Below are positions 1 to 64,000 of a stretch of DNA of 64,000 bases, in pieces. Each line of letters opens with the position of its first letter. The first letter of the stretch is position 1. Made by a program: the position numbers and the translations under genes. Below the pieces are notes generated by a model. It was given only the letters and a program-made list of their open reading frames with translations. It was not told where the DNA came from and ran no database searches. Source of the stretch: Hydrocarboniphaga daqingensis (GTDB lineage Bacteria; Pseudomonadota; Gammaproteobacteria; Nevskiales; Nevskiaceae); NCBI RefSeq assembly GCF_900129825.1, contig NZ_FQWZ01000002.1:186001-250000 (forward strand). Reading direction: 5' to 3'.

Positions 1-1
1 C

Positions 2-637
2 AACGAAGACGTGGACCGCGAGAAGCACACGCGCTCGCGGCTCAAGGTCGGCACCAAGCTCAAGCGCAGCGACATGCTGCTGCTGGCGCTGATGGCGTCG
101 GAGAACCGCGCGGCAATGGCGCTGAGCCGCCACTATCCGGGCGGGCGTACCGCATTCATCGCGCACATGAACGTGGTCGCGCGCTCGCTGGGTATGACAT
201 CGACGCAGTTCGCCGACCCGGCCGGCCTGTCGGACCGGTCGATCTCCACGGCCCGCGACCTGCACCGACTGATGAGCGCCGTCGACCTGCAGCCGGTGAT
301 CCGCCGTTATTCCACGCAGGCCGAAGCGCAGATCAAGGTCGGCCGCCAGACGCTGACCTTCGTCAACACCAACCGCCTGGTGCGCAGCACCAGCGGCGGC
401 CGTGACTGGGACATTGCGTTGCAGAAGACCGGCTTCACCAACGAGGCGGGCCGCTGCCTGGTGATGCGCGCCACGACGCTGAACCACCATCTGTCGATGG
501 TGTTTCTGAACAGCGAAGGCACGCTGACGCGCTTCGCCGACGCCGCCCGCGTGCGCCAGGTGCTGGCCAAGCGCGCCAAACAACCCAAGCCGGCGCGCGG
601 CCAGTTGATCGCCAGCGAGAGCAAGGCGGCGTCGTAG
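2..637 (+). CDS. pbpG: D-alanyl-D-alanine endopeptidase (PBP7 type), 3' part
   Basis: C-terminal part of a serine-type penicillin-binding endopeptidase of the S11 family, which cleaves D-Ala-meso-DAP crosslinks of peptidoglycan in the periplasm. The frame is open from the window edge (reading NEDV...), so the start and the catalytic SxxK motif lie outside. Visible are the SxN motif as SEN, with alanine just before it, and the KTG triad about 110 residues later (QKTGFTNEAGRC). Both sit at the spacing expected for PBP7. The tail is basic. Known of the family: trimming of the cell wall, not essential. The internal GTG at position 11 is only the first in-frame start codon in the window, not the true start. 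Confidence 0.9.
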   Translation, partial: NEDVDREKHTRSRLKVGTKLKRSDMLLLALMASENRAAMALSRHYPGGRTAFIAHMNVVARSLGMTSTQFADPAGLSDRSISTARDLHRLMSAVDLQPVIRRYSTQAEAQIKVGRQTLTFVNTNRLVRSTSGGRDWDIALQKTGFTNEAGRCLVMRATTLNHHLSMVFLNSEGTLTRFADAARVRQVLAKRAKQPKPARGQLIASESKAAS

Positions 638-689
638 CGTCTGGTGCAGCAGAGCATTTCAGGTCGAGTAAGCTCGATTCCGACGGACG

Positions 690-843
690 CTATTTGAAAT
701 CGTCCCGTAGCCGATCGATCTGATGCATTCGCTTATGCAGGATCGTCACGATGCCGACGTCGCCATTCGATAGTCGACGCCAGTAGAAGTCGCCAAGACG
801 CAGCTTCCTGAATGCGCACGACACCCACAATCGAGACCGGTTA
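690..843 (-). pseudogene. ParE-type toxin remnant (C-terminal half only)
   Basis: Reading leftward from the end of the antitoxin gene, an open frame of about 50 codons ends at a TAG at 690-692. It encodes RKLRLGDFYWRRLSNGDVGI followed by VTILHKRMHQIDRLRDDFK. This matches the last two strands and final helix of RelE/ParE-superfamily toxins (typical pattern I-V-R-I-L-H-x-R-M-D). There is no start codon or N-terminal half before it, because the frame runs back into the antitoxin gene without an ATG. I read it as a toxin gene that lost its 5' half by deletion. The family assignment rests on the C-terminal pattern only. Confidence 0.6.
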
Positions 844-1095
844 TCAGGCCTTATTGCGCGCGATCACATCGGCAGCGGTCAGCGGCTTATAGGCCGACTC
901 AGGAGCCGCATAAGCCTGCGCAAGTTCCGCCTTGAGGCGGTCGAAAGCCTCCCGCTCGACCCGCTCTTTGTCGCGACGAATCAGGTCGCGCATGTACTCG
1001 CTGACGTTCTCATAGGCCCCGCGCTCGCCTACATTGGCCGCAACGAATTCGCTGAGCGTCTCATTCAGTCGGACTGTCATCGTCGTCTGGGCCAT
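844..1095 (-). CDS. parD: ParD/CopG-family antitoxin
   Basis: 83-residue ribbon-helix-helix protein. The N-terminal stretch MTVRLNETLSEFVAANVGER followed by ENVSEYMRDLIRRD is the ParD pattern: a beta strand, then two helices that form the DNA-binding dimer. The C-terminal third (LAQAYAAPESAYKPLTAADV) would be the toxin-wrapping tail. ParD proteins neutralise ParE gyrase inhibitors and repress their own operon. Here the toxin frame immediately downstream is truncated, so the antitoxin appears orphaned. It may still act as an autorepressor or protect against a homologous toxin elsewhere. Confidence 0.8.
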   Translation of the reverse strand: MAQTTMTVRLNETLSEFVAANVGERGAYENVSEYMRDLIRRDKERVEREAFDRLKAELAQAYAAPESAYKPLTAADVIARNKA

Positions 1096-1171
1096 TGGGC
1101 GCCTTCAAGGGTGATTTACGTATTCAACATAATCAAAAAACAACACGCCGATAAGCATCGGCAAGCCGCGC

Positions 1172-1678
1172 CTAGCTGCTGAGCAAACCGGTCAGCGCAC
1201 CGCGCCAGCCGAGGCTCGCGAGCACACCCAGCGTCAGCAATAGCCGCAACCTCATGTAACCCGGCAGCGGCGCGACCGCGCGTTCGCGCCACAGCTCGGC
1301 GACGAACAGCAGCGCAAAGATCGCGGCCAGTGCGGCCATCGACGCGCCGAAGTCCAGCTGCATCGCCACCCAGGTCGCCAGCATCAAGCCGTTGGACAGC
1401 AGCATCGCCGCCGTACGCGCAGCACTGCGCGCCGCCACCAGCGCCATGCCCCAGAACGTGCCGGCCATGAAGCTCGCGATCAGCGCCGCATAGTTCAGCC
1501 ACAGATAGTCCAGCGACTGCGGCACCGTGCCCGGCGATACCGTCAGCCAGAACGGCGCGGCAAAAAACGGAATCAGTCCGAGCAAACCAAGCCGATACGC
1601 CATCACGCGCGTCGCCTCGTCGGCAGCGGCATCGACTTGCGGTGACGGTGTCGGCGACGACGACACAGCGCCGCTCAC
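1172..1678 (-). CDS. DUF3429 inner-membrane protein
   Basis: About 168 residues with four or five hydrophobic segments (YRLGLLGLIPFFAAPFW; YAALIASFMAGTFWGMALV; AAMLLSNGLMLATWVAM; MAALAAIFALLFVAELW). The GxxPF and FxAGxxWG elements fit the DUF3429 family, which has no defined function. I chose the GTG at 1676-1678 because it overlaps the stop codon of the upstream membrane gene (GTGA). The longer reading upstream adds an arginine-rich stretch unlike the family. The 4-base overlap implies translational coupling to the DUF4149 gene. Confidence 0.7.
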   Translation of the reverse strand: MSGAVSSSPTPSPQVDAAADEATRVMAYRLGLLGLIPFFAAPFWLTVSPGTVPQSLDYLWLNYAALIASFMAGTFWGMALVAARSAARTAAMLLSNGLMLATWVAMQLDFGASMAALAAIFALLFVAELWRERAVAPLPGYMRLRLLLTLGVLASLGWRGALTGLLSS

Positions 1679-2061
1679 TGCAAACGCCCCACGACGACGA
1701 ACAACAACACGATTTGCAACAAGCTGATCGCGATCGTGCTGCCGTGCAGCCAAGCAAACGCACGGCGGTTACCGGCGTCGGTCGCGCGGTTGGTCGCCGG
1801 CGTCAGCACCCACAGCGACAACGCAAACAGCACCGCGCACAGGCCGAGCAACATACCCGCGACATCACCCAGCCCGCACAAGCCGGCCGCGACCGCCGTC
1901 ACCACACCGAGCACGAAGTAATAGCGCGGAAAGAAGGCCCGCACATATCGCCCCGCATGCTCGGCCGGCAACACCTTGAACACCGTCGGCGCCACGGCGA
2001 TCGAGAAGAACAACATCACGCCGAGCACGCCGGCGGTCAGCAATAGAGGCAGGTGGTTCAT
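1675..2061 (-). CDS. DUF4149 / CopD-like small membrane protein
   Basis: About 128 residues with four predicted membrane helices, starting MNHLPLLLTAGVLGVMLFFS. It contains FFPRYY and a terminal helix ISLLQIVLLFVVV. The layout (helix 1 with FxxAVAP, the FPxYY element, four helices) resembles DUF4149 proteins, which are distantly related to the CopD copper-import domain; no copper ligands are obvious. It is the first gene of a two-gene unit with the DUF3429 gene. No strong ribosome binding site precedes either possible ATG (2061 or 2073). Function unknown. Confidence 0.6.
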   Translation of the reverse strand: MNHLPLLLTAGVLGVMLFFSIAVAPTVFKVLPAEHAGRYVRAFFPRYYFVLGVVTAVAAGLCGLGDVAGMLLGLCAVLFALSLWVLTPATNRATDAGNRRAFAWLHGSTIAISLLQIVLLFVVVGRLQ

Positions 2062-2392
2062 GGGCAAAGCCAATGGGCAGAGATGCCATGATTACGCGCG
2101 GGGCGGGGAAGTAGATTCGTTGCCGGTAGTCGCCCTGTGTTCCGCGCAACGGCCAGCCCGTGTGCAGTCACAGCCGGCGGCACCAAGTTGCATCGATTGC
2201 CGGCGATAGGAGCAACTGCGGCCCGCTCAGACCCTTAGCCGACCGCGTTCTGTAGGCGGGCGCATCGCTTACACGAGTGGGTACGGCCCAGCGTCGCAGT
2301 CGATCAGAATGCCGAGCGGCTGCAGCCGTGCATAAGACGGTCCTCGGCTTCATCCGGCATAGACGACCGACTTGGCGAACACCGGTTCCACC
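2062..2392. other. Intergenic region, no gene recognised
   Basis: About 330 bases between the DUF4149 gene start and the 3' end of nrdB. Short reading frames on both strands have no family resemblance, and no clear terminator, RNA gene or repeat was seen. It should hold the promoter of the leftward membrane-protein pair and the 3' untranslated region of nrdB. Confidence 0.5.
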
Positions 2393-3445
2393 TCACCCCC
2401 AAGCCAACGCCCCACCGGTCTGATACTCCGTCACTCGGGTTTCGAAGAAGTTCTTTTCTTTCTTCAAATCGATCAGCTCGCTCATCCATGGGAACGGGTT
2501 GGTGGCGCCGGGGTATAGCGGATCGAGGCCGATTTGGGTGCAGCGGCGGTTGGCGATGTAGCGCAGGTATTCGGAGAACATCGGCGCGTTCAGTCCCAGT
2601 ACGCCGCGTGGCATTGTGTCGACGGCGTAGCGGTATTCAAGCTCCACCGCTTGATCGATCATCGCGCGGATCTGCTGGCGAAATTCATCGGTCCACAGCT
2701 GCGGGTTTTCGAGTTTGATCTGGTTGATCAGGTCGATGCCGAAGTTCAGGTGCATCGATTCGTCGCGCAGGATGTATTGATACTGCTCGGCCGCGCCGAC
2801 CATTTTGTTGCGTCGGCCGAAGGCGAGGATCTGCACGAAGCCCACATAGAAGAACAGACCTTCCATGATGCAGGCGAAGGCGATCAGCGATCGCAGCAGC
2901 GCCTGGTCCGATTCCAGCGTGCCGGTGTGGAAGTTCGGGTTGGTCAGCGTGTCGATGTAAGGCAGCAGAAAACTGGCCTTGTCATGCAGGCTCGGCACCT
3001 CGTGATACATGTTGAAGATTTCACCTTCGTCCAAACCCAGGCTTTCAACGATGTACTGATACGCGTGCGTGTGCAGCGCTTCTTCAAACGCTTGACGCAA
3101 CAAGTAGCGACGGCATTCCGGGCTGGTGATGTGCCGGTAAGTACCGAGCACGATGTTGTTGGCCGCCAATGAATCGGCGGACGCAAAGAAGCCGAGGCTA
3201 CGCTTGATGATGCGACGCTCGTCGTCGCTCAAACCATTCGGGTCATTCCATAGCGCGATGTCGGCGGCCATGCCGATCTCTTGCGGCGTCCAGTGATTGG
3301 CGCAGCCCTGCAGGTACTTGTCCCAGGCCCAGCGATAGCGTGGCCGTAGGCCGTGCGCAGCACTTTGCTCGTCGCCGTTGATGATGCCGCCGGGTCCAGT
3401 GTCGAAGTCCAGCACGTGATCAAACGCCCGGTCAGCACCGTTCAT
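2393..3445 (-). CDS. nrdB: Ribonucleotide reductase class I, beta subunit (R2)
   Basis: 350-residue diiron protein that generates the radical used by NrdA to reduce ribonucleotides. The metal ligands are all present: D91 (SADSLAAN), E122 and H125 (EEALHTHAY), E195 (IMEGLFF), and E229 and H232 (DESMHLNF). The radical tyrosine is Y129, seven residues after E122. The sequence style ([16 protein letters not shown]) is that of the Chlamydia/Pseudomonas branch, but the Tyr is retained rather than replaced by Phe. The C-terminal Tyr (Y341, in VTEYQTGG) used in radical transfer to NrdA is intact. The start overlaps the desaturase stop (ATGA), with GGAG seven bases upstream. No nrdA is adjacent. Confidence 0.95.
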
Positions 3446-4551
3446 GCCGCTGCTCCGATCACGGTAGTCGATGACGTCGTCGCTGTCGGCCGACCATCGA
3501 AGTCAGTCCACTGCTGACGATCAAAGTCGTAGAGCTTGCAGGCTTTCGCCGTCTTGAAGTACCAGCGCCACGTGAAGTCCTGCACGACGATGCGCCCCGG
3601 CATGCGTTGCTCCAACAGCTGTTGCGCGTGGCGCAAGCGATACAGCGGGATGCGCATATCCACGTGGTGGGCCGTGTGTTCCATGATGTGATGCAGCGCC
3701 GCGCCGATGTCGACGCCCAGCCAACGGCGAAAGCGCAGATGCACTGTGGTGGTCACGAACGGTTGCGCCGCCAGCCATTGCGCCTTGCTTTGATGCCAAG
3801 CGATGTCGCGATGCGTGTGATGCACGTAGACGACAAATCCAATCAAGGAATTCCACACCAGTTGCGGCAAGACGAACCCCGCGACCAGCAACAGCGCCGG
3901 TGATTGCTCAGTGAGCCGTGCCGTGCTCAGCAGCAGTGCAATCCACAGCAGTGCGAACGCGAGCACCGCGGCACTGTCGCGCGTGAACACCGCACGCCGC
4001 GTGGGCATATAGCGTGCGCTTGGGAAGAACAGCCGCTTCCACCAGATCTCCACGCCGTAGTACAGGCCCGGCGCCCAGCCACTGCGATACACGCGCTCGC
4101 GCCAGCGCGCCGTCGGGCTCAGTGCTTGATACTCGTCGCGTGACAGCGGTGCCCAGACGAAGTCGGTACCGCGCAGATTGGTGTAGCCATGGTGGATCAC
4201 GTTATGCCCGGTTTCCCACAGGCTGTACGGCGTCAGCGACGGCAGAAACACCGCGCGACCGACGATGGTGTTGAATCGCGAACGCGAGGTGAGGCTTTGA
4301 TGGCAAGCGTCGTGGCCGATGATGAACAAGCGGCCGATGACCAGCCCGCTCAGCACGCCGAGCAACAGCTTGAGCCACAGCGACGGCACGACGACGACCG
4401 CGCTCGTGATGGCGGCGAACAACAGGGTGTCGGTCAGCACCAGCGCCACGGCACGCGCGGTGCTGCGCTGCACGTGCGGCAGCAGCCAGCTGCGCATGGT
4501 TTTACGGCTCGGCGGCTCGGCCGCGGCGGGGGCAGGCAGGTCGGGGCTCAT
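3442..4551 (-). CDS. Membrane fatty acid desaturase
   Basis: Integral-membrane diiron desaturase of the DesA/FAD2-like family, which inserts double bonds into acyl chains of membrane lipids. The three histidine boxes are HDACH, HNVIHH and, near the C terminus, HTAHH followed by VDMRIPLY. Two pairs of hydrophobic segments lie between and before them. About 369 residues from the ATG at 4549-4551; an in-frame ATG at 4599 would add 16 residues, and neither has a good ribosome binding site. The gene overlaps nrdB by four bases. Regiospecificity cannot be told from sequence. The pairing of two oxygen-using diiron proteins is unusual. Confidence 0.88.
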
Positions 4552-4653
4552 CGCGGCAGCACTCGTCACAAGGCGAGTCGCGATGATGACCAGCGGCATC
4601 GACGGCGCACTTGATCGCCGTCAATGCGAACCCTCAGCGGTGGTGCTGTGGCG

Positions 4654-6057
4654 CTAGCTCGCGTTGATGCCGAGCAGCGCTTCGAGTTCCACCAGCGCTT
4701 CGCCGGTGTACACCGCCATGCGCTGCATGTGCGGCAAGGTGTCGCGGCAACCGGTGTAGCCGACGTTGAACTGGCCCGCGTAGCTGACCACGGTGATGTT
4801 GATCGCCTGGCCGTGGCTGAGCAGCGACACGGGGTACATCTGGTCCATCCGCGCGCCGTTGAAGTACAGCGTCTGGTCCGGGCCGGGCACGTTGGAAATG
4901 GTGACGTTGAACATCGGCCGCATCAGGCCACCCATGCCAGTCATCAGCTGCAGCATGAACGGCGCCATGAACAGGCTGGTGTACGCGGTGATGGCTTCCT
5001 TGGGCAGCGTCTGGAAACGCGCCTTGGCCTTTTGCGTGGAGTCGCGGATCAGCGCGAGGCGCTCCAGCGGGTCGGCGATGTGCGTGTGCAGGTTGGCGAT
5101 GATGAAGCTGATCGCATTGCCGGCGCCGGGGTCACCGGCCGGGCGCACCGACACCGGCAGGCCGGCGGTCAGCGGCTCGCTCGGCAGCGCGTTGAGTTCG
5201 AGCAGGTAGCGGCGCAGCGCCATTGCGCACAAGCCGAGAAACACGTCGTTGAGCGTGACCTTGGCGCGCTTGGCCAGCGTGCGCATCCGCGCCAGATCGT
5301 AGTACTGCGTGGCGAAGCGGCGCTGTGCCGACACCTTGCGGTTGAGGATCGAGCGCGGCGCGCGGAACGGCACGCCCAGTTCGGGATGGGTGTTCTGCAG
5401 CGTTTCCTTCCAGCTGTCGGCGATCGCGCGGCCAATGCTCGGCACGTGACGCGCTTGTTCGCGGGCCTGATCGGCCAACTGCTGCCAGCTCGGTCCGGCG
5501 TCGCGGGCGATGCGCTTTTTCTCGCCGGTGCCGACGGCCCACGGCGGCGGCAGGTTCATCGCGGTGTCGTCCGGCGACAGCAGGCGGCTGAGCATGCGCA
5601 TGCCGCCCACACCATCGACCAGCGAGTGGTGCATCTTCATGTACAGCGCGAAGCGGCTGTTGGCCAGGCCTTCGATGATGTGGCATTCCCACAGCGGCCG
5701 GGCAAAGTCGAGCGGGTGCGAGTGCAGCCGCGACACCAGCACGCCCAGCTCGCGCTCGCCGCCGGGCTGCGGCAGCGCCGAGTGGCGCAGGTGGTAGTCG
5801 AGGTCGATGTTCGGATCTTCTTCCCAGCTCGGCATCAAGCGGCTGCTGATCAGCTTGAGCCGCGGCTGCTTCAAGCGCAGGTTGAACGGCGGCACGAAGC
5901 CAGCCGGGCTGCGCAGATGCAGGAACAAGTTCTTGATGAAGTCGGGGCTGACGTCGTCGGGCAGCGAGAAAATCGCCAGCGCGCCCACGTGCATCGGCGT
6001 GCGCTGGGAGTCCACGAACAGCCACGAGGCGTCCAGTGGATTCATCTTTCTCGTCAT
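4654..6057 (-). CDS. Wax ester synthase / diacylglycerol acyltransferase
   Basis: 467-residue WS/DGAT bifunctional O-acyltransferase, which joins acyl-CoA to fatty alcohols or diacylglycerol to make wax esters or triacylglycerol storage inclusions. The catalytic HHxxxDG motif is at residues 143-149 (HHSLVDG), preceded by PLWECHIIEGL. The N terminus MNPLDASWLFVDSQRTPMHV and the C-terminal NVPGP motif (VTISNVPGPDQ) are both family hallmarks. AAGGGAG lies seven bases before the ATG. It is divergent from the aldehyde dehydrogenase gene across a 169-base spacer, which suggests shared control of fatty-alcohol/aldehyde metabolism. Confidence 0.93.
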   Translation of the reverse strand: MTRKMNPLDASWLFVDSQRTPMHVGALAIFSLPDDVSPDFIKNLFLHLRSPAGFVPPFNLRLKQPRLKLISSRLMPSWEEDPNIDLDYHLRHSALPQPGGERELGVLVSRLHSHPLDFARPLWECHIIEGLANSRFALYMKMHHSLVDGVGGMRMLSRLLSPDDTAMNLPPPWAVGTGEKKRIARDAGPSWQQLADQAREQARHVPSIGRAIADSWKETLQNTHPELGVPFRAPRSILNRKVSAQRRFATQYYDLARMRTLAKRAKVTLNDVFLGLCAMALRRYLLELNALPSEPLTAGLPVSVRPAGDPGAGNAISFIIANLHTHIADPLERLALIRDSTQKAKARFQTLPKEAITAYTSLFMAPFMLQLMTGMGGLMRPMFNVTISNVPGPDQTLYFNGARMDQMYPVSLLSHGQAINITVVSYAGQFNVGYTGCRDTLPHMQRMAVYTGEALVELEALLGINAS

Positions 6058-6226
6058 TACCGCACTCCCTTCGCTTTCTTCGTTTTAGTTGTAAGGCGTT
6101 CGCATGGGTAGTACCCGCTGCGGAGCCGACGTTCTAGCATTGCGGGCGCTCTGGTCACAATAGCGGCCAGTCGTCGCGGGCTATACTCCTTTACTACTGA
6201 CCGATCGTTTGATTTTCGGAGGCAAA

Positions 6227-7699
6227 ATGTCGACTTCCACCGCCAACGTGTCCTATCTGCCGGGTGCCCGTCCGGCAGCGTCTGCGGATGCCGCCCAGCA
6301 CTCCGAAATCCAGCGTGTTTTCGCACGCCAGCGCGAGACCGCGCTGCGGCTGCGCAGTTCCACGCGTGAAGAGCGCGCCGCCAAGATCCGCAAGCTGAAA
6401 GCCGCGGTTCTGGCCGCCAAAAACGACTTCTACGAAGCCGGCATGCGCGACTTCAAGAAACCGGCCGCCGAAGTCGACCTGACCGAAATCCTGCCGATCG
6501 TCGCCGAAGCCAACGATGCGCTGCGCCATCTGCGCCGCTGGATGAAGCCGCAGCGCGTCTACCCGACGATGATGATGTTTGGCACCCAGGCCTGGGTGCA
6601 GCACGAGCCGCGCGGCCGCTGCTTGATCATCTCGCCATGGAATTACCCGGCGAACCTGACGTTCGGCCCGCTGGTGTCGGCGCTGGCCGCTGGCAACACG
6701 GTGATCCTCAAGCCCAGCGAAATGACGCCGCACACGACGGCGGTCATGGTGCGCCTGGTGCGCGAGCTGTTCTCCGAAGACGAAGTGGCGATCTTCGACG
6801 GCGACGCCAGCGTGTCGACCGCGCTGCTGGAGCTGCCGTTCGACCACATCTTCTTCACCGGCAGCCCGGCGATCGGCAAGGTGGTGATGGCCGCCGCGGC
6901 CAAGCACCTGACCAGCGTGACGCTGGAGCTGGGCGGCAAGTCGCCGACCATCGTCGACGAAACCGCCGACTTGAAGGCTGCCGCCAAGAACATTCTGTGG
7001 GGCAAGTACACCAACAACGGCCAGACCTGCATCGCGCCCGACCACATCTACGTGCACGAGTCGGTCAAGGCCGAGTTCATCGCGCAGTGTCGCGAAGTGC
7101 TGCACAGCTCCTACGGTGAAACCCAGCAGGCGCAGATGGCGTCGCCGTACCTGGCGCGCGTGGTCAATACGCGCCATACGCAGCGCGTCGCCGGCCTGCT
7201 GAACGACGCCACCGCGCGCGGCGCCAAGGTGATCAGCGGCGGCGGCATCAGCGAGCAGGACTGCTTCGTGGCACCGACGCTGCTGACCGACATCCCGGCC
7301 GACGCGAAGATCATGAGCGAGGAAATCTTCGGGCCGCTGCTGCCGATCTTCGGCTACACGCAGATCGACCAGGTGATCGCCGACATCAACGCACAGCCCA
7401 AGCCGCTGGCGCTGTACATCTGGAGCCGCAAGGAAGCCAACATTGAAACGCTGCTCAAGCGCACCAGCGCCGGCGGCACTTGCATCAACCATTCGGTGGT
7501 GCAGTTCATTCATGGCCGGCTGCCGTTCGGCGGCGTCAACAATTCCGGCATCGGCAACGCGCACGGCTTGTACGGCTTCAAGGCGTTTTCGCACGAGCGC
7601 GCCGTGGTCCGTAACCGCTACCAGATCGCGTCGCTGTTCTACCCGCCGTACACCAACTTCACGCGCCGCATCGGCGCGCTGTTGCTCAAGCTGGTGTAA
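6227..7699 (+). CDS. Aldehyde dehydrogenase (fatty/coniferyl aldehyde type)
   Basis: 490-residue NAD(P)-dependent aldehyde dehydrogenase of the class-3-like branch, oxidising long-chain or aromatic aldehydes to acids. Catalytic Cys268 lies in GQTCIAPDH, the general base Glu234 in LELGGKSP, and the substrate-binding SPWNYP at about 136-141. FTGSPAIGK binds the cofactor. The ATG at 6227 is preceded by GGAGG four bases upstream; an upstream in-frame TTG is less likely. The C terminus (RIGALLLKLV) could associate with membrane. A TATACT element at 6182-6187 may be a -10 box. Its 3' end overlaps the convergent antiporter gene by 14 bases. Confidence 0.92.
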   Translation: MSTSTANVSYLPGARPAASADAAQHSEIQRVFARQRETALRLRSSTREERAAKIRKLKAAVLAAKNDFYEAGMRDFKKPAAEVDLTEILPIVAEANDALRHLRRWMKPQRVYPTMMMFGTQAWVQHEPRGRCLIISPWNYPANLTFGPLVSALAAGNTVILKPSEMTPHTTAVMVRLVRELFSEDEVAIFDGDASVSTALLELPFDHIFFTGSPAIGKVVMAAAAKHLTSVTLELGGKSPTIVDETADLKAAAKNILWGKYTNNGQTCIAPDHIYVHESVKAEFIAQCREVLHSSYGETQQAQMASPYLARVVNTRHTQRVAGLLNDATARGAKVISGGGISEQDCFVAPTLLTDIPADAKIMSEEIFGPLLPIFGYTQIDQVIADINAQPKPLALYIWSRKEANIETLLKRTSAGGTCINHSVVQFIHGRLPFGGVNNSGIGNAHGLYGFKAFSHERAVVRNRYQIASLFYPPYTNFTRRIGALLLKLV

Positions 7700-9380
7700 C
7701 CCCGCCGCCGCGGTCCGTTGGCGGTGATGGTGGCGGCGGCAGCGATGCCGCTGCTGCCGCATCGCCGACCAGCGCGGCCATGCAGCGGGCGATCTCGCGC
7801 TCGCCGATCACGATCTGATCGGCGCCGCTTTTACGCAAATGCTTTTCTTCGGCCTCGGACTGTGCCCGCGCGATGATCTCGATGCGCGGGTTATCGGCGC
7901 GCGCCAGTTCGATCACGCGGCCGGCTTCCAGCGCATTGGGGATCGCCACCAGCAGCCGCGCGGCGCGCTTGATACCGGCGGCGCGCAGCAGGTCTTGCGT
8001 CGCCGCATTACCGAACACCAGGGGCAGGCCTAGAGCGCGTGCGGCATCGGCCGGGTCGTCCTGGGTTTCGATGACGACCAGCGCGCGGTGCTCGCGCATC
8101 AACCGCTGCCCGATCTGCGAGCCGACGCGGCCGAAGCCGACCAGGATGTTGTGATCGGCAAAGCCCAGCGCAACCGGCTCCATCGTGCGCCGACTGCGGG
8201 CGCGCGCTTCGACGCGGTCGAGCAGCACGAACAACAGCGGATTGAGCAGGATCGACAGAATCGCGCCAGCCAGCACCAGATCGCGCGCCGCCGCCGGCAG
8301 CAGCTGCAGGTCGGTGCCCATCGTCACCAGGATGAATGAGAACTCGCCGATCTGAGCGAGGCTGGCGGCGATCGTCGCGGCCGTCGGCATCGCGTGGCCA
8401 AACGCGCGGACGATCAACAACGCGGCAATCGATTTGCCGACGACGATGATGCCCAGCGTGGCCAGCACCTGCAGCGGCTCGCGCAGCACAATGCTCGGGT
8501 CGAACAACATGCCGACCGACACGAAGAACAACACCGCAAAGGCATCGCGCAGCGGCAGCGTGTCTTGAGCCGCTTCGTGCGACAGCTCGGACTCGTTCAA
8601 CACCATGCCGGCGAAAAACGCACCGAGCGCGAACGACACGCCGAACAAGGCGGCCGAGCCGAACGCCACGCCCAGCGCGATCGACAGCACCGTCAGCGTG
8701 AACAACTCCTTGGACCCGCTCAGCGCCGCGCGTTCGAGCATCTTCGGGATCACGCGGCGACCGACGACCAGCATCAGCGCGACGAACACCGCCACCTGGC
8801 CCAGCGTCAGCGCCACGGTGCCGAGCAAGGCGCCGACACCGGCACTCTGACCGCGTTGCGCTTCGACGAACACCGGCAGCAACACCAGCACCAGCACCAT
8901 CGCCAGGTCTTCGACGATCAGCCAACCGACGGCGATCTTGCCGCGCGGGGTTTCGGTCAAGCGCCGCTCTTCGAGCGCGCGCAGCAGCACCACGGTGCTG
9001 GCCACCGACAGCGCCAGGCCGAACACCAGCCCGGCCGCCAGGCCCCAGCCGAGCAGCATCGCCAGGCCAACGCCCATCGCGGTGGCGACCACGATCTGCG
9101 CCAGCGCGCCGGGGATCGCGATGTGCCTCACCGCCAGCAGGTCGCCGAGCGAGAAATGCAGGCCGACACCGAACATCAGCAAGATCACGCCGATTTCGGC
9201 CAGCTGCGGGATCAGCGTCTGGTCTGCGACGAAGCCGGGCGTAAACGGCCCGACCAGCACGCCAGCCAGCAGATAGCCCACCAGTGGCGACAGCCGCAGG
9301 CGGTTGGCGACGGCGCCGAGCACTGTGGCCAGCACGATTCCGGCGACGATGGCGGCGATCAATGGCGCGTGATGCGGCAT
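7686..9380 (-). CDS. CPA2-family cation:proton antiporter with RCK domain (YbaL/KefB-like)
   Basis: 564-residue inner-membrane transporter. The first ~390 residues hold about 12 hydrophobic segments of a Na+/H+ exchanger fold, including GYLLAGVLVGPFTPGF and the functional VEDL element. A cytoplasmic RCK_N nucleotide-binding domain follows (ILVGFGRVGSQIG, a GxGxxG Rossmann motif, then VVIETQDDP). Known relatives mediate K+ or Na+ efflux gated by NAD(H) or glutathione adducts. I start at the ATG at 9378-9380, which follows AGGGAGG closely; a longer upstream reading adds a non-conserved stretch. There is no kefF- or kefG-like ancillary gene nearby. Confidence 0.88.
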   Translation of the reverse strand: MPHHAPLIAAIVAGIVLATVLGAVANRLRLSPLVGYLLAGVLVGPFTPGFVADQTLIPQLAEIGVILLMFGVGLHFSLGDLLAVRHIAIPGALAQIVVATAMGVGLAMLLGWGLAAGLVFGLALSVASTVVLLRALEERRLTETPRGKIAVGWLIVEDLAMVLVLVLLPVFVEAQRGQSAGVGALLGTVALTLGQVAVFVALMLVVGRRVIPKMLERAALSGSKELFTLTVLSIALGVAFGSAALFGVSFALGAFFAGMVLNESELSHEAAQDTLPLRDAFAVLFFVSVGMLFDPSIVLREPLQVLATLGIIVVGKSIAALLIVRAFGHAMPTAATIAASLAQIGEFSFILVTMGTDLQLLPAAARDLVLAGAILSILLNPLLFVLLDRVEARARSRRTMEPVALGFADHNILVGFGRVGSQIGQRLMREHRALVVIETQDDPADAARALGLPLVFGNAATQDLLRAAGIKRAARLLVAIPNALEAGRVIELARADNPRIEIIARAQSEAEEKHLRKSGADQIVIGEREIARCMAALVGDAAAAASLPPPPSPPTDRGGGVTPA

Positions 9381-9503
9381 GGTCCTCCCTGACCTGGGGT
9401 CTTGCGATGGCGATGGTGGCGACGTTGCCACCCGGTCTGACCCGCGCAGCGGCGAATCATTCCCCTGACGGCCGGCCTCGCGCCGGCACGGGATACCGCT
9501 GCG

Positions 9504-10271
9504 CTACGGCGCGACGGCCGGCGGCACCTGCGTCAGCAGCAGGCGAATCACCGGGTCGTCGTCGCGCTGCTGTTCGGCTTTGACGACGATGTAGCCGTGC
9601 TGCGGCGACAGCCAGAATTGCGTGCGCCGGTTCTTGCTGTCGGTGCGGTCCAGCCGCGTGGTGTCGAACGTGCCGGCCGGCGTCTCGACGCGCTCGTGCG
9701 CCTTGATCTGGAACGTGTAGCTGTCGATGCGTTTGCGGTCGGCAAAGATCACTTCGTGTTCGCCGGTCGGCTCTTTGCCGGTCGCCGCGCGCTCGCTAAG
9801 CAGCCAGTCGCGCAGCGCCAGCTGCAGGCTCAGGCGGTCGAGCGTGCCGTCGGTAACCGGCCGCACGTCGCCGTTCTGGTAGATCGCCTGCTGCTTGGGC
9901 CAGTCGAAGCGCAGCGAAAAGTTTTCTTTCGACGAGCCGACGCCGTCGCGGCTGAAGCGATAGGCCACCGGCCGGATCTTGCCGTCCAGAATGCAGAAAT
10001 GGCTCTGTTCGAGCACATCGCCCGACACCAGCTTGAGCCAGCCCTTGGGCGTGGCTTCCTGGCTGAAGAACCAGCAGTCGGGCGTTGCGCCTGCCTTGAG
10101 CGTGATGTGCCCTGCGCCGAGCAACGAGCCGCCGCGGTAGACGTTGTACGGCAAGGAGCTGGGGACCAGCAGGTCGGGCGAGACGGCGACAGCCGGCCCG
10201 GCGGTCAGCAGTGCCAGCAGCGCGGCGGCAGCGGGCCGGCACAAAGAATGAAGGCGGGTCTGGAGCGTCAT
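9504..10271 (-). CDS. DUF3108 periplasmic protein
   Basis: 255-residue exported protein with an N-terminal signal peptide (LCRPAAAALLALLTAGPAVA, then a cleavage-like AVS). The body fits DUF3108, a beta-rich family. It opens with PSSLPYNVYRGGSLLGAGHI, includes a late ETPAGTFDTTRLDR strand pair, and ends in a YIVVKAEQQ strand. DUF3108 proteins lie in the periplasm or outer envelope and have no agreed function. Here the gene follows fadE but is separated from it by a strong terminator, so it probably has its own promoter around 10272-10324. Confidence 0.75.
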   Translation of the reverse strand: MTLQTRLHSLCRPAAAALLALLTAGPAVAVSPDLLVPSSLPYNVYRGGSLLGAGHITLKAGATPDCWFFSQEATPKGWLKLVSGDVLEQSHFCILDGKIRPVAYRFSRDGVGSSKENFSLRFDWPKQQAIYQNGDVRPVTDGTLDRLSLQLALRDWLLSERAATGKEPTGEHEVIFADRKRIDSYTFQIKAHERVETPAGTFDTTRLDRTDSKNRRTQFWLSPQHGYIVVKAEQQRDDDPVIRLLLTQVPPAVAP

Positions 10272-10324
10272 GGCCGAAGGCTACCGGGTTTCAGCGTGTG
10301 GGAGAACGTTGTCGGCCTTGGACA

Positions 10325-10357
10325 GCAAAAAGGCCGGGTCATCCCCGGCCTTTTTGC
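10325..10357 (-). terminator. Rho-independent terminator of fadE (works in both directions)
   Basis: A 14-base arm GCAAAAAGGCCGGG (10325-10338) and its exact complement CCCGGCCTTTTTGC (10344-10357) flank a 5-base loop. The GC-rich core is bordered by A5 and T5 runs, so it can end leftward transcription from fadE and any rightward transcription. Confidence 0.9.
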
Positions 10358-10390
10358 TTGACGCTGGCTTCGACGCTGACGCGCGTCAGA

Positions 10391-12877
10391 TCATGCGACG
10401 CGGGCCAGGCTGCCGGTGAATGCCAGGATGTCGGCGCGCGAACCGGCCGTCGGCACGCTGAAGTCACCCTTGATGTACTCCGGCGTGAAGTCGTCGGTCA
10501 GGATCGCGTCGTAGCGCACCTTGTCGTACTCGGCCACCAGCTGCGCTTCCTCGGCATTGAGAATGCCGCGTGTCACCGCGTCGGCCAGACGCGACGCCGT
10601 GTCGGTGCCGGCCAACTCGCCCTTGGACATCGCCTTGAAGTACTTCACGTACGGCACTTCGGCCTTCAGCAGCAGGTTGAACGCATGCTCCAGACGGCCG
10701 GTTGCCTCGTTCGGGCCGCCGTTGACGAACACCAGGCTCGTCAGCCGGTTGCGCAAGTCGGTGGCCTCCATGATCTGATCGGCGAGACGGGCATTGAGCT
10801 GGTCGGACACCGGCTTGTAGCGGTTGCCGAACGGGAACACGGCCAGACGCAGCACCTTGGCGACCGGCTTGACCGGGAAGTTGTCGAAGAAGCCTTCGAA
10901 GGCCTTGGCGATCTCAAACAGGCACTGGTCCAGCGCCCAGCGTGCGTGGTCGAGCTCTTCGGCCTTCTGGCCGTTCTCGATGTAGAACTTCATCACGCAG
11001 CAGCCGATGTACAGCTGCGACAGCACGTCACCGAGCCGTGCCGACAGCCGCTCCTTGCGCTTGAGCTCGCCACCGAGCACGCCCATCGTCACGTCGCTGG
11101 TGAACGCCAGCGCGGCCGAGAAGCGCTCGAACTGCTTGAAGTAGGTCGCCATCGGGCCGTCGACCGGCGAGCGCGCCAGCGCCGAGCCGGTCAAGCCGAG
11201 CGTCAGCGCGCGGATGCCGCGGTTGATCGAAAAGCCGACGTGGCCAAACAGCAGCTTGTCGAACGCCGCGAGGTTGTTCTCGCGCGCCGCTTCCATTTCC
11301 GGGAACACGTACTCGTGGCAGCGGATCGCACCCTGGCCGAAGATCATCAGGTTGCGGGTCAGGATGTTGGCGCCTTCGACCGTGATCGCGATCGGCGTGG
11401 CCTTGTAGGCCGGCGCCAGCGCATTGCGCGGGCCCTGCTGCACGCCGCGGCCGGCCATCACGTCCATCGAGTCGATGACGATCTTCCGCATCATCTCGGT
11501 CATGTGGTACTTGGCGATCGCCGTCACCACCGACGGTGCGCAGTGGTCAACGGCCGAGGCCGTCAGCACGCGCATCGCTTCGAGCGTGTACGCATTGCCG
11601 GCGATGCGGCCGGTGGCTTCCTGCACGCCTTCGAACTTGCCGACCGACATGCGGAACTGGCGGCGGATGCGGCCATAGGCGCCCACCAGGCGATACGCCG
11701 CCTGACCGGCTGCGGTGCCCAGCGCCGGCAGCGACACGCCACGGCCGGCCGACAGGCACTCGACCAGCATGCGCCAGCCCTTGCCGGCCATCGCCGGGCC
11801 ACCAATGATCCACTCGACCGGAATGAACACGTCCTTGCCGAAGATCGGGCCGTTCATGAACGCGGCGCCCGGATAGTGGCGGCGGCCGATGTGCACACCC
11901 TCGTGCTTGGCCGGGATCAGCGCGCAGGTGATGCCGTACTCGCTCTTGCTGCGATCGCCGAGCAGGCCTTCGGGGTCACGCAGGTTGAACGCCAGGCCCA
12001 CGACGGTCGCCACCGGCGCCAGCGTGATCCAGCGCTTGGAGAAATTCAGACGGATGCCGAGCGTCTTCTTGCCGTGGTAGTCGCCGTAGCAGACCACGCC
12101 GGAATCGGGCATCGCGGTGGCGTCGGAACCGACTTCCGGACCGGTCAGGCCGAAGCACGGGATTTCCTTGCCGGAGATCAGGCCCGGCAGCCACTGCTTC
12201 TTCTGCTCGTCGGTGCCGTAGTGCATCAGCAGTTCGCCCGGACCGAGCGAGTTGGGCACCATCACCGTCACCGCCAGCGCGATCGACTTGGTCGCCAGCT
12301 TGGTGACGACGGCCGACTGCGCCGCGGCCGAAAAGCCCAGGCCGCCGTACTCCTTCTTGATCAGCATCGCGAAGAAGCCCTTGTCCTTGATGTACTGCCA
12401 GGCCGCGGGCGGAAGATCCTTGTCTTCGAATTCGATCTTCCAGTCGTCGACGAGCTGGCACAGCGCTTCGACTTCATTGTCGAGGAAGCGCTGCTCTTCA
12501 GCGGTCAGCTCGGTGTAGCGGAACGTCAGCAACTTGGACCAGTCGGGACGGCCGCGGAACATTTCGGCCTCAAGCCAGACATCACCGGCTTCCAGCGCTT
12601 CGCGCTCGGTCGACGACATCTCGGGCAGCACTTTCTTGAACGTCGCAAACACCGGGCGCGTGATCAGCGCGCGGCGCAGCGGCACCACGTTCAACAGCGC
12701 CAGCAACACCAGCGGCACGCCGAGCACGACGCTCGCCACCGCACCCAAACCGCCGGTCACGACGCCAGCGGCATACGCCAGTGCCGAGGCCAGCGTCCAG
12801 ACCCACAAAGGCGCGCCGACGTAGGCCAGTACCCAGGCTACGGCGACGACGCCGATCACAGAGATAGCAAAGGACAT
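10391..12877 (-). CDS. fadE: Acyl-CoA dehydrogenase, FadE type
   Basis: 828-residue membrane-associated acyl-CoA dehydrogenase catalysing the first oxidation of fatty-acid beta-oxidation. Length and layout match E. coli FadE (814 residues). Two N-terminal hydrophobic segments come first, then the all-alpha/beta/alpha dehydrogenase core with FGLTGPEVGSDA (FAD/substrate loop), GKGWRMLVECLSAGRGVSLP, and the long FadE-specific C-terminal domain. GGAG lies six bases before the ATG. The TetR gene ends 46 bases upstream in the same orientation, so fadE is probably under its control. The lipid-degrading role fits the wax ester gene 4 kb away. Confidence 0.95.
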   Translation of the reverse strand: MSFAISVIGVVAVAWVLAYVGAPLWVWTLASALAYAAGVVTGGLGAVASVVLGVPLVLLALLNVVPLRRALITRPVFATFKKVLPEMSSTEREALEAGDVWLEAEMFRGRPDWSKLLTFRYTELTAEEQRFLDNEVEALCQLVDDWKIEFEDKDLPPAAWQYIKDKGFFAMLIKKEYGGLGFSAAAQSAVVTKLATKSIALAVTVMVPNSLGPGELLMHYGTDEQKKQWLPGLISGKEIPCFGLTGPEVGSDATAMPDSGVVCYGDYHGKKTLGIRLNFSKRWITLAPVATVVGLAFNLRDPEGLLGDRSKSEYGITCALIPAKHEGVHIGRRHYPGAAFMNGPIFGKDVFIPVEWIIGGPAMAGKGWRMLVECLSAGRGVSLPALGTAAGQAAYRLVGAYGRIRRQFRMSVGKFEGVQEATGRIAGNAYTLEAMRVLTASAVDHCAPSVVTAIAKYHMTEMMRKIVIDSMDVMAGRGVQQGPRNALAPAYKATPIAITVEGANILTRNLMIFGQGAIRCHEYVFPEMEAARENNLAAFDKLLFGHVGFSINRGIRALTLGLTGSALARSPVDGPMATYFKQFERFSAALAFTSDVTMGVLGGELKRKERLSARLGDVLSQLYIGCCVMKFYIENGQKAEELDHARWALDQCLFEIAKAFEGFFDNFPVKPVAKVLRLAVFPFGNRYKPVSDQLNARLADQIMEATDLRNRLTSLVFVNGGPNEATGRLEHAFNLLLKAEVPYVKYFKAMSKGELAGTDTASRLADAVTRGILNAEEAQLVAEYDKVRYDAILTDDFTPEYIKGDFSVPTAGSRADILAFTGSLARVA

Positions 12878-12923
12878 GAGGAGCTCCAGTTGAGAACAGA
12901 CAAAAAGCGGTGAGCCGATCCGG

Positions 12924-13595
12924 TCAGGCCGACAGGCGCGCTCCGGTGGCGCGCGCGGCGCCGAGCAGATCGGCCGCGTCGCGGTTGCCCGCCACGCTGC
13001 CGACGCCGCCCGGAATCAGCGTCTTGATCAAAAAGCGCAGGTAGTCGTTGAAGTCGCTGCCGGTGGGCAGCGCATCGGGGTTGTCGCGGCGCATGCGCAC
13101 GGTGCCGATGTACGTGGAGTAGGCCAGCGTCGCCCAGTGACGTGCTTCGGTCGCGTCCATGCCCATGGCCCGATAGCCAACTTCGACGTAGGAGCGCCAG
13201 CATTCGGTAACGCGCTGCACGCAGCTGCGGGCAGCCGTGTTGTCCGAGCCCGACAGCGCCAGCAAGATGCGCTCGGAGCGCTGGTCGGTGTTGGCCAGCT
13301 GGCGGAACAGCGAGTGCATCCGCTCGCGCGGGTCGGACGAGCTTTCGGCGCGGGCGATCGTGTCGGCGGTTTCGTAGCGTTCCCACAGCTCGAGCGCGGC
13401 GTGCAGCAGCGCTTCTCGATGCGTGAAGTGCCAATAAAAGCTGCCCTTGGTGACGCCCAAGCGACGTGCCAGCGGCTCGACGGCCACGGCTTCGATGCCG
13501 TTCTCGGCGATCGCGTCCAACGCCGCCTCCGCCCAGTTGGCAGCGGTCAGCGTGATGCGTTGAGCAGAGCGAGCGATGCTTTGAGCGTCAGTCAT
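12924..13595 (-). CDS. TetR-family transcriptional regulator
   Basis: 223-residue repressor-type protein. The N-terminal helix-turn-helix spans about residues 25-70 (IEAVAVEPLARRLGVTKGSF then YWHFTHREALLHAALELWE), with the typical GVTKGSFYWHF recognition helix. The C-terminal ligand domain is helical and variable. It lies directly upstream of fadE on the same strand, so acyl-CoA or fatty-acid-responsive control of fadE is the natural guess; no operator was identified. The final segment (GSVAGNRDAADLLGAARATG) is low in conserved features. Confidence 0.9.
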   Translation of the reverse strand: MTDAQSIARSAQRITLTAANWAEAALDAIAENGIEAVAVEPLARRLGVTKGSFYWHFTHREALLHAALELWERYETADTIARAESSSDPRERMHSLFRQLANTDQRSERILLALSGSDNTAARSCVQRVTECWRSYVEVGYRAMGMDATEARHWATLAYSTYIGTVRMRRDNPDALPTGSDFNDYLRFLIKTLIPGGVGSVAGNRDAADLLGAARATGARLSA

Positions 13596-13832
13596 TATGG
13601 TGTCCGTACGGAAGCGTATTGAGGCGAATGTTATCGATGCGGCGGAGTATGGGACAAGCGATACAAGTGTTCACTTGCCGCCGCGCCAACCCCGCCCGCC
13701 CAATGGCAAATGCGTGCAAATGCCGGCTGCAACGGCCCGACTTGAACCGGAACGGAGCCCCGCGGTCTGTGTGCTATCGTCGTTTTCCCTGCGCGTTCCT
13801 TCTCCTCCTGTTCGCTTCGGAGTTTCGAGTTC

Positions 13833-15167
13833 ATGCCTAATCGGCTTCGTGTTCCACTGGCCTTGGCGGCCGGTGTTTTTCTGGGCACCTGCGTCACCGT
13901 CACCACCGGTGTGTTTGCCGAGCGCAGCGCGCCGTCGGCGCTCGGAACGCTGCCGGTCAAGGACCTGCAGAACTTCGTCCGCGTGATGGAGATGATCAAA
14001 CAGGGCTACGTCGAGCCGGTCGACGACAAGAAGCTGCTCGACGACGCGTTGCGCGGCATGCTCGCCGGCCTCGATCCGCATTCGGCCTACATGGCCGGCG
14101 AGGAGTACACGAGCTTCGAAACCAGCATCAAGGGCGAATTCGGCGGCCTGGGCATCGAAGTGCAAATGCAGGACGGCCTGGTGCGCGTGATCTCGCCGAT
14201 CGACGACACGCCAGCCGCCAAGGCGGGCATCCAGCCCGGCGACTTCATCGTCAAGATCGACGACACGCCGGTGAAGGGTCTGTCGCTGACCGACGCGGTC
14301 AGCAAGATGCGCGGCACGCCAGGCAGCAAGATCGTGCTGACCGTGGCGCGCGAAGGCGCAACCGGGCCGATGATCTTCGACCTCAAGCGCGACAACATCA
14401 AACTGGTGTCAGTGCGTAGCCGCATGCTCGAGCCGCAGTTCGGCTACGTGCGAATCAGCAGCTTCAATCAGAAGACCGGCGAGTCGTTCGAGAACGAGAT
14501 CAAGAAGCTGATCAAGGACGCCAAGGACAAGCCGCTGAAGGGCTTGGTGCTCGACATGCGCAACAACCCGGGCGGCGCACTCGACGAAGCGATTCGCGTG
14601 TCCGACGCGCTGCTCGACAAGGGTCCGATCGTGTCGGTGCGCTCGCGTGAAGCCGACGAGAACCGCGAGTTCGACGCCCACTCCGGTGACCTGCTCGACG
14701 GCAAGCCGGTGATCGTGCTGATCAACGGCGGCTCGGCATCGGCCGCCGAAATCGTCGCGGGTGCGCTGCAGGACCAGAAGCGCGCCATCCTGCTCGGAAC
14801 CAAGAGCTTCGGCAAAGGCAGCGTGCAGACCATCATGCGGCTGACCGACGAGTCGGCGATCAAGCTGACGACGGCGCGCTACTACACGCCGGCGGGCCGC
14901 TCGATCCAGGCCGAAGGCATCGACCCCGACGTGACCGTCAAGCCGCTGAAGGTCACCAAGGATGAAAACGCGCCCGACTTCGAAGCGATCAAGGAAGCCG
15001 ACCTGAAAGGCAGCCTGGTCAACGAGAAGGAAAAGAAGGTCGACCAGGCCGAGATCGATGCGCAGAAGAAGATCGACGAAGACGTGCAGAAGCTGGCCAC
15101 GACCGACTACCAGCTGTTCCAAGCGCTGACGCTGCTCAAGGGTCTGGCGGTGGTCGCCAGCCGCTGA
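13833..15167 (+). CDS. ctpA: S41-family carboxy-terminal processing protease
   Basis: 444-residue periplasmic serine protease. An N-terminal signal/anchor ([19 protein letters not shown]) precedes a PDZ domain at about residues 100-185 ([20 protein letters not shown]) and the catalytic tail-protease core. Nucleophile Ser303 lies in GGSASAAEI, and Lys328 in SFGKGSVQT forms the Ser/Lys dyad. Relatives cleave C-terminal tails of envelope proteins or peptidoglycan hydrolases. GGAG sits ten bases before the ATG. It is divergent from the TetR gene and followed by a strong terminator, so it is probably a single-gene unit. Confidence 0.92.
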
Positions 15168-15194
15168 TGTCGTAGCGGCATCGCAGCTGCAAAC

Positions 15195-15225
15195 AAAAAG
15201 GCCGGTCTGATGACCGGCCTTTTTT
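15195..15225. terminator. Rho-independent terminator between ctpA and ubiB
   Basis: Inverted repeat GGCCGGT (15200-15206) / ACCGGCC (15213-15219) with a 6-base loop, A5 before and T6 after. It lies between the convergent 3' ends of the protease and ubiB genes and can serve both. Confidence 0.88.
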
Positions 15226-15245
15226 GTGGCGGCGCTGCGATGGCG

Positions 15246-16868
15246 TCAACTGCGACCCGCGCGCCACCAGACGACGACGCCTGCCAGCAGGCTGAGCACC
15301 GGCAGCACCGGACCGAACTGCGGCTCGATGATGTGAGTGCACCACATCAACATGCCACCGACGAACAGCGCAGCGCCGATCAGATTGCGGCGCTGACGCT
15401 GCTGCTGTTCGCGCAGCTCCTTGCGCAGCGCATCGATCGAACGACGCGAGCCGGCGTCCAAGCCGTCGCCGCGCTCGAGGCCGCGCACCACTTGCTGCAC
15501 CAGCACCGGCAGTGATTCGGCCAGCGCCGGAATATCGCGCCGCGCCTGACTCAGCCAACGCGCCGGACCGATGCGGTTGCGCATCCATTCTTCGAGAATC
15601 GGCTTGGCGGTCTTCCACAAATCCAGCTCGGGATACAGCTGACGTCCGAGGCCTTCGATATTCAGCAGCGTCTTCTGCAGCAACACCAGCTGCGGCTGTA
15701 CTTGATAGTTGAAGCGCCGTGCGACCTGGAACAGACGCAGCAGGAAGAAGCCGAACGAAATCTCGCTGAGCGGCTTCTGGAAGATCGGCTCGCATACGGT
15801 GCGGATCGCGGCTTCGAAATCTTCGAGTCGCGTGTCGCCCGGCACCCATTCACTTTCCAGATGCAGCTCGGCAACACGCTTGTAGTCGCGGTTGAAGAAC
15901 GCAAGCAGGTTTTCAGCGAGGTAGCGCTGGTCCATCGCCGACAGCTGACCGACGATGCCGAAGTCGACCGCGATGTAGCTCGGGTCCTTGACGTTGGTGG
16001 CGTCGACGAAGATGTTGCCGGGGTGCATGTCCGCGTGGAAGAAGTTGTCGCGGAACGTCTGCTTGAAAAAGATTTCGACGCCGCGCTCGCCCAGCACCTT
16101 GAAGTCGACGCCGAGCCGGCGCAGCCGGTCCAGCTCGCGGATCGAGATGCCGTGGATGCGCTCCATCACCAGCACGTTGGGCCGTGTGTAGTCGAAGAAC
16201 ACGGCCGGGTGATAGATCAGCGGCGAGCCCAGCCAGTTGCGGCGCAGCTGCGCTGCATTGCCACCTTCGCGCATCAGGTCGAGTTCGTCGAACACGATGC
16301 GCTCGTATTCCTGCACGATCGCGCGCGGCCGTACGCGGCGTGCGGCGGCGCTGAACTTCTCGGCCAACTCGGCGCACAGGTACATCAGCTGCACGTCGTC
16401 ATGGATCGTCTTCTCGATGCCGGGGCGCAGCACTTTGACGACCACTTCGAAGCCCGGATCGTTCGGCGACGTCGGCTTCAGACGCGCCGTGTGCACCTGC
16501 GCCACCGACGCCGACGCGAGCGGCACCGGGTCGAATTCCAGAAAGATGTCGCCGATCGGCTTGCCCAAGGCTTCTTCGATCTGCGCGATCGCCTGCTCGC
16601 TCGGGAACGGCGGCACGCGGTCCTGCAGCTTGGACAGCTCAAGCGCCAGATCCGGCGGCAGCACATCGGGCCGCGTCGAAAGGGCCTGACCGAGCTTGAT
16701 GAACACCGGGCCAAGTTCTTCGAGCGCCAGACGCAGGCGTTCGCCACGCGGACGCGGGTCGTGATGACGCGGCGGCTTGTTGCCGAAGAATTCCTGCAGC
16801 CGGTAGCGCTGCACGACGCGCAGGATCGTCCACAGGCGGGGAATGCGGCTGGGGCTGATCGAACTCAT
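15246..16868 (-). CDS. ubiB: UbiB, ABC1/ADCK-like kinase/ATPase for ubiquinone synthesis
   Basis: 540-residue atypical kinase required for aerobic ubiquinone synthesis. The family signatures are FIKLGQALSTRPD (KxGQ motif), the Ala-rich loop in PLASASVAQVH, ERIHGISI, the catalytic-loop equivalent HADMHPGNIFVD and metal-binding VDFGIVG. Two hydrophobic segments form the C-terminal membrane hairpin (NLIGAALFVGGMLMWC; LPVLSLLAGVVVW). The ATG at 16866-16868 overlaps the ubiJ stop by four bases (ATGA); a longer upstream reading is arginine-rich and rejected. It is the last gene of the DUF971-ubiE-ubiJ-ubiB operon. Confidence 0.95.
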   Translation of the reverse strand: MSSISPSRIPRLWTILRVVQRYRLQEFFGNKPPRHHDPRPRGERLRLALEELGPVFIKLGQALSTRPDVLPPDLALELSKLQDRVPPFPSEQAIAQIEEALGKPIGDIFLEFDPVPLASASVAQVHTARLKPTSPNDPGFEVVVKVLRPGIEKTIHDDVQLMYLCAELAEKFSAAARRVRPRAIVQEYERIVFDELDLMREGGNAAQLRRNWLGSPLIYHPAVFFDYTRPNVLVMERIHGISIRELDRLRRLGVDFKVLGERGVEIFFKQTFRDNFFHADMHPGNIFVDATNVKDPSYIAVDFGIVGQLSAMDQRYLAENLLAFFNRDYKRVAELHLESEWVPGDTRLEDFEAAIRTVCEPIFQKPLSEISFGFFLLRLFQVARRFNYQVQPQLVLLQKTLLNIEGLGRQLYPELDLWKTAKPILEEWMRNRIGPARWLSQARRDIPALAESLPVLVQQVVRGLERGDGLDAGSRRSIDALRKELREQQQRQRRNLIGAALFVGGMLMWCTHIIEPQFGPVLPVLSLLAGVVVWWRAGRS

Positions 16869-17503
16869 TCGGAGCGGGGCTCTGCAGTGCGCTGACGTTC
16901 GAGACGCGCCAGCCGCGCCTCGATGCGATCGCTGCGCTCGCGCAGCCGATCGACTTGATCCATCCATTCTTCGACATCGATGCCACGCGCCAAGTCGCGC
17001 GTTTCTTCGACCAGATATTCAGCGGTGTTCTGCGCCAGCGTGCGGCTGCTGTCACGGCCCCAGCCGAGCAAGGCCTTGAGGCCTTGTGCTGCACGATGCG
17101 CAGCGGCGCCGCCAATCAGCGGCGCAATCCATTCTTCGATATCGAAGCCGACACGGCCCAGCAAGCGACGAAACGCCTGCAGCACATCGGCGTCACCGTC
17201 GACGCGCAAACCCGGCGGCAAGCTGCTGTCGCCCGATGCGAGCTTGACGGCGAGGCCGGCGAATGCGGGCGGTGCGCCAGCAAGCGTGACGCTGGCCGGC
17301 TGCGGTCGCTCGCCGATCACGCGCACGCCGCGTGCGTTGAACTCGATGAACAAGCACCAGTCGAAACCATCGACGAGCAGGCCGACGCTGTGCCGCGCCA
17401 GAGCCGCGCAATCGTCGAGTGCAGCCGGTTCGAGTTGCAGATAGCGATTGAGCGCGACTTCTAAGCCGGCGCAGATCAGCGCCGGTGCCGGACGTGCGCT
17501 CAT
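16865..17503 (-). CDS. ubiJ: UbiJ, SCP2-domain ubiquinone assembly factor
   Basis: 212-residue protein with an N-terminal SCP2-like lipid-binding domain (residues ~10-110, ending [20 protein letters not shown]) and a C-terminal coiled coil ([20 protein letters not shown]...). UbiJ helps hold hydrophobic ubiquinone intermediates in the soluble Ubi complex. The position between ubiE and ubiB, with 4-base overlaps on each side, is diagnostic. Conservation within the family is low, so the assignment leans on context and architecture. Confidence 0.88.
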
Positions 17504-18273
17504 GCGGTCAGGCGAAAACCGCGGTGCACGGCGACGATGCCGCCGGTCAGGTTGTAGACCTGGCAGCGTTCGAAGCCGGCAGCTTCCATCATGCCCTTGA
17601 GCGTGCCCTGGTCGGGATGCATGCGGATCGATTCAGCCAGATAGCGATAGCTGTCGGCGTCGTTGGCAACGAAGCGGCCCATCAGCGGCAGCAGCTTGAA
17701 CGAGTACTGGTCGTAGATCTTCGACAGGCCGGCGTTCAACGGCTTGGAGAATTCCAGCACCAGCAGCCGGCCGCCCGGCTTGAGCACGCGCAGCATCGAA
17801 CGCAGTGCTGCGTCTTTGTCGGTGACGTTGCGCAAGCCGAAGCCGATCGTCACGCAGTCGAAGCTGCGGTCGGCAAACGGCAGCTTTTCGGCATTGGCCT
17901 GCAGCACCGGCAAGCCGACGACGCCTTCGTCGATCAAGCGGCGGCGGCCTTCGCCGAGCATCGCGGCATTGATGTCCGACAGCACCACTTGCCCGCGCGG
18001 GCCGACTTGCTTGGCGAACTCGCGCGTCAGGTCGCCGGTACCGCCGGCCACGTCGAGCACGCGCTCGCCAGGGCGTACGCCGGCCAGGTCGATCACGAAG
18101 CGTTTCCACAGCCGGTGGACGCCCATCGACATCAGGTCGTTCATCACGTCATAGCGACGCGCGACCGACGAAAACACTTCGGCGACACGTTTCTGCTTCT
18201 CGGCGACCGGGACCTGCTGAAAACCGAAATGCGTCGTCGAGGCGGACTTGGGGTCGGTGGGATCGTGGCTCAC
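17500..18273 (-). CDS. ubiE: UbiE/MenG C-methyltransferase
   Basis: 257-residue class I SAM-dependent methyltransferase that methylates 2-polyprenyl-6-methoxy-benzoquinol in ubiquinone synthesis (and demethylmenaquinol in organisms with menaquinone). Motifs include [36 protein letters not shown] (SAM motif I), [14 protein letters not shown] and [17 protein letters not shown]. It ends with the usual [13 protein letters not shown]. It overlaps DUF971 upstream and ubiJ downstream by four bases each. Confidence 0.96.
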
Positions 18274-18680
18274 GGCTTGGCCGGGTGGTGCTTCTTGGGT
18301 AGGGCGGCCAGTTTAACGATGTCGCTGTCGCGGGACATGCCCAACGCCTTCAGTCGCTCCAGATAGTGCGACCAGTACGCATCATGATTCGTCGCCAGGT
18401 CGTGCAGCACGGCCCAGGAATACAAACCGCTGGCGTGGCCGTCGTCGAAGCGCAGCCGGATCGCATACTGACCGACCGGCTCGGCGGCGCTGACACCGAC
18501 ATTGCGTTTGCCACCGATCAAGTTCGGCTCTGCCTGCCCGTGGCCCCAGACTTCGGCCGAGGGGCTGAACACCCGCAGGTATTCGAACGGCAGCGCGTGG
18601 ACACTGCCGTCGCTGTAGCGCAGCTCCAGCACGCGGGACTGCTGGCGCAGGCGCAGGTCGGTGGGTCGGGGTACGGTCAT
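18270..18680 (-). CDS. DUF971 (gamma-butyrobetaine hydroxylase-like N-terminal domain) protein
   Basis: 136-residue single-domain protein with the DUF971 pattern. A strand reads [29 protein letters not shown] lies mid-domain, and [20 protein letters not shown] precedes the terminal [13 protein letters not shown]. In larger proteins this domain precedes gamma-butyrobetaine dioxygenase; alone it commonly sits upstream of ubiE in gammaproteobacteria. Single-domain members have been linked to iron-sulfur handling, which is not provable here. The ATG at 18678-18680 gives the family-typical N terminus. The gene overlaps ubiE by four bases. Confidence 0.88.
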
Positions 18681-18807
18681 GGCAGCATGATACGGCAGCG
18701 TCGATCGCGCTCCGGTGTCGCTCGACGGCAACGCGGTTTGAGTATGCTGCAAAGCCACAGATCGCTGACGCCGCGCGGCCGTCACGATCGCAAGCAGGGG
18801 AACGCCA

Positions 18808-19266
18808 ATGCTGGAATTCAAGGTCAACAGCCAATCACAGTCGGTCGATGTCGACCCCACGACCCCGCTGCTATGGGTGCTGCGCGACAACCTGGGCCTG
18901 ACCGGCACCAAGTTCGGTTGCGGCATGGCGCAGTGCGGCGCCTGCACCGTGCACATGGACGGCATGCCGATGCGCTCGTGTTCGCTGCCAGTGTCGGTGG
19001 TCGCCGGCAAGCAGATCACGACGATCGAAGGCTTGCAGTCCAAGACCGCGCAAGCGGTGCAGAAGGCTTGGGTCGATCTCGACGTCGTGCAGTGCGGCTA
19101 CTGCCAGAGCGGGCAGATCATGAGCGCCGTGGCGCTGCTCGAATCCAAGCCCAAGCCGAGCGACGAGGACATCGATCAAGCGATGGGCGGCAACATCTGC
19201 CGCTGCGCGACCTATGTGCGGATTCGCGCAGCGATTCACGCCGCCGCAGCGCAGCTGTCGGCCTGA
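18808..19266 (+). CDS. (2Fe-2S) subunit of molybdenum hydroxylase (IorA/CoxS-like)
   Basis: 152-residue electron-transfer subunit with two [2Fe-2S] clusters. The N-terminal plant-ferredoxin-type site reads [12 protein letters not shown] with a fourth Cys in MRSC. The C-terminal site has CGYC and, about 30 residues later, CRC ([17 protein letters not shown]). The size and pattern fit isoquinoline 1-oxidoreductase alpha and related small subunits. AGGGGAA lies just before the ATG. The gene starts an operon with the catalytic subunit 12 bases downstream. Confidence 0.92.
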
Positions 19267-19278
19267 CCGGAGAACGCC

Positions 19279-21498
19279 ATGCGCATGATCGATCCTGCAA
19301 CGGCCGCTGCGATCTTCGCGGCCGACGACTCCGCAACGGCCGGCCTGAGCCGCCGTGATTTTCTGAAGAACACGGCCGCGGTCGGCCTGGTGTTCGGCCT
19401 GCAGCTGGCCGCGAACAAGAAAGCCGCGGCCGCCGACGTCGGTGAGGTGGCACCGGGGGCGTTTGCGCCCAATGCATTCGTCCGCATCGCACCCGACAAC
19501 GTCGTGACGCTGGTGATCAAGCACCACGAGATGGGCCAGGGCGCCACCACCGGCCTTGCGACGATCCTGGCCGAAGAACTGGACGCCGAGCTCGCCGCCG
19601 TCAACATCGAATACGCGCCCGCCAATGCGGCGCTGTACAAGAACCTTGCGTTCGGCAGTCAGGGCACTGGCGGTTCGACCGCAATCGCCAACAGCTTCGA
19701 GCAGATGCGCCAAGCCGGCGCGACCGCGCGCTCGATGCTGGTTTCAGCCGCGGCGCAGCGCTGGAAAGTGCCGGCTTCCAGCATCGGTGTCAGCAACGGC
19801 GTGCTCCGCAGCGGCGCGCATCGCGCCACGTTCGGCGAGCTGGCCGTGGCGGCTTCGCAACAGCCGGTGCCGCAGAGCGTGACGTTGAAGGACCCGTCGC
19901 AGTTCAAGCTGATCGGCAAGCAGCAGACGCGGCGCGTCGATTCGCTGGCCAAGTGCACCGGCAAGGCGACGTACACGATCGACGTGAAACTGCCGGGCTT
20001 GCTGACCGCCGTCATCGAACGGCCACCGGCGTTCGGCGCCAAGCTGATCTCGTTCGACGCCCGCGCCGCCAAGGCGATCAAGGGCGTGACCGACGTTGTG
20101 CAGGTGGCCGAAGGCGTGGCCGTGGTCGCGACCGGCATGTGGCCGGCGATCCAGGGCCGACGCGCGTTGAAAGTGCAGTGGGACGGCGGCGCCAGCGGCC
20201 TGAACACCGCCGCGCTGTATCAGGACTATCGCCAGCGGGCGGCAGGCGCCGGCGGCGCCACGGTAACGCGCGATCCGCAGACGGCGGCGGCGCTGGCTTC
20301 GGCCGCGAGCCGCGTCGAAGCGGTCTACGAATTCCCGTACTTGGCGCATGCACCGATGGAGCCGCTGAACTGCGTCGCCTGGCTGCACGACGGCATGCTC
20401 GAAACCTGGGGCGCGCACCAGTTCCCGGCATTCGACCACGCGCTGGCGGCCAAGGCCGCCGGCTTGCCGATGGACAAGGTCAAGCTGCATTCGCTGATCT
20501 CGGGCGGCAGCTTTGGGCGCCGCGCCAATGCCGCGTCGGACTTCGTCGTCGAAGCGGTCAACGTCGCCAAGGCGATCGGCCGACCGGTGCCGGTGCGCGT
20601 GCAGCGCACCCGCGAAGACGACATGCGTGCCGGCTGGTACCGCCCGCTGTACGTGCACGCGGTGAAAGCGGGGCTCGACGCGCAAGGCGACGTCGTGGGT
20701 TGGCAACACGCCATCGTCGGCCAGTCGATCATGGCCGCCACGCCGATGGCGGCGGGCATCAAGGACGGCAACGATTCCAGCTCCACCGAAGGCGTGTGGC
20801 CAACGCCATACAAAATCCCGGCGATGACCGCCGAGCTGCATTCACCGACGCAGGCGGTGCCGCCGTTGTGGTGGCGGTCGGTCGGCCATACGCACACGGC
20901 GTTCGTGATGGAAACGATGCTCGACGAGCTGGCTCACGCCGCTCGCCAGGACCCGGTCGCGTTCCGCCTGAAACTGCTGAAGGACCAGCCGCGCTTGGCG
21001 GGCGTAATCCGGATGGCGGCCGACAAGGCCGGCTGGAGCTCGCCGATGCCGGCGGGCAAGGCGCGCGGTTTTGCCTCGCATTACTCGTTCGATACCTACG
21101 TTGCCCAAGTCGCCGAAGTCAGCTTGAAGCCGGACGGCTCGGTACGCGTCGAACGCGTCGTTGTCGCCGTCGACTGCGGCGTGTCGGTCAACCCGGACCA
21201 GATCGTCGCGCAGATGGAAGGTGGCGTCGGCTTTGCGCTGGCCGCTGCGCTGTATGGCCAGATCGACATCGCCAAGGGCACGGTCACGCAGAGCAACTTC
21301 CACGACTACCGCGTGCTGCGCATCGACGAAATGCCCAAGGTCGACGTGCACATCGTCAACAGCACGCAGGCGCCGACCGGCGTCGGCGAGCCGGGCGTGC
21401 CCCCGCTGGCGCCCGCCGTGGCCAATGCGATCGCAAGCCTGACCGGGCATCGCGTACGCCGTCTGCCGCTGGCCGGGCAGACGTTCACGCGCGCCTGA
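19279..21498 (+). CDS. Molybdopterin-binding catalytic subunit, aldehyde/isoquinoline oxidoreductase family (IorB-like)
   Basis: 739-residue molybdenum hydroxylase large subunit. A twin-arginine signal near residue 23 ([19 protein letters not shown]) predicts folded export to the periplasm. Family motifs include [30 protein letters not shown], a SGGSFGRR cofactor loop, [20 protein letters not shown] and the catalytic glutamate region [14 protein letters not shown]. With the small [2Fe-2S] subunit it forms a two-subunit enzyme without an FAD subunit. Such enzymes pass electrons to cytochromes or quinone. The substrate (N-heterocycle, aldehyde or other) cannot be inferred. GGAGA lies five bases before the ATG. 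Confidence 0.9.
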
Positions 21499-21505
21499 CA
21501 CGTCG

Positions 21506-22504
21506 ATGGCAGCCGACGACGCAAGCGCGATCGCCTGGCCCGGTGGTTGGCCGGCGTGGCCGACCTACGCACTGGTCGACGACCTGCTGCCGACGCTGGA
21601 GCGTTGGGCGGCAGCGGGCCGCCGCTATGCACTGGCCACGCTGGTCGAGGTCGTCGGCTCGTCGCCACGGCCGGTCGGCTCGGAAATGGCGATCGCCGAC
21701 GACGGCGAAATCGCCGGCTACGTGTCCGGCGGCTGCGTCGAAGCAGCCGTGGCCACCGAGGCGCGCGCCGCATTGGCCGACGGTCACCCGAGGTTGCTCG
21801 ACTACGGCGCCGGCAGCCCGGTGCTGGACGTGCAGCTGTCCTGCGGCGGCCGCATCCGGATTCTGGTTCGCGTCGTCGTCGACGGTGACGGTTATGCGCG
21901 GCAACTGCGCCGCGCGCGCACCGAGCGACGCACGCTGTCGATCAGCAGCGATCCGGAGACTGGGCGGATAGACGTCGCCGACGCCGCGCCGAATGCGGTC
22001 GAGGGCTGGTGCGATGGTCGCTATCAGCGACTGCAGCGTCCTCCGCTGCAATTGATCCTGGTCGGCGGCGATCCGATCGTGCTGGCCTTGATGCAGTTGG
22101 CGCCAACGTTCAGCGTCGAGATCCGGCTGCTGCGGCCGCGCGGGCCGGTCGCCGACGCCGTCCTGCCGTTGGCGACGGAACACTACGATCGCCGCCGCAT
22201 CGACGAGGCGCTGGCGGCGCTGTCGATTGATACGCGTTGCGCGATCTACACGCTGTCGCACGACGCCGACACCGATCACGCGGTACTGGCCGCTGCGTTG
22301 CGCTCGCCGGCGTATTGCATCGGCGCGCTCGGCAGTCGTCGCAAGGCAGCGCTGCGCGTTGAGCGCTTGCGCGCCGACGGCTTTGGTGACGCAGACCTGT
22401 CGCGATTGCGCACACCGGCCGGGCTCGACATCGGCGCGCGCACGCCGCAGGAAATCGCGCTGGCGATTCTGGCCGAAGTCATCGCGGCGCGATCGCGCGC
22501 GTGA
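21506..22504 (+). CDS. XdhC/CoxI-family molybdenum hydroxylase maturation protein
   Basis: 332-residue protein of the XdhC family, which binds molybdenum cofactor, has it sulfurated and inserts it into the hydroxylase. The N-terminal XdhC/CoxI domain contains [20 protein letters not shown] and [13 protein letters not shown] Rossmann-type C-terminal domain contains [34 protein letters not shown] and [19 protein letters not shown]. It lies seven bases after the large-subunit stop and overlaps the next gene by four bases (GTGA). Confidence 0.92.
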
Positions 22505-23175
22505 GCGTTCGCATCGGCTGCATCGTGCTGGCCGCCGGACGGTCGCGCCGCTTCGGCCGCACCCGCCGCAACAAACTGTTGGCCGGGCTCGGTAACACGC
22601 GCGTGATCGAATGCGTGCTGCAAGCGGTGGCCGCGTCGGCCGTTGGGCCGACCGTCGTTGTCACCGGCCACCAGCAGCACGCGGTGCGAGCGATCGCGCA
22701 GCCACGTCGCGGACGGCGCTGGCCATGCCGCTACAACCGCCATCATCGGCAGGGCATGGCCCGCTCGCTGCAAGCCGGCTTGCTTGCGTTGCCGGCCGGT
22801 CTCGACGGCGTGGTGGTCTGTCTGGGCGACATGCCCGGCGTGCGCCACGATGTCATCGACGCACTACTGGCCGCGTTCACACGCGGCGACGACGCGGTGC
22901 TGCCGGTGTGCGATGGGCGGCGGGGTAATCCGGTTTTACTGGCGCGCTCGCTGTTTCCGGCCCTTATGATGCTGACCGGGGATCAAGGTGCACGTCGCAT
23001 CTTGGCCCAGCCCGGCTGGACGCTGCGCTACGTCACGACTGACGACAGCGTGCTCCACGACATCGACCGCCGCCGCGACTGGTTGCGTGCGCAACGTCGT
23101 CCGCCACGCCGCCGGGCCTCGACCCTTCGCCGCCACGGACCGCCAACATACGATGACCCGGCTCAATCGCTTTGA
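22501..23175 (+). CDS. MobA/MocA-like molybdenum cofactor nucleotidyltransferase
   Basis: 224-residue GTP/CTP:molybdopterin nucleotidyltransferase of the MobA-like family. The nucleotide-binding start is IGCIVLAAGRSRRFGRTRRN with KLL following. The metal-site region is VVVCLGDMPGV, and a late RGNPVLLARSLFP is typical. In hydroxylase operons this enzyme makes the CMP (MCD) or GMP form of the cofactor. The start is GTG, overlapping the XdhC stop. The last ~30 residues ([16 protein letters not shown]...) are basic and atypical; they overlap the next gene by 23 bases. Confidence 0.85.
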   Translation: MSVRIGCIVLAAGRSRRFGRTRRNKLLAGLGNTRVIECVLQAVAASAVGPTVVVTGHQQHAVRAIAQPRRGRRWPCRYNRHHRQGMARSLQAGLLALPAGLDGVVVCLGDMPGVRHDVIDALLAAFTRGDDAVLPVCDGRRGNPVLLARSLFPALMMLTGDQGARRILAQPGWTLRYVTTDDSVLHDIDRRRDWLRAQRRPPRRRASTLRRHGPPTYDDPAQSL

Positions 23176-24445
23176 CACGCTGCGCACCGTTTCGCTGGGC
23201 CTGACGGCTGCACTGACGGCGCTGACATTGGCCAGCTGCGGCAGCGGCAGCAGCGGCGCCAACTCGCCGGATGTCGGCTCTGGCGGACCTGCGCCCGTGC
23301 CGACCGCCGCGCGAGACGTGCTGGTGGTCAGCAACAACTGGGAAGGCACGGCCGACTTCATCGACCCGCAAAGCTTCCAGCGACTGCTGCGCTTGAACAT
23401 CGTGCCGGACCGCGAGCAGCGCGTGGCCGAGATTCGCGCCAACCCCGTGCGCTATGCCGAATATCTCGGCGTGCGGCAGTTGATCGGCGAAGGCAACGAC
23501 CAGCTGGTCGATGATGGCTTCACGTCGGCTGACGGGCGTTTCCTGTACGTGTCGCGGCCGAGTTTTTCCGACGTGGTCGCCTTTGACCTGAGCACGCGCA
23601 ACATCGTCTGGCGCACGCCGGTCGACGGCTATCGCTCCGATCACATGGCCCTGTCGCCAGACGGCAAGGAACTGGCCGTGTCGGCATCGACCGAGCGCAA
23701 AGTCATGGTGCTCGACACCGCGACCGGCGCCGTCGTCGGCAGCTTTGCATCCGGCGATCAGCCGCATGAAAACAATTATTCGAAGGACGGCAGCCGCATC
23801 TTCCACGCCAGCATCGGCACCGTGTTCACGCCGCTGGATGTGCCCTTGTTCGACACGACCAAGGGCGAACGCGTGTTCGAAGTGGTCGATGCGCGCACGC
23901 GCACGGTGCTGAAGAAAGTCGATATCGGCGCCAAGCTCGCCGAGGCGGGTTATCCCAATTTCAGCTCGGCCGTGCGTCCCATGGCGATCGCGCCCGATGA
24001 GCGTCTGTTCTACTTCCAGCTGTCGTTCTTCCACGGCGTGGTCGAGTACGACCTGGAGCAGGACAAAGTACTGCGCGTGGCCACGCTACCGAACGCGGTG
24101 CCGGACAAGCCGCTGGCACTGTACCCGCTCGACAGCGCACACCATGGACTGGCGATCAGTCCCGATGGCACGCAGTTGTGCGCCGCCGGCACGGTCGACA
24201 ACTACATTGCGCTGATCAATCGCCAGACGCTGCAGTACAAGATCTTCCCGACCGGCGCCACGCCGTACTGGTCGACGACGAGCACCGACGGTCGCTACTG
24301 CTTCGTATCGATTGCAGGCGCCGACCAGATTGCGGTGATCGACTACGCTCGCCAGGAACAGGTCGCAACGATCCCGGTCGGCAATCATCCGCAGCGTTCG
24401 CGCATGGGTCGCTTGCTGAGCAGCGCGGTCGACACGGCACGCTGA
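23153..24445 (+). CDS. YncE-like beta-propeller lipoprotein
   Basis: 430-residue lipoprotein. The lipobox LTLASC places lipidated Cys at residue 29, followed by a Gly/Ser linker. The rest reads as repeated YncE/cytochrome-D1-like propeller blades: DGRFLYVSRPSFSDVVAFDL, LSPDGKELAVSASTERKVMV, AISPDGTQLCAAGTVDNYIA and TDGRYCFVSIAGADQIAVID. No heme motif is present. It begins 23 bases inside the MobA-like gene, so translation is probably coupled to the molybdenum-hydroxylase operon. It may be a periplasmic partner or scaffold for the exported enzyme; that role is inference. Confidence 0.8.
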   Translation: MTRLNRFDTLRTVSLGLTAALTALTLASCGSGSSGANSPDVGSGGPAPVPTAARDVLVVSNNWEGTADFIDPQSFQRLLRLNIVPDREQRVAEIRANPVRYAEYLGVRQLIGEGNDQLVDDGFTSADGRFLYVSRPSFSDVVAFDLSTRNIVWRTPVDGYRSDHMALSPDGKELAVSASTERKVMVLDTATGAVVGSFASGDQPHENNYSKDGSRIFHASIGTVFTPLDVPLFDTTKGERVFEVVDARTRTVLKKVDIGAKLAEAGYPNFSSAVRPMAIAPDERLFYFQLSFFHGVVEYDLEQDKVLRVATLPNAVPDKPLALYPLDSAHHGLAISPDGTQLCAAGTVDNYIALINRQTLQYKIFPTGATPYWSTTSTDGRYCFVSIAGADQIAVIDYARQEQVATIPVGNHPQRSRMGRLLSSAVDTAR

Positions 24446-24466
24446 GGTGTCGCGCGGTGCGGCGGC

Positions 24467-25825
24467 TTACTTGCCGATGCAGAACCGCGAAAAAATGCTG
24501 CCGAGCAAATCATCGCTGCTGACCTGGCCGGTGATCTCACCGAGCTGCTGATGCGCCAGCCGCAATTCTTCGGCAATGGTTTCAGCCGGGGCTTGATGCA
24601 GCAGACCTTGGTAAGCGGTGTCGACATGCGCGGCGGCTGCCTGCAGCGCCACCAAGTGGCGCGTACGTGCGGTGAAGATCGTCTGCTTGTCGCTGGCAGC
24701 CGGATTCCAGCCAGCGAGTTCGCGTAGCTGCTGGCGCAGCAGCTCGATGCCGTCACCGGTAGCGGCACTCAGCCTCAGCTCGATGCCGCGTGGCGTGCGC
24801 AACACTTGTGTGGGCGCACCGCTGAGATCGCTCTTGTTGCGAATGTGCAGCACCGGGATCTGCAACGGCAGTTGCTGCAGCAGGCGCTGATCTTCAGCCG
24901 AGTCGGCATCGCGGTCGTCGCTGACATACAGCACCGCTTCGGCCTTGTGCATCACATCCCAGGCGCGCCGTATGCCTTCGCGCTCGATGGCATCGTCGGT
25001 GTCACGCAACCCGGCCGTGTCGATCACCGTCAACGGCATGCCGTCGATGATTAAGTGTTCGCGCAACAGATCGCGCGTGGTGCCGGGGCGGTCGCTGACG
25101 ATGGCCGCTTCAACGCCGGCGAGTCGGTTCAGCAGCGTGCTCTTGCCGACGTTCGGCTGGCCAGCGATCGCGATCGTCATGCCATCACGCAAGCGGCGGC
25201 CCTGAGAGGTCTGCGCTTGCAGAAGCGCTAGCTCGCCACGCCATTGCTGCAAGCGCTGGTGCAGGCGCGCATCAGCGAGCCAGTCGACATCCTCGTCGGA
25301 AAAATCCAGCGCGCCTTCGACCCAGACGCGGATTTCGAGCAGCGCTTCGGCCAGCTGCGTCAGCTGTCGCGAGAACTCGCCATCGAGCGAACGCTGCGCT
25401 GCGGTGACCGCTTCGCGGCTGGCGGCGTCGATCAAGTCAGCGACGGCTTCGGCTTGGGCCAGATCGAGCTTGCCGTTGACGAACGCACGCTCCGAAAACT
25501 CACCAGGGCGAGCAACACGAGCGCCGGCCGCACAAGCGGCCTGCAGCAGACAGTCGAGCAGCACCGGGCCGCCATGCGCCTGCAGCTCGACCAGATCTTC
25601 GCCGGTGTATGAATGCGGTGCGACGAAATGCAGTACCAAGCCGCGATCGAGAATCGCGCCGGTCACGTCGCGAAACGCGCGCAGACCGGCGGTGCGCGGC
25701 GCCGGCAGCGTGCCACACAGCGCGGTTGCGATGGTCTGCGCTTGCGGCCCGCTGAGCCGCAGCAGTCCGATGGCGCCGCGACCCGGCGCCGTGGCGATGG
25801 CGGCGATGGTATCGTTCGTCGCCAT
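24467..25825 (-). CDS. mnmE: tRNA uridine-5-carboxymethylaminomethyl GTPase MnmE
   Basis: 452-residue GTPase that, with MnmG, modifies wobble uridine 34 of certain tRNAs. Visible are the N-terminal folate-binding domain (TIAAIATAPGRGAIGLLRLS), the inserted G domain with P-loop GQPNVGKST at 222-230, DTAGLRDT and NKSD, and the C-terminal CxGK (FCIGK) that carries the catalytic Cys. It sits nine bases after yidC in the conserved rpmH-rnpA-yidD-yidC-mnmE order. Confidence 0.97.
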   Translation of the reverse strand: MATNDTIAAIATAPGRGAIGLLRLSGPQAQTIATALCGTLPAPRTAGLRAFRDVTGAILDRGLVLHFVAPHSYTGEDLVELQAHGGPVLLDCLLQAACAAGARVARPGEFSERAFVNGKLDLAQAEAVADLIDAASREAVTAAQRSLDGEFSRQLTQLAEALLEIRVWVEGALDFSDEDVDWLADARLHQRLQQWRGELALLQAQTSQGRRLRDGMTIAIAGQPNVGKSTLLNRLAGVEAAIVSDRPGTTRDLLREHLIIDGMPLTVIDTAGLRDTDDAIEREGIRRAWDVMHKAEAVLYVSDDRDADSAEDQRLLQQLPLQIPVLHIRNKSDLSGAPTQVLRTPRGIELRLSAATGDGIELLRQQLRELAGWNPAASDKQTIFTARTRHLVALQAAAAHVDTAYQGLLHQAPAETIAEELRLAHQQLGEITGQVSSDDLLGSIFSRFCIGK

Positions 25826-25834
25826 CCGCTGTGC

Positions 25835-27532
25835 TTACTTGCCGGCTTTGGGTGCCTTGATCAGCGGCTTGCCGTTCTTCTCGTCACGCTCGATCTTCGC
25901 CGTGATGTAGGCCTGCTGCGCAATGCTGATCAGGTTGGACACGCACCAGTACAGCACCAGACCGGCCGGGAAGAAGGCGAAGAAGCCGGTCAGCGCGATC
26001 GGCATCACGTTCATCATCTTCTGCTGCATCGGATCCATCGTGGCCGTTTGGCCCGACATGCGCTGCATCGCAAACATGCTGACGCCATAGATCACCGGCA
26101 GCACGAAGAACGGGTCCGGCGAGGTCAGGTCGTTGATCCACAGCGCGAAGTCCGCCTGGCGCAATTCGACGCTTTCAAGGAACACCCAGTACAGCGCGAA
26201 GAACACCGGCATCTGCACCAGCAGAGGCCAGCAACCTGCGAGCGGGTTGAAGCCTTCCTTCTTGTACAGGTCCATCATCGCCTTGGACATGCGCTCGCGA
26301 TCACCCGCATAGCGCTCCTTCATCTCCGCAATACGCGGCGCGAACTTGCGCATCTTGGCGGTCGAGCGGTACTGCGCGGCGGCCAGCGGATAGAACACGG
26401 TTTTGACGATCAGCGTCAGCAGGATGATCGCCACGCCCCAGTTGCCGGTCAGCTTGTGCAGCTTTTCCATGACGACGAACAGCAGCTCCGAGATCGACGT
26501 CAGGAAGCCGTAGTCGACCGTCAGCTCGAGACCGGCAGCGGCTTTGCCGATCGAATCCTGCAGCTTCGGGCCCAAGTACAGTTTGGTGCTGAACGTCTGC
26601 TCGCCGGCCGGCGCGATGCTCGCCGTTGCGCCCAAGTACTGCGCGACATAGCGCTGGTCCGTGGCCGCCTTGCCATCGAACTTATGAACTTCGTCCTGCG
26701 GCGGCAGGATCGCGGCGACGAAGTAATGCTGCAGCATCGCCAACCAGCCACCCTGCTGCTCGACGGCGTATGCACCATCATCGATGTCGTCGAACGACAG
26801 TTTGTGGAAGCGGTACTTGTCCGAGTTCGGCTTGCGCTCGTAGACACCGACGCCGGTGAACGTGTGGACGAAGCGCGGCTCTTCAGCGATCGGAACCGGC
26901 GTGCGCACCATGCGCACATAAGGGCTGGCCGTCAGCGGCTCGGCGCTACCGTTGCGCACCTGCTGGATCAACTCGACTTCGTAGCGACCGCGATAGAAGC
27001 GGTAGGTCTTGGTCACCTGATTGCCCGCTGCATCGATGCGCGTCAGCGGCACGTCGAGCGTGTCAGCGCCGTCCGCCATGCGGTACTCGGTCTGCGCGGC
27101 GACGAACTCGTCCAGATGGCTGCCCAGCGCCTTGTCCGAGCCCGCGACACCGCTCTGCAGCACGAAGTAGTGGCCGTCGCGATCGTTCAGCAGCGGCACG
27201 TTCTTGTCGGGCTGGTCCTTGGACAACGGGTAGCCGATCAGTTCGAGGCGGCGCAGATCACCGCCGGTGGTCGACACTTCGCCGACGAACAGGTCGGTGA
27301 CGATCGCGATTCGTGCGTTGCGTGCCATCACCGGCGTGTTGCCGGGTACTGCTTCGGCGGGCCCGCCGATGGTCGGTACGTCAGCGTCGATCCGCGCTTG
27401 CGTTGCTTCGGCCGCCACGGTGTCCGGCGGCGTCAGTACCGGCTTGGGGCCGTGCTCGGTCTGCCAGGACTGGTAGATGAAAAAGATCAGCACGCCAAGA
27501 ACGGCGAGCAAGATGAAACGGCGGTTTTCCAT
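25835..27532 (-). CDS. yidC: Membrane protein insertase YidC
   Basis: 565-residue inner-membrane insertase. It has an N-terminal membrane anchor (FILLAVLGVLIFFIYQSW) and a large periplasmic beta domain to about residue 345. The conserved core follows with LTGNWGVAIILLTLIVKTVF (carrying the hydrophilic-groove Arg/Lys region), AGCWPLLVQMPVFFALYWVF and the TM4-5 segment LTGFFAFFPAGLVLYWCVSN. It cooperates with Sec or acts alone. The basic tail (ERDEKNGKPLIKAPKAGK) is typical for ribosome contact. Confidence 0.97.
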   Translation of the reverse strand: MENRRFILLAVLGVLIFFIYQSWQTEHGPKPVLTPPDTVAAEATQARIDADVPTIGGPAEAVPGNTPVMARNARIAIVTDLFVGEVSTTGGDLRRLELIGYPLSKDQPDKNVPLLNDRDGHYFVLQSGVAGSDKALGSHLDEFVAAQTEYRMADGADTLDVPLTRIDAAGNQVTKTYRFYRGRYEVELIQQVRNGSAEPLTASPYVRMVRTPVPIAEEPRFVHTFTGVGVYERKPNSDKYRFHKLSFDDIDDGAYAVEQQGGWLAMLQHYFVAAILPPQDEVHKFDGKAATDQRYVAQYLGATASIAPAGEQTFSTKLYLGPKLQDSIGKAAAGLELTVDYGFLTSISELLFVVMEKLHKLTGNWGVAIILLTLIVKTVFYPLAAAQYRSTAKMRKFAPRIAEMKERYAGDRERMSKAMMDLYKKEGFNPLAGCWPLLVQMPVFFALYWVFLESVELRQADFALWINDLTSPDPFFVLPVIYGVSMFAMQRMSGQTATMDPMQQKMMNVMPIALTGFFAFFPAGLVLYWCVSNLISIAQQAYITAKIERDEKNGKPLIKAPKAGK

Positions 27533-27568
27533 GGGGACTTAAGTTCAGAGCGACAGCAGTCTGCCCGG

Positions 27569-27793
27569 TCAGCGCGACCGGGGTGGCGGCACGGGATCGT
27601 ATCCGCCCGGGTTCAAGGGATGACAGCGCACGATGCGGCGGGCCGCTAGCGTAGCGCCTCGCGCAAGACCGTGCTGTTGCAAGGCCTCGACGGTGTAATG
27701 CGAGCAAGTCGGATGAAAGCGACAGCGCGGCGGTAGGAACCGGCTGATGCAGCGCTGATAGAAGCGAATCAGGATGACGAGGAAGCGGACCAT
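27569..27793 (-). CDS. yidD: Membrane protein insertion efficiency factor YidD
   Basis: 74-residue small membrane-associated protein. It has the family pattern [20 protein letters not shown], followed by [14 protein letters not shown] and [13 protein letters not shown]. It assists YidC-dependent insertion. The start lies 25 bases inside rnpA, a common overlap for this pair. Confidence 0.95.
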
Positions 27794-28128
27794 CGTTGGG
27801 CGATGCGGATCCAGAGCTTCTGCAGATCGGCGTCGAAGTCGGCCCGTGGGCGACTCCGAGCGGCGGGTTTTGCCATCACGACAATGTCGCAGGCCGGTAA
27901 TCGAGCTTGCGCTTCGCGGAAGCTGGCGCGGATTTGCCGCTTGAGGCGATTACGGTCGACCGCCAGTGCCGCTTGCTTGCGGGAGATGGCCAGGCCCAGC
28001 CGAGGCTGGTCGAGGCTGCCGGCGCAGACCACGGCGGTCAGCAGCGGCGTGGTTTCACGCCGGCCGCTTTTGAACACCCGCTCGAAGTCGGCGGGGTTCA
28101 GCAGGCGCGCACGACGGGTGAAGCGCAA
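27769..28128 (-). CDS. rnpA: Ribonuclease P protein component
   Basis: 119-residue basic protein cofactor of RNase P, which matures tRNA 5' ends. The start is [19 protein letters not shown], and the RNA-binding signature is [18 protein letters not shown] (the RNR motif). It is 30 bases downstream of rpmH and overlaps yidD. Confidence 0.95.
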
Positions 28129-28158
28129 AGGCGCTCAGCCGGCCGCGCGCTGCCGGCT

Positions 28159-28296
28159 TCAGACCGGCGTCAGGCGAGCGCGGCCCTTGGCACGACGGCG
28201 GGCCAGCACCTTGCGGCCACCGACGGTTGCCATGCGGGCGCGGAAACCATGGGTGCGCTTACGGCGCAGCGAATGCGGCTGGAAGGTGCGTTTCAT
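28159..28296 (-). CDS. rpmH: 50S ribosomal protein L34
   Basis: 45-residue basic protein beginning [20 protein letters not shown] and ending ARLTPV, the complete and highly conserved L34 sequence. It is the first gene of the leftward origin-proximal operon; its promoter must lie in the spacer before dnaA. Confidence 0.98.
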
Positions 28297-28570
28297 GGCG
28301 AGTCATCATCAACAGCAAAAAAGGGCGCGGATTGTAGCGGCAACACGGGCCCGGGAACAAGCTGGGCGATCGAGGCGCTTAGCGACACTCGCTGTGGATA
28401 ACTACGGGTGCCGCGGTTAGACTCTGAGGCTTACCCGTGCTGCCTGGTGTCGAGCCCCGAGCTCGAGCGCGCCGTCGTCGGCGCCTGCATTCGCGGGCAG
28501 CCCTTTTCTAAGGAAGACCGCTGCTTTACCCCATGTTGCGTCCTCTTTCTCCAACCGAGCACAGCGGCCG
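28297..28570. promoter_or_regulatory. rpmH-dnaA divergent promoter region with one DnaA box
   Basis: A 274-base spacer between divergent rpmH and dnaA. It contains a perfect 9-base DnaA box in reverse orientation (TGTGGATAA at 28393-28401). Such a box here usually autoregulates dnaA and can be part of oriC in some gammaproteobacteria. No other perfect box was seen. Promoters must exist on both strands, but I could not assign -35/-10 pairs confidently. Confidence 0.6.
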
Positions 28571-29905
28571 ATGAGCATTCCAGAGTTCGATACATGGGCT
28601 CGCTGCGTCGACTGGCTGGAAGGCGAGCTCAGCGGCCAAGACGTCAGCACCTGGATCCGGCCGTTATCGGTCAAGCGCCTACCGGATCGGCTGTTGGTGA
28701 CCGCTCCGAACCGCATGGTGATGGAGCGGGTTCGCGCGGATTTCGTTCTGTCGATCCAACGCGCCTGGCTGGCCTGCGACGGCGCTGATTTGCCCGTCGA
28801 AGTCAGCACCGCGACCGAGGCGCGCAGCTTGAGCGGCGCTGGTAGCTCCCCGACCAGCGGCCCGATCGAGCCGGAACGCTGGACGCAGAACGGCAAGCTC
28901 GATCCACGTTACACGTTCGACAGCTTCATTCAAGGCAAGTCGAACTCCCAGGCTCGCGCCGCTTGCCAGCATGTCGCCGAGTCACCGGGCGTGGCCTACA
29001 ACCCGTTGCTGATCTACGGAGCGTCGGGTCTGGGCAAGACTCATTTAATGCATGCCATCGGCAATGCACTGCTCGCACGCTCGGCCAGGGCGCGTGTCGT
29101 TTATGTAGGGGCCGAACAATGGGTCAACCAGTTCGTCGCCGCGCTTCGTCACAACAACACGGAAGAGTTCAAGAGCTTCTATCGGTCCGCCGACGCGCTG
29201 CTGATCGATGATATTCACTTCTTTGCCGGCAAGGCCGTCAATCAAGAAGAGTTCTTCCACACGTTCAACACCTTGATGGACGGGCGCAAGCAGATCGTGC
29301 TGACTTGCGACCGCTTCCCGAAGGAGCTGGACCGGCTCGACGATCGTCTCAAGTCGCGTTTCAGCTGGGGTTTGACCGTATCGGTCGAGCCACCGGACCT
29401 CGAAACCCGGGTTGCGATCCTGCTGGCCAAAGCCGAGCAGTTCCATCTGAGCCTGTCGACCGAGGTCGCGTTCTTCGTGGCCCAGCACATCCGGTCCAAT
29501 GTCCGCGAACTGGAAGGCTCGCTACTGCGATTGGCGGCCGGTGTACGCCTGCAGGGCGAGACGATCAGCATCGAGTTCGCCCGGCATTCGCTGCGCGACA
29601 TGCTGGCGCATTACGAGCGCTTGGTGACCATCGACAACATCATGGGAACCGTCAGCAAGTACTACAACATTCAAATGAAAGAGCTGCGCTCGCCTCGGCG
29701 GAACCGCTCCCTGGCTCGACCGCGACAGATCGCGATGAGCTTGGCCCGGGAACTGACGCAGCACAGCTTGCCGGAGATCGGTGCTGCGTTTGAAAAGGAC
29801 CATACGACGGTGCTGCATGCTTGTCGCACCATCGCCAAGCTCAGAGAAGAGGACCAGCGTGTCCGTGAAGACTACGAGAATCTGCTGCGTCAGCTGAGCT
29901 TCTAG
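28571..29905 (+). CDS. dnaA: Chromosomal replication initiator DnaA
   Basis: 444-residue AAA+ initiator that binds DnaA boxes and melts oriC. Domain I spans about 1-80 and a short linker follows to about 110. The ATPase has Walker A GASGLGKTH near 149-157, Walker B LLIDDIHFF and sensor-2 region VRELEGSLLRL. Domain IV carries the DNA-binding signature KDHTTVLHACRTI. The linker is shorter than in E. coli (467 residues). The ATG at 28571 gives the conserved domain I start. Confidence 0.97.
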   Translation: MSIPEFDTWARCVDWLEGELSGQDVSTWIRPLSVKRLPDRLLVTAPNRMVMERVRADFVLSIQRAWLACDGADLPVEVSTATEARSLSGAGSSPTSGPIEPERWTQNGKLDPRYTFDSFIQGKSNSQARAACQHVAESPGVAYNPLLIYGASGLGKTHLMHAIGNALLARSARARVVYVGAEQWVNQFVAALRHNNTEEFKSFYRSADALLIDDIHFFAGKAVNQEEFFHTFNTLMDGRKQIVLTCDRFPKELDRLDDRLKSRFSWGLTVSVEPPDLETRVAILLAKAEQFHLSLSTEVAFFVAQHIRSNVRELEGSLLRLAAGVRLQGETISIEFARHSLRDMLAHYERLVTIDNIMGTVSKYYNIQMKELRSPRRNRSLARPRQIAMSLARELTQHSLPEIGAAFEKDHTTVLHACRTIAKLREEDQRVREDYENLLRQLSF

Positions 29906-30148
29906 GCCGGCTGCACAAGCTGTGAAACGGTGGGGGTGGCAAGTTGTGGATAAGCTTGTGGGGTTTTGGGAGCGCAATTGATGCAGCGCTTATCCACAGT
30001 TTGAGCGATGCTCGTCAAACAGCTCCACGAGTGCTGCCAAGGTCTTTCAAGTATCTGGATTTAAAAGGATTGTGGGAAGTTATCCCAAGCGGGAACGTCG
30101 CTCTACTATTGTTGATTTTGAATAAAGAACACCGAGAAAGGTGATGAC
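29906..30148. other. Candidate oriC (dnaA-dnaN spacer)
   Basis: A 243-base spacer with two perfect DnaA boxes in opposite orientation: TGTGGATAA at 29945-29953 and TTATCCACA at 29990-29998. A TGGGA(5)TCCCA inverted repeat at 30073-30087 overlaps a near-match box (TTATCCCAA). The stretch around 30050-30070 (tatctggatttaaaaggatt) and 30100-30130 are AT-rich for this genome and could be the unwinding element. With the strand switch at rpmH/dnaA this makes the dnaA-dnaN gap the better origin candidate. GC-skew analysis was not possible here. Confidence 0.55.
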
Positions 30149-31249
30149 ATGAAGATCCAAGTCGGCCGAAACGAGTTGTTGAGTGCGCTGCAGTCCGTCA
30201 TCGGTGTCGTCGAACGTCGCCAGACGTTGCCGGTACTCGGCAATTTCCTGCTGGATGTTGCCGACGACGTGCTGACGGTCACCGGCACCGACCTTGAAAT
30301 GGAATTGATCGGCCGGGCCCGCGTCCAGAACCTTGCACCGGGTCGGACGACCGTACCGGCCCGCAAGCTGTTCGATATCTGCCGCGGTTTGCCCGAAGGC
30401 GCTGAGCTGACGCTGGAGGCGGCGGCCGACAAGGTCACGGTGCGCTCCGGCAAGAGCCGGTTCACGCTGTCGTCGCTGCGCGCCGATGAGTTCCCGTCGA
30501 TGGGTGCGGCGGCAGGCGGCGTAGCGGTGACGCTGAAGCGGGCCGAGTTGAAGTTGCTGCTGGAGCGAACCCAGTTCGCGATGGCACAGCAGGATGTCCG
30601 CTACTACCTCAACGGCTTGCTGATCGATGTCTCGCCCAAGCGCTTGCGCGCTGTTGCGACCGACGGCCACCGTCTGGCGTTCAGCGAGTTGGTTCGCGAC
30701 ATCGGCGTGACCGAGTCCATGCAGGCGATCTTGCCGCGCAAGTCGATCATCGAACTGAGCCGTTTGCTCGACAACACCGACGAAGAAGTGTCGTTGGTGA
30801 TCGCGCCGGGCCAGGCGATGGTGGATATCGACAGCGTCAAGTTGACGACGAAGACGATCGACGGTCGCTTCCCTGACTATGAGCGCGTGATCCCGGAAAA
30901 CGGCGACAAGCGGGTCACCGCTGATCGCGAAACCCTGCGTCGTGCATTGGCGCGGACGGCGATTCTGTCGAACGAGAAGTTCCGCGGCGTTCGTCTGTTG
31001 CTCGACGAGGGTGTGCTCAAACTCCAGACGCACAACCCGGAGCACGAAGAGGCCGAGGAAGAAATCGAGGTCTCGTACAGCGGGGCAGCGATGGAGATCG
31101 GCTTCAACGTTAACTACCTGCTCGACGCGCTGGGCGTTATGGCGGCTCAGGAAGTGGCGTTGGAACTGAAGAACGCGGAATCCAGCGGGCTGCTGCATGA
31201 AGCGGGTGATGCGTCGAGCAAGTACGTCATCATGCCGATGCGGCTCTGA
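30149..31249 (+). CDS. dnaN: DNA polymerase III sliding clamp (beta subunit)
   Basis: 366-residue clamp with three repeated domains; the homodimer encircles DNA and tethers polymerases. It starts MKIQVGRNELLSALQSVIGV and includes TLPVLGNFLLDV, YYLNGLLIDV, ATDGHRLAF and the conserved C terminus YVIMPMRL, which forms part of the partner-binding cleft. AAGG sits seven bases before the ATG. It is followed by recF after six bases. Confidence 0.97.
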   Translation: MKIQVGRNELLSALQSVIGVVERRQTLPVLGNFLLDVADDVLTVTGTDLEMELIGRARVQNLAPGRTTVPARKLFDICRGLPEGAELTLEAAADKVTVRSGKSRFTLSSLRADEFPSMGAAAGGVAVTLKRAELKLLLERTQFAMAQQDVRYYLNGLLIDVSPKRLRAVATDGHRLAFSELVRDIGVTESMQAILPRKSIIELSRLLDNTDEEVSLVIAPGQAMVDIDSVKLTTKTIDGRFPDYERVIPENGDKRVTADRETLRRALARTAILSNEKFRGVRLLLDEGVLKLQTHNPEHEEAEEEIEVSYSGAAMEIGFNVNYLLDALGVMAAQEVALELKNAESSGLLHEAGDASSKYVIMPMRL

Positions 31250-31255
31250 TCGAGG

Positions 31256-32329
31256 ATGCACATCCGTCAGGCGCGAGGGCAGAACCTGCGCCTGTATTCG
31301 AGGTTCGAGCTGGAGCCTTCGCCGTCGCTGAATCTGATCGTCGGCGCCAATGCAGCGGGCAAGACCAGCTTGTTGGAAGGACTGTATTTGCTCGGTAGGG
31401 CTCGCAGCTTTCGCAGTTCTGAAGCGGCTGAGCTGCTGGGCCCGAGTGGATCAGGTTGGAGCTTGTACGCCGATATCGAGCATGAGGCCCAGCATGATCG
31501 GCTTGGCATCGGTTGGATGGATGGCGAGCAGGAACAGCGTCTGAACGGCGAGAAGGTTCGAGCTTCAGCGCTTCCGCGAACCTTGCCGTTGCAGCTGATC
31601 GATCCGATCGGACATCGATTGGTTGAGGAGGGCCCTGGCTACCGCCGGAGCTACCTCGACTGGGGTGTGTTCCACGTGGAACCTTCGTTTTACGCGACCT
31701 GGCAGCGTTACCAGCGTTGCTTGAAGCAGCGCAATCAGGCGTTGAGATTGGGGTCGAGTGATCGCGCGATCTCGGCATGGGACGAGGAGCTGAGCCTCGC
31801 CGCTGAGTCCGTGACCGCGATGCGCAAAGCCCATGCGGCCGCGTTGAGCTCGGTGGCAGCCGACTGGGTCGCCGAACTGCTCGACATCGCGGGCGCCCGA
31901 ATCGACTTCATGCAGGGCTGGAATGCTGAGACGCCTTATCGCGAAGTGCTGGAGCAACAGCTGCCTCAGCACCGGCGTTTGGCCACGACGGCGCAGGGTC
32001 CGCATCGCGCGGAACTGAAGCTGTCGTTGGCGGGGCAGCGAGCCAAGGGACGTGTATCGAGAGGGCAGCAGAAGCTGCTCGTGGCGGCGCTGGTGCTGGC
32101 ACAATGTGCGATTCTGATCGCCCACGGTCGGCCGGCTCCGGTGATCTTGATTGATGATTTCGGGGCCGAGTTGTCGGCGGCTTTTCAAGAACGATTTGCG
32201 CGGGCTCTATTCCGATACCCCGGCCAGATCTTCATAACGGCTTTTGAGTTACCGACGGCGTTTAAGCAGCAGGATGTGCGGATGTTCCACGTGGAACATG
32301 GCCAGCTCAGCCTGACAGCTGCGCCTTGA
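31256..32329 (+). CDS. recF: DNA replication and repair protein RecF
   Basis: 357-residue SMC-like ATPase that helps load RecA at gaps with RecO/RecR. Walker A is GANAAGKTS (30-38), and the SMC-type signature is SRGQQKLLVAALVLAQ. Walker B is VILIDDFGAEL near residue 300. The RecF-typical IGHRLVEEGPGYRRSYLDWG is present. It is co-directional between dnaN and gyrB with short spacers. Confidence 0.95.
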   Translation: MHIRQARGQNLRLYSRFELEPSPSLNLIVGANAAGKTSLLEGLYLLGRARSFRSSEAAELLGPSGSGWSLYADIEHEAQHDRLGIGWMDGEQEQRLNGEKVRASALPRTLPLQLIDPIGHRLVEEGPGYRRSYLDWGVFHVEPSFYATWQRYQRCLKQRNQALRLGSSDRAISAWDEELSLAAESVTAMRKAHAAALSSVAADWVAELLDIAGARIDFMQGWNAETPYREVLEQQLPQHRRLATTAQGPHRAELKLSLAGQRAKGRVSRGQQKLLVAALVLAQCAILIAHGRPAPVILIDDFGAELSAAFQERFARALFRYPGQIFITAFELPTAFKQQDVRMFHVEHGQLSLTAAP

Positions 32330-34747
<2,418 letters not shown>

Positions 34748-34756
34748 GTGATAAAA

Positions 34757-34797
34757 ATGACGTGACAAACGTCAAAGCTAAGGCTTTGTCACGTCAT
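34757..34797 (-). terminator. Long hairpin, terminator of the leftward lipoprotein gene
   Basis: Perfect 13-base arms ATGACGTGACAAA (34757-34769) and TTTGTCACGTCAT (34785-34797). Read on the minus strand the stem is followed by TTTTTAT, as in an intrinsic terminator. It also sits ten bases after the gyrB stop, so it may block rightward transcription. The TGA stop of the lipoprotein gene (34794-34796) lies inside the stem. An alternative small stem CAAAGC/GCTTTG (34773-34788) competes with the long one. Confidence 0.75.
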
Positions 34798-35303
34798 AAC
34801 GGGTCGGCAGTGCGATCTGCCAGCGCATCCGTGCGCCAAGCGGGCGCTGCGCGGCTCTGCCAGACCTGACTGAACAGCGCCCTGAACTCGGCTTCCGAAC
34901 GGCCCTTGGCGTCCGCTGACGCCGCGGCGCGATACAGGGCGACACGGTCGGCATTGTCCTCGGCGACCCATTCGCGGACCTCGATCCGCTGATCCGGTGG
35001 GATTCGCTCGGCGTCGGTCAGCAGCAGATAGCCTTCCGCATCCAATCCAACCGCGCCCAGGTCCAGCCAGGGCCGCAGCCAAGCGAGCCGCGCTTCCATC
35101 GTCGAGGCTATGTGACGCAGCTCCGGCGTCGGCAGGCTGCTGCGCAAACGGGCATCGGATATCGCCGGGTCGCGCCAGATTTCGTCGACGATCGCTTCCG
35201 GTTCGATCACCGCGCTGCCGGGTCGCAGCGCGGTGCATGCGGCCAGCGTGGCCAGCAACAAGCCGGCCAGCGCCAAGCGGCATCGCGCGCTGGCGCCGCT
35301 CAC
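34794..35303 (-). CDS. Hypothetical lipoprotein (weak YdbL/DUF1318 resemblance)
   Basis: 169-residue protein with a lipoprotein signal (LALAGLLLATLAAC). The middle (LGAVGLDAEGYLLL, then VREWVAEDNADRVALYRAAA) resembles the DUF1318/YdbL pattern of G-x-VG...GYL followed by N..R...Y...A, but the match is loose. The last third matches nothing I recognise. The GTG start overlaps the esterase stop (GTGA). The gene ends inside a strong hairpin. Function unknown. Confidence 0.65.
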   Translation of the reverse strand: MSGASARCRLALAGLLLATLAACTALRPGSAVIEPEAIVDEIWRDPAISDARLRSSLPTPELRHIASTMEARLAWLRPWLDLGAVGLDAEGYLLLTDAERIPPDQRIEVREWVAEDNADRVALYRAAASADAKGRSEAEFRALFSQVWQSRAAPAWRTDALADRTADPL

Positions 35304-35974
35304 GGCAGCCGCGCCAGCAGAAACTCGCGAATGGCGTCCACCTCGTCGTCGCAGACTTCATGTTGCATCGGATAGTCGTTCCAGCCGACGCCGTAGCCCG
35401 CCGCGCGTAGTCGGTCGCGACTCCAGAGCCCTAAGTGCAGCGGCAGAATCGAGTCGTACTGGCCGTGCTGCATCAGGATCGGCAGCGCCCGGTTCGCGGT
35501 CGACGTCTCGGCGTCCAGCGTCGACTCCATCGGCAAATAGGTCGACAGTGCCAGCAGCCCGCCCAATGGCGACGGATAGCGCAGCGCCGTGTGCAAAGCG
35601 AGCGCGCCGCCTTGCGAGAAGCCGGCGATGATGATCCGCCGGCTTGGGATGCCCGAGGCAATCTGTTCGTCGATCAAGCCGGCAATGCGCTGCTGCGAGC
35701 GCCGAATACCCTCGACGTCCTGACGTCCTTGCCGGTCCAGCGACAGGATGTCGAACCAGCTGCGCATCGGCATGCCACCGTTGAGGCTCACTGGCATGAC
35801 CGAGGCATGCGGGAATACGAAGCGCCAAGCCTGAGCGGGCTGCAAGCGCAGCGACGCCACCAGCGGCACGAAGTCGTGTCCATCGGCGCCGAGCCCATGC
35901 AGCCAGATGATCGCGGCGGTTGCCGGTGTGGCCGGCTCTAGCGTCACCCGGTCAGCAGATTCGGTCTTGGTCAT
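35300..35974 (-). CDS. Alpha/beta-hydrolase carboxylesterase (EstB/YpfH-like)
   Basis: 224-residue cytosolic serine esterase of the phospholipase/carboxylesterase family. IIWLHGLGADGHDFVPLV opens the fold and would carry the oxyanion hole. GFSQGGAL holds the nucleophile Ser, GQYDSILP the Asp and YPMQHEVCDDE the His. Relatives hydrolyse short acyl esters or lysophospholipids. I start at the ATG at 35972-35974, which has GGAG six bases upstream; a 380-residue reading extending further upstream is not conserved. It overlaps the lipoprotein gene by four bases. Confidence 0.9.
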   Translation of the reverse strand: MTKTESADRVTLEPATPATAAIIWLHGLGADGHDFVPLVASLRLQPAQAWRFVFPHASVMPVSLNGGMPMRSWFDILSLDRQGRQDVEGIRRSQQRIAGLIDEQIASGIPSRRIIIAGFSQGGALALHTALRYPSPLGGLLALSTYLPMESTLDAETSTANRALPILMQHGQYDSILPLHLGLWSRDRLRAAGYGVGWNDYPMQHEVCDDEVDAIREFLLARLP

Positions 35975-36085
35975 CAGGTGCTCCGGCGAAGTTGACGCGA
36001 TTGTCGAAGCGCCCTGAGGGACAGGCAAGCGCTGCGTAGCGGCTGCAGCCGTTAAACTGCCGTCACTTCCGCCGACGTAACCGCC

Positions 36086-36328
36086 ATGGCCGCTATTTTG
36101 ATGTCCCGACGCGCGATCATTGCCGGTCTGAGCCTGGTCGCAACCGTTCAGATCACCGCTTGCGGCCAGACCGGCGACTTGGTGCTGCCCAAGCGCAAAC
36201 CGCCGGCGTCCCAAGTGCCGGTTGCACCACCACCGGCACCGATGCCGGCGTCGACCACCGAGCCAGCGCCGACCGACGCTGACGATCCTCGCCAGCCCAA
36301 GCCGTCCGTGCCGGGCACCGATCGCTGA
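36086..36328 (+). CDS. lptM: LptM/YifL-like small lipoprotein
   Basis: 80-residue (or 75 if the ATG at 36101 is used) lipoprotein: a short signal ending ITAC, then GQTGDLVLPK, the LptM hallmark (C-G-x-x-G-x-L-x-x-P), and a Pro/Ala-rich tail. LptM binds the LptDE outer-membrane lipopolysaccharide translocon and helps its disulfide maturation. The position just upstream of lysA is the common gammaproteobacterial arrangement. The assignment rests on motif, size and context. Confidence 0.8.
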   Translation: MAAILMSRRAIIAGLSLVATVQITACGQTGDLVLPKRKPPASQVPVAPPPAPMPASTTEPAPTDADDPRQPKPSVPGTDR

Positions 36329-36362
36329 CGCGACCTCAACAACCGATCCAAACCAGACCAAC

Positions 36363-37613
36363 GTGGACCATTTCCAATATCGCGACGGCGCCCTGTACGC
36401 CGAGCAGGTGTCGCTGACCCATCTGGCCGCCGAGCATGGCACGCCAACTTACGTTTACTCGCGGGCAACGCTGGAGCGCCACTACCGGGCGTTCGACGAC
36501 GCGCTGTCCAGCGTGCCGCATCAGGTCTGCTTCGCGGTCAAGGCCAATTCGAACATCGCCGTGCTTCAAGTGCTCGCCGCGCTCGGCAGTGGCTTCGACA
36601 TCGTCTCGGGTGGCGAACTGCGCCGCGTGCTGCGCGCTGGCGGTGACCCGGCCAAAGTCGTGTTCAGCGGCGTTGGCAAAACGGAGGCCGAGTTGCGCTT
36701 GGCGCTCGAGCATGGCGTCGGTTGCTTCAACGTCGAGTCCGAGTACGAATTGCTGCAGCTCGACGCGTTGGCGCAGCAAGTTGGGCGCGTCGCCAGTATT
36801 GCCTTGCGGGTCAATCCCGATGTCGACGCCAAGACGCACCCGTACATTTCAACGGGCCTGAAGCAGAACAAGTTCGGCGTCGACCTGATCACGGCCGAGC
36901 GGCTGTATCGTCACGCGGCGACCTGCAAGGGATTGAAGGTTGTCGGCATCGCCAGCCACATCGGATCGCAGTTGCTCGACGTGTCGCCGTATCTGGACGC
37001 ACTCGACCGCGTGCTGGCGCTGGTCGATCGTCTGGCCGCTGCCGGCATCGTGCTGCAGCATCTCGATGTCGGTGGTGGCTTGGGCGTGCGTTATCGCGAC
37101 GAACAACCGACCGAACCGGCCGACTGGGCTGCGGCCTTTCTGCCCAAGCTCGCTGGCCGCAAGCTGACGATCTTCACCGAGCCTGGCCGTGCGATCGCCG
37201 GCAATGCTGGCGTGCTGCTGACGCGCGTGCTGCTGCTCAAGCCGGGCGAAGCCAAGCAGTTCGCGGTCGTCGATGCGGCGATGAACGACTTGCTGCGGCC
37301 GGCGCTGTACCAAGCCTGGATGGACATCGTTCCGGTGCAGCCGCAGGACCGCGCCAGCGCGGTCTACGACGTGGTCGGGCCGGTTTGCGAAACCGGCGAC
37401 TGGATCGGCCGCGACCGCGAGCTGTCGATCGCACCCGGCGACTTGCTGGCGGTGCGCACCGCGGGCGCCTACGGCTTCGTGATGAGCAGCAACTACAACT
37501 CGCGCGGCCGCGCGGCCGAGATCATCGTCGACGGTAATCGTGCCGTCGTCGTCCGCGAACGCGAAAGTTTCGACGACCTGATCGCCAACGAGCGCCTGCT
37601 CGATCCGCGCTAA
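36363..37613 (+). CDS. lysA: Diaminopimelate decarboxylase
   Basis: 416-residue PLP enzyme converting meso-diaminopimelate to lysine. The PLP lysine is in CFAVKANSNIAVL. Family motifs include GSGFDIVSGGELRRVLRAG, ASHIGSQLLDVSPY, HLDVGGGLGVRY and the EPGRAIAGNAGVLLTRV phosphate loop, with GPVCETGDWIGRDREL supplying the active-site Cys across the dimer. GTG at 36363 gives the standard N terminus (DHFQYRDGALYAE); the reading continues upstream, but that part is arginine-rich and unlike the family. Confidence 0.95.
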   Translation: MDHFQYRDGALYAEQVSLTHLAAEHGTPTYVYSRATLERHYRAFDDALSSVPHQVCFAVKANSNIAVLQVLAALGSGFDIVSGGELRRVLRAGGDPAKVVFSGVGKTEAELRLALEHGVGCFNVESEYELLQLDALAQQVGRVASIALRVNPDVDAKTHPYISTGLKQNKFGVDLITAERLYRHAATCKGLKVVGIASHIGSQLLDVSPYLDALDRVLALVDRLAAAGIVLQHLDVGGGLGVRYRDEQPTEPADWAAAFLPKLAGRKLTIFTEPGRAIAGNAGVLLTRVLLLKPGEAKQFAVVDAAMNDLLRPALYQAWMDIVPVQPQDRASAVYDVVGPVCETGDWIGRDRELSIAPGDLLAVRTAGAYGFVMSSNYNSRGRAAEIIVDGNRAVVVRERESFDDLIANERLLDPR

Positions 37614-37650
37614 GCCCATCACTGAATCCTGCCGCTGGTAACCGCCGCCC

Positions 37651-40461
37651 GTGACCGCCCCCACCACGCACCCCTTGGTGCTGATCGATGGATCGAGCTG
37701 GCTGTTCCGCGCGTTTCACGCGCTGCCGCCGCTGAGCAATTCGCGCGGCGAGCCGACCGGCGCCGTCTACGGCATGGCCAACATGCTCAAGCGGCTGCAG
37801 CGTGAATATCAGCCGCAGCGGATCTGCGTCGTGTTCGATCCCAAGGGGCCGACGTTCCGCAACGAGCTGTACGACCAGTACAAGGCCAATCGCACTGAAA
37901 CGCCGCCCGAACTGTCGATGCAGTACGGCGATGTGCTGGCGCTGATCAAGGGGCTGGGCCTGCCGATGATCACCGTAGCCGGCGTTGAGGCCGACGATGT
38001 GATCGGCACGCTGGCCTTGGCCGGTCGCCAGCAAGGCTTGCACGTGCTGTTGGTCACCGGCGACAAGGACATGGCGCAGCTGGTCGACGAGCAGACGCAC
38101 ATGCTCGACACGATGAAAAACCAGCGCATCGACCGCCAGGGCGTCATCGACAAGTTCGGCGTGCCGCCGGAACGGATCGTCGACTACCTGGCACTGGTTG
38201 GCGACTCGTCCGACAACATTCCCGGCGTGCCCGGCTGCGGGCCCAAGACGGCCGCGAAATGGATCGCCGAGTTCGGCTCGGTCGACGACATCATCCGCCG
38301 CGCCGATGAAGTCAAAGGCAAGATCGGCGAAAAGCTGCGCGCCGCGCTGCCGATCCTGCCGCTGGCGTATCAGCTGGCGACGATCCGCTGCGACGTGCCG
38401 CTGCCGCTGTCGATCGACGAACTGGTGCCCGGTGCGCGCGACGATGCGGCGCTGATCGCGCTGTTCCGCAAGCTCGAATTCCATCGCTGGCGCGAAGAAT
38501 TGGAAGGCGTGGCCGCGACGCCGTCCGCTGACCTGTCCATCACCGCGCAGTCCGACGCGCCCGAAGCCGCTGCTTTTGCGGCATCGGGCACCAACGAGAT
38601 CGCCGACGTCACGGTGGCTTCGCCCGCCACGCAGGTCGAGATCGTGATGGATGCCGACTCACTCGACCGGCTCGTCGATGAGCTGACGCAAGCCGAGCTG
38701 ATCTGCTTCGACACCGAAACCGACAGCCTCGATGCCAACCAGGCCGGCTTGGTGGGCCTGGCGTTCGCAACGCGCAGCGGCACCGGCTGGTACGTGCCGC
38801 TGGCGCACAATTATCTGGGCGCGCCCGACCAGTTGCCGATGGACCTGGTCATTACGCGGCTCAAGCCGCTGCTCGAAGACCCGCAGCGGCCCAAGTTGGC
38901 GCAGCACGGCAAGTACGACATCAACGTGCTGGCGCGACACGGTATCGACGTCGCGGGCCTGGCCTACGACACGATGCTCGAAAGCTACGTGCTCGATGCG
39001 GCCGGCAACCGCCACGACATGGACACGATGGCCGAGAAGTATCTGAACCATCGCACGATCCATTTCGAAGACGTGGCGGGCAAAGGCAAGGGCCAGATCA
39101 CGTTCAACCAAGTGTCGATCGACAAGGCCGCGCCCTACTCGGCCGAAGACGCCGATATCACGCTGCGGCTGCACCAGACGCTGTATCCGCGACTGGCACA
39201 AGTCGAGCCGCTGGAGCGCGTGTTCCGCACGATCGAGATGCCGCTGGTGCCGGTGCTGGCGACGATCGAGCGCAACGGTGTTCATGTCGACGTGCCGCTG
39301 CTACGGCGCATCAGCGTCGAGTTGGCCGGGCGCATGGACGAGCTGCAAAAGCAGGCCTTCGTGCTGGCCGAAACCGAGTTCAATCTCGGCTCGCCCAAGC
39401 AGCTGCAAGTGCTGCTGTACGACAAGTTCAAGCTGCCGGTGCTGGCCAAGACCCCCAAGGGCGACCCGTCGACCGCCGAAGAAACGCTGGAAGAACTGGC
39501 CGCGCAGCACCCGCTGCCGAGGCTGATCCTCGACTGGCGCGCGATGCAGAAACTGCGATCGACCTACGCCGAGCAGCTGCCGGCGGCGGTCAACCCGCGC
39601 ACGCAGCGTATCCACACCAGCTACCACCAGGCGGTCGCGGCGACCGGGCGTCTGTCGTCGTCCGACCCCAACCTGCAGAACATTCCGGTACGGACCGCCG
39701 AAGGCCGCCGCATCCGCCAGGCCTTCGTCGCCGAGCCCGGCAATGCGCTGCTGTCGATCGACTATTCGCAGATCGAGCTGCGGCTGATGGCGCACTTTTC
39801 CGGCGACGAGCGTCTGCAGCAGGCGTTCCGCAGCGGCCTGGACGTGCACCAGGCCACCGCGGCCGAGGTGTTCGGCCTGCCGCTGGACCAAGTCGGTAGC
39901 GACCAGCGCCGCGCCGCCAAGGCGATCAATTTCGGCTTGATCTACGGTATGTCGGCGTTTGGTCTGGCGCGTCAGCTGGGCATCGGCCGCAATGAAGCCG
40001 CCGACTACATCGACCGGTTCTTCGGCCGCTATCCCGGCGTCAAACGCTTCATGGACGGCACGCGCGAATCCGCGCGCGTCCAGGGCTACGTCGAAACGCT
40101 GTTCGGCCGGCGCCTGTACCTGCCCAACATCAACGCGCGCAATCAGGGCTTGCGTCAGTACGCCGAACGCACCGCGATCAACGCGCCGCTGCAAGGCACG
40201 GCTGCCGATCTGATCAAGACCACAATGATCGACCTGCACCACTGGCTGGCCTCGGCCGCGCCGGCGCTGCGGATGATCATGCAGGTGCACGACGAACTGG
40301 TGTTCGAAGGGCCCGAGGCGCTGATCCGTGACATGGCGCCGGCGATCGCCGACCGCATGTGCCGCGCGGCGCCGCTGGCCGTGCCGCTGGTGGCCGACTT
40401 CGGCGTGGCCCGCGACTGGGATCAAGCCCACCAGGCGATCGGGCACGCGCGCTCGGCCTGA
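37651..40461 (+). CDS. polA: DNA polymerase I
   Basis: 936-residue repair and Okazaki-fragment polymerase. The 5'-3' nuclease spans about 1-290 (VLIDGSSWLFRAFHALPPL, VTGDKDMAQLVD, GDSSDNIPGVPGCGPKTA). The 3'-5' exonuclease is apparently active, since the metal ligands in CFDTETDSLD (~residue 354) are intact. The polymerase domain has SIDYSQIELRLMAHF (~702), the O helix RRAAKAINFGLIYGMSAFG and MQVHDELVFEG (~878). The start is GTG, 37 bases after lysA, with no clear ribosome binding site. Confidence 0.96.
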   Translation: MTAPTTHPLVLIDGSSWLFRAFHALPPLSNSRGEPTGAVYGMANMLKRLQREYQPQRICVVFDPKGPTFRNELYDQYKANRTETPPELSMQYGDVLALIKGLGLPMITVAGVEADDVIGTLALAGRQQGLHVLLVTGDKDMAQLVDEQTHMLDTMKNQRIDRQGVIDKFGVPPERIVDYLALVGDSSDNIPGVPGCGPKTAAKWIAEFGSVDDIIRRADEVKGKIGEKLRAALPILPLAYQLATIRCDVPLPLSIDELVPGARDDAALIALFRKLEFHRWREELEGVAATPSADLSITAQSDAPEAAAFAASGTNEIADVTVASPATQVEIVMDADSLDRLVDELTQAELICFDTETDSLDANQAGLVGLAFATRSGTGWYVPLAHNYLGAPDQLPMDLVITRLKPLLEDPQRPKLAQHGKYDINVLARHGIDVAGLAYDTMLESYVLDAAGNRHDMDTMAEKYLNHRTIHFEDVAGKGKGQITFNQVSIDKAAPYSAEDADITLRLHQTLYPRLAQVEPLERVFRTIEMPLVPVLATIERNGVHVDVPLLRRISVELAGRMDELQKQAFVLAETEFNLGSPKQLQVLLYDKFKLPVLAKTPKGDPSTAEETLEELAAQHPLPRLILDWRAMQKLRSTYAEQLPAAVNPRTQRIHTSYHQAVAATGRLSSSDPNLQNIPVRTAEGRRIRQAFVAEPGNALLSIDYSQIELRLMAHFSGDERLQQAFRSGLDVHQATAAEVFGLPLDQVGSDQRRAAKAINFGLIYGMSAFGLARQLGIGRNEAADYIDRFFGRYPGVKRFMDGTRESARVQGYVETLFGRRLYLPNINARNQGLRQYAERTAINAPLQGTAADLIKTTMIDLHHWLASAAPALRMIMQVHDELVFEGPEALIRDMAPAIADRMCRAAPLAVPLVADFGVARDWDQAHQAIGHARSA

Positions 40462-40539
40462 GCGCGGCCGGGCTGCTGCCGCTGGTCGCCCAGAACGCAC
40501 CGTCTAGATGGTGCCCAAGCTGGGGTGCTTCAGCGATTA

Positions 40540-40757
40540 TCTTTGTATATCAATGGCTTGATGCGCCGGGCCAGCCCGTGCGGGCAACCGGGCGCGGTGC
40601 TGCGGCGAACTTATCGGGCGGTGCCGACTCCAAGACTGCGAGCGTGGTTCTCTCCCTTATCACGCTCCCCGCCTCACTCCCTGGGCGGGTCCGGCCTCCC
40701 CCAAGCCGGAACCAGTTGCCCCATGGACCACCCCCCGGGTCCATGGGGCTTTTTCTT
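40540..40757 (+). ncRNA. Candidate trans-acting small RNA in the polA-engB spacer
   Basis: The spacer after polA carries a chain of stem-loops ending in an intrinsic terminator. A nested helix GCGCC(GG)...(CC)GGCGC spans 40563-40595. A pyrimidine-rich run follows (CTCTCCC, CTCCCC, CACTCCC). The possible hairpin CCCGCC/GGCGGG (40668-40689) has loop tcactccctg, and GGTCCGGC/GCCGGA-ACC (40688-40713) has loop ctcccccaa. CU-rich loops complementary to ribosome binding sites are typical of Hfq-dependent RNAs. The polA-engB spacer is where Spot 42 (enterics) and ErsA (Pseudomonas) are encoded. The 5' end is unknown; TATAT/TATC elements at 40538-40551 are only weak promoter candidates. A long polA 3' UTR is the alternative. 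Confidence 0.55.
40719..40757 (+). terminator. Rho-independent terminator of the sRNA candidate / polA
   Basis: Perfect 11-base arms CCCCATGGACC (40719-40729) and GGTCCATGGGG (40738-40748) around an 8-base loop, then C and TTTTTCTT. This is one of the strongest terminators in the window and is directional (rightward). Confidence 0.92.
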
Positions 40758-40793
40758 GGGCGCGGCTTTTTCTGCGGTGGTGTTACGCGGCCT

Positions 40794-41414
40794 TCAGGCC
40801 ACCAGCTCGACGCCGGCCTCCGACGCGAGCAACTCGGTCAGCTTGGCGCGCGCCTCGTCCAGACCCTGGTGGCTGCTCGACGAGAACAGCTGCACCGACG
40901 CCGAACTGCCCATGTCCTTGAGCCCCTTGCGCGTGTTCAGCAGCGTCGTCTTCGACGCGCCGTAGCCGAGCTTGTCGGCCTTGGTCAGCAGAATGTGGCA
41001 GTTGCGCCGCGCGGTGACGGCCCAGGCCAGCATCTGCTTGTCGTAGTCGGTCAGCGGATGCCGGCAGTCCATGATCAGAAACAAGCCGCGCAGATTGGTC
41101 CGCTGCTCGACGTAGCCGCCGACCAGCCGGCCCCAACTCTTACGCATCGGCTCGGGCACGGCCGCATAACCGTAGCCGGGCAAGTCGGCCAAGCGCGCGC
41201 TGCTGGCCAGCGAAAACAGGTTGATCAGCTGCGTGCGGCCCGGCGTCTTCGACACGCGGGCCAAGCCGTGGCGGCCGCAGATCGCGTTGAGCGCGCTCGA
41301 CTTCCCGGCGTTGGAGCGGCCCGCGAAGGCGACTTCCGGCGCGTCGTCAGCGGGCAGCTGGGTCAATTGGGCGCAGGACAGCAGAAACTGCGCCTGGGAA
41401 AAGGGATTCTGCAT
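40794..41414 (-). CDS. engB: Ribosome biogenesis GTPase EngB (YihA/YsxC)
   Basis: 206-residue small GTPase needed for 50S subunit assembly. The P-loop is [14 protein letters not shown], the switch region is [13 protein letters not shown]3 is DLPGYGYA (typical of EngB), and G4 is TKADKLG. It is convergent with polA and divergent from cytochrome c4 across a 112-base promoter region, as in Pseudomonas and E. coli. Confidence 0.96.
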
Positions 41415-41526
41415 ATACCAACCGGAGTGTAGAATTGCGACGCCAAATTATCTGGTTAGCGCCCCTGCCGCCAGCGGACCCGGGGGCCGACGAGCCAGCC
41501 GCAACAAGCACCGGGAGACCTGTTCG

Positions 41527-42171
41527 ATGAAACGCCTTTTTCTGGCGGTGATGTTCGCCGCACCTGCGATGGTGTCGTTTGCTGCGTCGGCGCAGACCGC
41601 CGCGCCGGCAAAAGACCCGTTCACGCAGGGCGACGCCGCAGCCGGCGCCACCAAGGCGGCGGTTTGCGCGGCCTGCCACGGCGCGGGCGGCAATAGCGCG
41701 ATGCCGGAATGGCCGAATCTGGCCGGCCAGGGCTCGACCTACATCGTCAGCCAGCTCAAGGCGTTCAAGTCCGGTGCGCGCAAGAACGCGATCATGATGG
41801 GCCAGGCCGCCGCGCTGTCGGATGCCGACATGGCGGACATCGCCGCTTATCTGACCGCTCAGAAGGTTCGTCCGGGTCTGGCTAGCAAGGATGCGGTCGC
41901 CGTTGCCGAGCCGCTGTACCGCGGTGGCGACGCCAGCCGCGGCCTGCCGGCCTGCTCCGGTTGCCACGGTCCGCGCGGCGCCGGTAACCCGGCCGCCGGT
42001 TACCCGCGAATCGGCGCCCAGCACGCGACGTATACGGCCACGCAGCTGACGGCCTACAAGTCCGGCGAACGCGGCGCTACCGGTACGGGTCAGATGATGC
42101 AGGCGGTTGCCGCCAAGCTCACCGACGCCGAAATCCAGGCGCTGGCCTCGTACGTCAACGGCCTGCAGTAA
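41527..42171 (+). CDS. Diheme cytochrome c4
   Basis: 214-residue periplasmic electron carrier with a signal peptide ([20 protein letters not shown]) and two class I cytochrome domains. The heme sites are CAACH and CSGCH, with distal Met candidates in [11 protein letters not shown] and [10 protein letters not shown]. Each half ends [10 protein letters not shown] or LASYVNGLQ. Cytochrome c4 delivers electrons to terminal oxidases. GGGAGA precedes the ATG. It is co-directional with dsbA 27 bases downstream. Confidence 0.95.
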
Positions 42172-42198
42172 GGCCGTCGACCCTTCCGGACTCCGACC

Positions 42199-42858
42199 AT
42201 GCGCGCTTTCCTGCGGCCCCTGCTGTTGGCGCTGACGTTCGCCAGCTCCGTTTGCTCGGCCGCTGGGCCGACCGAGTTCAAGGAAGGCGAGCAGTACAAG
42301 GTCGTCCGCGACAAGCAGACGCCACCAGATGCCAAGCGCGTGCTGGTCGAAGAAATCTTCTGGTACGGCTGCCAGCACTGCTACCACTTCGACCCGGTGA
42401 TCGAGGCCTGGCTCAAGACCAAGCCCGGTGACGTCGATTTCGTCCGGATTCCGTCGAGCCTCGGTCGCCCCGAAGGCATCGTTCACCAGAAGGCGTTTTA
42501 CGCCGCCGAGGCGCTGGGCATCAGCGACAAGGTCCACAAGCCGCTGTTCGACGCGCTCCACGCCCGCCACTTGCCGCTGTTCACGCAGGATGCGGTCCGG
42601 GTGTTCTTCAACCAGCAGACCGGCGTGATGCCCGACGTGTTCGACGCCACGTTCAGCGGGTTTGCCGTGGACAACCGCGTGCGCCGCGCCGACGGCTTGA
42701 TGAAGGGTTACGGCATCGCCAGCGTTCCGGCGCTGGTCGTTGGCGGCAAGTACACGACCAACGCCGGCATGCTCGGCGACGGCGGCTTCGACGCGATGAT
42801 CAAATGCCTCGACGTGCTGGTGGCCAAGGTCCGGCAGGAACAGCAAAAGAAGAAGTAG
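42199..42858 (+). CDS. dsbA: Thiol:disulfide interchange protein DsbA
   Basis: 219-residue periplasmic oxidase that forms disulfides in exported proteins. A signal peptide ends near CSAAG. The thioredoxin active site is FWYGCQHCYHF (CQHC instead of the E. coli CPHC), and the cis-Pro loop is IASVPALVVGGKY. The cytochrome c4-dsbA order matches Pseudomonas. The tail is Lys-rich (EQQKKK). Confidence 0.95.
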   Translation: MRAFLRPLLLALTFASSVCSAAGPTEFKEGEQYKVVRDKQTPPDAKRVLVEEIFWYGCQHCYHFDPVIEAWLKTKPGDVDFVRIPSSLGRPEGIVHQKAFYAAEALGISDKVHKPLFDALHARHLPLFTQDAVRVFFNQQTGVMPDVFDATFSGFAVDNRVRRADGLMKGYGIASVPALVVGGKYTTNAGMLGDGGFDAMIKCLDVLVAKVRQEQQKKK

Positions 42859-42866
42859 GCCCGCTG

Positions 42867-43775
42867 ATGCGCATGACCGCGCGAAGCCCGCGCCCCCCGC
42901 GCATTCGCTTCGCAGCCCGGCTCCTCGCCGGGCTTTTTGTTGGCGTCGTCGGGCTCGTTGCAGCGGCACCGCTGCCGTTGTCCAGCGTCGATCAGGCCTG
43001 CCAGCAACTGAGCCAGCGACTGCAGAGCGTTCAGTTCGACGACTGCCGGCGCCTGCGCTTGCAGGCCGGCGACAGCGCGACGCGGATGGGCCGGCCCCTG
43101 CTCTACCGCGATTTCCTGCCGGCGCCGCCATCGACGCGGCCGAGTCGGGTATTGCTGATCGGCGGCATCCATGGCGACGAACTGACCAGTGTCAGCATCG
43201 TGTTCCAGTGGATGCGCAAGCTCGACCGGGAGCAGCCGCAGCCGTTCCACTGGCGCGTGATTCCCAATGCCAATCCGGATGGCTTGTTCGCTAGCCCCGC
43301 CAGCCGGGTCAATCGGGCCGGCGTCGACCTGAACCGCAACTTCCCCAGCGTCGACTGGCAGCGCACCGCGCTGGCGTACTGGAAAACCAAGACCCAGTCC
43401 GACCCACGGCGCTATCCCGGAAAGGCGCCGCTGAGCGAGCCGGAGACGCGCTGGCTGGTCGAACAGATCCGCCAGTTCCAGCCCGATGCGATCGTGTCGG
43501 TGCACGCGCCGTACGGCGTGCTCGACTACGACGGCCCGCCCGATCCGCCGAAATACTTCGGCTACCTGCGCCTCAGCCCGCTCGGCACCTATCCTGGGTC
43601 GCTGGGCAACTACGCGGGCACGGACCTGGGTCTGCCGGTGATCACGCTGGAGCTGCCGCACGCCGGCCTGATGCCGACGCCCGTGCAATCGCAGCAAGTG
43701 TGGTCGGACATGATCGGATGGCTGCAGCGCAATCTGCCGACACGCGATCCGGGTGCGGCGCGAACGTCTCGCTAG
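42867..43775 (+). CDS. M14-family zinc peptidase (MpaA-like), membrane-anchored or secreted
   Basis: 302-residue metallopeptidase. Zinc ligands HxxE are in GGIHGDELTSV, and the third, His, is in VSVHAPYG. The substrate motif VIPNANPDGLF and VDLNRNFPSVDW match murein-peptide amidase A-type carboxypeptidases. The catalytic Glu is in ITLELPHAG. Unlike cytosolic E. coli MpaA it has an N-terminal hydrophobic segment (LLAGLFVGVVGLVAAAPLPL), which implies periplasmic action on peptidoglycan peptides. The ATG is eight bases after dsbA, so it is probably co-transcribed. Its stop directly abuts that of the convergent EcsC gene. Confidence 0.82.
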   Translation: MRMTARSPRPPRIRFAARLLAGLFVGVVGLVAAAPLPLSSVDQACQQLSQRLQSVQFDDCRRLRLQAGDSATRMGRPLLYRDFLPAPPSTRPSRVLLIGGIHGDELTSVSIVFQWMRKLDREQPQPFHWRVIPNANPDGLFASPASRVNRAGVDLNRNFPSVDWQRTALAYWKTKTQSDPRRYPGKAPLSEPETRWLVEQIRQFQPDAIVSVHAPYGVLDYDGPPDPPKYFGYLRLSPLGTYPGSLGNYAGTDLGLPVITLELPHAGLMPTPVQSQQVWSDMIGWLQRNLPTRDPGAARTSR

Positions 43776-44645
43776 CTAACGCGCGGGCGGCGGCAGCGCG
43801 GGCTGCGGGTCCGGCGTGATCGCCGCCGTCGTCGCGGCCAATGCCGTCGTCCCATAGCGCCGTTGCAGCCAGCGCTGCTGGAAGCAGTAGCGCGCAACGG
43901 TCGCCAAGTCCCACAGGTACCACGCGTTGACCGACCCGCCGATCACCGCGCCCAATACCGGCAGCGACCCGGCGGCTTTTCGCCACCCCAGGTGCCGGCC
44001 CGCCTGCATCGCCAGATTGTTCAGGCTCATCATCGCCGCTTCCTTGGCCAGCTCGCGTTCGGCCGCGCGCTCGATGCCGTCGCGCCAGGCGGCGTCCGCC
44101 AGCTTGCCCGGTACCGGCCGCGATAGCGCCGCCAGCGCCGTGCGTTTTTCGTCGACGGTATTGGCCGAGGCCAGCGCAAAGATCGCGAGGCCCAACTGGC
44201 GCCCCTCCTCGCCGTCGAGCACCTCGCCGTAGCACAGGCCGACGCGCTGGATCGTTCTGAACGCCAGCACCAGCAGCGTCGGCACGTCGGCCACCAGCCC
44301 GGCCGCGCCGGCAACGCCGAGCACGGCGCCCGCGCTGCCGGCGGTCATCGACGCCCGCTGTCCGACACGCCGCGCCAGTCGGTCGCATAGCGCCAGATCG
44401 GCGTCTCGCAGCAATTCGATGCGCTCGACGCCGGCGCGCTTGAGCAAGCTGGCGTGCCCGTTGAGCCGGCCGGCGGTCGCTTGCAGCGCGCCGAGCGCGG
44501 CACGCAGCGCACCGGTGGGAATCAGGTTCTGCACGGCTTGGCTGGCGGGCCCGGCGGCCCGACCGAACCAGCGCGCCACCGGCGGCGGTGGCTCGTTCTG
44601 CCATTGGGTCAGGGCGTCGAGTTGGGCCGATTCATAAGCGTTCAT
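43776..44645 (-). CDS. EcsC-family protein
   Basis: 289-residue protein matching the EcsC pattern. It has YESAQLDALTQWQ at the N terminus and a central hydrophobic stretch with GAVLGVAGAAGLVADVPTLL. TIQRVGLCYGE and a C-terminal GAVIGGSVNAWYLWDLATVA, which resembles a membrane-associating helix, complete the match. EcsC proteins accompany ABC exporters in Bacillus and are of uncertain function elsewhere. The ATG at 44643-44645 gives the family start. The C-terminal tail is Pro-rich and unstructured. Confidence 0.85.
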   Translation of the reverse strand: MNAYESAQLDALTQWQNEPPPPVARWFGRAAGPASQAVQNLIPTGALRAALGALQATAGRLNGHASLLKRAGVERIELLRDADLALCDRLARRVGQRASMTAGSAGAVLGVAGAAGLVADVPTLLVLAFRTIQRVGLCYGEVLDGEEGRQLGLAIFALASANTVDEKRTALAALSRPVPGKLADAAWRDGIERAAERELAKEAAMMSLNNLAMQAGRHLGWRKAAGSLPVLGAVIGGSVNAWYLWDLATVARYCFQQRWLQRRYGTTALAATTAAITPDPQPALPPPAR

Positions 44646-44727
44646 CGCGCCACGATACGGCGATCGGTGCCGGTCGAGCGAGTGGCAGCACGTTGACAGC
44701 ACGGCGACAGGCTGGCGAAAGTCGGCC

Positions 44728-45504
44728 ATGTGCCTGATCGCATTCGCTTGGCAGACCGACCCCGCGCGGCCCCTGTTGCTGATCGCCAACCGTGATGAGT
44801 TCATGGATCGGCCGGCCGCGCCGCTGGCGTACTGGGACGACGCACCCGACATCGCCGCCGGCCGCGACCTTCGCGAGCGCGGAACCTGGCTCGGCCTGAG
44901 CCGCAGCGGGCGCGTCGCCGCCGTCACCAATGTCCGCGATCCGCGCGATCTGGCGCGCTTCCCCCGCTCACGCGGGTCGCTGACGGCTGGGTTTCTCGGA
45001 GGCCAGGGCAGTGCGGCCGATTACGCTGCGGCGCTGATGCCGGCAGCCGCCGACTACGGCGGCTTCAACCTGCTGCTGTGGGACGGCGCCGACCTGATCT
45101 ACGCCAGCAATCGACCTCGACCCCAGTGGCGCCGTGTCGATCCCGGCTTTCATGGCCTCAGCAATGCGCAGCTCGACACACCCTGGCCCAAGACCGTGTG
45201 GGCGCGGCAGCAGATCGAGGAATGGGTCGCATCGGGCCAGACCGACGGCGATCGCTTGATCGAGGCGATGCGCTCGCGGCAGGTGGCGCCCGACCCGCAG
45301 CTGCCCGATACCGGCGTCGGCATTGAAGCCGAGCGCGTGCTGGCACCGGCCTTCATCCACCGCCCTGGCTACGGCACGCGCTGTACGACGTGGCTGCAGA
45401 TCGGCGCCGATGGGCAGGCTTTGATCCACGAACGTCGCTACGACGCGCAGATGCAGCCGACAGGCGACACCGTGCTCGACGTGCCGCTGCGGTGCTCACG
45501 CTGA
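44728..45504 (+). CDS. NRDE/TANGO2-family protein
   Basis: 258-residue protein starting MCLIAFAWQ. Cys2 becomes the N-terminal residue after Met removal, as in Ntn-hydrolase-like folds. It carries the NRDE signature (IANRDEFMDRP) and GTWLGLSRSGRVAAVTNVRD. TANGO2 homologues are implicated in heme or lipid (acyl-CoA) handling; the bacterial role is not settled. It is divergent from EcsC and convergent with the SDR gene. Confidence 0.88.
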   Translation: MCLIAFAWQTDPARPLLLIANRDEFMDRPAAPLAYWDDAPDIAAGRDLRERGTWLGLSRSGRVAAVTNVRDPRDLARFPRSRGSLTAGFLGGQGSAADYAAALMPAAADYGGFNLLLWDGADLIYASNRPRPQWRRVDPGFHGLSNAQLDTPWPKTVWARQQIEEWVASGQTDGDRLIEAMRSRQVAPDPQLPDTGVGIEAERVLAPAFIHRPGYGTRCTTWLQIGADGQALIHERRYDAQMQPTGDTVLDVPLRCSR

Positions 45505-45517
45505 CGCGGCCGCGCGT

Positions 45518-46291
45518 CTAGGCGAGCCTCAAGCCGCCGTCGACCGGCAGGATGGCGCCGTTGACGTAAGCCGCTGCCTCCGACACCAGGAAGCAGACCG
45601 CGCGCGATACCTCGTCGCCGCCGCCGAGCCGCGCCATCGGGATCCGGGCCTGCTCGGCCGCTTTCTGCGCATCGTCGAGATTGTCACCGGCACCCCAGAT
45701 CATCCGGCCCGGCGCCACGCCGTTGACCCGGATGCGCGGCGCCAATTCGACGGCCAGACTTTCGGTGACCGACCAAAGCGCCGCCTTGGCCGCGCAATAG
45801 GCGACGTAGCCTGGCATCGGCTTGCGCGCGTGGATGTCGAGCAGATTGACGATGCTGCTGCCGGGGCCCATGTGACGGGCGCAGGCTTGGGCCAGGAACA
45901 GCGGGCCGCGCAGGTTGCTGGTCAGCAAGTCGTCGAACTGCGGCGCGGTCAGGGTGTCGAGCGCGGTCGGATAGAAGCTCGATGCGTTGTTGATCAGCGC
46001 GTCGATGCGGCCGAAACGCGCCATCGCCTCGCTTACGATCCGCTCGGGCAGCCCAGCGTCGGCAAGGTCGCCCTGCAGCGTGAATGCCGACCCGCTGCGC
46101 GTCGCATTGAGCTCGGCTTCGAGCGCGGCGGCTTCCGGACCGCTGCGGTAGTGCAGCAGCAAGCGCCAGCCGAGCGCATGCAGGTCGCGGGCGATCGCCG
46201 ACCCAATGCGCCGGCTGGCGCCGGTCAGAATCGCCACCGGTGCTGCGTGAGCCGCGTCGCGCGGCTGACTGCCGCTGACAAGCGCTGTCAT
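45518..46291 (-). CDS. Short-chain dehydrogenase, pteridine reductase/FolM-like
   Basis: 257-residue NADPH-dependent SDR. The cofactor motif is TGASRRIGSAIA with an Arg typical of pteridine reductases, followed by NNASSF. The active-site region is NLLDIHARKP with YCAAKAAL (YxxxK). Asp replaces the usual catalytic Ser, as in FolM/PTR1. The likely activity is reduction of dihydrobiopterin or dihydrofolate derivatives. GGGGAGA lies close before the ATG at 46289-46291. It is divergent from uppP across a 138-base spacer. Confidence 0.85.
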   Translation of the reverse strand: MTALVSGSQPRDAAHAAPVAILTGASRRIGSAIARDLHALGWRLLLHYRSGPEAAALEAELNATRSGSAFTLQGDLADAGLPERIVSEAMARFGRIDALINNASSFYPTALDTLTAPQFDDLLTSNLRGPLFLAQACARHMGPGSSIVNLLDIHARKPMPGYVAYCAAKAALWSVTESLAVELAPRIRVNGVAPGRMIWGAGDNLDDAQKAAEQARIPMARLGGGDEVSRAVCFLVSEAAAYVNGAILPVDGGLRLA

Positions 46292-46429
46292 GGGTCTCCC
46301 CTTTATCATCGTGTTATCGGAATAGAGCGGCGACCGCACCAGCGACCGCCTGAACATCGGCGATTGTCGCCCAATACCCCCTCCGGCCGCGCAGTGTGAT
46401 TCCGCTGCCCGCCCTCCACGACGAAGCTC

Positions 46430-47203
46430 ATGCTCGAAGCGCTGTTGCTCGGCCTCATCGAAGGCCTGACCGAATTTCTGCCGATCTCCAGCACCGGGCA
46501 CTTGCTGATCGCCGAACACTGGCTCGGCCGCCGCTCGGACCTGTTCAACATCGTCATCCAGGCCGGTGCGATTCTCGCGGTGACCCTGGTCTATCGTCAC
46601 CGCCTGGTGGAGCTGGCGACCGGTTGGCGGGACCCGGTCGCCCGCGACTACAGCCTCAAGCTGGCCGCTTCGTTCGCGGTTACGGCGGTGCTGGGCCTGG
46701 TGGTCAAGAAGCTGGGTTACAAGCTGCCGGAAACGGTCACACCGGTGGCCTTGGCTTTGATTTTGGGTGGCGTTGCCATCCTGCTGATTGAATTGTGGGC
46801 CAAGCGTCAGGAAGTCGCGGTCGACGTCACCTGGAAGCTGGCCATCGCCGTCGGTGTCGCCCAAGTGCTGGCGGGCGTGTTTCCGGGTACGTCGCGCTCG
46901 GCGGCCGCGATCTTTGCGGCGATGCTACTGGGCCTGACCGACCGGCCCAAGGCCGCCGAGTTTGCGTTTTTGATCGGAATCCCGACGATGTTCGCCGCCA
47001 GTGCGGTCGAGACCTTGAGCCTGGCCCGTGCCGGCGGTCTGGCCGACGAGCCCTGGGGCGAGTTGCTCGCCGCGACGCTGATGTCGGCGCTGACCGGGTT
47101 CGTTTCGGTCAAATGGTTATTGCGGTATGTGGCGACCCATAATTTCAATGTTTTCGCCGGTTACCGCATCGCGCTGGGCGTTGTATTGCTCGCCTTTTTA
47201 TGA
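46430..47203 (+). CDS. uppP: Undecaprenyl-diphosphatase (BacA)
   Basis: 257-residue inner-membrane phosphatase that recycles the lipid carrier for peptidoglycan and other polymers. The signatures are EGLTEFLPISSTGHLLIAE and FPGTSRSAAAIFAAMLLG, with about eight hydrophobic segments. The loss of the lipid-carrier diphosphate by this enzyme family underlies bacitracin resistance when overexpressed (known of the family). Confidence 0.96.
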   Translation: MLEALLLGLIEGLTEFLPISSTGHLLIAEHWLGRRSDLFNIVIQAGAILAVTLVYRHRLVELATGWRDPVARDYSLKLAASFAVTAVLGLVVKKLGYKLPETVTPVALALILGGVAILLIELWAKRQEVAVDVTWKLAIAVGVAQVLAGVFPGTSRSAAAIFAAMLLGLTDRPKAAEFAFLIGIPTMFAASAVETLSLARAGGLADEPWGELLAATLMSALTGFVSVKWLLRYVATHNFNVFAGYRIALGVVLLAFL

Positions 47204-47318
47204 CGCCAGCATCACGAGGTCGGATTCTTGCATCTTCCGACCCGTTTAATTCGTATTTCGCAGCAGAATTTTTGAATGGGAGCAGGGCAACGTGGGCAAA
47301 CATCAGGGACGCAAACAG

Positions 47319-48557
47319 ATGGGTTTCGGGACGTGGCATCGGGCTGCAGTCGTCGCGGTCGCAGGACTGCCCATCGCGGCATCGGCTGCCGACGGCACCT
47401 ACCTGGGCTTGGTTGGCGGCGCCAACTTCCTGAAGGATCAGAACTTTACGATCATCTACCCGAACAACGACGGCCCGCTGCTCGGCGGCACTGCGATCGG
47501 CAAGGTGAATTTCGATACCGGTTGGGCGGGCGGGCTGGTCGTCGGCCACGCGTTTTCCAACGGCCTGCGTCCGGAACTGGAGCTGATGTACCGCAGTGAC
47601 GACCTCAAGCGCATCCGGCTGGCCACGTTCGGCCTCAACGCCGTGCTGCAGCCTGACGGCGTCGATGCCACCGGCGTGCGCGGTAGCCAGGACGCGCAGA
47701 CGGCGATGGCCAACCTGTGGTTCGACCTGTTCAAGAGCTCGCGCATCCGTCCGTACATCGGTGGCGGCATCGGCGCGCTGCGGGTCGAGTTCAACGATGC
47801 CGGCTATGACGGTCAGGCTTTCCGCAACGACAGCGACGTCAAGTTTGCCTACCAGGGCGGCGCCGGCATCGGCATCGACCTGAGCCCCAACTGGACGCTG
47901 TCGCTGGACTACCGTTACGTCGAAGCCCAGCGCAGCAAGCTGAACTTGGTCGACGACCAGCCGGAAACCCGCGTCAAGTTCCGCTATCGCGCCGACACCG
48001 CGCTGCTGACGCTGCGCTACGGCTTTGGCTCGACGCCCGCCCCGGCCGAACCGGCGCCGGAGCCCGCGCCGCCGGTCGATGTCGTCGAAGCGCCGGTCGC
48101 CGAGCCGGCACCCGCGCCGGCGCCGGCCTGCGACGCACCCGCTGCCGGTCAGTCGTTCTCGCTCGACGGTTGCAAGGTCGGCGACAAGGTCGTGCTGCGC
48201 GGCGTGACCTTCGAGTTCGACAAGGCGCGGCTGACGCCGGATGCCCGCGTGCTGCTCGACATGGTCTCCGACGCCTTGCTGGCGCGTACCGACATTCAGG
48301 TCGAGCTCGCCGGTCATACCGATTCCAAGGGCTCGGACGCCTACAACCAGAAGCTGTCCGAGCGCCGCGCTCTGGCGGTCAAGGAGTATTTGGCCGGCCG
48401 CGGCGTCGAGGCCAGCCGGATGACCGCCGTTGGCTATGGTGAAACGCAGCCGGTGGCCGACAACGGCACCGACGAAGGCCGCGAGTACAACCGCCGCACC
48501 GAGCTGAAAGTCACCGCCAGCAGCGGCAACGTCGAGAGCGTGCAGGCGCGCCCCTGA
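47319..48557 (+). CDS. OmpA-family outer-membrane protein
   Basis: 412-residue protein. The signal peptide (VVAVAGLPIAASAADG) is followed by an outer-membrane beta-barrel of about 200 residues (TYLGLVGGANFLKD ... ALLTLRYGFGST). A Pro/Ala-rich linker from about residue 235 to 270 leads to a peptidoglycan-binding OmpA domain: VTFEFDKARLTPDARVLLD, ELAGHTDSKGSDAYNQKLSE and YGETQPVADN. The peptidoglycan Asp and Arg are in place. I prefer the ATG at 47319 (AGGGA upstream); a GTG at 47292 would add nine residues. It resembles OprF/OmpA structural porins. Confidence 0.9.
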   Translation: MGFGTWHRAAVVAVAGLPIAASAADGTYLGLVGGANFLKDQNFTIIYPNNDGPLLGGTAIGKVNFDTGWAGGLVVGHAFSNGLRPELELMYRSDDLKRIRLATFGLNAVLQPDGVDATGVRGSQDAQTAMANLWFDLFKSSRIRPYIGGGIGALRVEFNDAGYDGQAFRNDSDVKFAYQGGAGIGIDLSPNWTLSLDYRYVEAQRSKLNLVDDQPETRVKFRYRADTALLTLRYGFGSTPAPAEPAPEPAPPVDVVEAPVAEPAPAPAPACDAPAAGQSFSLDGCKVGDKVVLRGVTFEFDKARLTPDARVLLDMVSDALLARTDIQVELAGHTDSKGSDAYNQKLSERRALAVKEYLAGRGVEASRMTAVGYGETQPVADNGTDEGREYNRRTELKVTASSGNVESVQARP

Positions 48558-48596
48558 CGCAGCGCGATCGCCGCACTGGTCCGTGATGCCTCAGCG

Positions 48597-48614
48597 CGTC
48601 ACGGGCCCGTGACG
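48597..48614. repeat. Perfect 18-base palindrome, possible terminator
   Basis: CGTCACGGGCCCGTGACG is self-complementary over all 18 bases. It lies between the convergent OmpA and cca genes, with a loose pyrimidine stretch (gcttctcaacttt) after it. It could act as a cruciform or terminator stem, or as a protein-binding site. There is no clean T-run, so the terminator call is weak. Confidence 0.5.
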
Positions 48615-48635
48615 GCTTCTCAACTTTGTTGACGC

Positions 48636-49883
48636 TCAGCGCGGCAGGCCATCGCCGCGCTGCTGCTTCCAGGCTTTGAGTTGCTGCACCCGCCGCACAG
48701 CGATCTGTTCACTGACCGCCGGCCCGCTGTAACCCTCGCGCATCACGTCGGCCGCCTGCACCCGCAGCGCTTCGGCACGCGCCTGACGCAGATAGTCCAC
48801 CGGCGGATAGTCCGCCTGCTCCTTGCCGAGCCGACCGCGGGCATCGCACAGGCAGGCTTGCAGCGCCTGCTCGAAAAACTCGCCGCCTTTCTTGAACGCC
48901 TGCAGCCGCTCCAGCAGCGCGAACAGGGTGTCGGCACGCAGTTCGAGCGCGCGGTGCACATTCAAGTGGTCGCGCGTGACCGCCAGCGCCAGGTCGCGGC
49001 AGGGATTGGGCACGCGCAGCCGTTCGCAGAACTGCGCCACCAGCGGCACGCCGCGCTCCTCGTGCATCACATGGCGCGGCCACTGTGTCGGTGGCGTCGC
49101 CGCCTTGCCCAAGTCGTGCAGCAGCGCGGCGACCCGCACCGTCAGCGGCTGATCCGACACGGACGCGACGTCGACGCACATCAGCACATGGCGCAGCGAA
49201 TCGACTTCGGGATGGTAGTCGGCTCGCTGCGGCACACCGCGCAAGGCCGCCAGCTCGGGCATCACGCGGGCCAGCGCGCCGCAGGCCTCCAGGTCTTCGA
49301 AGTAGACGCTGGGGCGCTCGGATTCCATCAGCGCCCGTTCGGTTTCCTTCCAGACGCGCTCGGCCACCAAGTGGTCGGCTTCGCCGTCGGCGACCATCGC
49401 GCGCATCAAGTCCATCGTTTCGTCGGCGATGCTGAAGCCGCGCGGTGCGTAGCGGGCGTGGAAGCGCGCCAGCCGCAGGATGCGGACCGGGTCTTCGGCG
49501 AACGAGTCCGACACATGGCGCAGCACGCGGTCGGCGAGATCCGCGCGACCGCCATACGGGTCGATGATCGCGCCATCGTCGTCCTGCGCCATCGCGTTGA
49601 CGGTCAGATCGCGGCGGCGCAGGTCCTCTTCGAGCGTCACTTCAGGCGAGGCATCCATGACGAAGCCGCGATAGCCGCGCCCGCTTTTGCGCTCCGTGCG
49701 CGCCAGCGCCGTCTCCTCGCGCGTCTGCGGGTCGAGAAACACCGGAAAGTCGCGACCGACCGGCCGATAGCCGGCCGCCAGCATCTGCTCGGGCGTGGCG
49801 CCGACGACGACCCAGTCGCGCTCGGTGACCGGGCGCCCAAGCAGCGCGTCGCGCACCGCGCCACCGACCAGGTAGCGCTTCAT
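48636..49883 (-). CDS. cca: CCA tRNA nucleotidyltransferase, bacterial type 1 with HD domain
   Basis: 415-residue enzyme that adds or repairs the 3' CCA of tRNAs. The head domain has YLVGGAVRDALLGRPVTERD and LRRRDLTVNAMA, with the RNA-contact EDPVRILRLARFHAR. The C-terminal HD phosphohydrolase domain (VAALLHDLGKA) marks the gammaproteobacterial multifunctional form. The ATG overlaps the slt stop by four bases. Confidence 0.96.
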   Translation of the reverse strand: MKRYLVGGAVRDALLGRPVTERDWVVVGATPEQMLAAGYRPVGRDFPVFLDPQTREETALARTERKSGRGYRGFVMDASPEVTLEEDLRRRDLTVNAMAQDDDGAIIDPYGGRADLADRVLRHVSDSFAEDPVRILRLARFHARYAPRGFSIADETMDLMRAMVADGEADHLVAERVWKETERALMESERPSVYFEDLEACGALARVMPELAALRGVPQRADYHPEVDSLRHVLMCVDVASVSDQPLTVRVAALLHDLGKAATPPTQWPRHVMHEERGVPLVAQFCERLRVPNPCRDLALAVTRDHLNVHRALELRADTLFALLERLQAFKKGGEFFEQALQACLCDARGRLGKEQADYPPVDYLRQARAEALRVQAADVMREGYSGPAVSEQIAVRRVQQLKAWKQQRGDGLPR

Positions 49884-51925
49884 CGCGCGTCAGCGCCGCT
49901 GGCGACCGCGGCCGGAGTGATCGGCTTGAGCAGCGCGCCGGCGCGCTGAGGCTGGCCGTCGCCGCGCCAGCCGAACACGACGCTGTGCCAAATCACCCGC
50001 TGGATGTAACTGCGCGTTTCGTTGTACGGCACGTTCTCGATCCAGACGTCGGCGTCGAGCGCCGCGGCGCTCGGTTGCCAGCGCGCGACCGGCTTGGGCC
50101 CTGCGTTGTAGGCGCCGAGCACGAGCACGAAGCGTTGGTCGTAGCGCTGCAGCAGTTCGCGCAGATGCAAGGCGCCAAGCCGCGTATTGATCGACGGATC
50201 GAACAAATCGTCGGCGCCCGGCAGTGGCTGCTGCTGGCGACGCGCGGTGTCGCGCGCGGTGCCCAGCAGCATCTGCAGCAGGCCCAGCGCGTCGGCACGC
50301 GAACGCGCGCGCGGGTCGTACAGGCTTTCCTGGCGCATCACCGCGTAGATCCAGTTCGACGGCACGCCGCTGAGCCGTGCGGCGGCGTCCACGTCTCGTT
50401 CGAACGGCCGCGGGTACAGCAGCTCGAAATCGTCGAATACCTGCGCCTTGCTGGCAGCGGTCACCGTTTGCGCCTGCGCCCCCCAAGTCTGCGCCAGCCG
50501 CGCTGCCTGGATCAGCTCGTCACGGCTCAGCGACTTGAGCTCCTCGCCCCATTCCAGGCTCGACCATGCGTTGCGCCCGGCGCGCCACAGCTCGCGCGCG
50601 CGCTGCATGCCGGGACGTGACGCCAGTTGTTGCTGCAGCGTCGCGTCGCGCGCCGCGGCGATCGGCGTCGGCGCATACGGCTGGCCGAGCTGGTGTGCGG
50701 CCAGCACCGAGTAGAAGCCGTTCTCTGCGGCCAGCGCCTGGTACAACGAGCGCGACAAGGCGTTGCCGGCGTCCTGGCGCGCTTCGGCGCGCGCACGCCA
50801 GTAGCGCCAGCGCGGCTGCTCGGCCAGTGCCGGCGGCATCGCCGCCAGCCAGCGCTGCGCCAGCGTCCAGTCACCGGCCCACAGCGCAGCGCGAACCCGC
50901 CACTCGTGCGCGCGCTCGTCGACGACTGCTTCGTCGACTTGCTTGAACGCGGCCACCGTGATCGGCAGCCGGCTCCAAGCGGCGCCAAGCGCGACTTCGC
51001 GGCGCAGTTCGCCGGGCGTTGCCGGCGAAGCCAACGGGCACGGCGTGCCGCAAGCGGCGACCAGACGATCCAGACGGGTGGCGGTGCCCGCCGGGTCGCG
51101 GCGGCCCAGCTTGCTGATCACGGCGGCCAGCGCCTCGGGCGCCTGCGCCGCCAGCGCTGCAGGACCGGCAGCAGTCAGCGCGTCCAGTTCGCGTTCCGGG
51201 TTGCGCAGCAAGGCGGCCCAGGCGCGCAGCGTCGGCGCGGCGTCGGCGGGCACGCTGCGCAGCAGGAACTCGGCCAGGTCGGCGTTGCCGGCTTCAAGAG
51301 CCAGCCGCGCCCGTTGCTGATTCAGCGTCGGCGTCAGCCAGCCACGGGTGCGTGCTTGGTCGAACGCCGCGACGCAGGCATCGGGTAGCTGCGCGCCGGT
51401 CATCCACACATCGAGCACGGCCTTGCGTAGCGGCTCGTCCGGCGTGCCGGCGGCCTGGGTTGCGAACAAGGCATTGAGCCGTTCGCAGCGCAGCCCCGCA
51501 TCGGCGCGCGGTTCGCTGTAGTGCTGCAGGAACAGCGCGCTGCTGCGCCGTCGCGCCAGATCGCGCAGCCAGTCGCGTCGCAGATCGCGCGCCGACGGCG
51601 CATCGCCGTCGCGCAGCAGCAGGGCGGCGATCGCCGCGTCATCGGCCGGCAGACCGAAGCGCAGTGGCGCCCGAAGACGCTGGGCCTCCAGGTAGGGGTA
51701 CAACACGTACTGTCGCAGCGCCTCGGACGCGACGCCGGTGGCGCTGCCGGCTTGCGGCGACGGCATCGCGTCGAGCGCGTCGATCTGCTGCATGAACTCG
51801 GCACGCACGGCCGCGTCGCGATCGTCCTGCGCGAGCGCCGGCATCGACGCCAGCAACCAGCCGAGCGACAGCCCGAGCACGCGGGCGATCGGGGACAATT
51901 TGGGGTGCACCCGCTTGGTGTTCAT
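49880..51925 (-). CDS. slt: Soluble lytic transglycosylase (Slt70-like)
   Basis: 681-residue periplasmic muramidase. It has a signal peptide (VLGLSLGWLLASMPALAQ), then a long all-helical superhelix (U and L domains, residues ~30-480), then the SLT catalytic domain. Glu in YAVMRQESLYDPRARS is the catalytic acid, with ADALGLLQM and VLGAYNAGPKPVARW following. I start at the ATG at 51923-51925; upstream in-frame codons precede an atypical sequence. Coupling to cca is unusual in function, though seen in related genomes. Confidence 0.92.
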   Translation of the reverse strand: MNTKRVHPKLSPIARVLGLSLGWLLASMPALAQDDRDAAVRAEFMQQIDALDAMPSPQAGSATGVASEALRQYVLYPYLEAQRLRAPLRFGLPADDAAIAALLLRDGDAPSARDLRRDWLRDLARRRSSALFLQHYSEPRADAGLRCERLNALFATQAAGTPDEPLRKAVLDVWMTGAQLPDACVAAFDQARTRGWLTPTLNQQRARLALEAGNADLAEFLLRSVPADAAPTLRAWAALLRNPERELDALTAAGPAALAAQAPEALAAVISKLGRRDPAGTATRLDRLVAACGTPCPLASPATPGELRREVALGAAWSRLPITVAAFKQVDEAVVDERAHEWRVRAALWAGDWTLAQRWLAAMPPALAEQPRWRYWRARAEARQDAGNALSRSLYQALAAENGFYSVLAAHQLGQPYAPTPIAAARDATLQQQLASRPGMQRARELWRAGRNAWSSLEWGEELKSLSRDELIQAARLAQTWGAQAQTVTAASKAQVFDDFELLYPRPFERDVDAAARLSGVPSNWIYAVMRQESLYDPRARSRADALGLLQMLLGTARDTARRQQQPLPGADDLFDPSINTRLGALHLRELLQRYDQRFVLVLGAYNAGPKPVARWQPSAAALDADVWIENVPYNETRSYIQRVIWHSVVFGWRGDGQPQRAGALLKPITPAAVASGADAR

Positions 51926-52056
51926 CGGCCGCATTCTAGGCCCTGTCGACGACGCGCTGGCCGGCTGGACAAAGTATCCCGGTCGACGCACGTTCGACCA
52001 AGCCGCTGCTACCATCGGGCTCACAGGTTCGAAACTGCCGGACCATAAAGGGATCC

Positions 52057-53391
52057 ATGCTCAGCTTGCGGCGCCACGCCTTGGTCGGATCAGGACTGGT
52101 GGTACTGGTTTCAGCCTGCGCCTCCGGCGGTGGCCGCGTTGACGCTCTGCCGTCCTATGCCGACATCCCGGCGCCCACCGAAGCGGTCGTCGGCGGCGGA
52201 CCGCGCTTCTCGATCTACGACACCGGCGCGCCGCCGCGTCCGGCTTTCGAGTCGGAGCTGATTCCGCCGCCGAACGTGATCGGCACGCCCGCCTACAAGC
52301 CGTCGACGCGCGCCGAAGACGAACAGCGCGCCACGGCCGAACGGCTGTCGCAGTGGCAGCGCAGCGGCGCCGGTCTAAGCTCGATGACGACCACCGGCGC
52401 GATCACCAGCGGCGTGCAGCCGGCGCTGATCCCGACCACGGTCGTGTCCGGCGACGCCGGCTATGCCGGCACCGATTACTACGCGGGTGTCCGCAACATC
52501 AGCGCGTCGGCCAGCATCCCGCCGATGCCGCAGTCGGCGCGACCCGGCGAGTGCTTCGCCCTGGTGCGCACGCCGGAGCAGTACCGCACGCAGCAGCGCC
52601 AGTACCTGGCCCGGCCCGGCTATGACGCGATGCAGATCACGCCAGCGCGTTACCAGACGGTGACGCAGGACTACATCGCGCAGGAAAGCTACGAGCGTCT
52701 GGAAGTCATCCCGGCGACATTCAAGACCGTGACCGAGCAGGTCGAGGTATCGCCGCCGACGGTGCGCTATCTGGCGACCGAGCCGGTCTATGAAACCGTC
52801 ACCGAGCGCGTGCTCGAAAAGCCGGCCACCCAGGTCTGGAAGCGCGGTCGCGGGCCGATCCAGCGCGTCGACAATGCCACCGGCGAGATTCTGTGCCTGG
52901 TCGAAGAGCCGGCCGTGTACCGGACCGTGACGCGCAAGGTGCTCAAGCAGCAGCCCGAGATGCGTCAGGTGCAGGTGCCGGGCGAATACCGGACCGTGAC
53001 GCGCCGCGTAATCGACCAGCCGGCCCAGGTGCGGCGCGTGATGGTGCCCGAGCAGCGCGGCGCGATGCCGGTACAGAAGCTGGTCGCGCCCGCCGGCTAT
53101 CAAACAGTGCGCGTGCCCGATCAGATGGCCACGTACACGACGCGCGAACTGGCCGTGCCGGCGACGCTGGAATGGCGGCCGGTGCTGTGTGAAACCAACA
53201 TCAACGAGCGCACCGTGCGCCGCGTGCAGGACGCGCTGCGCCGCGAAGGCTACGACCCCGGCCCGAGCGATGGCCGTGCTGGTCCGCGAACGCTCGATGC
53301 ACTCAATGCCTACCAGCGTGCACGCGGCTTGCCCGAAGATCGCTACTTGAACCTGCAGACGCTGCAGACGCTGGGCGTCGGCATCAGCTGA
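52057..53391 (+). CDS. Repeat-containing lipoprotein with C-terminal peptidoglycan-binding domain
   Basis: 444-residue lipoprotein (lipobox VLVSAC, Cys21). Residues ~25-190 are low-complexity, Pro/Thr/Ala-rich. Residues ~195-370 contain repeated units centred on an aromatic-x-T-V-T motif at positions 199 (YQTVT), 222 (FKTVT), 245 (YETVT), 288 (YRTVT), 311 (YRTVT) and 348 (YQTVR). Several are exactly 23 residues apart, each followed by a basic/hydrophobic strand and Pro. The C terminus (~385-440; VRRVQDALRREGYDPGPSDG then RTLDALNAYQ) is a PG_binding_1 domain. It probably tethers outer membrane to wall; the repeat fold and function are unknown. Confidence 0.8.
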   Translation: MLSLRRHALVGSGLVVLVSACASGGGRVDALPSYADIPAPTEAVVGGGPRFSIYDTGAPPRPAFESELIPPPNVIGTPAYKPSTRAEDEQRATAERLSQWQRSGAGLSSMTTTGAITSGVQPALIPTTVVSGDAGYAGTDYYAGVRNISASASIPPMPQSARPGECFALVRTPEQYRTQQRQYLARPGYDAMQITPARYQTVTQDYIAQESYERLEVIPATFKTVTEQVEVSPPTVRYLATEPVYETVTERVLEKPATQVWKRGRGPIQRVDNATGEILCLVEEPAVYRTVTRKVLKQQPEMRQVQVPGEYRTVTRRVIDQPAQVRRVMVPEQRGAMPVQKLVAPAGYQTVRVPDQMATYTTRELAVPATLEWRPVLCETNINERTVRRVQDALRREGYDPGPSDGRAGPRTLDALNAYQRARGLPEDRYLNLQTLQTLGVGIS

Positions 53392-53412
53392 GCGCGCCGT
53401 TGCGTGGCGCCG

Positions 53413-53841
53413 CTAGTCGGCGTCGTCGAAACGCTCGCGCAGTTCTTCGACGCGCGCGCGGTTGACGCCGAAATCCGACAACCCGATCCGCGCCGCCGAG
53501 CGCACATGGATCACCGATTCCTCGGGCGCCAGCACGAACTCCACGTCGTGGACCATGCCCAGCAGCGCCGTCTCGAACTCGGCATGGAGGTAGTGGGGCG
53601 TCTGCGTCACCAGCGTGCAGCGCGGCGTGGCCAGCAACACGGCGAGCAGTCGCGTCATCGCATCGCCGCCGCTGCCGGCGTACTTCAACGGATGGATGTG
53701 CTTGGGCCCCAGCTCGCCGGGCACGTCGGCCTGTTGCTGACTGCAGACGCAGTTGGCGCGATCGTCCGGGCAGGGTGCGAGGCGACCGTCGTGCAGCCCG
53801 AGCGTGGCCGGGCGTTTCAAGTGAATCTTCAGCAGGCTCAT
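53413..53841 (-). CDS. DUF1499 protein
   Basis: 142-residue protein with the DUF1499 pattern. CPDDRANCVCSQQ comes near the start (usual form N-C-V-S-S). A central HIHPLKYAG, CTLVTQTPHYLHAEFET and a late FVLAPEESVIHVRSAARIG with RVEELRERF complete the pattern. The family is small, often exported in other species, and of unknown function. No signal peptide is obvious here. It ends the leftward topA-tsaC-hemF-oxyR run, 25 bases after oxyR. Confidence 0.8.
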   Translation of the reverse strand: MSLLKIHLKRPATLGLHDGRLAPCPDDRANCVCSQQQADVPGELGPKHIHPLKYAGSGGDAMTRLLAVLLATPRCTLVTQTPHYLHAEFETALLGMVHDVEFVLAPEESVIHVRSAARIGLSDFGVNRARVEELRERFDDAD

Positions 53842-53866
53842 GTGCGCCTCGGCTCGGGTCGGCGAC

Positions 53867-54805
53867 TCAATGTTCCTGCCGCGTTTCGTCCGGCAGCATC
53901 GTCACGCCGCGCAGCGGGCAGGCGAGGATGGCATCGCGCAAGGCGGCGATCGCCGCCAGGCGGGGATAGGTTTTGCGCCAGACCAGCGCGATACGCCGCG
54001 TCGGCGCGCGCGGGGCGAACGGCTTGGCCACGATTAAGCCGGCCTCATCGCCGCGGTTCTCGACCGAGGAACGCGGCAGCACGGTGATGCCCAGGCCGCC
54101 GGCGACCATGTGCCGGATCGTCTCCAGCGAGCTGCCGGTCTGCGGCCGCGGGCCGTCGCCGTCGGGTTCGACGCACTTGGGGCAGGCCTGCACCACTTGT
54201 TCGCGGAAGCAGTGGCCGGGGCCGAGCAGAAGCAGCTGTTCTTCGGCCAAGCGCCGCGCCGGAATCTCGGTTTCGTCCTTCCAGCGGTGGTCCTGCGGCA
54301 TCAGCACGACGAAGTCCTCGTCGTACAGCGGCCAGGCCGACAAGCCTTGCAGATCAACCGGCAAGGCCACCGCGATCACGTCCAGCTCGTTGTCGCGCAG
54401 CTGTTCGAGCAATTTGGCGGTGAAGTTTTCCTCGATCATCAGCGGCATTTGCGGCGCGCTCTGCCGGATCACCGGGATCAGCTGCGGCAGCAGGTACGGG
54501 CCGACCGTGTAGATCGCGCCGAAGCGCAGCGGCCCGGCCAGCTCGTCGCGGCCTTCGCGCGCCAAATCGTCGATCAGCTTGGCTTCGGCCAGCACGCGGC
54601 GCGCCTGGGTGATCACGCGCTCGCCGACCGGCGTCGGCCGCGCTTCGCCGCGATTGCGCTCGAACAGCAGCACGCCCAGCTCGTCTTCGAGCTTCTTGAC
54701 CGCCACCGACAGCGTCGGCTGCGACACGAACGAACGCTCGGCCGCGCGGCCGAAGTGCCGCTCCTTGTCCAGATTGACCAGATACCGCAGCTCGGTCAGC
54801 GTCAT
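53867..54805 (-). CDS. oxyR: OxyR, LysR-type peroxide-sensing regulator
   Basis: 312-residue LysR-type regulator. The N-terminal winged helix-turn-helix is typical OxyR (LTELRYLVNLDKERHFGRAA, SFVSQPTLSVAVKKLE). The redox pair is present: Cys in GHCFREQVVQAC, nine residues apart as in E. coli C199/C208. Hydrogen peroxide forms the disulfide and switches on catalase, peroxidase and iron-control genes. GAGG lies five bases before the ATG. Its position eight bases after hemF, where aroE often sits in this conserved block, is notable. Confidence 0.93.
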   Translation of the reverse strand: MTLTELRYLVNLDKERHFGRAAERSFVSQPTLSVAVKKLEDELGVLLFERNRGEARPTPVGERVITQARRVLAEAKLIDDLAREGRDELAGPLRFGAIYTVGPYLLPQLIPVIRQSAPQMPLMIEENFTAKLLEQLRDNELDVIAVALPVDLQGLSAWPLYDEDFVVLMPQDHRWKDETEIPARRLAEEQLLLLGPGHCFREQVVQACPKCVEPDGDGPRPQTGSSLETIRHMVAGGLGITVLPRSSVENRGDEAGLIVAKPFAPRAPTRRIALVWRKTYPRLAAIAALRDAILACPLRGVTMLPDETRQEH

Positions 54806-54812
54806 CAGCGCC

Positions 54813-55724
54813 TCAGCTTGAGAGCCAGTCGCGGGGTTTGAGGTAGTGCGCCAGTGCCGCCTCGGCGCTGCCGGGTTCGGGCTGGGCGTCGTACTGCCAG
54901 CGCGCCAGCGGCGGCATCGACATCAGGATCGATTCGGTACGGCCGCCGGACTGCAGGCCGAACAGCGTGCCGCGGTCGAACACCAGATTGAATTCGACAT
55001 AGCGCCCGCGCCGCATCAGCTGCCACTGGCGTTCGCGCTCACCATACGGCGTGTCGCGGCGCTGCGCGACGATCGCCCGATACGCCGGCAGAAACGCATC
55101 GCCGACGCTGCGCATCAAGCCGAAGCTGGCGTCGAAGCCGCCTTCGCTCCAGTCGTCGTAGAACAAGCCGCCGACGCCGCGCGTTTCGCCGCGATGCTTC
55201 AGATAGAAATACTCGTCGCACTGCTGCTTGAGCCGTCGATAGACGTCGGCGCCGAACGGCGCGCAAGCCTGCTGCGCTGCGCGGTGCCAGGCGATCACGT
55301 CGGGTTCGAACACGTAGTACGGCGTCAGATCGAAGCCGCCGCCGAACCACCACACCGGCGCCTCGCCGGGCTTTTCCGCCAGGAACATCCGCACGTTCAA
55401 GTGCACGGTCGGCACGAACGGGTTGCGCGGGTGCAGCACCAGCGACACGCCCATCGCGCGAAACGAGCGGCCGGCCAGCTCGGGTCGTTGCGCGCTGGCC
55501 GACGGTGGCAGCCGGTCGCCCGACACCAGCGAAAAGCCGACGCCAGCGCGCTCGAACAGCGCGCCGTCTTCGAGGATGCGCGTGACGCCGTCGCCGCGCA
55601 GCGGCGCATCGTCTGGCTTGCGCCAGGCGTCGCGGGCAAAGGCCTGCCCGTCATCCTCGCTCAGGCCGGCGCAGATGCGGTCCTGCAGATCACGCAGATA
55701 GGCCTCGACGGCGGCGGCGTTCAT
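54813..55724 (-). CDS. hemF: Oxygen-dependent coproporphyrinogen III oxidase
   Basis: 303-residue heme-synthesis enzyme that oxidatively decarboxylates two propionates using O2. It has the conserved [51 protein letters not shown] and [18 protein letters not shown]. The length matches E. coli HemF (299). It is read after tsaC with a 16-base spacer. Confidence 0.97.
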
Positions 55725-55740
55725 CGCGGACGCAGCTCCC

Positions 55741-56325
55741 TCAGGCGCGGACCGTGCGACCGCTGACCAGGTCGCGGATCGTCGTCGGCCGCGGCGAGCG
55801 GCCGACCGGGCCGGGAACCACGACCAGTTCCGGGCCGAAGCTCAGGCGCACGTGGGTCGCGGTCTTGGCCGGCGGTTGTCCAGCCCGGTTGCAGCTGGTC
55901 GACACCAGCGGACCGAGCTGGTCGCACAGCTCGACGGCCGGCGGATGGCGCGTGATCCGCACGGCGATCTTGCTGCTGCCGCCGGTGATCCAGCGCGGCG
56001 CCTCGGGCGTTGCCGGCCACAGCCAGGTATGCGGGCCCGGCCAGGTGCGGAACGCGCGGTCCTCGATCTTCTCGTTCATCGGCTGCAGCCAGTGCTCGAT
56101 GTCGGCGAAGTCCGAGGCGATCACGATCAGGCCCTTCTCGACCGGACGCTGCTTCAGCGCCAGCAACTGCATCACCGCCGACTCGTCGTTCGGATCGCAG
56201 CCCAAGCCCCAGACGGCTTCAGTCGGGTAGGCGATCAAGTTGCCGCTGCGCAGCGCGCGCGCGGCCTTGCGCAGATGGATCGTGCTCAGTTGCGGCCCGC
56301 GTGGGGCCCGGCGGTCGTCACTCAC
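55741..56325 (-). CDS. tsaC: Threonylcarbamoyl-AMP synthase TsaC (YrdC/RimN)
   Basis: 194-residue enzyme making threonylcarbamoyl-adenylate for the t6A37 modification of ANN-decoding tRNAs. The YrdC domain includes [40 protein letters not shown] and a [15 protein letters not shown] phosphate-binding segment. The start is GTG, three bases after the topA stop. Confidence 0.94.
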
Positions 56326-56328
56326 GGC

Positions 56329-58833
56329 TTACTTCTTCTTTTTGGCGGCCGGCTTTTTCTTGGCCGTGGCCTTCTTGACGGCGGGTTTCTTTGCAGCGGT
56401 TTTCTTGACCGCTGCTTTCTTCACGGCGGTTTTCTTGGTGGCCGCGGCTTTTTTCAAGACCGGCGCGTTAGCAGCCGGCTTGGCGGGGGCCTTGCTGGCG
56501 GCCTTGCCCTTGGCGCCCTTCTTGCCGCCAGCGGCCTTGTCCTTCTCGGCCGCTTCGTTCAAGAAGAACTCGCAGTCGAGCGCCGACAGTGACTCCGGCT
56601 CGCGGGTCTTGGGAATGTTCGCGCGGCGCGTGCCGTCGGTGATGTACGGGCCGAAGCGGCCCTTGACGATGCGGATGCCGGCGCCTTCGAAGACCTTGAT
56701 CGTCGCGGCTTCCAGCGCCGCTGCCTTCTGCTCGATCAACTCGATCGCGCGCGGCAGACCGATCGTGTACGGATCGTCGTCGCGCTTGAGCGACACGAAG
56801 CTCTTGCCGTGACGGACATACGGCCCGAAGCGGCCGATGTTGACGTCGACTTCCTCGCCGTTGGGCAGCGTGCCGAGCCGGCGCGGCAGCTGGAACAGCG
56901 CCAGCGCGTCGGCCAGCGTGATCGTGTCGATGCGCTGGTTGGCGCGCAGGCTGGCGAAGCGCGGCTTGTCGGTGTCGTCCTTGGTGCCGATCTGCACGAA
57001 AGGACCATAGCGACCCAGTCGCGCCGACACCGGCTTGCCCGAGGCCGGATCAATGCCGATCTGCCGCGTCTCGGACACTTCCTGACGCGTCAGCTCCATC
57101 TTCTCGTCGACGCGCGGCTTGAACGCACCCCAGAAATCGGCCAGCAGCGGCACCCATTCGCGCTCACCGCGCGACACGGCGTCGAGGTCGTCTTCGAGCT
57201 TGGCGGTGAACTCGTAGTCGACGTATTGCGTGAAGTGATCGGTCAGGAACTTGTTGACGATCATGCCGACGTCGGTCGGCGTGAACTGCTTGCTGTCGAG
57301 CCGCACGTACTCGCGCGCCTGCAGCGTGCTGATGATCGAGGCGTAGGTCGACGGACGGCCGATGTCGAACTCTTCGAGCGTCTTGACCAGGCTGGCTTCG
57401 GTGTAACGCGGCGGCGGCTGCGTGAAATGCTGTTCGGCGTCGAGGTCGAGCAGGTTGACCACTTCGCCGACTTCGAGCACCGGCAGGCGCTTGTCGTCTT
57501 CGTCATCGTCGTCGCTCTTGTCGAGCGGGTCGGTGACCTTGATGTTGTACGCGGCCAGAAAGCCGGGTTCGAGCAGTACCGAACCGTTGGCGCGGAACGT
57601 GTGCAGCTGCCCGGCCTTCAAATCGGCGGCGACTGTGTCGAAAACGGCCGGCGTCATCTGGCAGGCCATCGTCCGCTTCCAGATCAGCTCGTAGAGCTTG
57701 GCTTGGTCGGGCGTCAGGTAGCGCGCCACTGCGCGCGGCGTGCGTGCAGCCGATGTCGGGCGCACCGCTTCGTGCGCTTCCTGGGCGTTCTTGCTCTTGC
57801 TCTTGAAGTAGCGCGGCTCGGGCGGCAGCGCCTTGTCGCCGAATTCCTTGGCGATCACCTTGCGCAACTCGCTGATCGCTTCCTGCGCCAGGCTGACCGA
57901 GTCGGTACGCATGTAGCTGATCAAGCCGACGGTTTCGCCGCCGAGGTCGACGCCTTCGTACAACTGCTGCGCAGCGCGCATCGTGCGGCTCGACGTGAAG
58001 CCGAGCTTGCGGTTGGCTTCCTGCTGCAAGGTCGAGGTCGTGAACGGCGGCGACGGGTTGCGCCGGCGCTGCTTCTTGTCGACCGCCACCACTTTCAGCG
58101 AACCCTGCGCCGCGGCCAGGATCCGCACCTTGGCGGCATCGGCGCCGCCGGCATCGGTCAGCGTGAACTGTTCGACTTTCTGGCCGTCGAGTTCGGTCAG
58201 CTTGGCGCCGAAGCTCTGCACGTCTTTCTGCGCGCGCGCGTCGAGCGTCCAGTATTCCTGCGGCTTGAACGCCTTGATTTCCTCTTCGCGCTCGCAGATC
58301 AGCCGCAGCGCTGGCGACTGCACGCGCCCGGCCGACAAGCCTGGCTGCACCTTGCGCCACAGCAGCGGCGACAGGTTGAAGCCGACCAGATAATCGAGCG
58401 CCCGCCGCGCCTGCTGGGCGTTGACCAGGTCGTAGGCAATGTCGCGCGGATGCGCCACGGCCTCGGCCACGGCGCGTTCGGTGATTTCGTGAAACACGAC
58501 GCGCTTGACCGGCTTGCCCTTGAGCACGTTCTTTTCGCGCAGCAACTCGACCAGATGCCAGCTGATCGCCTCGCCTTCGCGGTCAGGGTCGGTCGCCAGC
58601 AGCAGCGTGTCGGCGTCCTTCAGCGCCGCGATGATGGCCCGCACGTGCTTCTCGTTGCGGTCGATCACCTGGTACTTCATGTCGAAGCTACCGGTCGTAT
58701 CCACGGCGCCGTCCTTGGGCACCAGATCGCGGACGTGCCCATAGGACGCCAGGACTTCGTAGTCCTTGCCCAGATACTTTTTGATCGTCTTCGCCTTGGC
58801 CGGCGATTCGACGATGACCAGGTTTTTGCTCAT
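56329..58833 (-). CDS. topA: DNA topoisomerase I
   Basis: 834-residue type IA topoisomerase that relaxes negative supercoils. It has the TOPRIM start LVIVESPAKAKTIKKYLG with TDPDREGEAISWHL, and the catalytic Tyr in GLISYMRTDS. Domain repeats follow after residue ~590 (GRYGPFVQIG, GRFGPYVRHG, GRFGPYITDG). The last ~65 residues are almost wholly Lys/Ala (AVKKAAVKKTAAKKPAVKKA), in place of the E. coli zinc-ribbon tail; such basic tails are known to aid processivity in other species. First gene of the topA-tsaC-hemF-oxyR run. Confidence 0.96.
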   Translation of the reverse strand: MSKNLVIVESPAKAKTIKKYLGKDYEVLASYGHVRDLVPKDGAVDTTGSFDMKYQVIDRNEKHVRAIIAALKDADTLLLATDPDREGEAISWHLVELLREKNVLKGKPVKRVVFHEITERAVAEAVAHPRDIAYDLVNAQQARRALDYLVGFNLSPLLWRKVQPGLSAGRVQSPALRLICEREEEIKAFKPQEYWTLDARAQKDVQSFGAKLTELDGQKVEQFTLTDAGGADAAKVRILAAAQGSLKVVAVDKKQRRRNPSPPFTTSTLQQEANRKLGFTSSRTMRAAQQLYEGVDLGGETVGLISYMRTDSVSLAQEAISELRKVIAKEFGDKALPPEPRYFKSKSKNAQEAHEAVRPTSAARTPRAVARYLTPDQAKLYELIWKRTMACQMTPAVFDTVAADLKAGQLHTFRANGSVLLEPGFLAAYNIKVTDPLDKSDDDDEDDKRLPVLEVGEVVNLLDLDAEQHFTQPPPRYTEASLVKTLEEFDIGRPSTYASIISTLQAREYVRLDSKQFTPTDVGMIVNKFLTDHFTQYVDYEFTAKLEDDLDAVSRGEREWVPLLADFWGAFKPRVDEKMELTRQEVSETRQIGIDPASGKPVSARLGRYGPFVQIGTKDDTDKPRFASLRANQRIDTITLADALALFQLPRRLGTLPNGEEVDVNIGRFGPYVRHGKSFVSLKRDDDPYTIGLPRAIELIEQKAAALEAATIKVFEGAGIRIVKGRFGPYITDGTRRANIPKTREPESLSALDCEFFLNEAAEKDKAAGGKKGAKGKAASKAPAKPAANAPVLKKAAATKKTAVKKAAVKKTAAKKPAVKKATAKKKPAAKKKK

Positions 58834-58974
58834 TGCACCGCTGCTTCGTGCCGCTGCGTAACGCAGGCGCCGAGCCCGCGGGGACCGTGCTTATAAGGGC
58901 AAGCCGACGCCAATGTCTAGCGAGCGGGGTTCGGGTCCGGCGCCAAGTCAAGCCCGGATGCGAGCTGCGGGCAT

Positions 58975-59003
58975 AAAAAAGGGCCGGTGATGGGCCGGCC
59001 CTT
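58975..59003 (-). terminator. Rho-independent terminator of the 59-60.3 kb lipoprotein gene
   Basis: Inverted repeat GGGCCGG (58981-58987) / CCGGCCC (58995-59001) with a 7-base loop. On the minus strand the stem is followed by six T. It ends the leftward lipoprotein transcript before the topA promoter region. Confidence 0.88.
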
Positions 59004-59031
59004 CGTTACCGCGGTTTACCCTCTTACAGTG

Positions 59032-60291
59032 TCAGCCCTTGGGGCACAGGATCGACAGCAGCGGGATGTTGGCGAAGGCGCAGGTCTTGGTCGGCGTGCC
59101 GGTCGTGCCGCCGCCGCTGGTGCCGCCCGAGGCTTGGCCGGTCAGCGCACTGAGTACGCGGTCGACGATGTTGACCACCGGGGCGAGCACCGTGCCAGCC
59201 AGCTTGCCGCCCGTGTCGGTCTGATCCGCACCGCCGGCCAGACCGTCCATGATCGGGCCGACGATGGCCGGGAGCAGCGCGTTGCTGACCGGGGCCAGCA
59301 CCGCCGACAGCGCCGAGCCGAGCTTGCTGTTGAACAGCGGGTCCAGCACCTTGCCAACCGAGTTGCCGAGCAGTGCCGACAGCTTGGCGCTGGACTCGGT
59401 GATCTGCGTGGCCACCGGCGACACCTGGCCGCTGGCCGCTTCGAGGTTGGACAGCGGGATGACCTTGGTCAGCAGGTTGACCAGCGCGTTGTTGACCAGG
59501 TTCTGCACCGCAGCACCGGCGCCGGGAGCGTCGAAGCGAGCGGCGGCCGACAGCAGCGAGCTGGTATCGGCGATCGCGCTACCGACCGTGGTCAGCGCAC
59601 CACCGACGATCGGGGCCTCGTAGGCTGAATCTGGGATCTGCGACAGCGCCAGCTGCATCGCGGTGTTGAGCTGATCAACCAGCGAGGCCAGCTCGGTCAT
59701 CGGGACCGGGGTTTCCGTGCCGTCGGTGCCGACCACTTCGATGATCCGCGTCATGATCGGTTGCAGACGTTCGGCCAGCGGCGCCAGCGGCGTGTTGTAG
59801 AGCAGGTTCAGCACGTTCTGCAGACGCTTGATCGACAGCGTGTCCTGAGCGCAGTCGACCGTCTGGCCGGCCAGGCCTTCGAGCAACTGCACCAGGTCGA
59901 CGACCATGCCGCGCAGCGAGCCGGCGACCAGCGCCGGGTCGGCCGCACCCGGATTGGCACCGGCGCCCTGCAGCGAGGCCAGAATCGTTTCGGCGATGTC
60001 GACGGTGCCGCCGACGACGATTTCGTTGCTGCATACCAGCACCGTCTGCAGCGCGGTGCCGCTGACGGCGGTCGACAGCGGCTCGACGACGGTGTCGGTG
60101 ACCTGCGTCTGCATCGTGTCGAGTGCGCCGCTGGTCGACTTGCCGACGATCATTGCCGCGGTGCCCGCCGGCGGTGTCGAGGTCACGGGTGCCGGGTCGG
60201 ATGAGCCTCCACCGCCGCCGCAAGCGGTCAGCAGCAGCAGGCCGGAGAGGGTGAAGGCGCGGCTGGCGCGCTTGAAGTTCGTATCGGTCAT
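59032..60291 (-). CDS. Large lipoprotein of unknown function
   Basis: 419-residue lipoprotein: signal with LLLLTAC, then a Gly5-Ser linker (GGGGGSSDPAP). The body is Ala/Leu/Val/Gly-rich, with repeated amphipathic segments such as LLGNSVGKVLDPLFNSKLGS and LAPVSNALLPAIVGPIMDGL. It contains no Trp or His that I can find. The tail is a Gly/Thr-rich linker ending CAFANIPLLSILCPKG with two Cys. It resembles the Leu/Val/Gly-rich lipoproteins often annotated as collagen-like in Pseudomonas relatives, without true GXY repeats. It interrupts the usual smg-topA neighbourhood and has its own terminator. Confidence 0.75.
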   Translation of the reverse strand: MTDTNFKRASRAFTLSGLLLLTACGGGGGSSDPAPVTSTPPAGTAAMIVGKSTSGALDTMQTQVTDTVVEPLSTAVSGTALQTVLVCSNEIVVGGTVDIAETILASLQGAGANPGAADPALVAGSLRGMVVDLVQLLEGLAGQTVDCAQDTLSIKRLQNVLNLLYNTPLAPLAERLQPIMTRIIEVVGTDGTETPVPMTELASLVDQLNTAMQLALSQIPDSAYEAPIVGGALTTVGSAIADTSSLLSAAARFDAPGAGAAVQNLVNNALVNLLTKVIPLSNLEAASGQVSPVATQITESSAKLSALLGNSVGKVLDPLFNSKLGSALSAVLAPVSNALLPAIVGPIMDGLAGGADQTDTGGKLAGTVLAPVVNIVDRVLSALTGQASGGTSGGGTTGTPTKTCAFANIPLLSILCPKG

Positions 60292-60575
60292 GGTGGGTTC
60301 CCCTGACGAGGTGTGTGGAGTGATGGCGAAGCGACCATCTCAAACTGCCCTGTAGGAAAAACCCCAATGAGAACAAGTGGTAACGACATACGGGTCGAAC
60401 GGTAGCGCGTACGCAACTTGAGGCCGTACATCCACGTCGCCGCTGCCTTTCGTCGCCGCCGCCGAGTCACCGCGGCAATCTGACGCGCGGATCAACCGGC
60501 GCTGGAACGCGCGCGGCGCGCCGTTTCGACGGTCTCGGGTGCCCGCCGCGCGCCGCTGACCCCGGCCCAAACGAC
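60292..60575. promoter_or_regulatory. Spacer upstream of the unknown lipoprotein gene
   Basis: About 350 bases lie between the lipoprotein start and the smg stop, including the smg terminator at its right end. The stretch 60345-60370 (with TGTAGGAAAAACCCC) is the least GC-rich and is the likely leftward promoter area. Open readings across here are compositional and match no family. Confidence 0.4.
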
Positions 60576-60601
60576 GACGGGCCGGCAAAAGCCGGCCCGT
60601 C
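60576..60601 (-). terminator. Hairpin after smg
   Basis: Perfect 11-base arms GACGGGCCGGC / GCCGGCCCGTC separated by AAAA. Downstream on the minus strand is only GTCGTTTGG, so the T-tract is poor, but the position 38 bases past smg fits an intrinsic terminator. Confidence 0.7.
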
Positions 60602-60638
60602 GGGTTGCGCCATGAGCCCGGCGGTGGCCGGGTACCGG

Positions 60639-61115
60639 TTAATGCAGATAGTCGCCTTGGTAGTAGACGAGGTCTTCCATGTGCTCGAACGCTTCTTCCG
60701 AACCGGGCTGATTGATCAGCACCAGCAGGCAGACCCATTTGACGCGCTCCAGATCGATCTCGTCGTTGAACGCCATCAGCCGGTCGATGACCACCTCGCG
60801 GCTCGACGAATCGAGGATGCCGAGCTGCTCGAGGTTGTGCAGAAAGCCGCGGCATTCGACCGACAGCTTGGCGACTTCTTCGCGTGCGTAGAAGCGCAGC
60901 GACCGCAGCGCACCGCCGGCGCCGTCGTGGAGGGGTTTCTGGCGGTTTTCGGACAGGCCGTCGAGCCACGAGAACGCGTGTTCGACCTCCTCGACCGGAA
61001 AGCCGGCGGCGGTCAGCTCGTCGCGCAGCGTGTCCTGGTTGTCCGTATCGGAAAATTCTCCGTGCTGATAGTTCTCGAAGAGATACATCAGTACGTCCAG
61101 CACTGTTTCTTTCAT
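60639..61115 (-). CDS. smg: Smg family protein (DUF494)
   Basis: 158-residue protein starting MKETVLDVLMYLFENYQHGE, with DELTAAGFPVEEVEHAFSWL and a C-terminal MAFNDEIDLERVKWVCLLVL. This is the Smg/DUF494 pattern found between dprA and topA in gammaproteobacteria. Its function is unknown. GGGA precedes the chosen ATG at 61113-61115; a 17-residue upstream extension is not conserved. Confidence 0.92.
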   Translation of the reverse strand: MKETVLDVLMYLFENYQHGEFSDTDNQDTLRDELTAAGFPVEEVEHAFSWLDGLSENRQKPLHDGAGGALRSLRFYAREEVAKLSVECRGFLHNLEQLGILDSSSREVVIDRLMAFNDEIDLERVKWVCLLVLINQPGSEEAFEHMEDLVYYQGDYLH

Positions 61116-61259
61116 GTCGATCCCGTTGTCTGCTTCAAGAGGATGTGCGACCTGCCGTGCCAGCACCGCCGTTCAAAGCGGCCGATCCACGATAAGTGTG
61201 GAGTGATGATTTGTCTACAGTTGGTAGTGGTTGCGAGGCTCTCCTAACAAGTATTCCCC

Positions 61260-62435
61260 TTACGTCGCCGAGGGCCGCCGGCGCCGCATCACGCGGCCCG
61301 CGCTGTCGGTGGCGACCCAGCCGTCCAGCTCCAGCTTCAGCAAGGCTTCGCCCAGCTTGTCGGCGGGCCATTGCAGTTGTTCGACGAGACGATCGACGGT
61401 GACCGGCTCGTCGCCCATTGCCCGCCAAATGCTTTGCAAGTCGCGGGCCGGTTCGGCCTCTGCGGCCCGCGGCGTGGGAGCTTCGGCGGCGGTGGCCCGG
61501 CTCGGCGCCGGACCGGACGCGGGTGCGTCGGCGGCCAGTGCGTCCGCCAAGGCGCCGGCCAGCACGCCGGCCAGCTCCTCGACGATGTCATCGACGCTTT
61601 CGACCAGGCGCGCGCCCTGCCGGATCAGCTGATGGCAGCCGCGCGCCAGCGTGTTGTGGATCGAGCCGGGGATCGCGAACACCTCGCGACCCTGCTCGGC
61701 GGCCAGCCGCGCGGTGATCAGAGAACCCGATTCGCGTGCCGCTTCGACGACCAGCACGCCCAGCGACAGCCCGGCGATCAGCCGGTTGCGCTGCGGAAAG
61801 TTCTCCGGCAGCGGCGGCATGCCCGGCGAAAACTCCGACACCAGCAAGCCGCGCGCGGCGATCGCGTGGGCAAGATCCTTGTGCCGCGCCGGATAGACGC
61901 GGTCCAGGCCGGTGCCGCAGACGGCGATCGTATTGCCACCGACCGACAGCGCGCCGCGATGCGCAGCGCCGTCGATGCCCAGCGCCAGGCCGCTGGTGAC
62001 GACCAGCCCGCGCCCGCATAGCGCGGCGGCAAAACCCTGTGCATTGTCCAGGCCCTGCGCGGTGGCGCTGCGCGCGCCGACGACGCCGATCTGCGGCAAG
62101 CGCAGCAGCTCGACGTCGCCGATGCAGAACAGCGCAGCCGGTGCGCCGTCGATCTCGCGCAGCCGCTGCGGATAGCGCGGATCGGTAAACGTGACCAGAT
62201 GCCGGCCCGGCGCGCCACGCAACCACGCGAGGTCGGCGTCGACCAGCGTGACATCGGGCGCGGCGAGCGCATCGCAGGCGGTGCGCGACAGGCCCAAGCG
62301 CGACCAGCCGCCGCGTCCGGCGGCCAGCGCGGTGGCGGCATCGCCGTATTCGGAGATCAGTCGGAGGGCCAGCGGCGGGCTGAGGCCCGGCGCCCGCAGC
62401 AGCCACAGCCAGGCGCGCAGGTCATCGTCGTTCAT
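61260..62435 (-). CDS. dprA: DNA processing protein DprA
   Basis: 391-residue recombination mediator that loads RecA on incoming single-stranded DNA during transformation. An N-terminal SAM-like region comes first, then the Rossmann core (IGVVGARSATAQGLDNAQGF, SGLALGIDGAAHRGAL, FPQRNRLIAGLSLGVLVVEA, REVFAIPGSI). An Ala-rich linker leads to a winged-helix domain (VTVDRLVEQLQWPADKLGEA). It is co-directional with the LysM lipoprotein gene 61 bases upstream. Confidence 0.95.
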   Translation of the reverse strand: MNDDDLRAWLWLLRAPGLSPPLALRLISEYGDAATALAAGRGGWSRLGLSRTACDALAAPDVTLVDADLAWLRGAPGRHLVTFTDPRYPQRLREIDGAPAALFCIGDVELLRLPQIGVVGARSATAQGLDNAQGFAAALCGRGLVVTSGLALGIDGAAHRGALSVGGNTIAVCGTGLDRVYPARHKDLAHAIAARGLLVSEFSPGMPPLPENFPQRNRLIAGLSLGVLVVEAARESGSLITARLAAEQGREVFAIPGSIHNTLARGCHQLIRQGARLVESVDDIVEELAGVLAGALADALAADAPASGPAPSRATAAEAPTPRAAEAEPARDLQSIWRAMGDEPVTVDRLVEQLQWPADKLGEALLKLELDGWVATDSAGRVMRRRRPSAT

Positions 62436-62496
62436 GGGGCGACGCTAGGCGCTTGCAGCGGGCGTCGGCAAGGACCGGCGTCTCGCCAGCACGCCT

Positions 62497-63693
62497 TCAG
62501 TTGAGGCGAGCCCGCGGTGCTTCGACGCGGTCGAGCAGGTGAGCGGGCCGGGTCACCGACATCACCAGTGCGTAGGACAGCCTCGGCGTGGTCTTGAACA
62601 CCATCAATTGCCCGGCCGGCTGGTCGGGCAGCTGAACCTTGGTCTTGCCGTACGGGTCGGCGACGCGCGCGCCGGCTTGCAGGATCTGCAGCACATGGCC
62701 GGGCTCCAGACCCTGCTGACTGCCGCGGTTGATCGCCACGATCTGGAACTGGCTGATCTGCGAAATGCCGTCGAAGGCCGCGATGATCCGCCCGCCGACC
62801 GGCTGTGTCGGTGCATGGGGATAAAAATCGGCCTGGAACGCATCCGGCTCTACCGGCAGCAGATGGTCGCCGACCAGCGCTTCGCGGTAGGTCTGCGACA
62901 GCAGCGCCGTCGCGGGGTCGCCCGGTTCGCGGACCACGGCCTCGCCGATCGGCAGCGCCTCGTAACCGAGAATGCTGCCGTCGTCCGGGTCCTTATAGGC
63001 TTGACCGGAGCGCACCACAGCGTAGGTCCAGGGCTCGACCGGTGGTAGCCGGCGAACGTAGATCAGCGCGCCTTCGCCGCCGATCAGGTGGGCGTCGACG
63101 AACGACAGCAGGTACGGCGCGGTCTTCAGCTCATCGGCCGTCACCAGACGCGGGCCCCGCAGGAAGTCGCGGATCGCGTCGATCGGGATCGTCGGGATCG
63201 CCGCTTCCAGCGGCAGTTCGCGAATCTGCGGCGACAGGCGCTCCAGATCGCCGGCCAGCGTCAGCTGAGGGCGACCATCGACCTCGATCAGGCTGAGCAC
63301 GTCACCGGGATAAATCAGATGCGGATTGCGGACCTGGTCGTTGACGATCCAGATTTCCGGCCACTGCCAGGGGTCGAGCAGAAAGCGGTTGGCCAGCGAC
63401 CACAGCGTGTCGCCGCGCTGCACCGTGTAGCGCAGCGGTGCGTCGGGTCGCAGCAGTGCGGCATTGCCCGGCGCACGCGGCGGCGGCATTACCATGGCGG
63501 TCGCTGCCGAGGCGTCGCTGGCGGACGGGCTGTCGGTAGCCGCGGATGGCGCGGCGGTGACCGACACGACCGGCGACGGTGCAGACGCACAAGCGCCCAG
63601 CAGCGTCGCGATCAGGGCCGCGCAGGCGGCGAGCCGCCACGTCGGGCCTGCGCCTCGGTCGAAGCCATACAGCGAGCGACTATACTTTCTCAT
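62497..63693 (-). CDS. LysM-domain lipoprotein
   Basis: 398-residue lipoprotein (ALIATLLGAC, then an Ala/Ser/Pro linker). A LysM wall-binding domain lies at about residues 88-140 (YTVQRGDTLWSLANRFLLDP then LIYPGDVLSL). The long C-terminal domain (VTADELKTAPYLLSFVDAHL ... GSQQGLEPGHVLQI) is that of the LysM protein conserved between def and dprA in Pseudomonas and relatives. Exact function unknown; envelope tethering is likely. It is divergent from def. Confidence 0.88.
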   Translation of the reverse strand: MRKYSRSLYGFDRGAGPTWRLAACAALIATLLGACASAPSPVVSVTAAPSAATDSPSASDASAATAMVMPPPRAPGNAALLRPDAPLRYTVQRGDTLWSLANRFLLDPWQWPEIWIVNDQVRNPHLIYPGDVLSLIEVDGRPQLTLAGDLERLSPQIRELPLEAAIPTIPIDAIRDFLRGPRLVTADELKTAPYLLSFVDAHLIGGEGALIYVRRLPPVEPWTYAVVRSGQAYKDPDDGSILGYEALPIGEAVVREPGDPATALLSQTYREALVGDHLLPVEPDAFQADFYPHAPTQPVGGRIIAAFDGISQISQFQIVAINRGSQQGLEPGHVLQILQAGARVADPYGKTKVQLPDQPAGQLMVFKTTPRLSYALVMSVTRPAHLLDRVEAPRARLN

Positions 63694-63798
63694 GCAAGCC
63701 GTCCCTCGCGCGGCAGGTTCCCTCGGTTCGGCGGTGATGCGGGCCGGGGAACAAAGACTTTCGGTTCAATGTTTTTAGCAGCTTTCGAATACTAAGCC

Positions 63799-64000
63799 AT
63801 GGCCCTGATGCCGATTCTTCACCATCCCGACCCGCGGTTGCGCATCAAGGCGCGACCGGTCGTCGACTTCGGCCCGGCGCTGCAAAAGCTGGTCGACGAC
63901 ATGTTCGAGACGATGTACGCCGCGCCCGGTGTCGGCCTCGCGGCCACTCAGGTTGGCGTCGCGCTGCGGCTGGCGGTCATGGATGCCGGCGAAGAAACGC
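63799..64000 (+). CDS. def: Peptide deformylase, 5' part
   Basis: The first 67 codons of def, cut by the window end: [20 protein letters not shown] and later the first catalytic motif [11 protein letters not shown] (GxGLAAxQ). The metal-binding EGCLS and HExxH motifs lie outside. The enzyme removes the N-formyl group from nascent proteins. It is divergent from the LysM gene, with a ~105-base promoter region; no strong ribosome binding site was seen before the ATG. Confidence 0.93.

Follow-up and report, generated by a model that had tools for sequence, protein, structure and literature searches.

The spacer between polA and engB in Hydrocarboniphaga daqingensis (Nevskiaceae, Nevskiales, Gammaproteobacteria) raises the question of whether its structured stretch is an independent small RNA (sRNA) gene, the tail of the polA transcript, or a simple terminator. 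Two sRNAs are known from comparable places: sX13, which is 115 nt long, lies downstream of polA, and has stable hairpins with C-rich loops (PMC3771888), and ErsA of Pseudomonas aeruginosa, which is encoded in the polA-engB intergenic region (PMC8575079). A sequence-only reading of this DNA had proposed a structured RNA in the spacer, possibly an sRNA that is the positional counterpart of ErsA, with CU-rich loops suited to pairing at ribosome-binding sites, in a lineage without a described counterpart. The structured RNA was confirmed by the fold analysis, and the location and predicted loops are consistent with such an sRNA. The statement on the lineage may hold for Nevskiales, as neither a polA-linked Nevskiales sRNA nor a class-wide family was found in the literature searched (titles and abstract openings, with subscription journals mostly outside the search), but sX13 is a described polA-linked sRNA with C-rich loops from Xanthomonadaceae.

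Location and limits of the predicted sRNA gene

The window, which is the whole stretch of 64,000 nucleotides analyzed, carries polA (DNA polymerase I) on the plus strand at 37651 to 40461. This is a 936-amino-acid open frame that was named from the look of its sequence. The convergent downstream neighbor on the minus strand at 40794 to 41414 is a 206-amino-acid frame, whose name engB (ribosome biogenesis GTPase) was taken from the sequence-only reading. The spacer at 40462 to 40793 contains the structured stretch with a perfect terminator at its end. The predicted sRNA transcript of about 118 nt extends from 40640 to 40757 on the plus strand, with its start placed to within a few nucleotides. 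The fold of this interval has a minimum free energy (MFE) of −62.6 kcal/mol, which is far beyond chance (z = −5.99; none of 200 shuffled sequences was equally stable).

The transcript start had been regarded as unknown, but it can be predicted from a sigma-E-like promoter on the same strand. The −35 element GAACTT (40607 to 40612) is identical at six of six positions in three congeners, and 96 of 116 strong homologs have GAAC in the corresponding position. The −10 element TCCAA (40629 to 40633) follows 16 nt past the −35 element, and the consensus of the homologs there is TCT(A/G)A. This GAACTT-N16-TCCAA pair (40607 to 40633) gives a predicted start near 40639 to 40641, about 100 nt inside the interval originally noted and 178 nt past the polA stop codon. 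The RNA would thus lie downstream of polA like sX13, and it occupies the polA-engB intergenic position of ErsA. A consensus scan of 40300 to 41100 found no sigma-70 promoter.

The sequence upstream of the promoter had been read as a nested 5' helix belonging to the RNA. However, 40540 to 40606 folds like shuffled sequence (z = +0.51; 137 of 200 shuffles were as stable), and just upstream of the promoter only 29 to 32 of 67 positions match the window in the three congeners versus 93 to 100 of 115 positions within the RNA. With its shuffle-level fold and poor conservation, this helix was rejected as a part of the RNA.

Four hairpins with C-rich loops

The RNA is predicted to fold into four hairpins in a row between 40640 and 40757, all on the plus strand and all with C-rich sequence in their loops. 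Hairpin 1 (40640 to 40667) has a stem of 9 bp and the loop UCUCUCCCUU, and covariation was detected in helices 1 and 2 of the family alignment. Hairpin 2 (40668 to 40689; 7 bp) displays the loop CACUCCCU, which varies least among the loops of the family, and hairpin 3 (40690 to 40710; 6 bp) displays CUCCCCCAA. Hairpin 4 (40718 to 40757) is an intrinsic terminator with the C-rich loop ACCCCCCG and a U tract, in which 40718 to 40729 pairs with 40738 to 40749 and is followed by TTTTTCTT. The build of sX13 is similar, with stable stem-loops whose apical loops are C-rich and with the terminator last, but it has three such loops versus four here.

The sequence-only reading had recognized the last three of these hairpins. 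Its two inner hairpins both exist as hairpins 2 and 3, but it overlooked hairpin 1. Its perfect terminator is real, with a stem of 12 bp rather than 11 bp. At least four CTCCC-like elements had been listed, and four CTCCC motifs are present (at 40652, 40665, 40677, and 40696), but the copy at 40665 is located in stems, outside the loops of the predicted fold. The two inner hairpins had also been proposed to compete with each other and to act as a conformational switch. This switch was rejected. The two stems abut end to end at 40689/40690, and the MFE and centroid structures agree. The presumed alternative would pair GG at 40688 to 40689 with CC at 40712 to 40713, and AACC at 40710 to 40713 is missing from the three congeners.

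Conservation in related genomes

Many spacers of relatives show the same architecture. A covariance model, R1, was built from 21 sequences of this RNA family, including two other copies from the same genome. The window RNA matches R1 at 40634 to 40755 with 99.2 bits, its sequence being among the 21 used for building. Matches to R1 were found in 60 of 61 related genomes, representing all 21 genera. The only genome without a match is 79% complete, and EngB was not found there either, whereas engB relatives are present in the other 60. Among the 122 matches in the relatives, 117 scored at least 41 bits and five scored below 37 bits.

Counting matches of at least 41 bits, 35 genomes have one copy, 6 have two, 10 have three, 6 have four, 2 have five, and 1 has six. 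Many of the extra copies are arranged in tandem behind polA. Rows of four to six copies near polA or engB were seen in four genomes (L049 and L119 in G047, L055 in G056, L054 and L117 in G055, and L053 and L118 in G041); their sequences differ from one another, and many are individually preceded by a sigma-E-like promoter. The genome of H. daqingensis itself has four R1 matches, three of which have no polA in their flanks. Two of these (L031, G000:C5:278833-278952, and L033, G000:C5:361740-361858) are preceded by a sigma-E-like promoter. The third (L103, G000:C5:570100-570219; 47.7 bits) lacks the promoter pattern and may be a decayed copy.

The structure was assessed in an alignment of 133 matches from 93 chosen sources (E ≤ 1e-4), which includes two sX13 matches and one sequence cut at a contig end. 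Over these sequences, 96.2% of 3672 cells are paired as predicted compared with at most 47.4% in slid controls, a value to be read with the alignment having been fitted to R1 and so leaning towards the model. At each of the 29 base pairs, both partners vary among the sequences. CTCCC is present in loop 2 of 129 of the 133 homologs (shuffle rate, 0.02), and CCCC is present in loop 3 of 123 (0.09) and in the terminator loop of 115 (0.05). Loop 1 is C-rich in a part of the family only, with TCCC in 56 of 133 (0.06), and two families of the order (f5 and f6) carry a GCAA-like loop on hairpin 1, as sX13 does. The sequence-only reading had suggested that its proposal be checked by looking for the hairpins and CU-rich loops in relatives, and both are strongly retained there with compensatory changes.

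Linkage to polA rather than engB

A polA relative is located at most 1.5 kb upstream of a copy, on the same strand, in 53 of the 60 genomes. In 31 of these 53 genomes no engB was seen downstream, although for some of the 31 the stretch covered took in no more than about 100 nt of engB. Four genomes (G007, G014, G025, and G031) have engB on the same contig at least 39 kb away from the RNA, with polA 88 to 187 nt upstream of a copy. This separation, together with the frequency of polA upstream, indicates that the RNA travels with polA rather than with engB, as sX13 does. The remaining seven genomes have no polA in view. Among these, engB is just downstream of the copy in G012, copies lie in stretches next to engB in G044, G050, G051, G054, and G056, and the copy in G023 is 1.6 kb from engB. 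In another genome (L146 in G152), a match between engB and polA reads from the engB side to polA, which is the reverse of the usual orientation.

Promoter conservation and assignment of the sigma factor

The promoter pattern GAAC-N17-19-TCTNN/TCNNA was searched upstream of the 116 strong matches, defined as those of at least 41 bits (one match of 54.8 bits, whose upstream sequence consists of N, was left out). It occurs upstream of 96 of these, compared with a mean of 0.91 and a maximum of 4 in shuffled sequences, and upstream of none of the five weakest matches among the relatives. Other upstream windows gave 44 hits in 1558, among which promoters of tandem copies are expected. The spacing from GAAC to TC is 18 nt in 84 of the 96 promoters, and in 86 the end of the −10 element lies 0 to 2 nt ahead of the R1 start. 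The 20 strong matches without the pattern appear, by eye, to have mostly a near variant or a motif shifted into the modeled start. The consensus of the 96 promoters, (G)GAACTT-N15-(G)TCT(A/G)A, fits the sigma-E consensus.

In the H. daqingensis genome, six proteins match TIGR02939, and the one above the cutoff is RpoE (301 bits). The exact form GAACTT-N15-17-TCTAA has no site in this genome. Across four Hydrocarboniphaga genomes, GAACTT-N16-17-TCNAA is not enriched (31 sites versus 37 for the reversed pattern), and its four TCTAA forms are all promoters of the sRNA itself. These searches gave no sign that the motif marks a wider sigma-E regulon. Two patterns detected no sigma-E-like promoter in the 1.5 kb upstream of rpoE (L067, G000:C2:587591-588157), and autoregulation of rpoE through a GAACTT-type motif is not evident. 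Because the motif is not enriched, is not found before rpoE, and has gaps among the homologs, the assignment of the sigma factor is based on resemblance to the consensus, and on this basis RpoE itself presumably reads the sRNA promoter.

Distribution across Gammaproteobacteria

R1 was also applied to a class sample of 369 genomes from 272 genera (E ≤ 0.001 with strict filters; scores down to 25.8 bits) and matched 93 genomes of 76 genera. Four of the 93 belong to the order of the window and one has a clear sX13 locus; the other 88, in sets of 27 and 61, were examined by their best match. Either polA or engB or both were found in the flanks of 76 of these 88 (25 of 27 and 51 of 61), and 10 of the 61 have neither in view. 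The promoter pattern precedes 57 of the 88, comprising 22 of the 27 (0.26 in shuffles) and 35 of the 61 (0.62 in shuffles), and is absent from 31. When the 61 are divided by score, it was found in 12 of 21 matches of at least 41 bits, 10 of 11 between 37 and 41 bits, and 13 of 29 below 37 bits. The view that class matches below 37 bits are doubtful, which came from the absence of promoters before the five weakest matches among the relatives, was overturned by these counts.

Of these 369 genomes, 3 reached the cutoff of the Rfam model of sX13, and 15 were matched by it at E ≤ 0.001. R1 detected two of the three clear sX13 loci, though weakly (33.3 and 29.3 bits). These three loci (L156 to L158) have GAACC at the −35 place and TATAAC or TTATAG in the −10 region. 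Similarly, three class loci outside the order (L285, L288, and L290) have a TATAA-like −10 element, TATAAC or TATAAG, without GAACTT. The appearance is as if promoters had shifted from the sigma-E type to the housekeeping type more than once. A strong RpoE was found in 90 of the 93 R1-positive class genomes versus 177 of the 276 negative ones (Fisher test, 1e-11), a difference for which genome size and kinship are confounding factors.

Sites complementary to the loops

Candidate target sites were counted in the four Hydrocarboniphaga genomes on both strands together and compared with the reversed patterns. The loop 2 pattern AGGGAGTG-N-ATG gave 37 sites versus 24 reversed, the loop 3 pattern TTGGGGGA-N-ATG gave 26 versus 5, and the control motif AGGGAGCA gave 28 versus 13. 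The loci taken in were 30 of 37 for loop 2, 26 of 26 for loop 3, and 28 of 28 for the control. Two overlapping loop 2 duplicates were left out and one such control pair was kept, giving 28, 26, and 28 start sites, respectively. Open frames of at least 60 amino acids begin at 20, 18, and 20 of these. Pfam outer-membrane families were assigned to 5 of 20 genes for loop 2, 5 of 18 for loop 3, and 3 of 20 for the control, that is, 10 of 38 loop-complementary genes versus 3 of 20 control genes in small, hand-sorted sets. In two genomes (L263 of H. daqingensis and L270 of G002), TTGGGGGA, which is complementary to a part of loop 3, stands just before the start of a gene of the Pfam OEP outer-membrane efflux family. 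This gene is a candidate target by its sequence.

Proposed function and alternative explanations

Sequence comparison establishes where the predicted gene begins and ends, its four hairpins conserved through compensatory changes, the C-rich loops, the promoter elements, the polA linkage, and the extra copies. We consider an independent sRNA gene driven by sigma-E, related to sX13 and pairing through its C-rich loops with G-rich ribosome-binding sites, to be the best explanation, with a probability of roughly 0.7. According to this model, envelope stress would lead an RpoE-type extracytoplasmic function (ECF) sigma factor to read GAACTT-N16-TCCAA, and transcription would yield the heavily structured RNA of about 118 nt that ends at its own terminator. 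Its four hairpin loops would display C-rich sequence and act in trans by pairing with G-rich Shine-Dalgarno regions, by which translation would be blocked. The targets are plausibly mRNAs of outer-membrane and other envelope proteins, and the mode of action would be that of the C-rich loops of sX13. Pairing at ribosome-binding sites and the resulting repression are proposed by analogy with sX13; that the targets belong to the envelope and that Hfq is not needed is likewise inferred.

The promoter of the same sRNA might instead be recognized by a different ECF sigma factor, or several holoenzymes might use it, and the RNA would then not be an envelope-stress sRNA. The six TIGR02939 matches with one above the cutoff, the lack of genome-wide enrichment of the motif and of a site upstream of rpoE, and the TATAA-like −10 elements in some homologs outside the order are in line with this explanation. 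However, the consensus of the 96 promoters fits the sigma-E consensus, and ErsA from the same spacer depends on sigma-22, a sigma-E homolog (PMC7565897). We therefore regard a different sigma factor as unlikely. A quite improbable explanation is that the hairpins are a processed polA 3' untranslated region (UTR) or a mere terminator without its own promoter. The same-strand polA within 1.5 kb in 53 of 60 genomes agrees with it, and the sequence-only reading had allowed for a long polA 3' UTR. Against this stand the promoter conserved at the 5' end of the RNA and the two promoter-bearing copies that H. daqingensis has at sites other than polA, which make a mere long 3' UTR unlikely, as well as the poor conservation between polA and the promoter within the genus and the individual promoters of many tandem copies.

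Slimmer still is the chance that the RNA is a sponge whose C-rich loops bind an RNA-binding protein without pairing to mRNAs. Four C-rich loops per RNA and several copies per genome would suit titration, but the loops lack GGA, the motif of CsrA/RsmA sponges. Moreover, sX13 works on G-rich target motifs and its effect is lost when these are mutated (PMC3771888).

Significance of the RNA family

The sX13 report gives the gene from Xanthomonadaceae only, and its authors wonder about sRNAs at other polA loci (PMC3771888). Such RNAs are predicted for nearly every genome sampled in the order of the window (60 of 61) and for many in the class (93 of 369). Regulators of this kind, known until now from a few pathogens, may therefore be far more widespread, and the shared promoter would tie the family to envelope stress. 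We tentatively suggest, at somewhat less than even odds, that one old family of sigma-E-driven sRNAs with C-rich loops persists downstream of polA across much of Gammaproteobacteria, that one branch, sX13, has lost the sigma-E character of its promoter and ErsA is maybe another branch, and that in many nonenteric lineages the family, with up to six copies in some, replaces MicA and RybB as the RNA component of the response to envelope stress. If this is true, sX13 and ErsA, which have been studied separately in pathogens, come under one question, for which a covariance model, nonpathogenic hosts, and clear predictions are at hand. The arrays, with as many as six copies, also provide a natural example of how an sRNA is amplified.

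Comparison with known sRNAs

The Rfam scan of the whole window gave nothing at gathering score. As identities for the RNA, sX13, anti-hemB, 6C, and ar14 were rejected because all scored below gathering. The best match was anti-hemB (RF02837; 45.3 bits, E = 1.8e-9, versus a gathering score of 49.5), and sX13 (RF02232) scored 24.5 bits versus 50. Spot 42 was absent among the eight Rfam matches up to an E value of 10. MicA and RybB are sigma-E-dependent and repress outer-membrane protein synthesis, and VrrA is described as a sigma-E-induced repressor of the same process. The RNA resembles these three in its proposed role and differs from them by its C-rich structured loops. Anti-hemB of Burkholderia has a hairpin very similar to that of loop 2, but its match to the RNA leaves out hairpin 1. 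It is listed among the strongly expressed candidate sRNAs of Burkholderia cenocepacia biofilms (PMC5688073). Spot 42 (spf) of enterics is also located beside polA and is described as Hfq dependent (PMC3771888).

ErsA shares the polA-engB spacer, and its sigma-22 dependence may have a parallel in the conserved sigma-E-like promoter sequence of the RNA. It is 132 nt long and does not need Hfq for amrZ (PMC5819304), although Hfq is required for some targets (PMC8575079, PMC6321483). The repression of algC by ErsA works through pairing at the ribosome-binding site (PMC6321483). Its published description includes three stem-loops and an unstructured, U-rich region for pairing (PMC8575079), whereas the RNA of the window has no long single-stranded region.

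The likeness to sX13 includes both the place downstream of polA and the hairpins with C-rich loops, and the first hairpin of sX13, ACAGGCGCAACGCCTGT, resembles hairpin 1 of homologs in some other families of the order. The action of sX13 is reported to need its C-rich loops and G-rich target motifs but not Hfq, and mutation of the target motifs abolishes the effect (PMC3771888). In contrast to the four C-rich loops of the RNA, sX13 has three, and its 5' region is unstructured. Of the three sX13 loci, two have a −10 region unlike that of sigma-E promoters and the third resembles it weakly, in contrast to the sigma-E-like promoter of the window RNA. Taking together the scores below the Rfam thresholds and the restriction of sX13 to Xanthomonadaceae in its report, we conclude that the RNA is sX13-like in build and place and ErsA-like in place and probable control.
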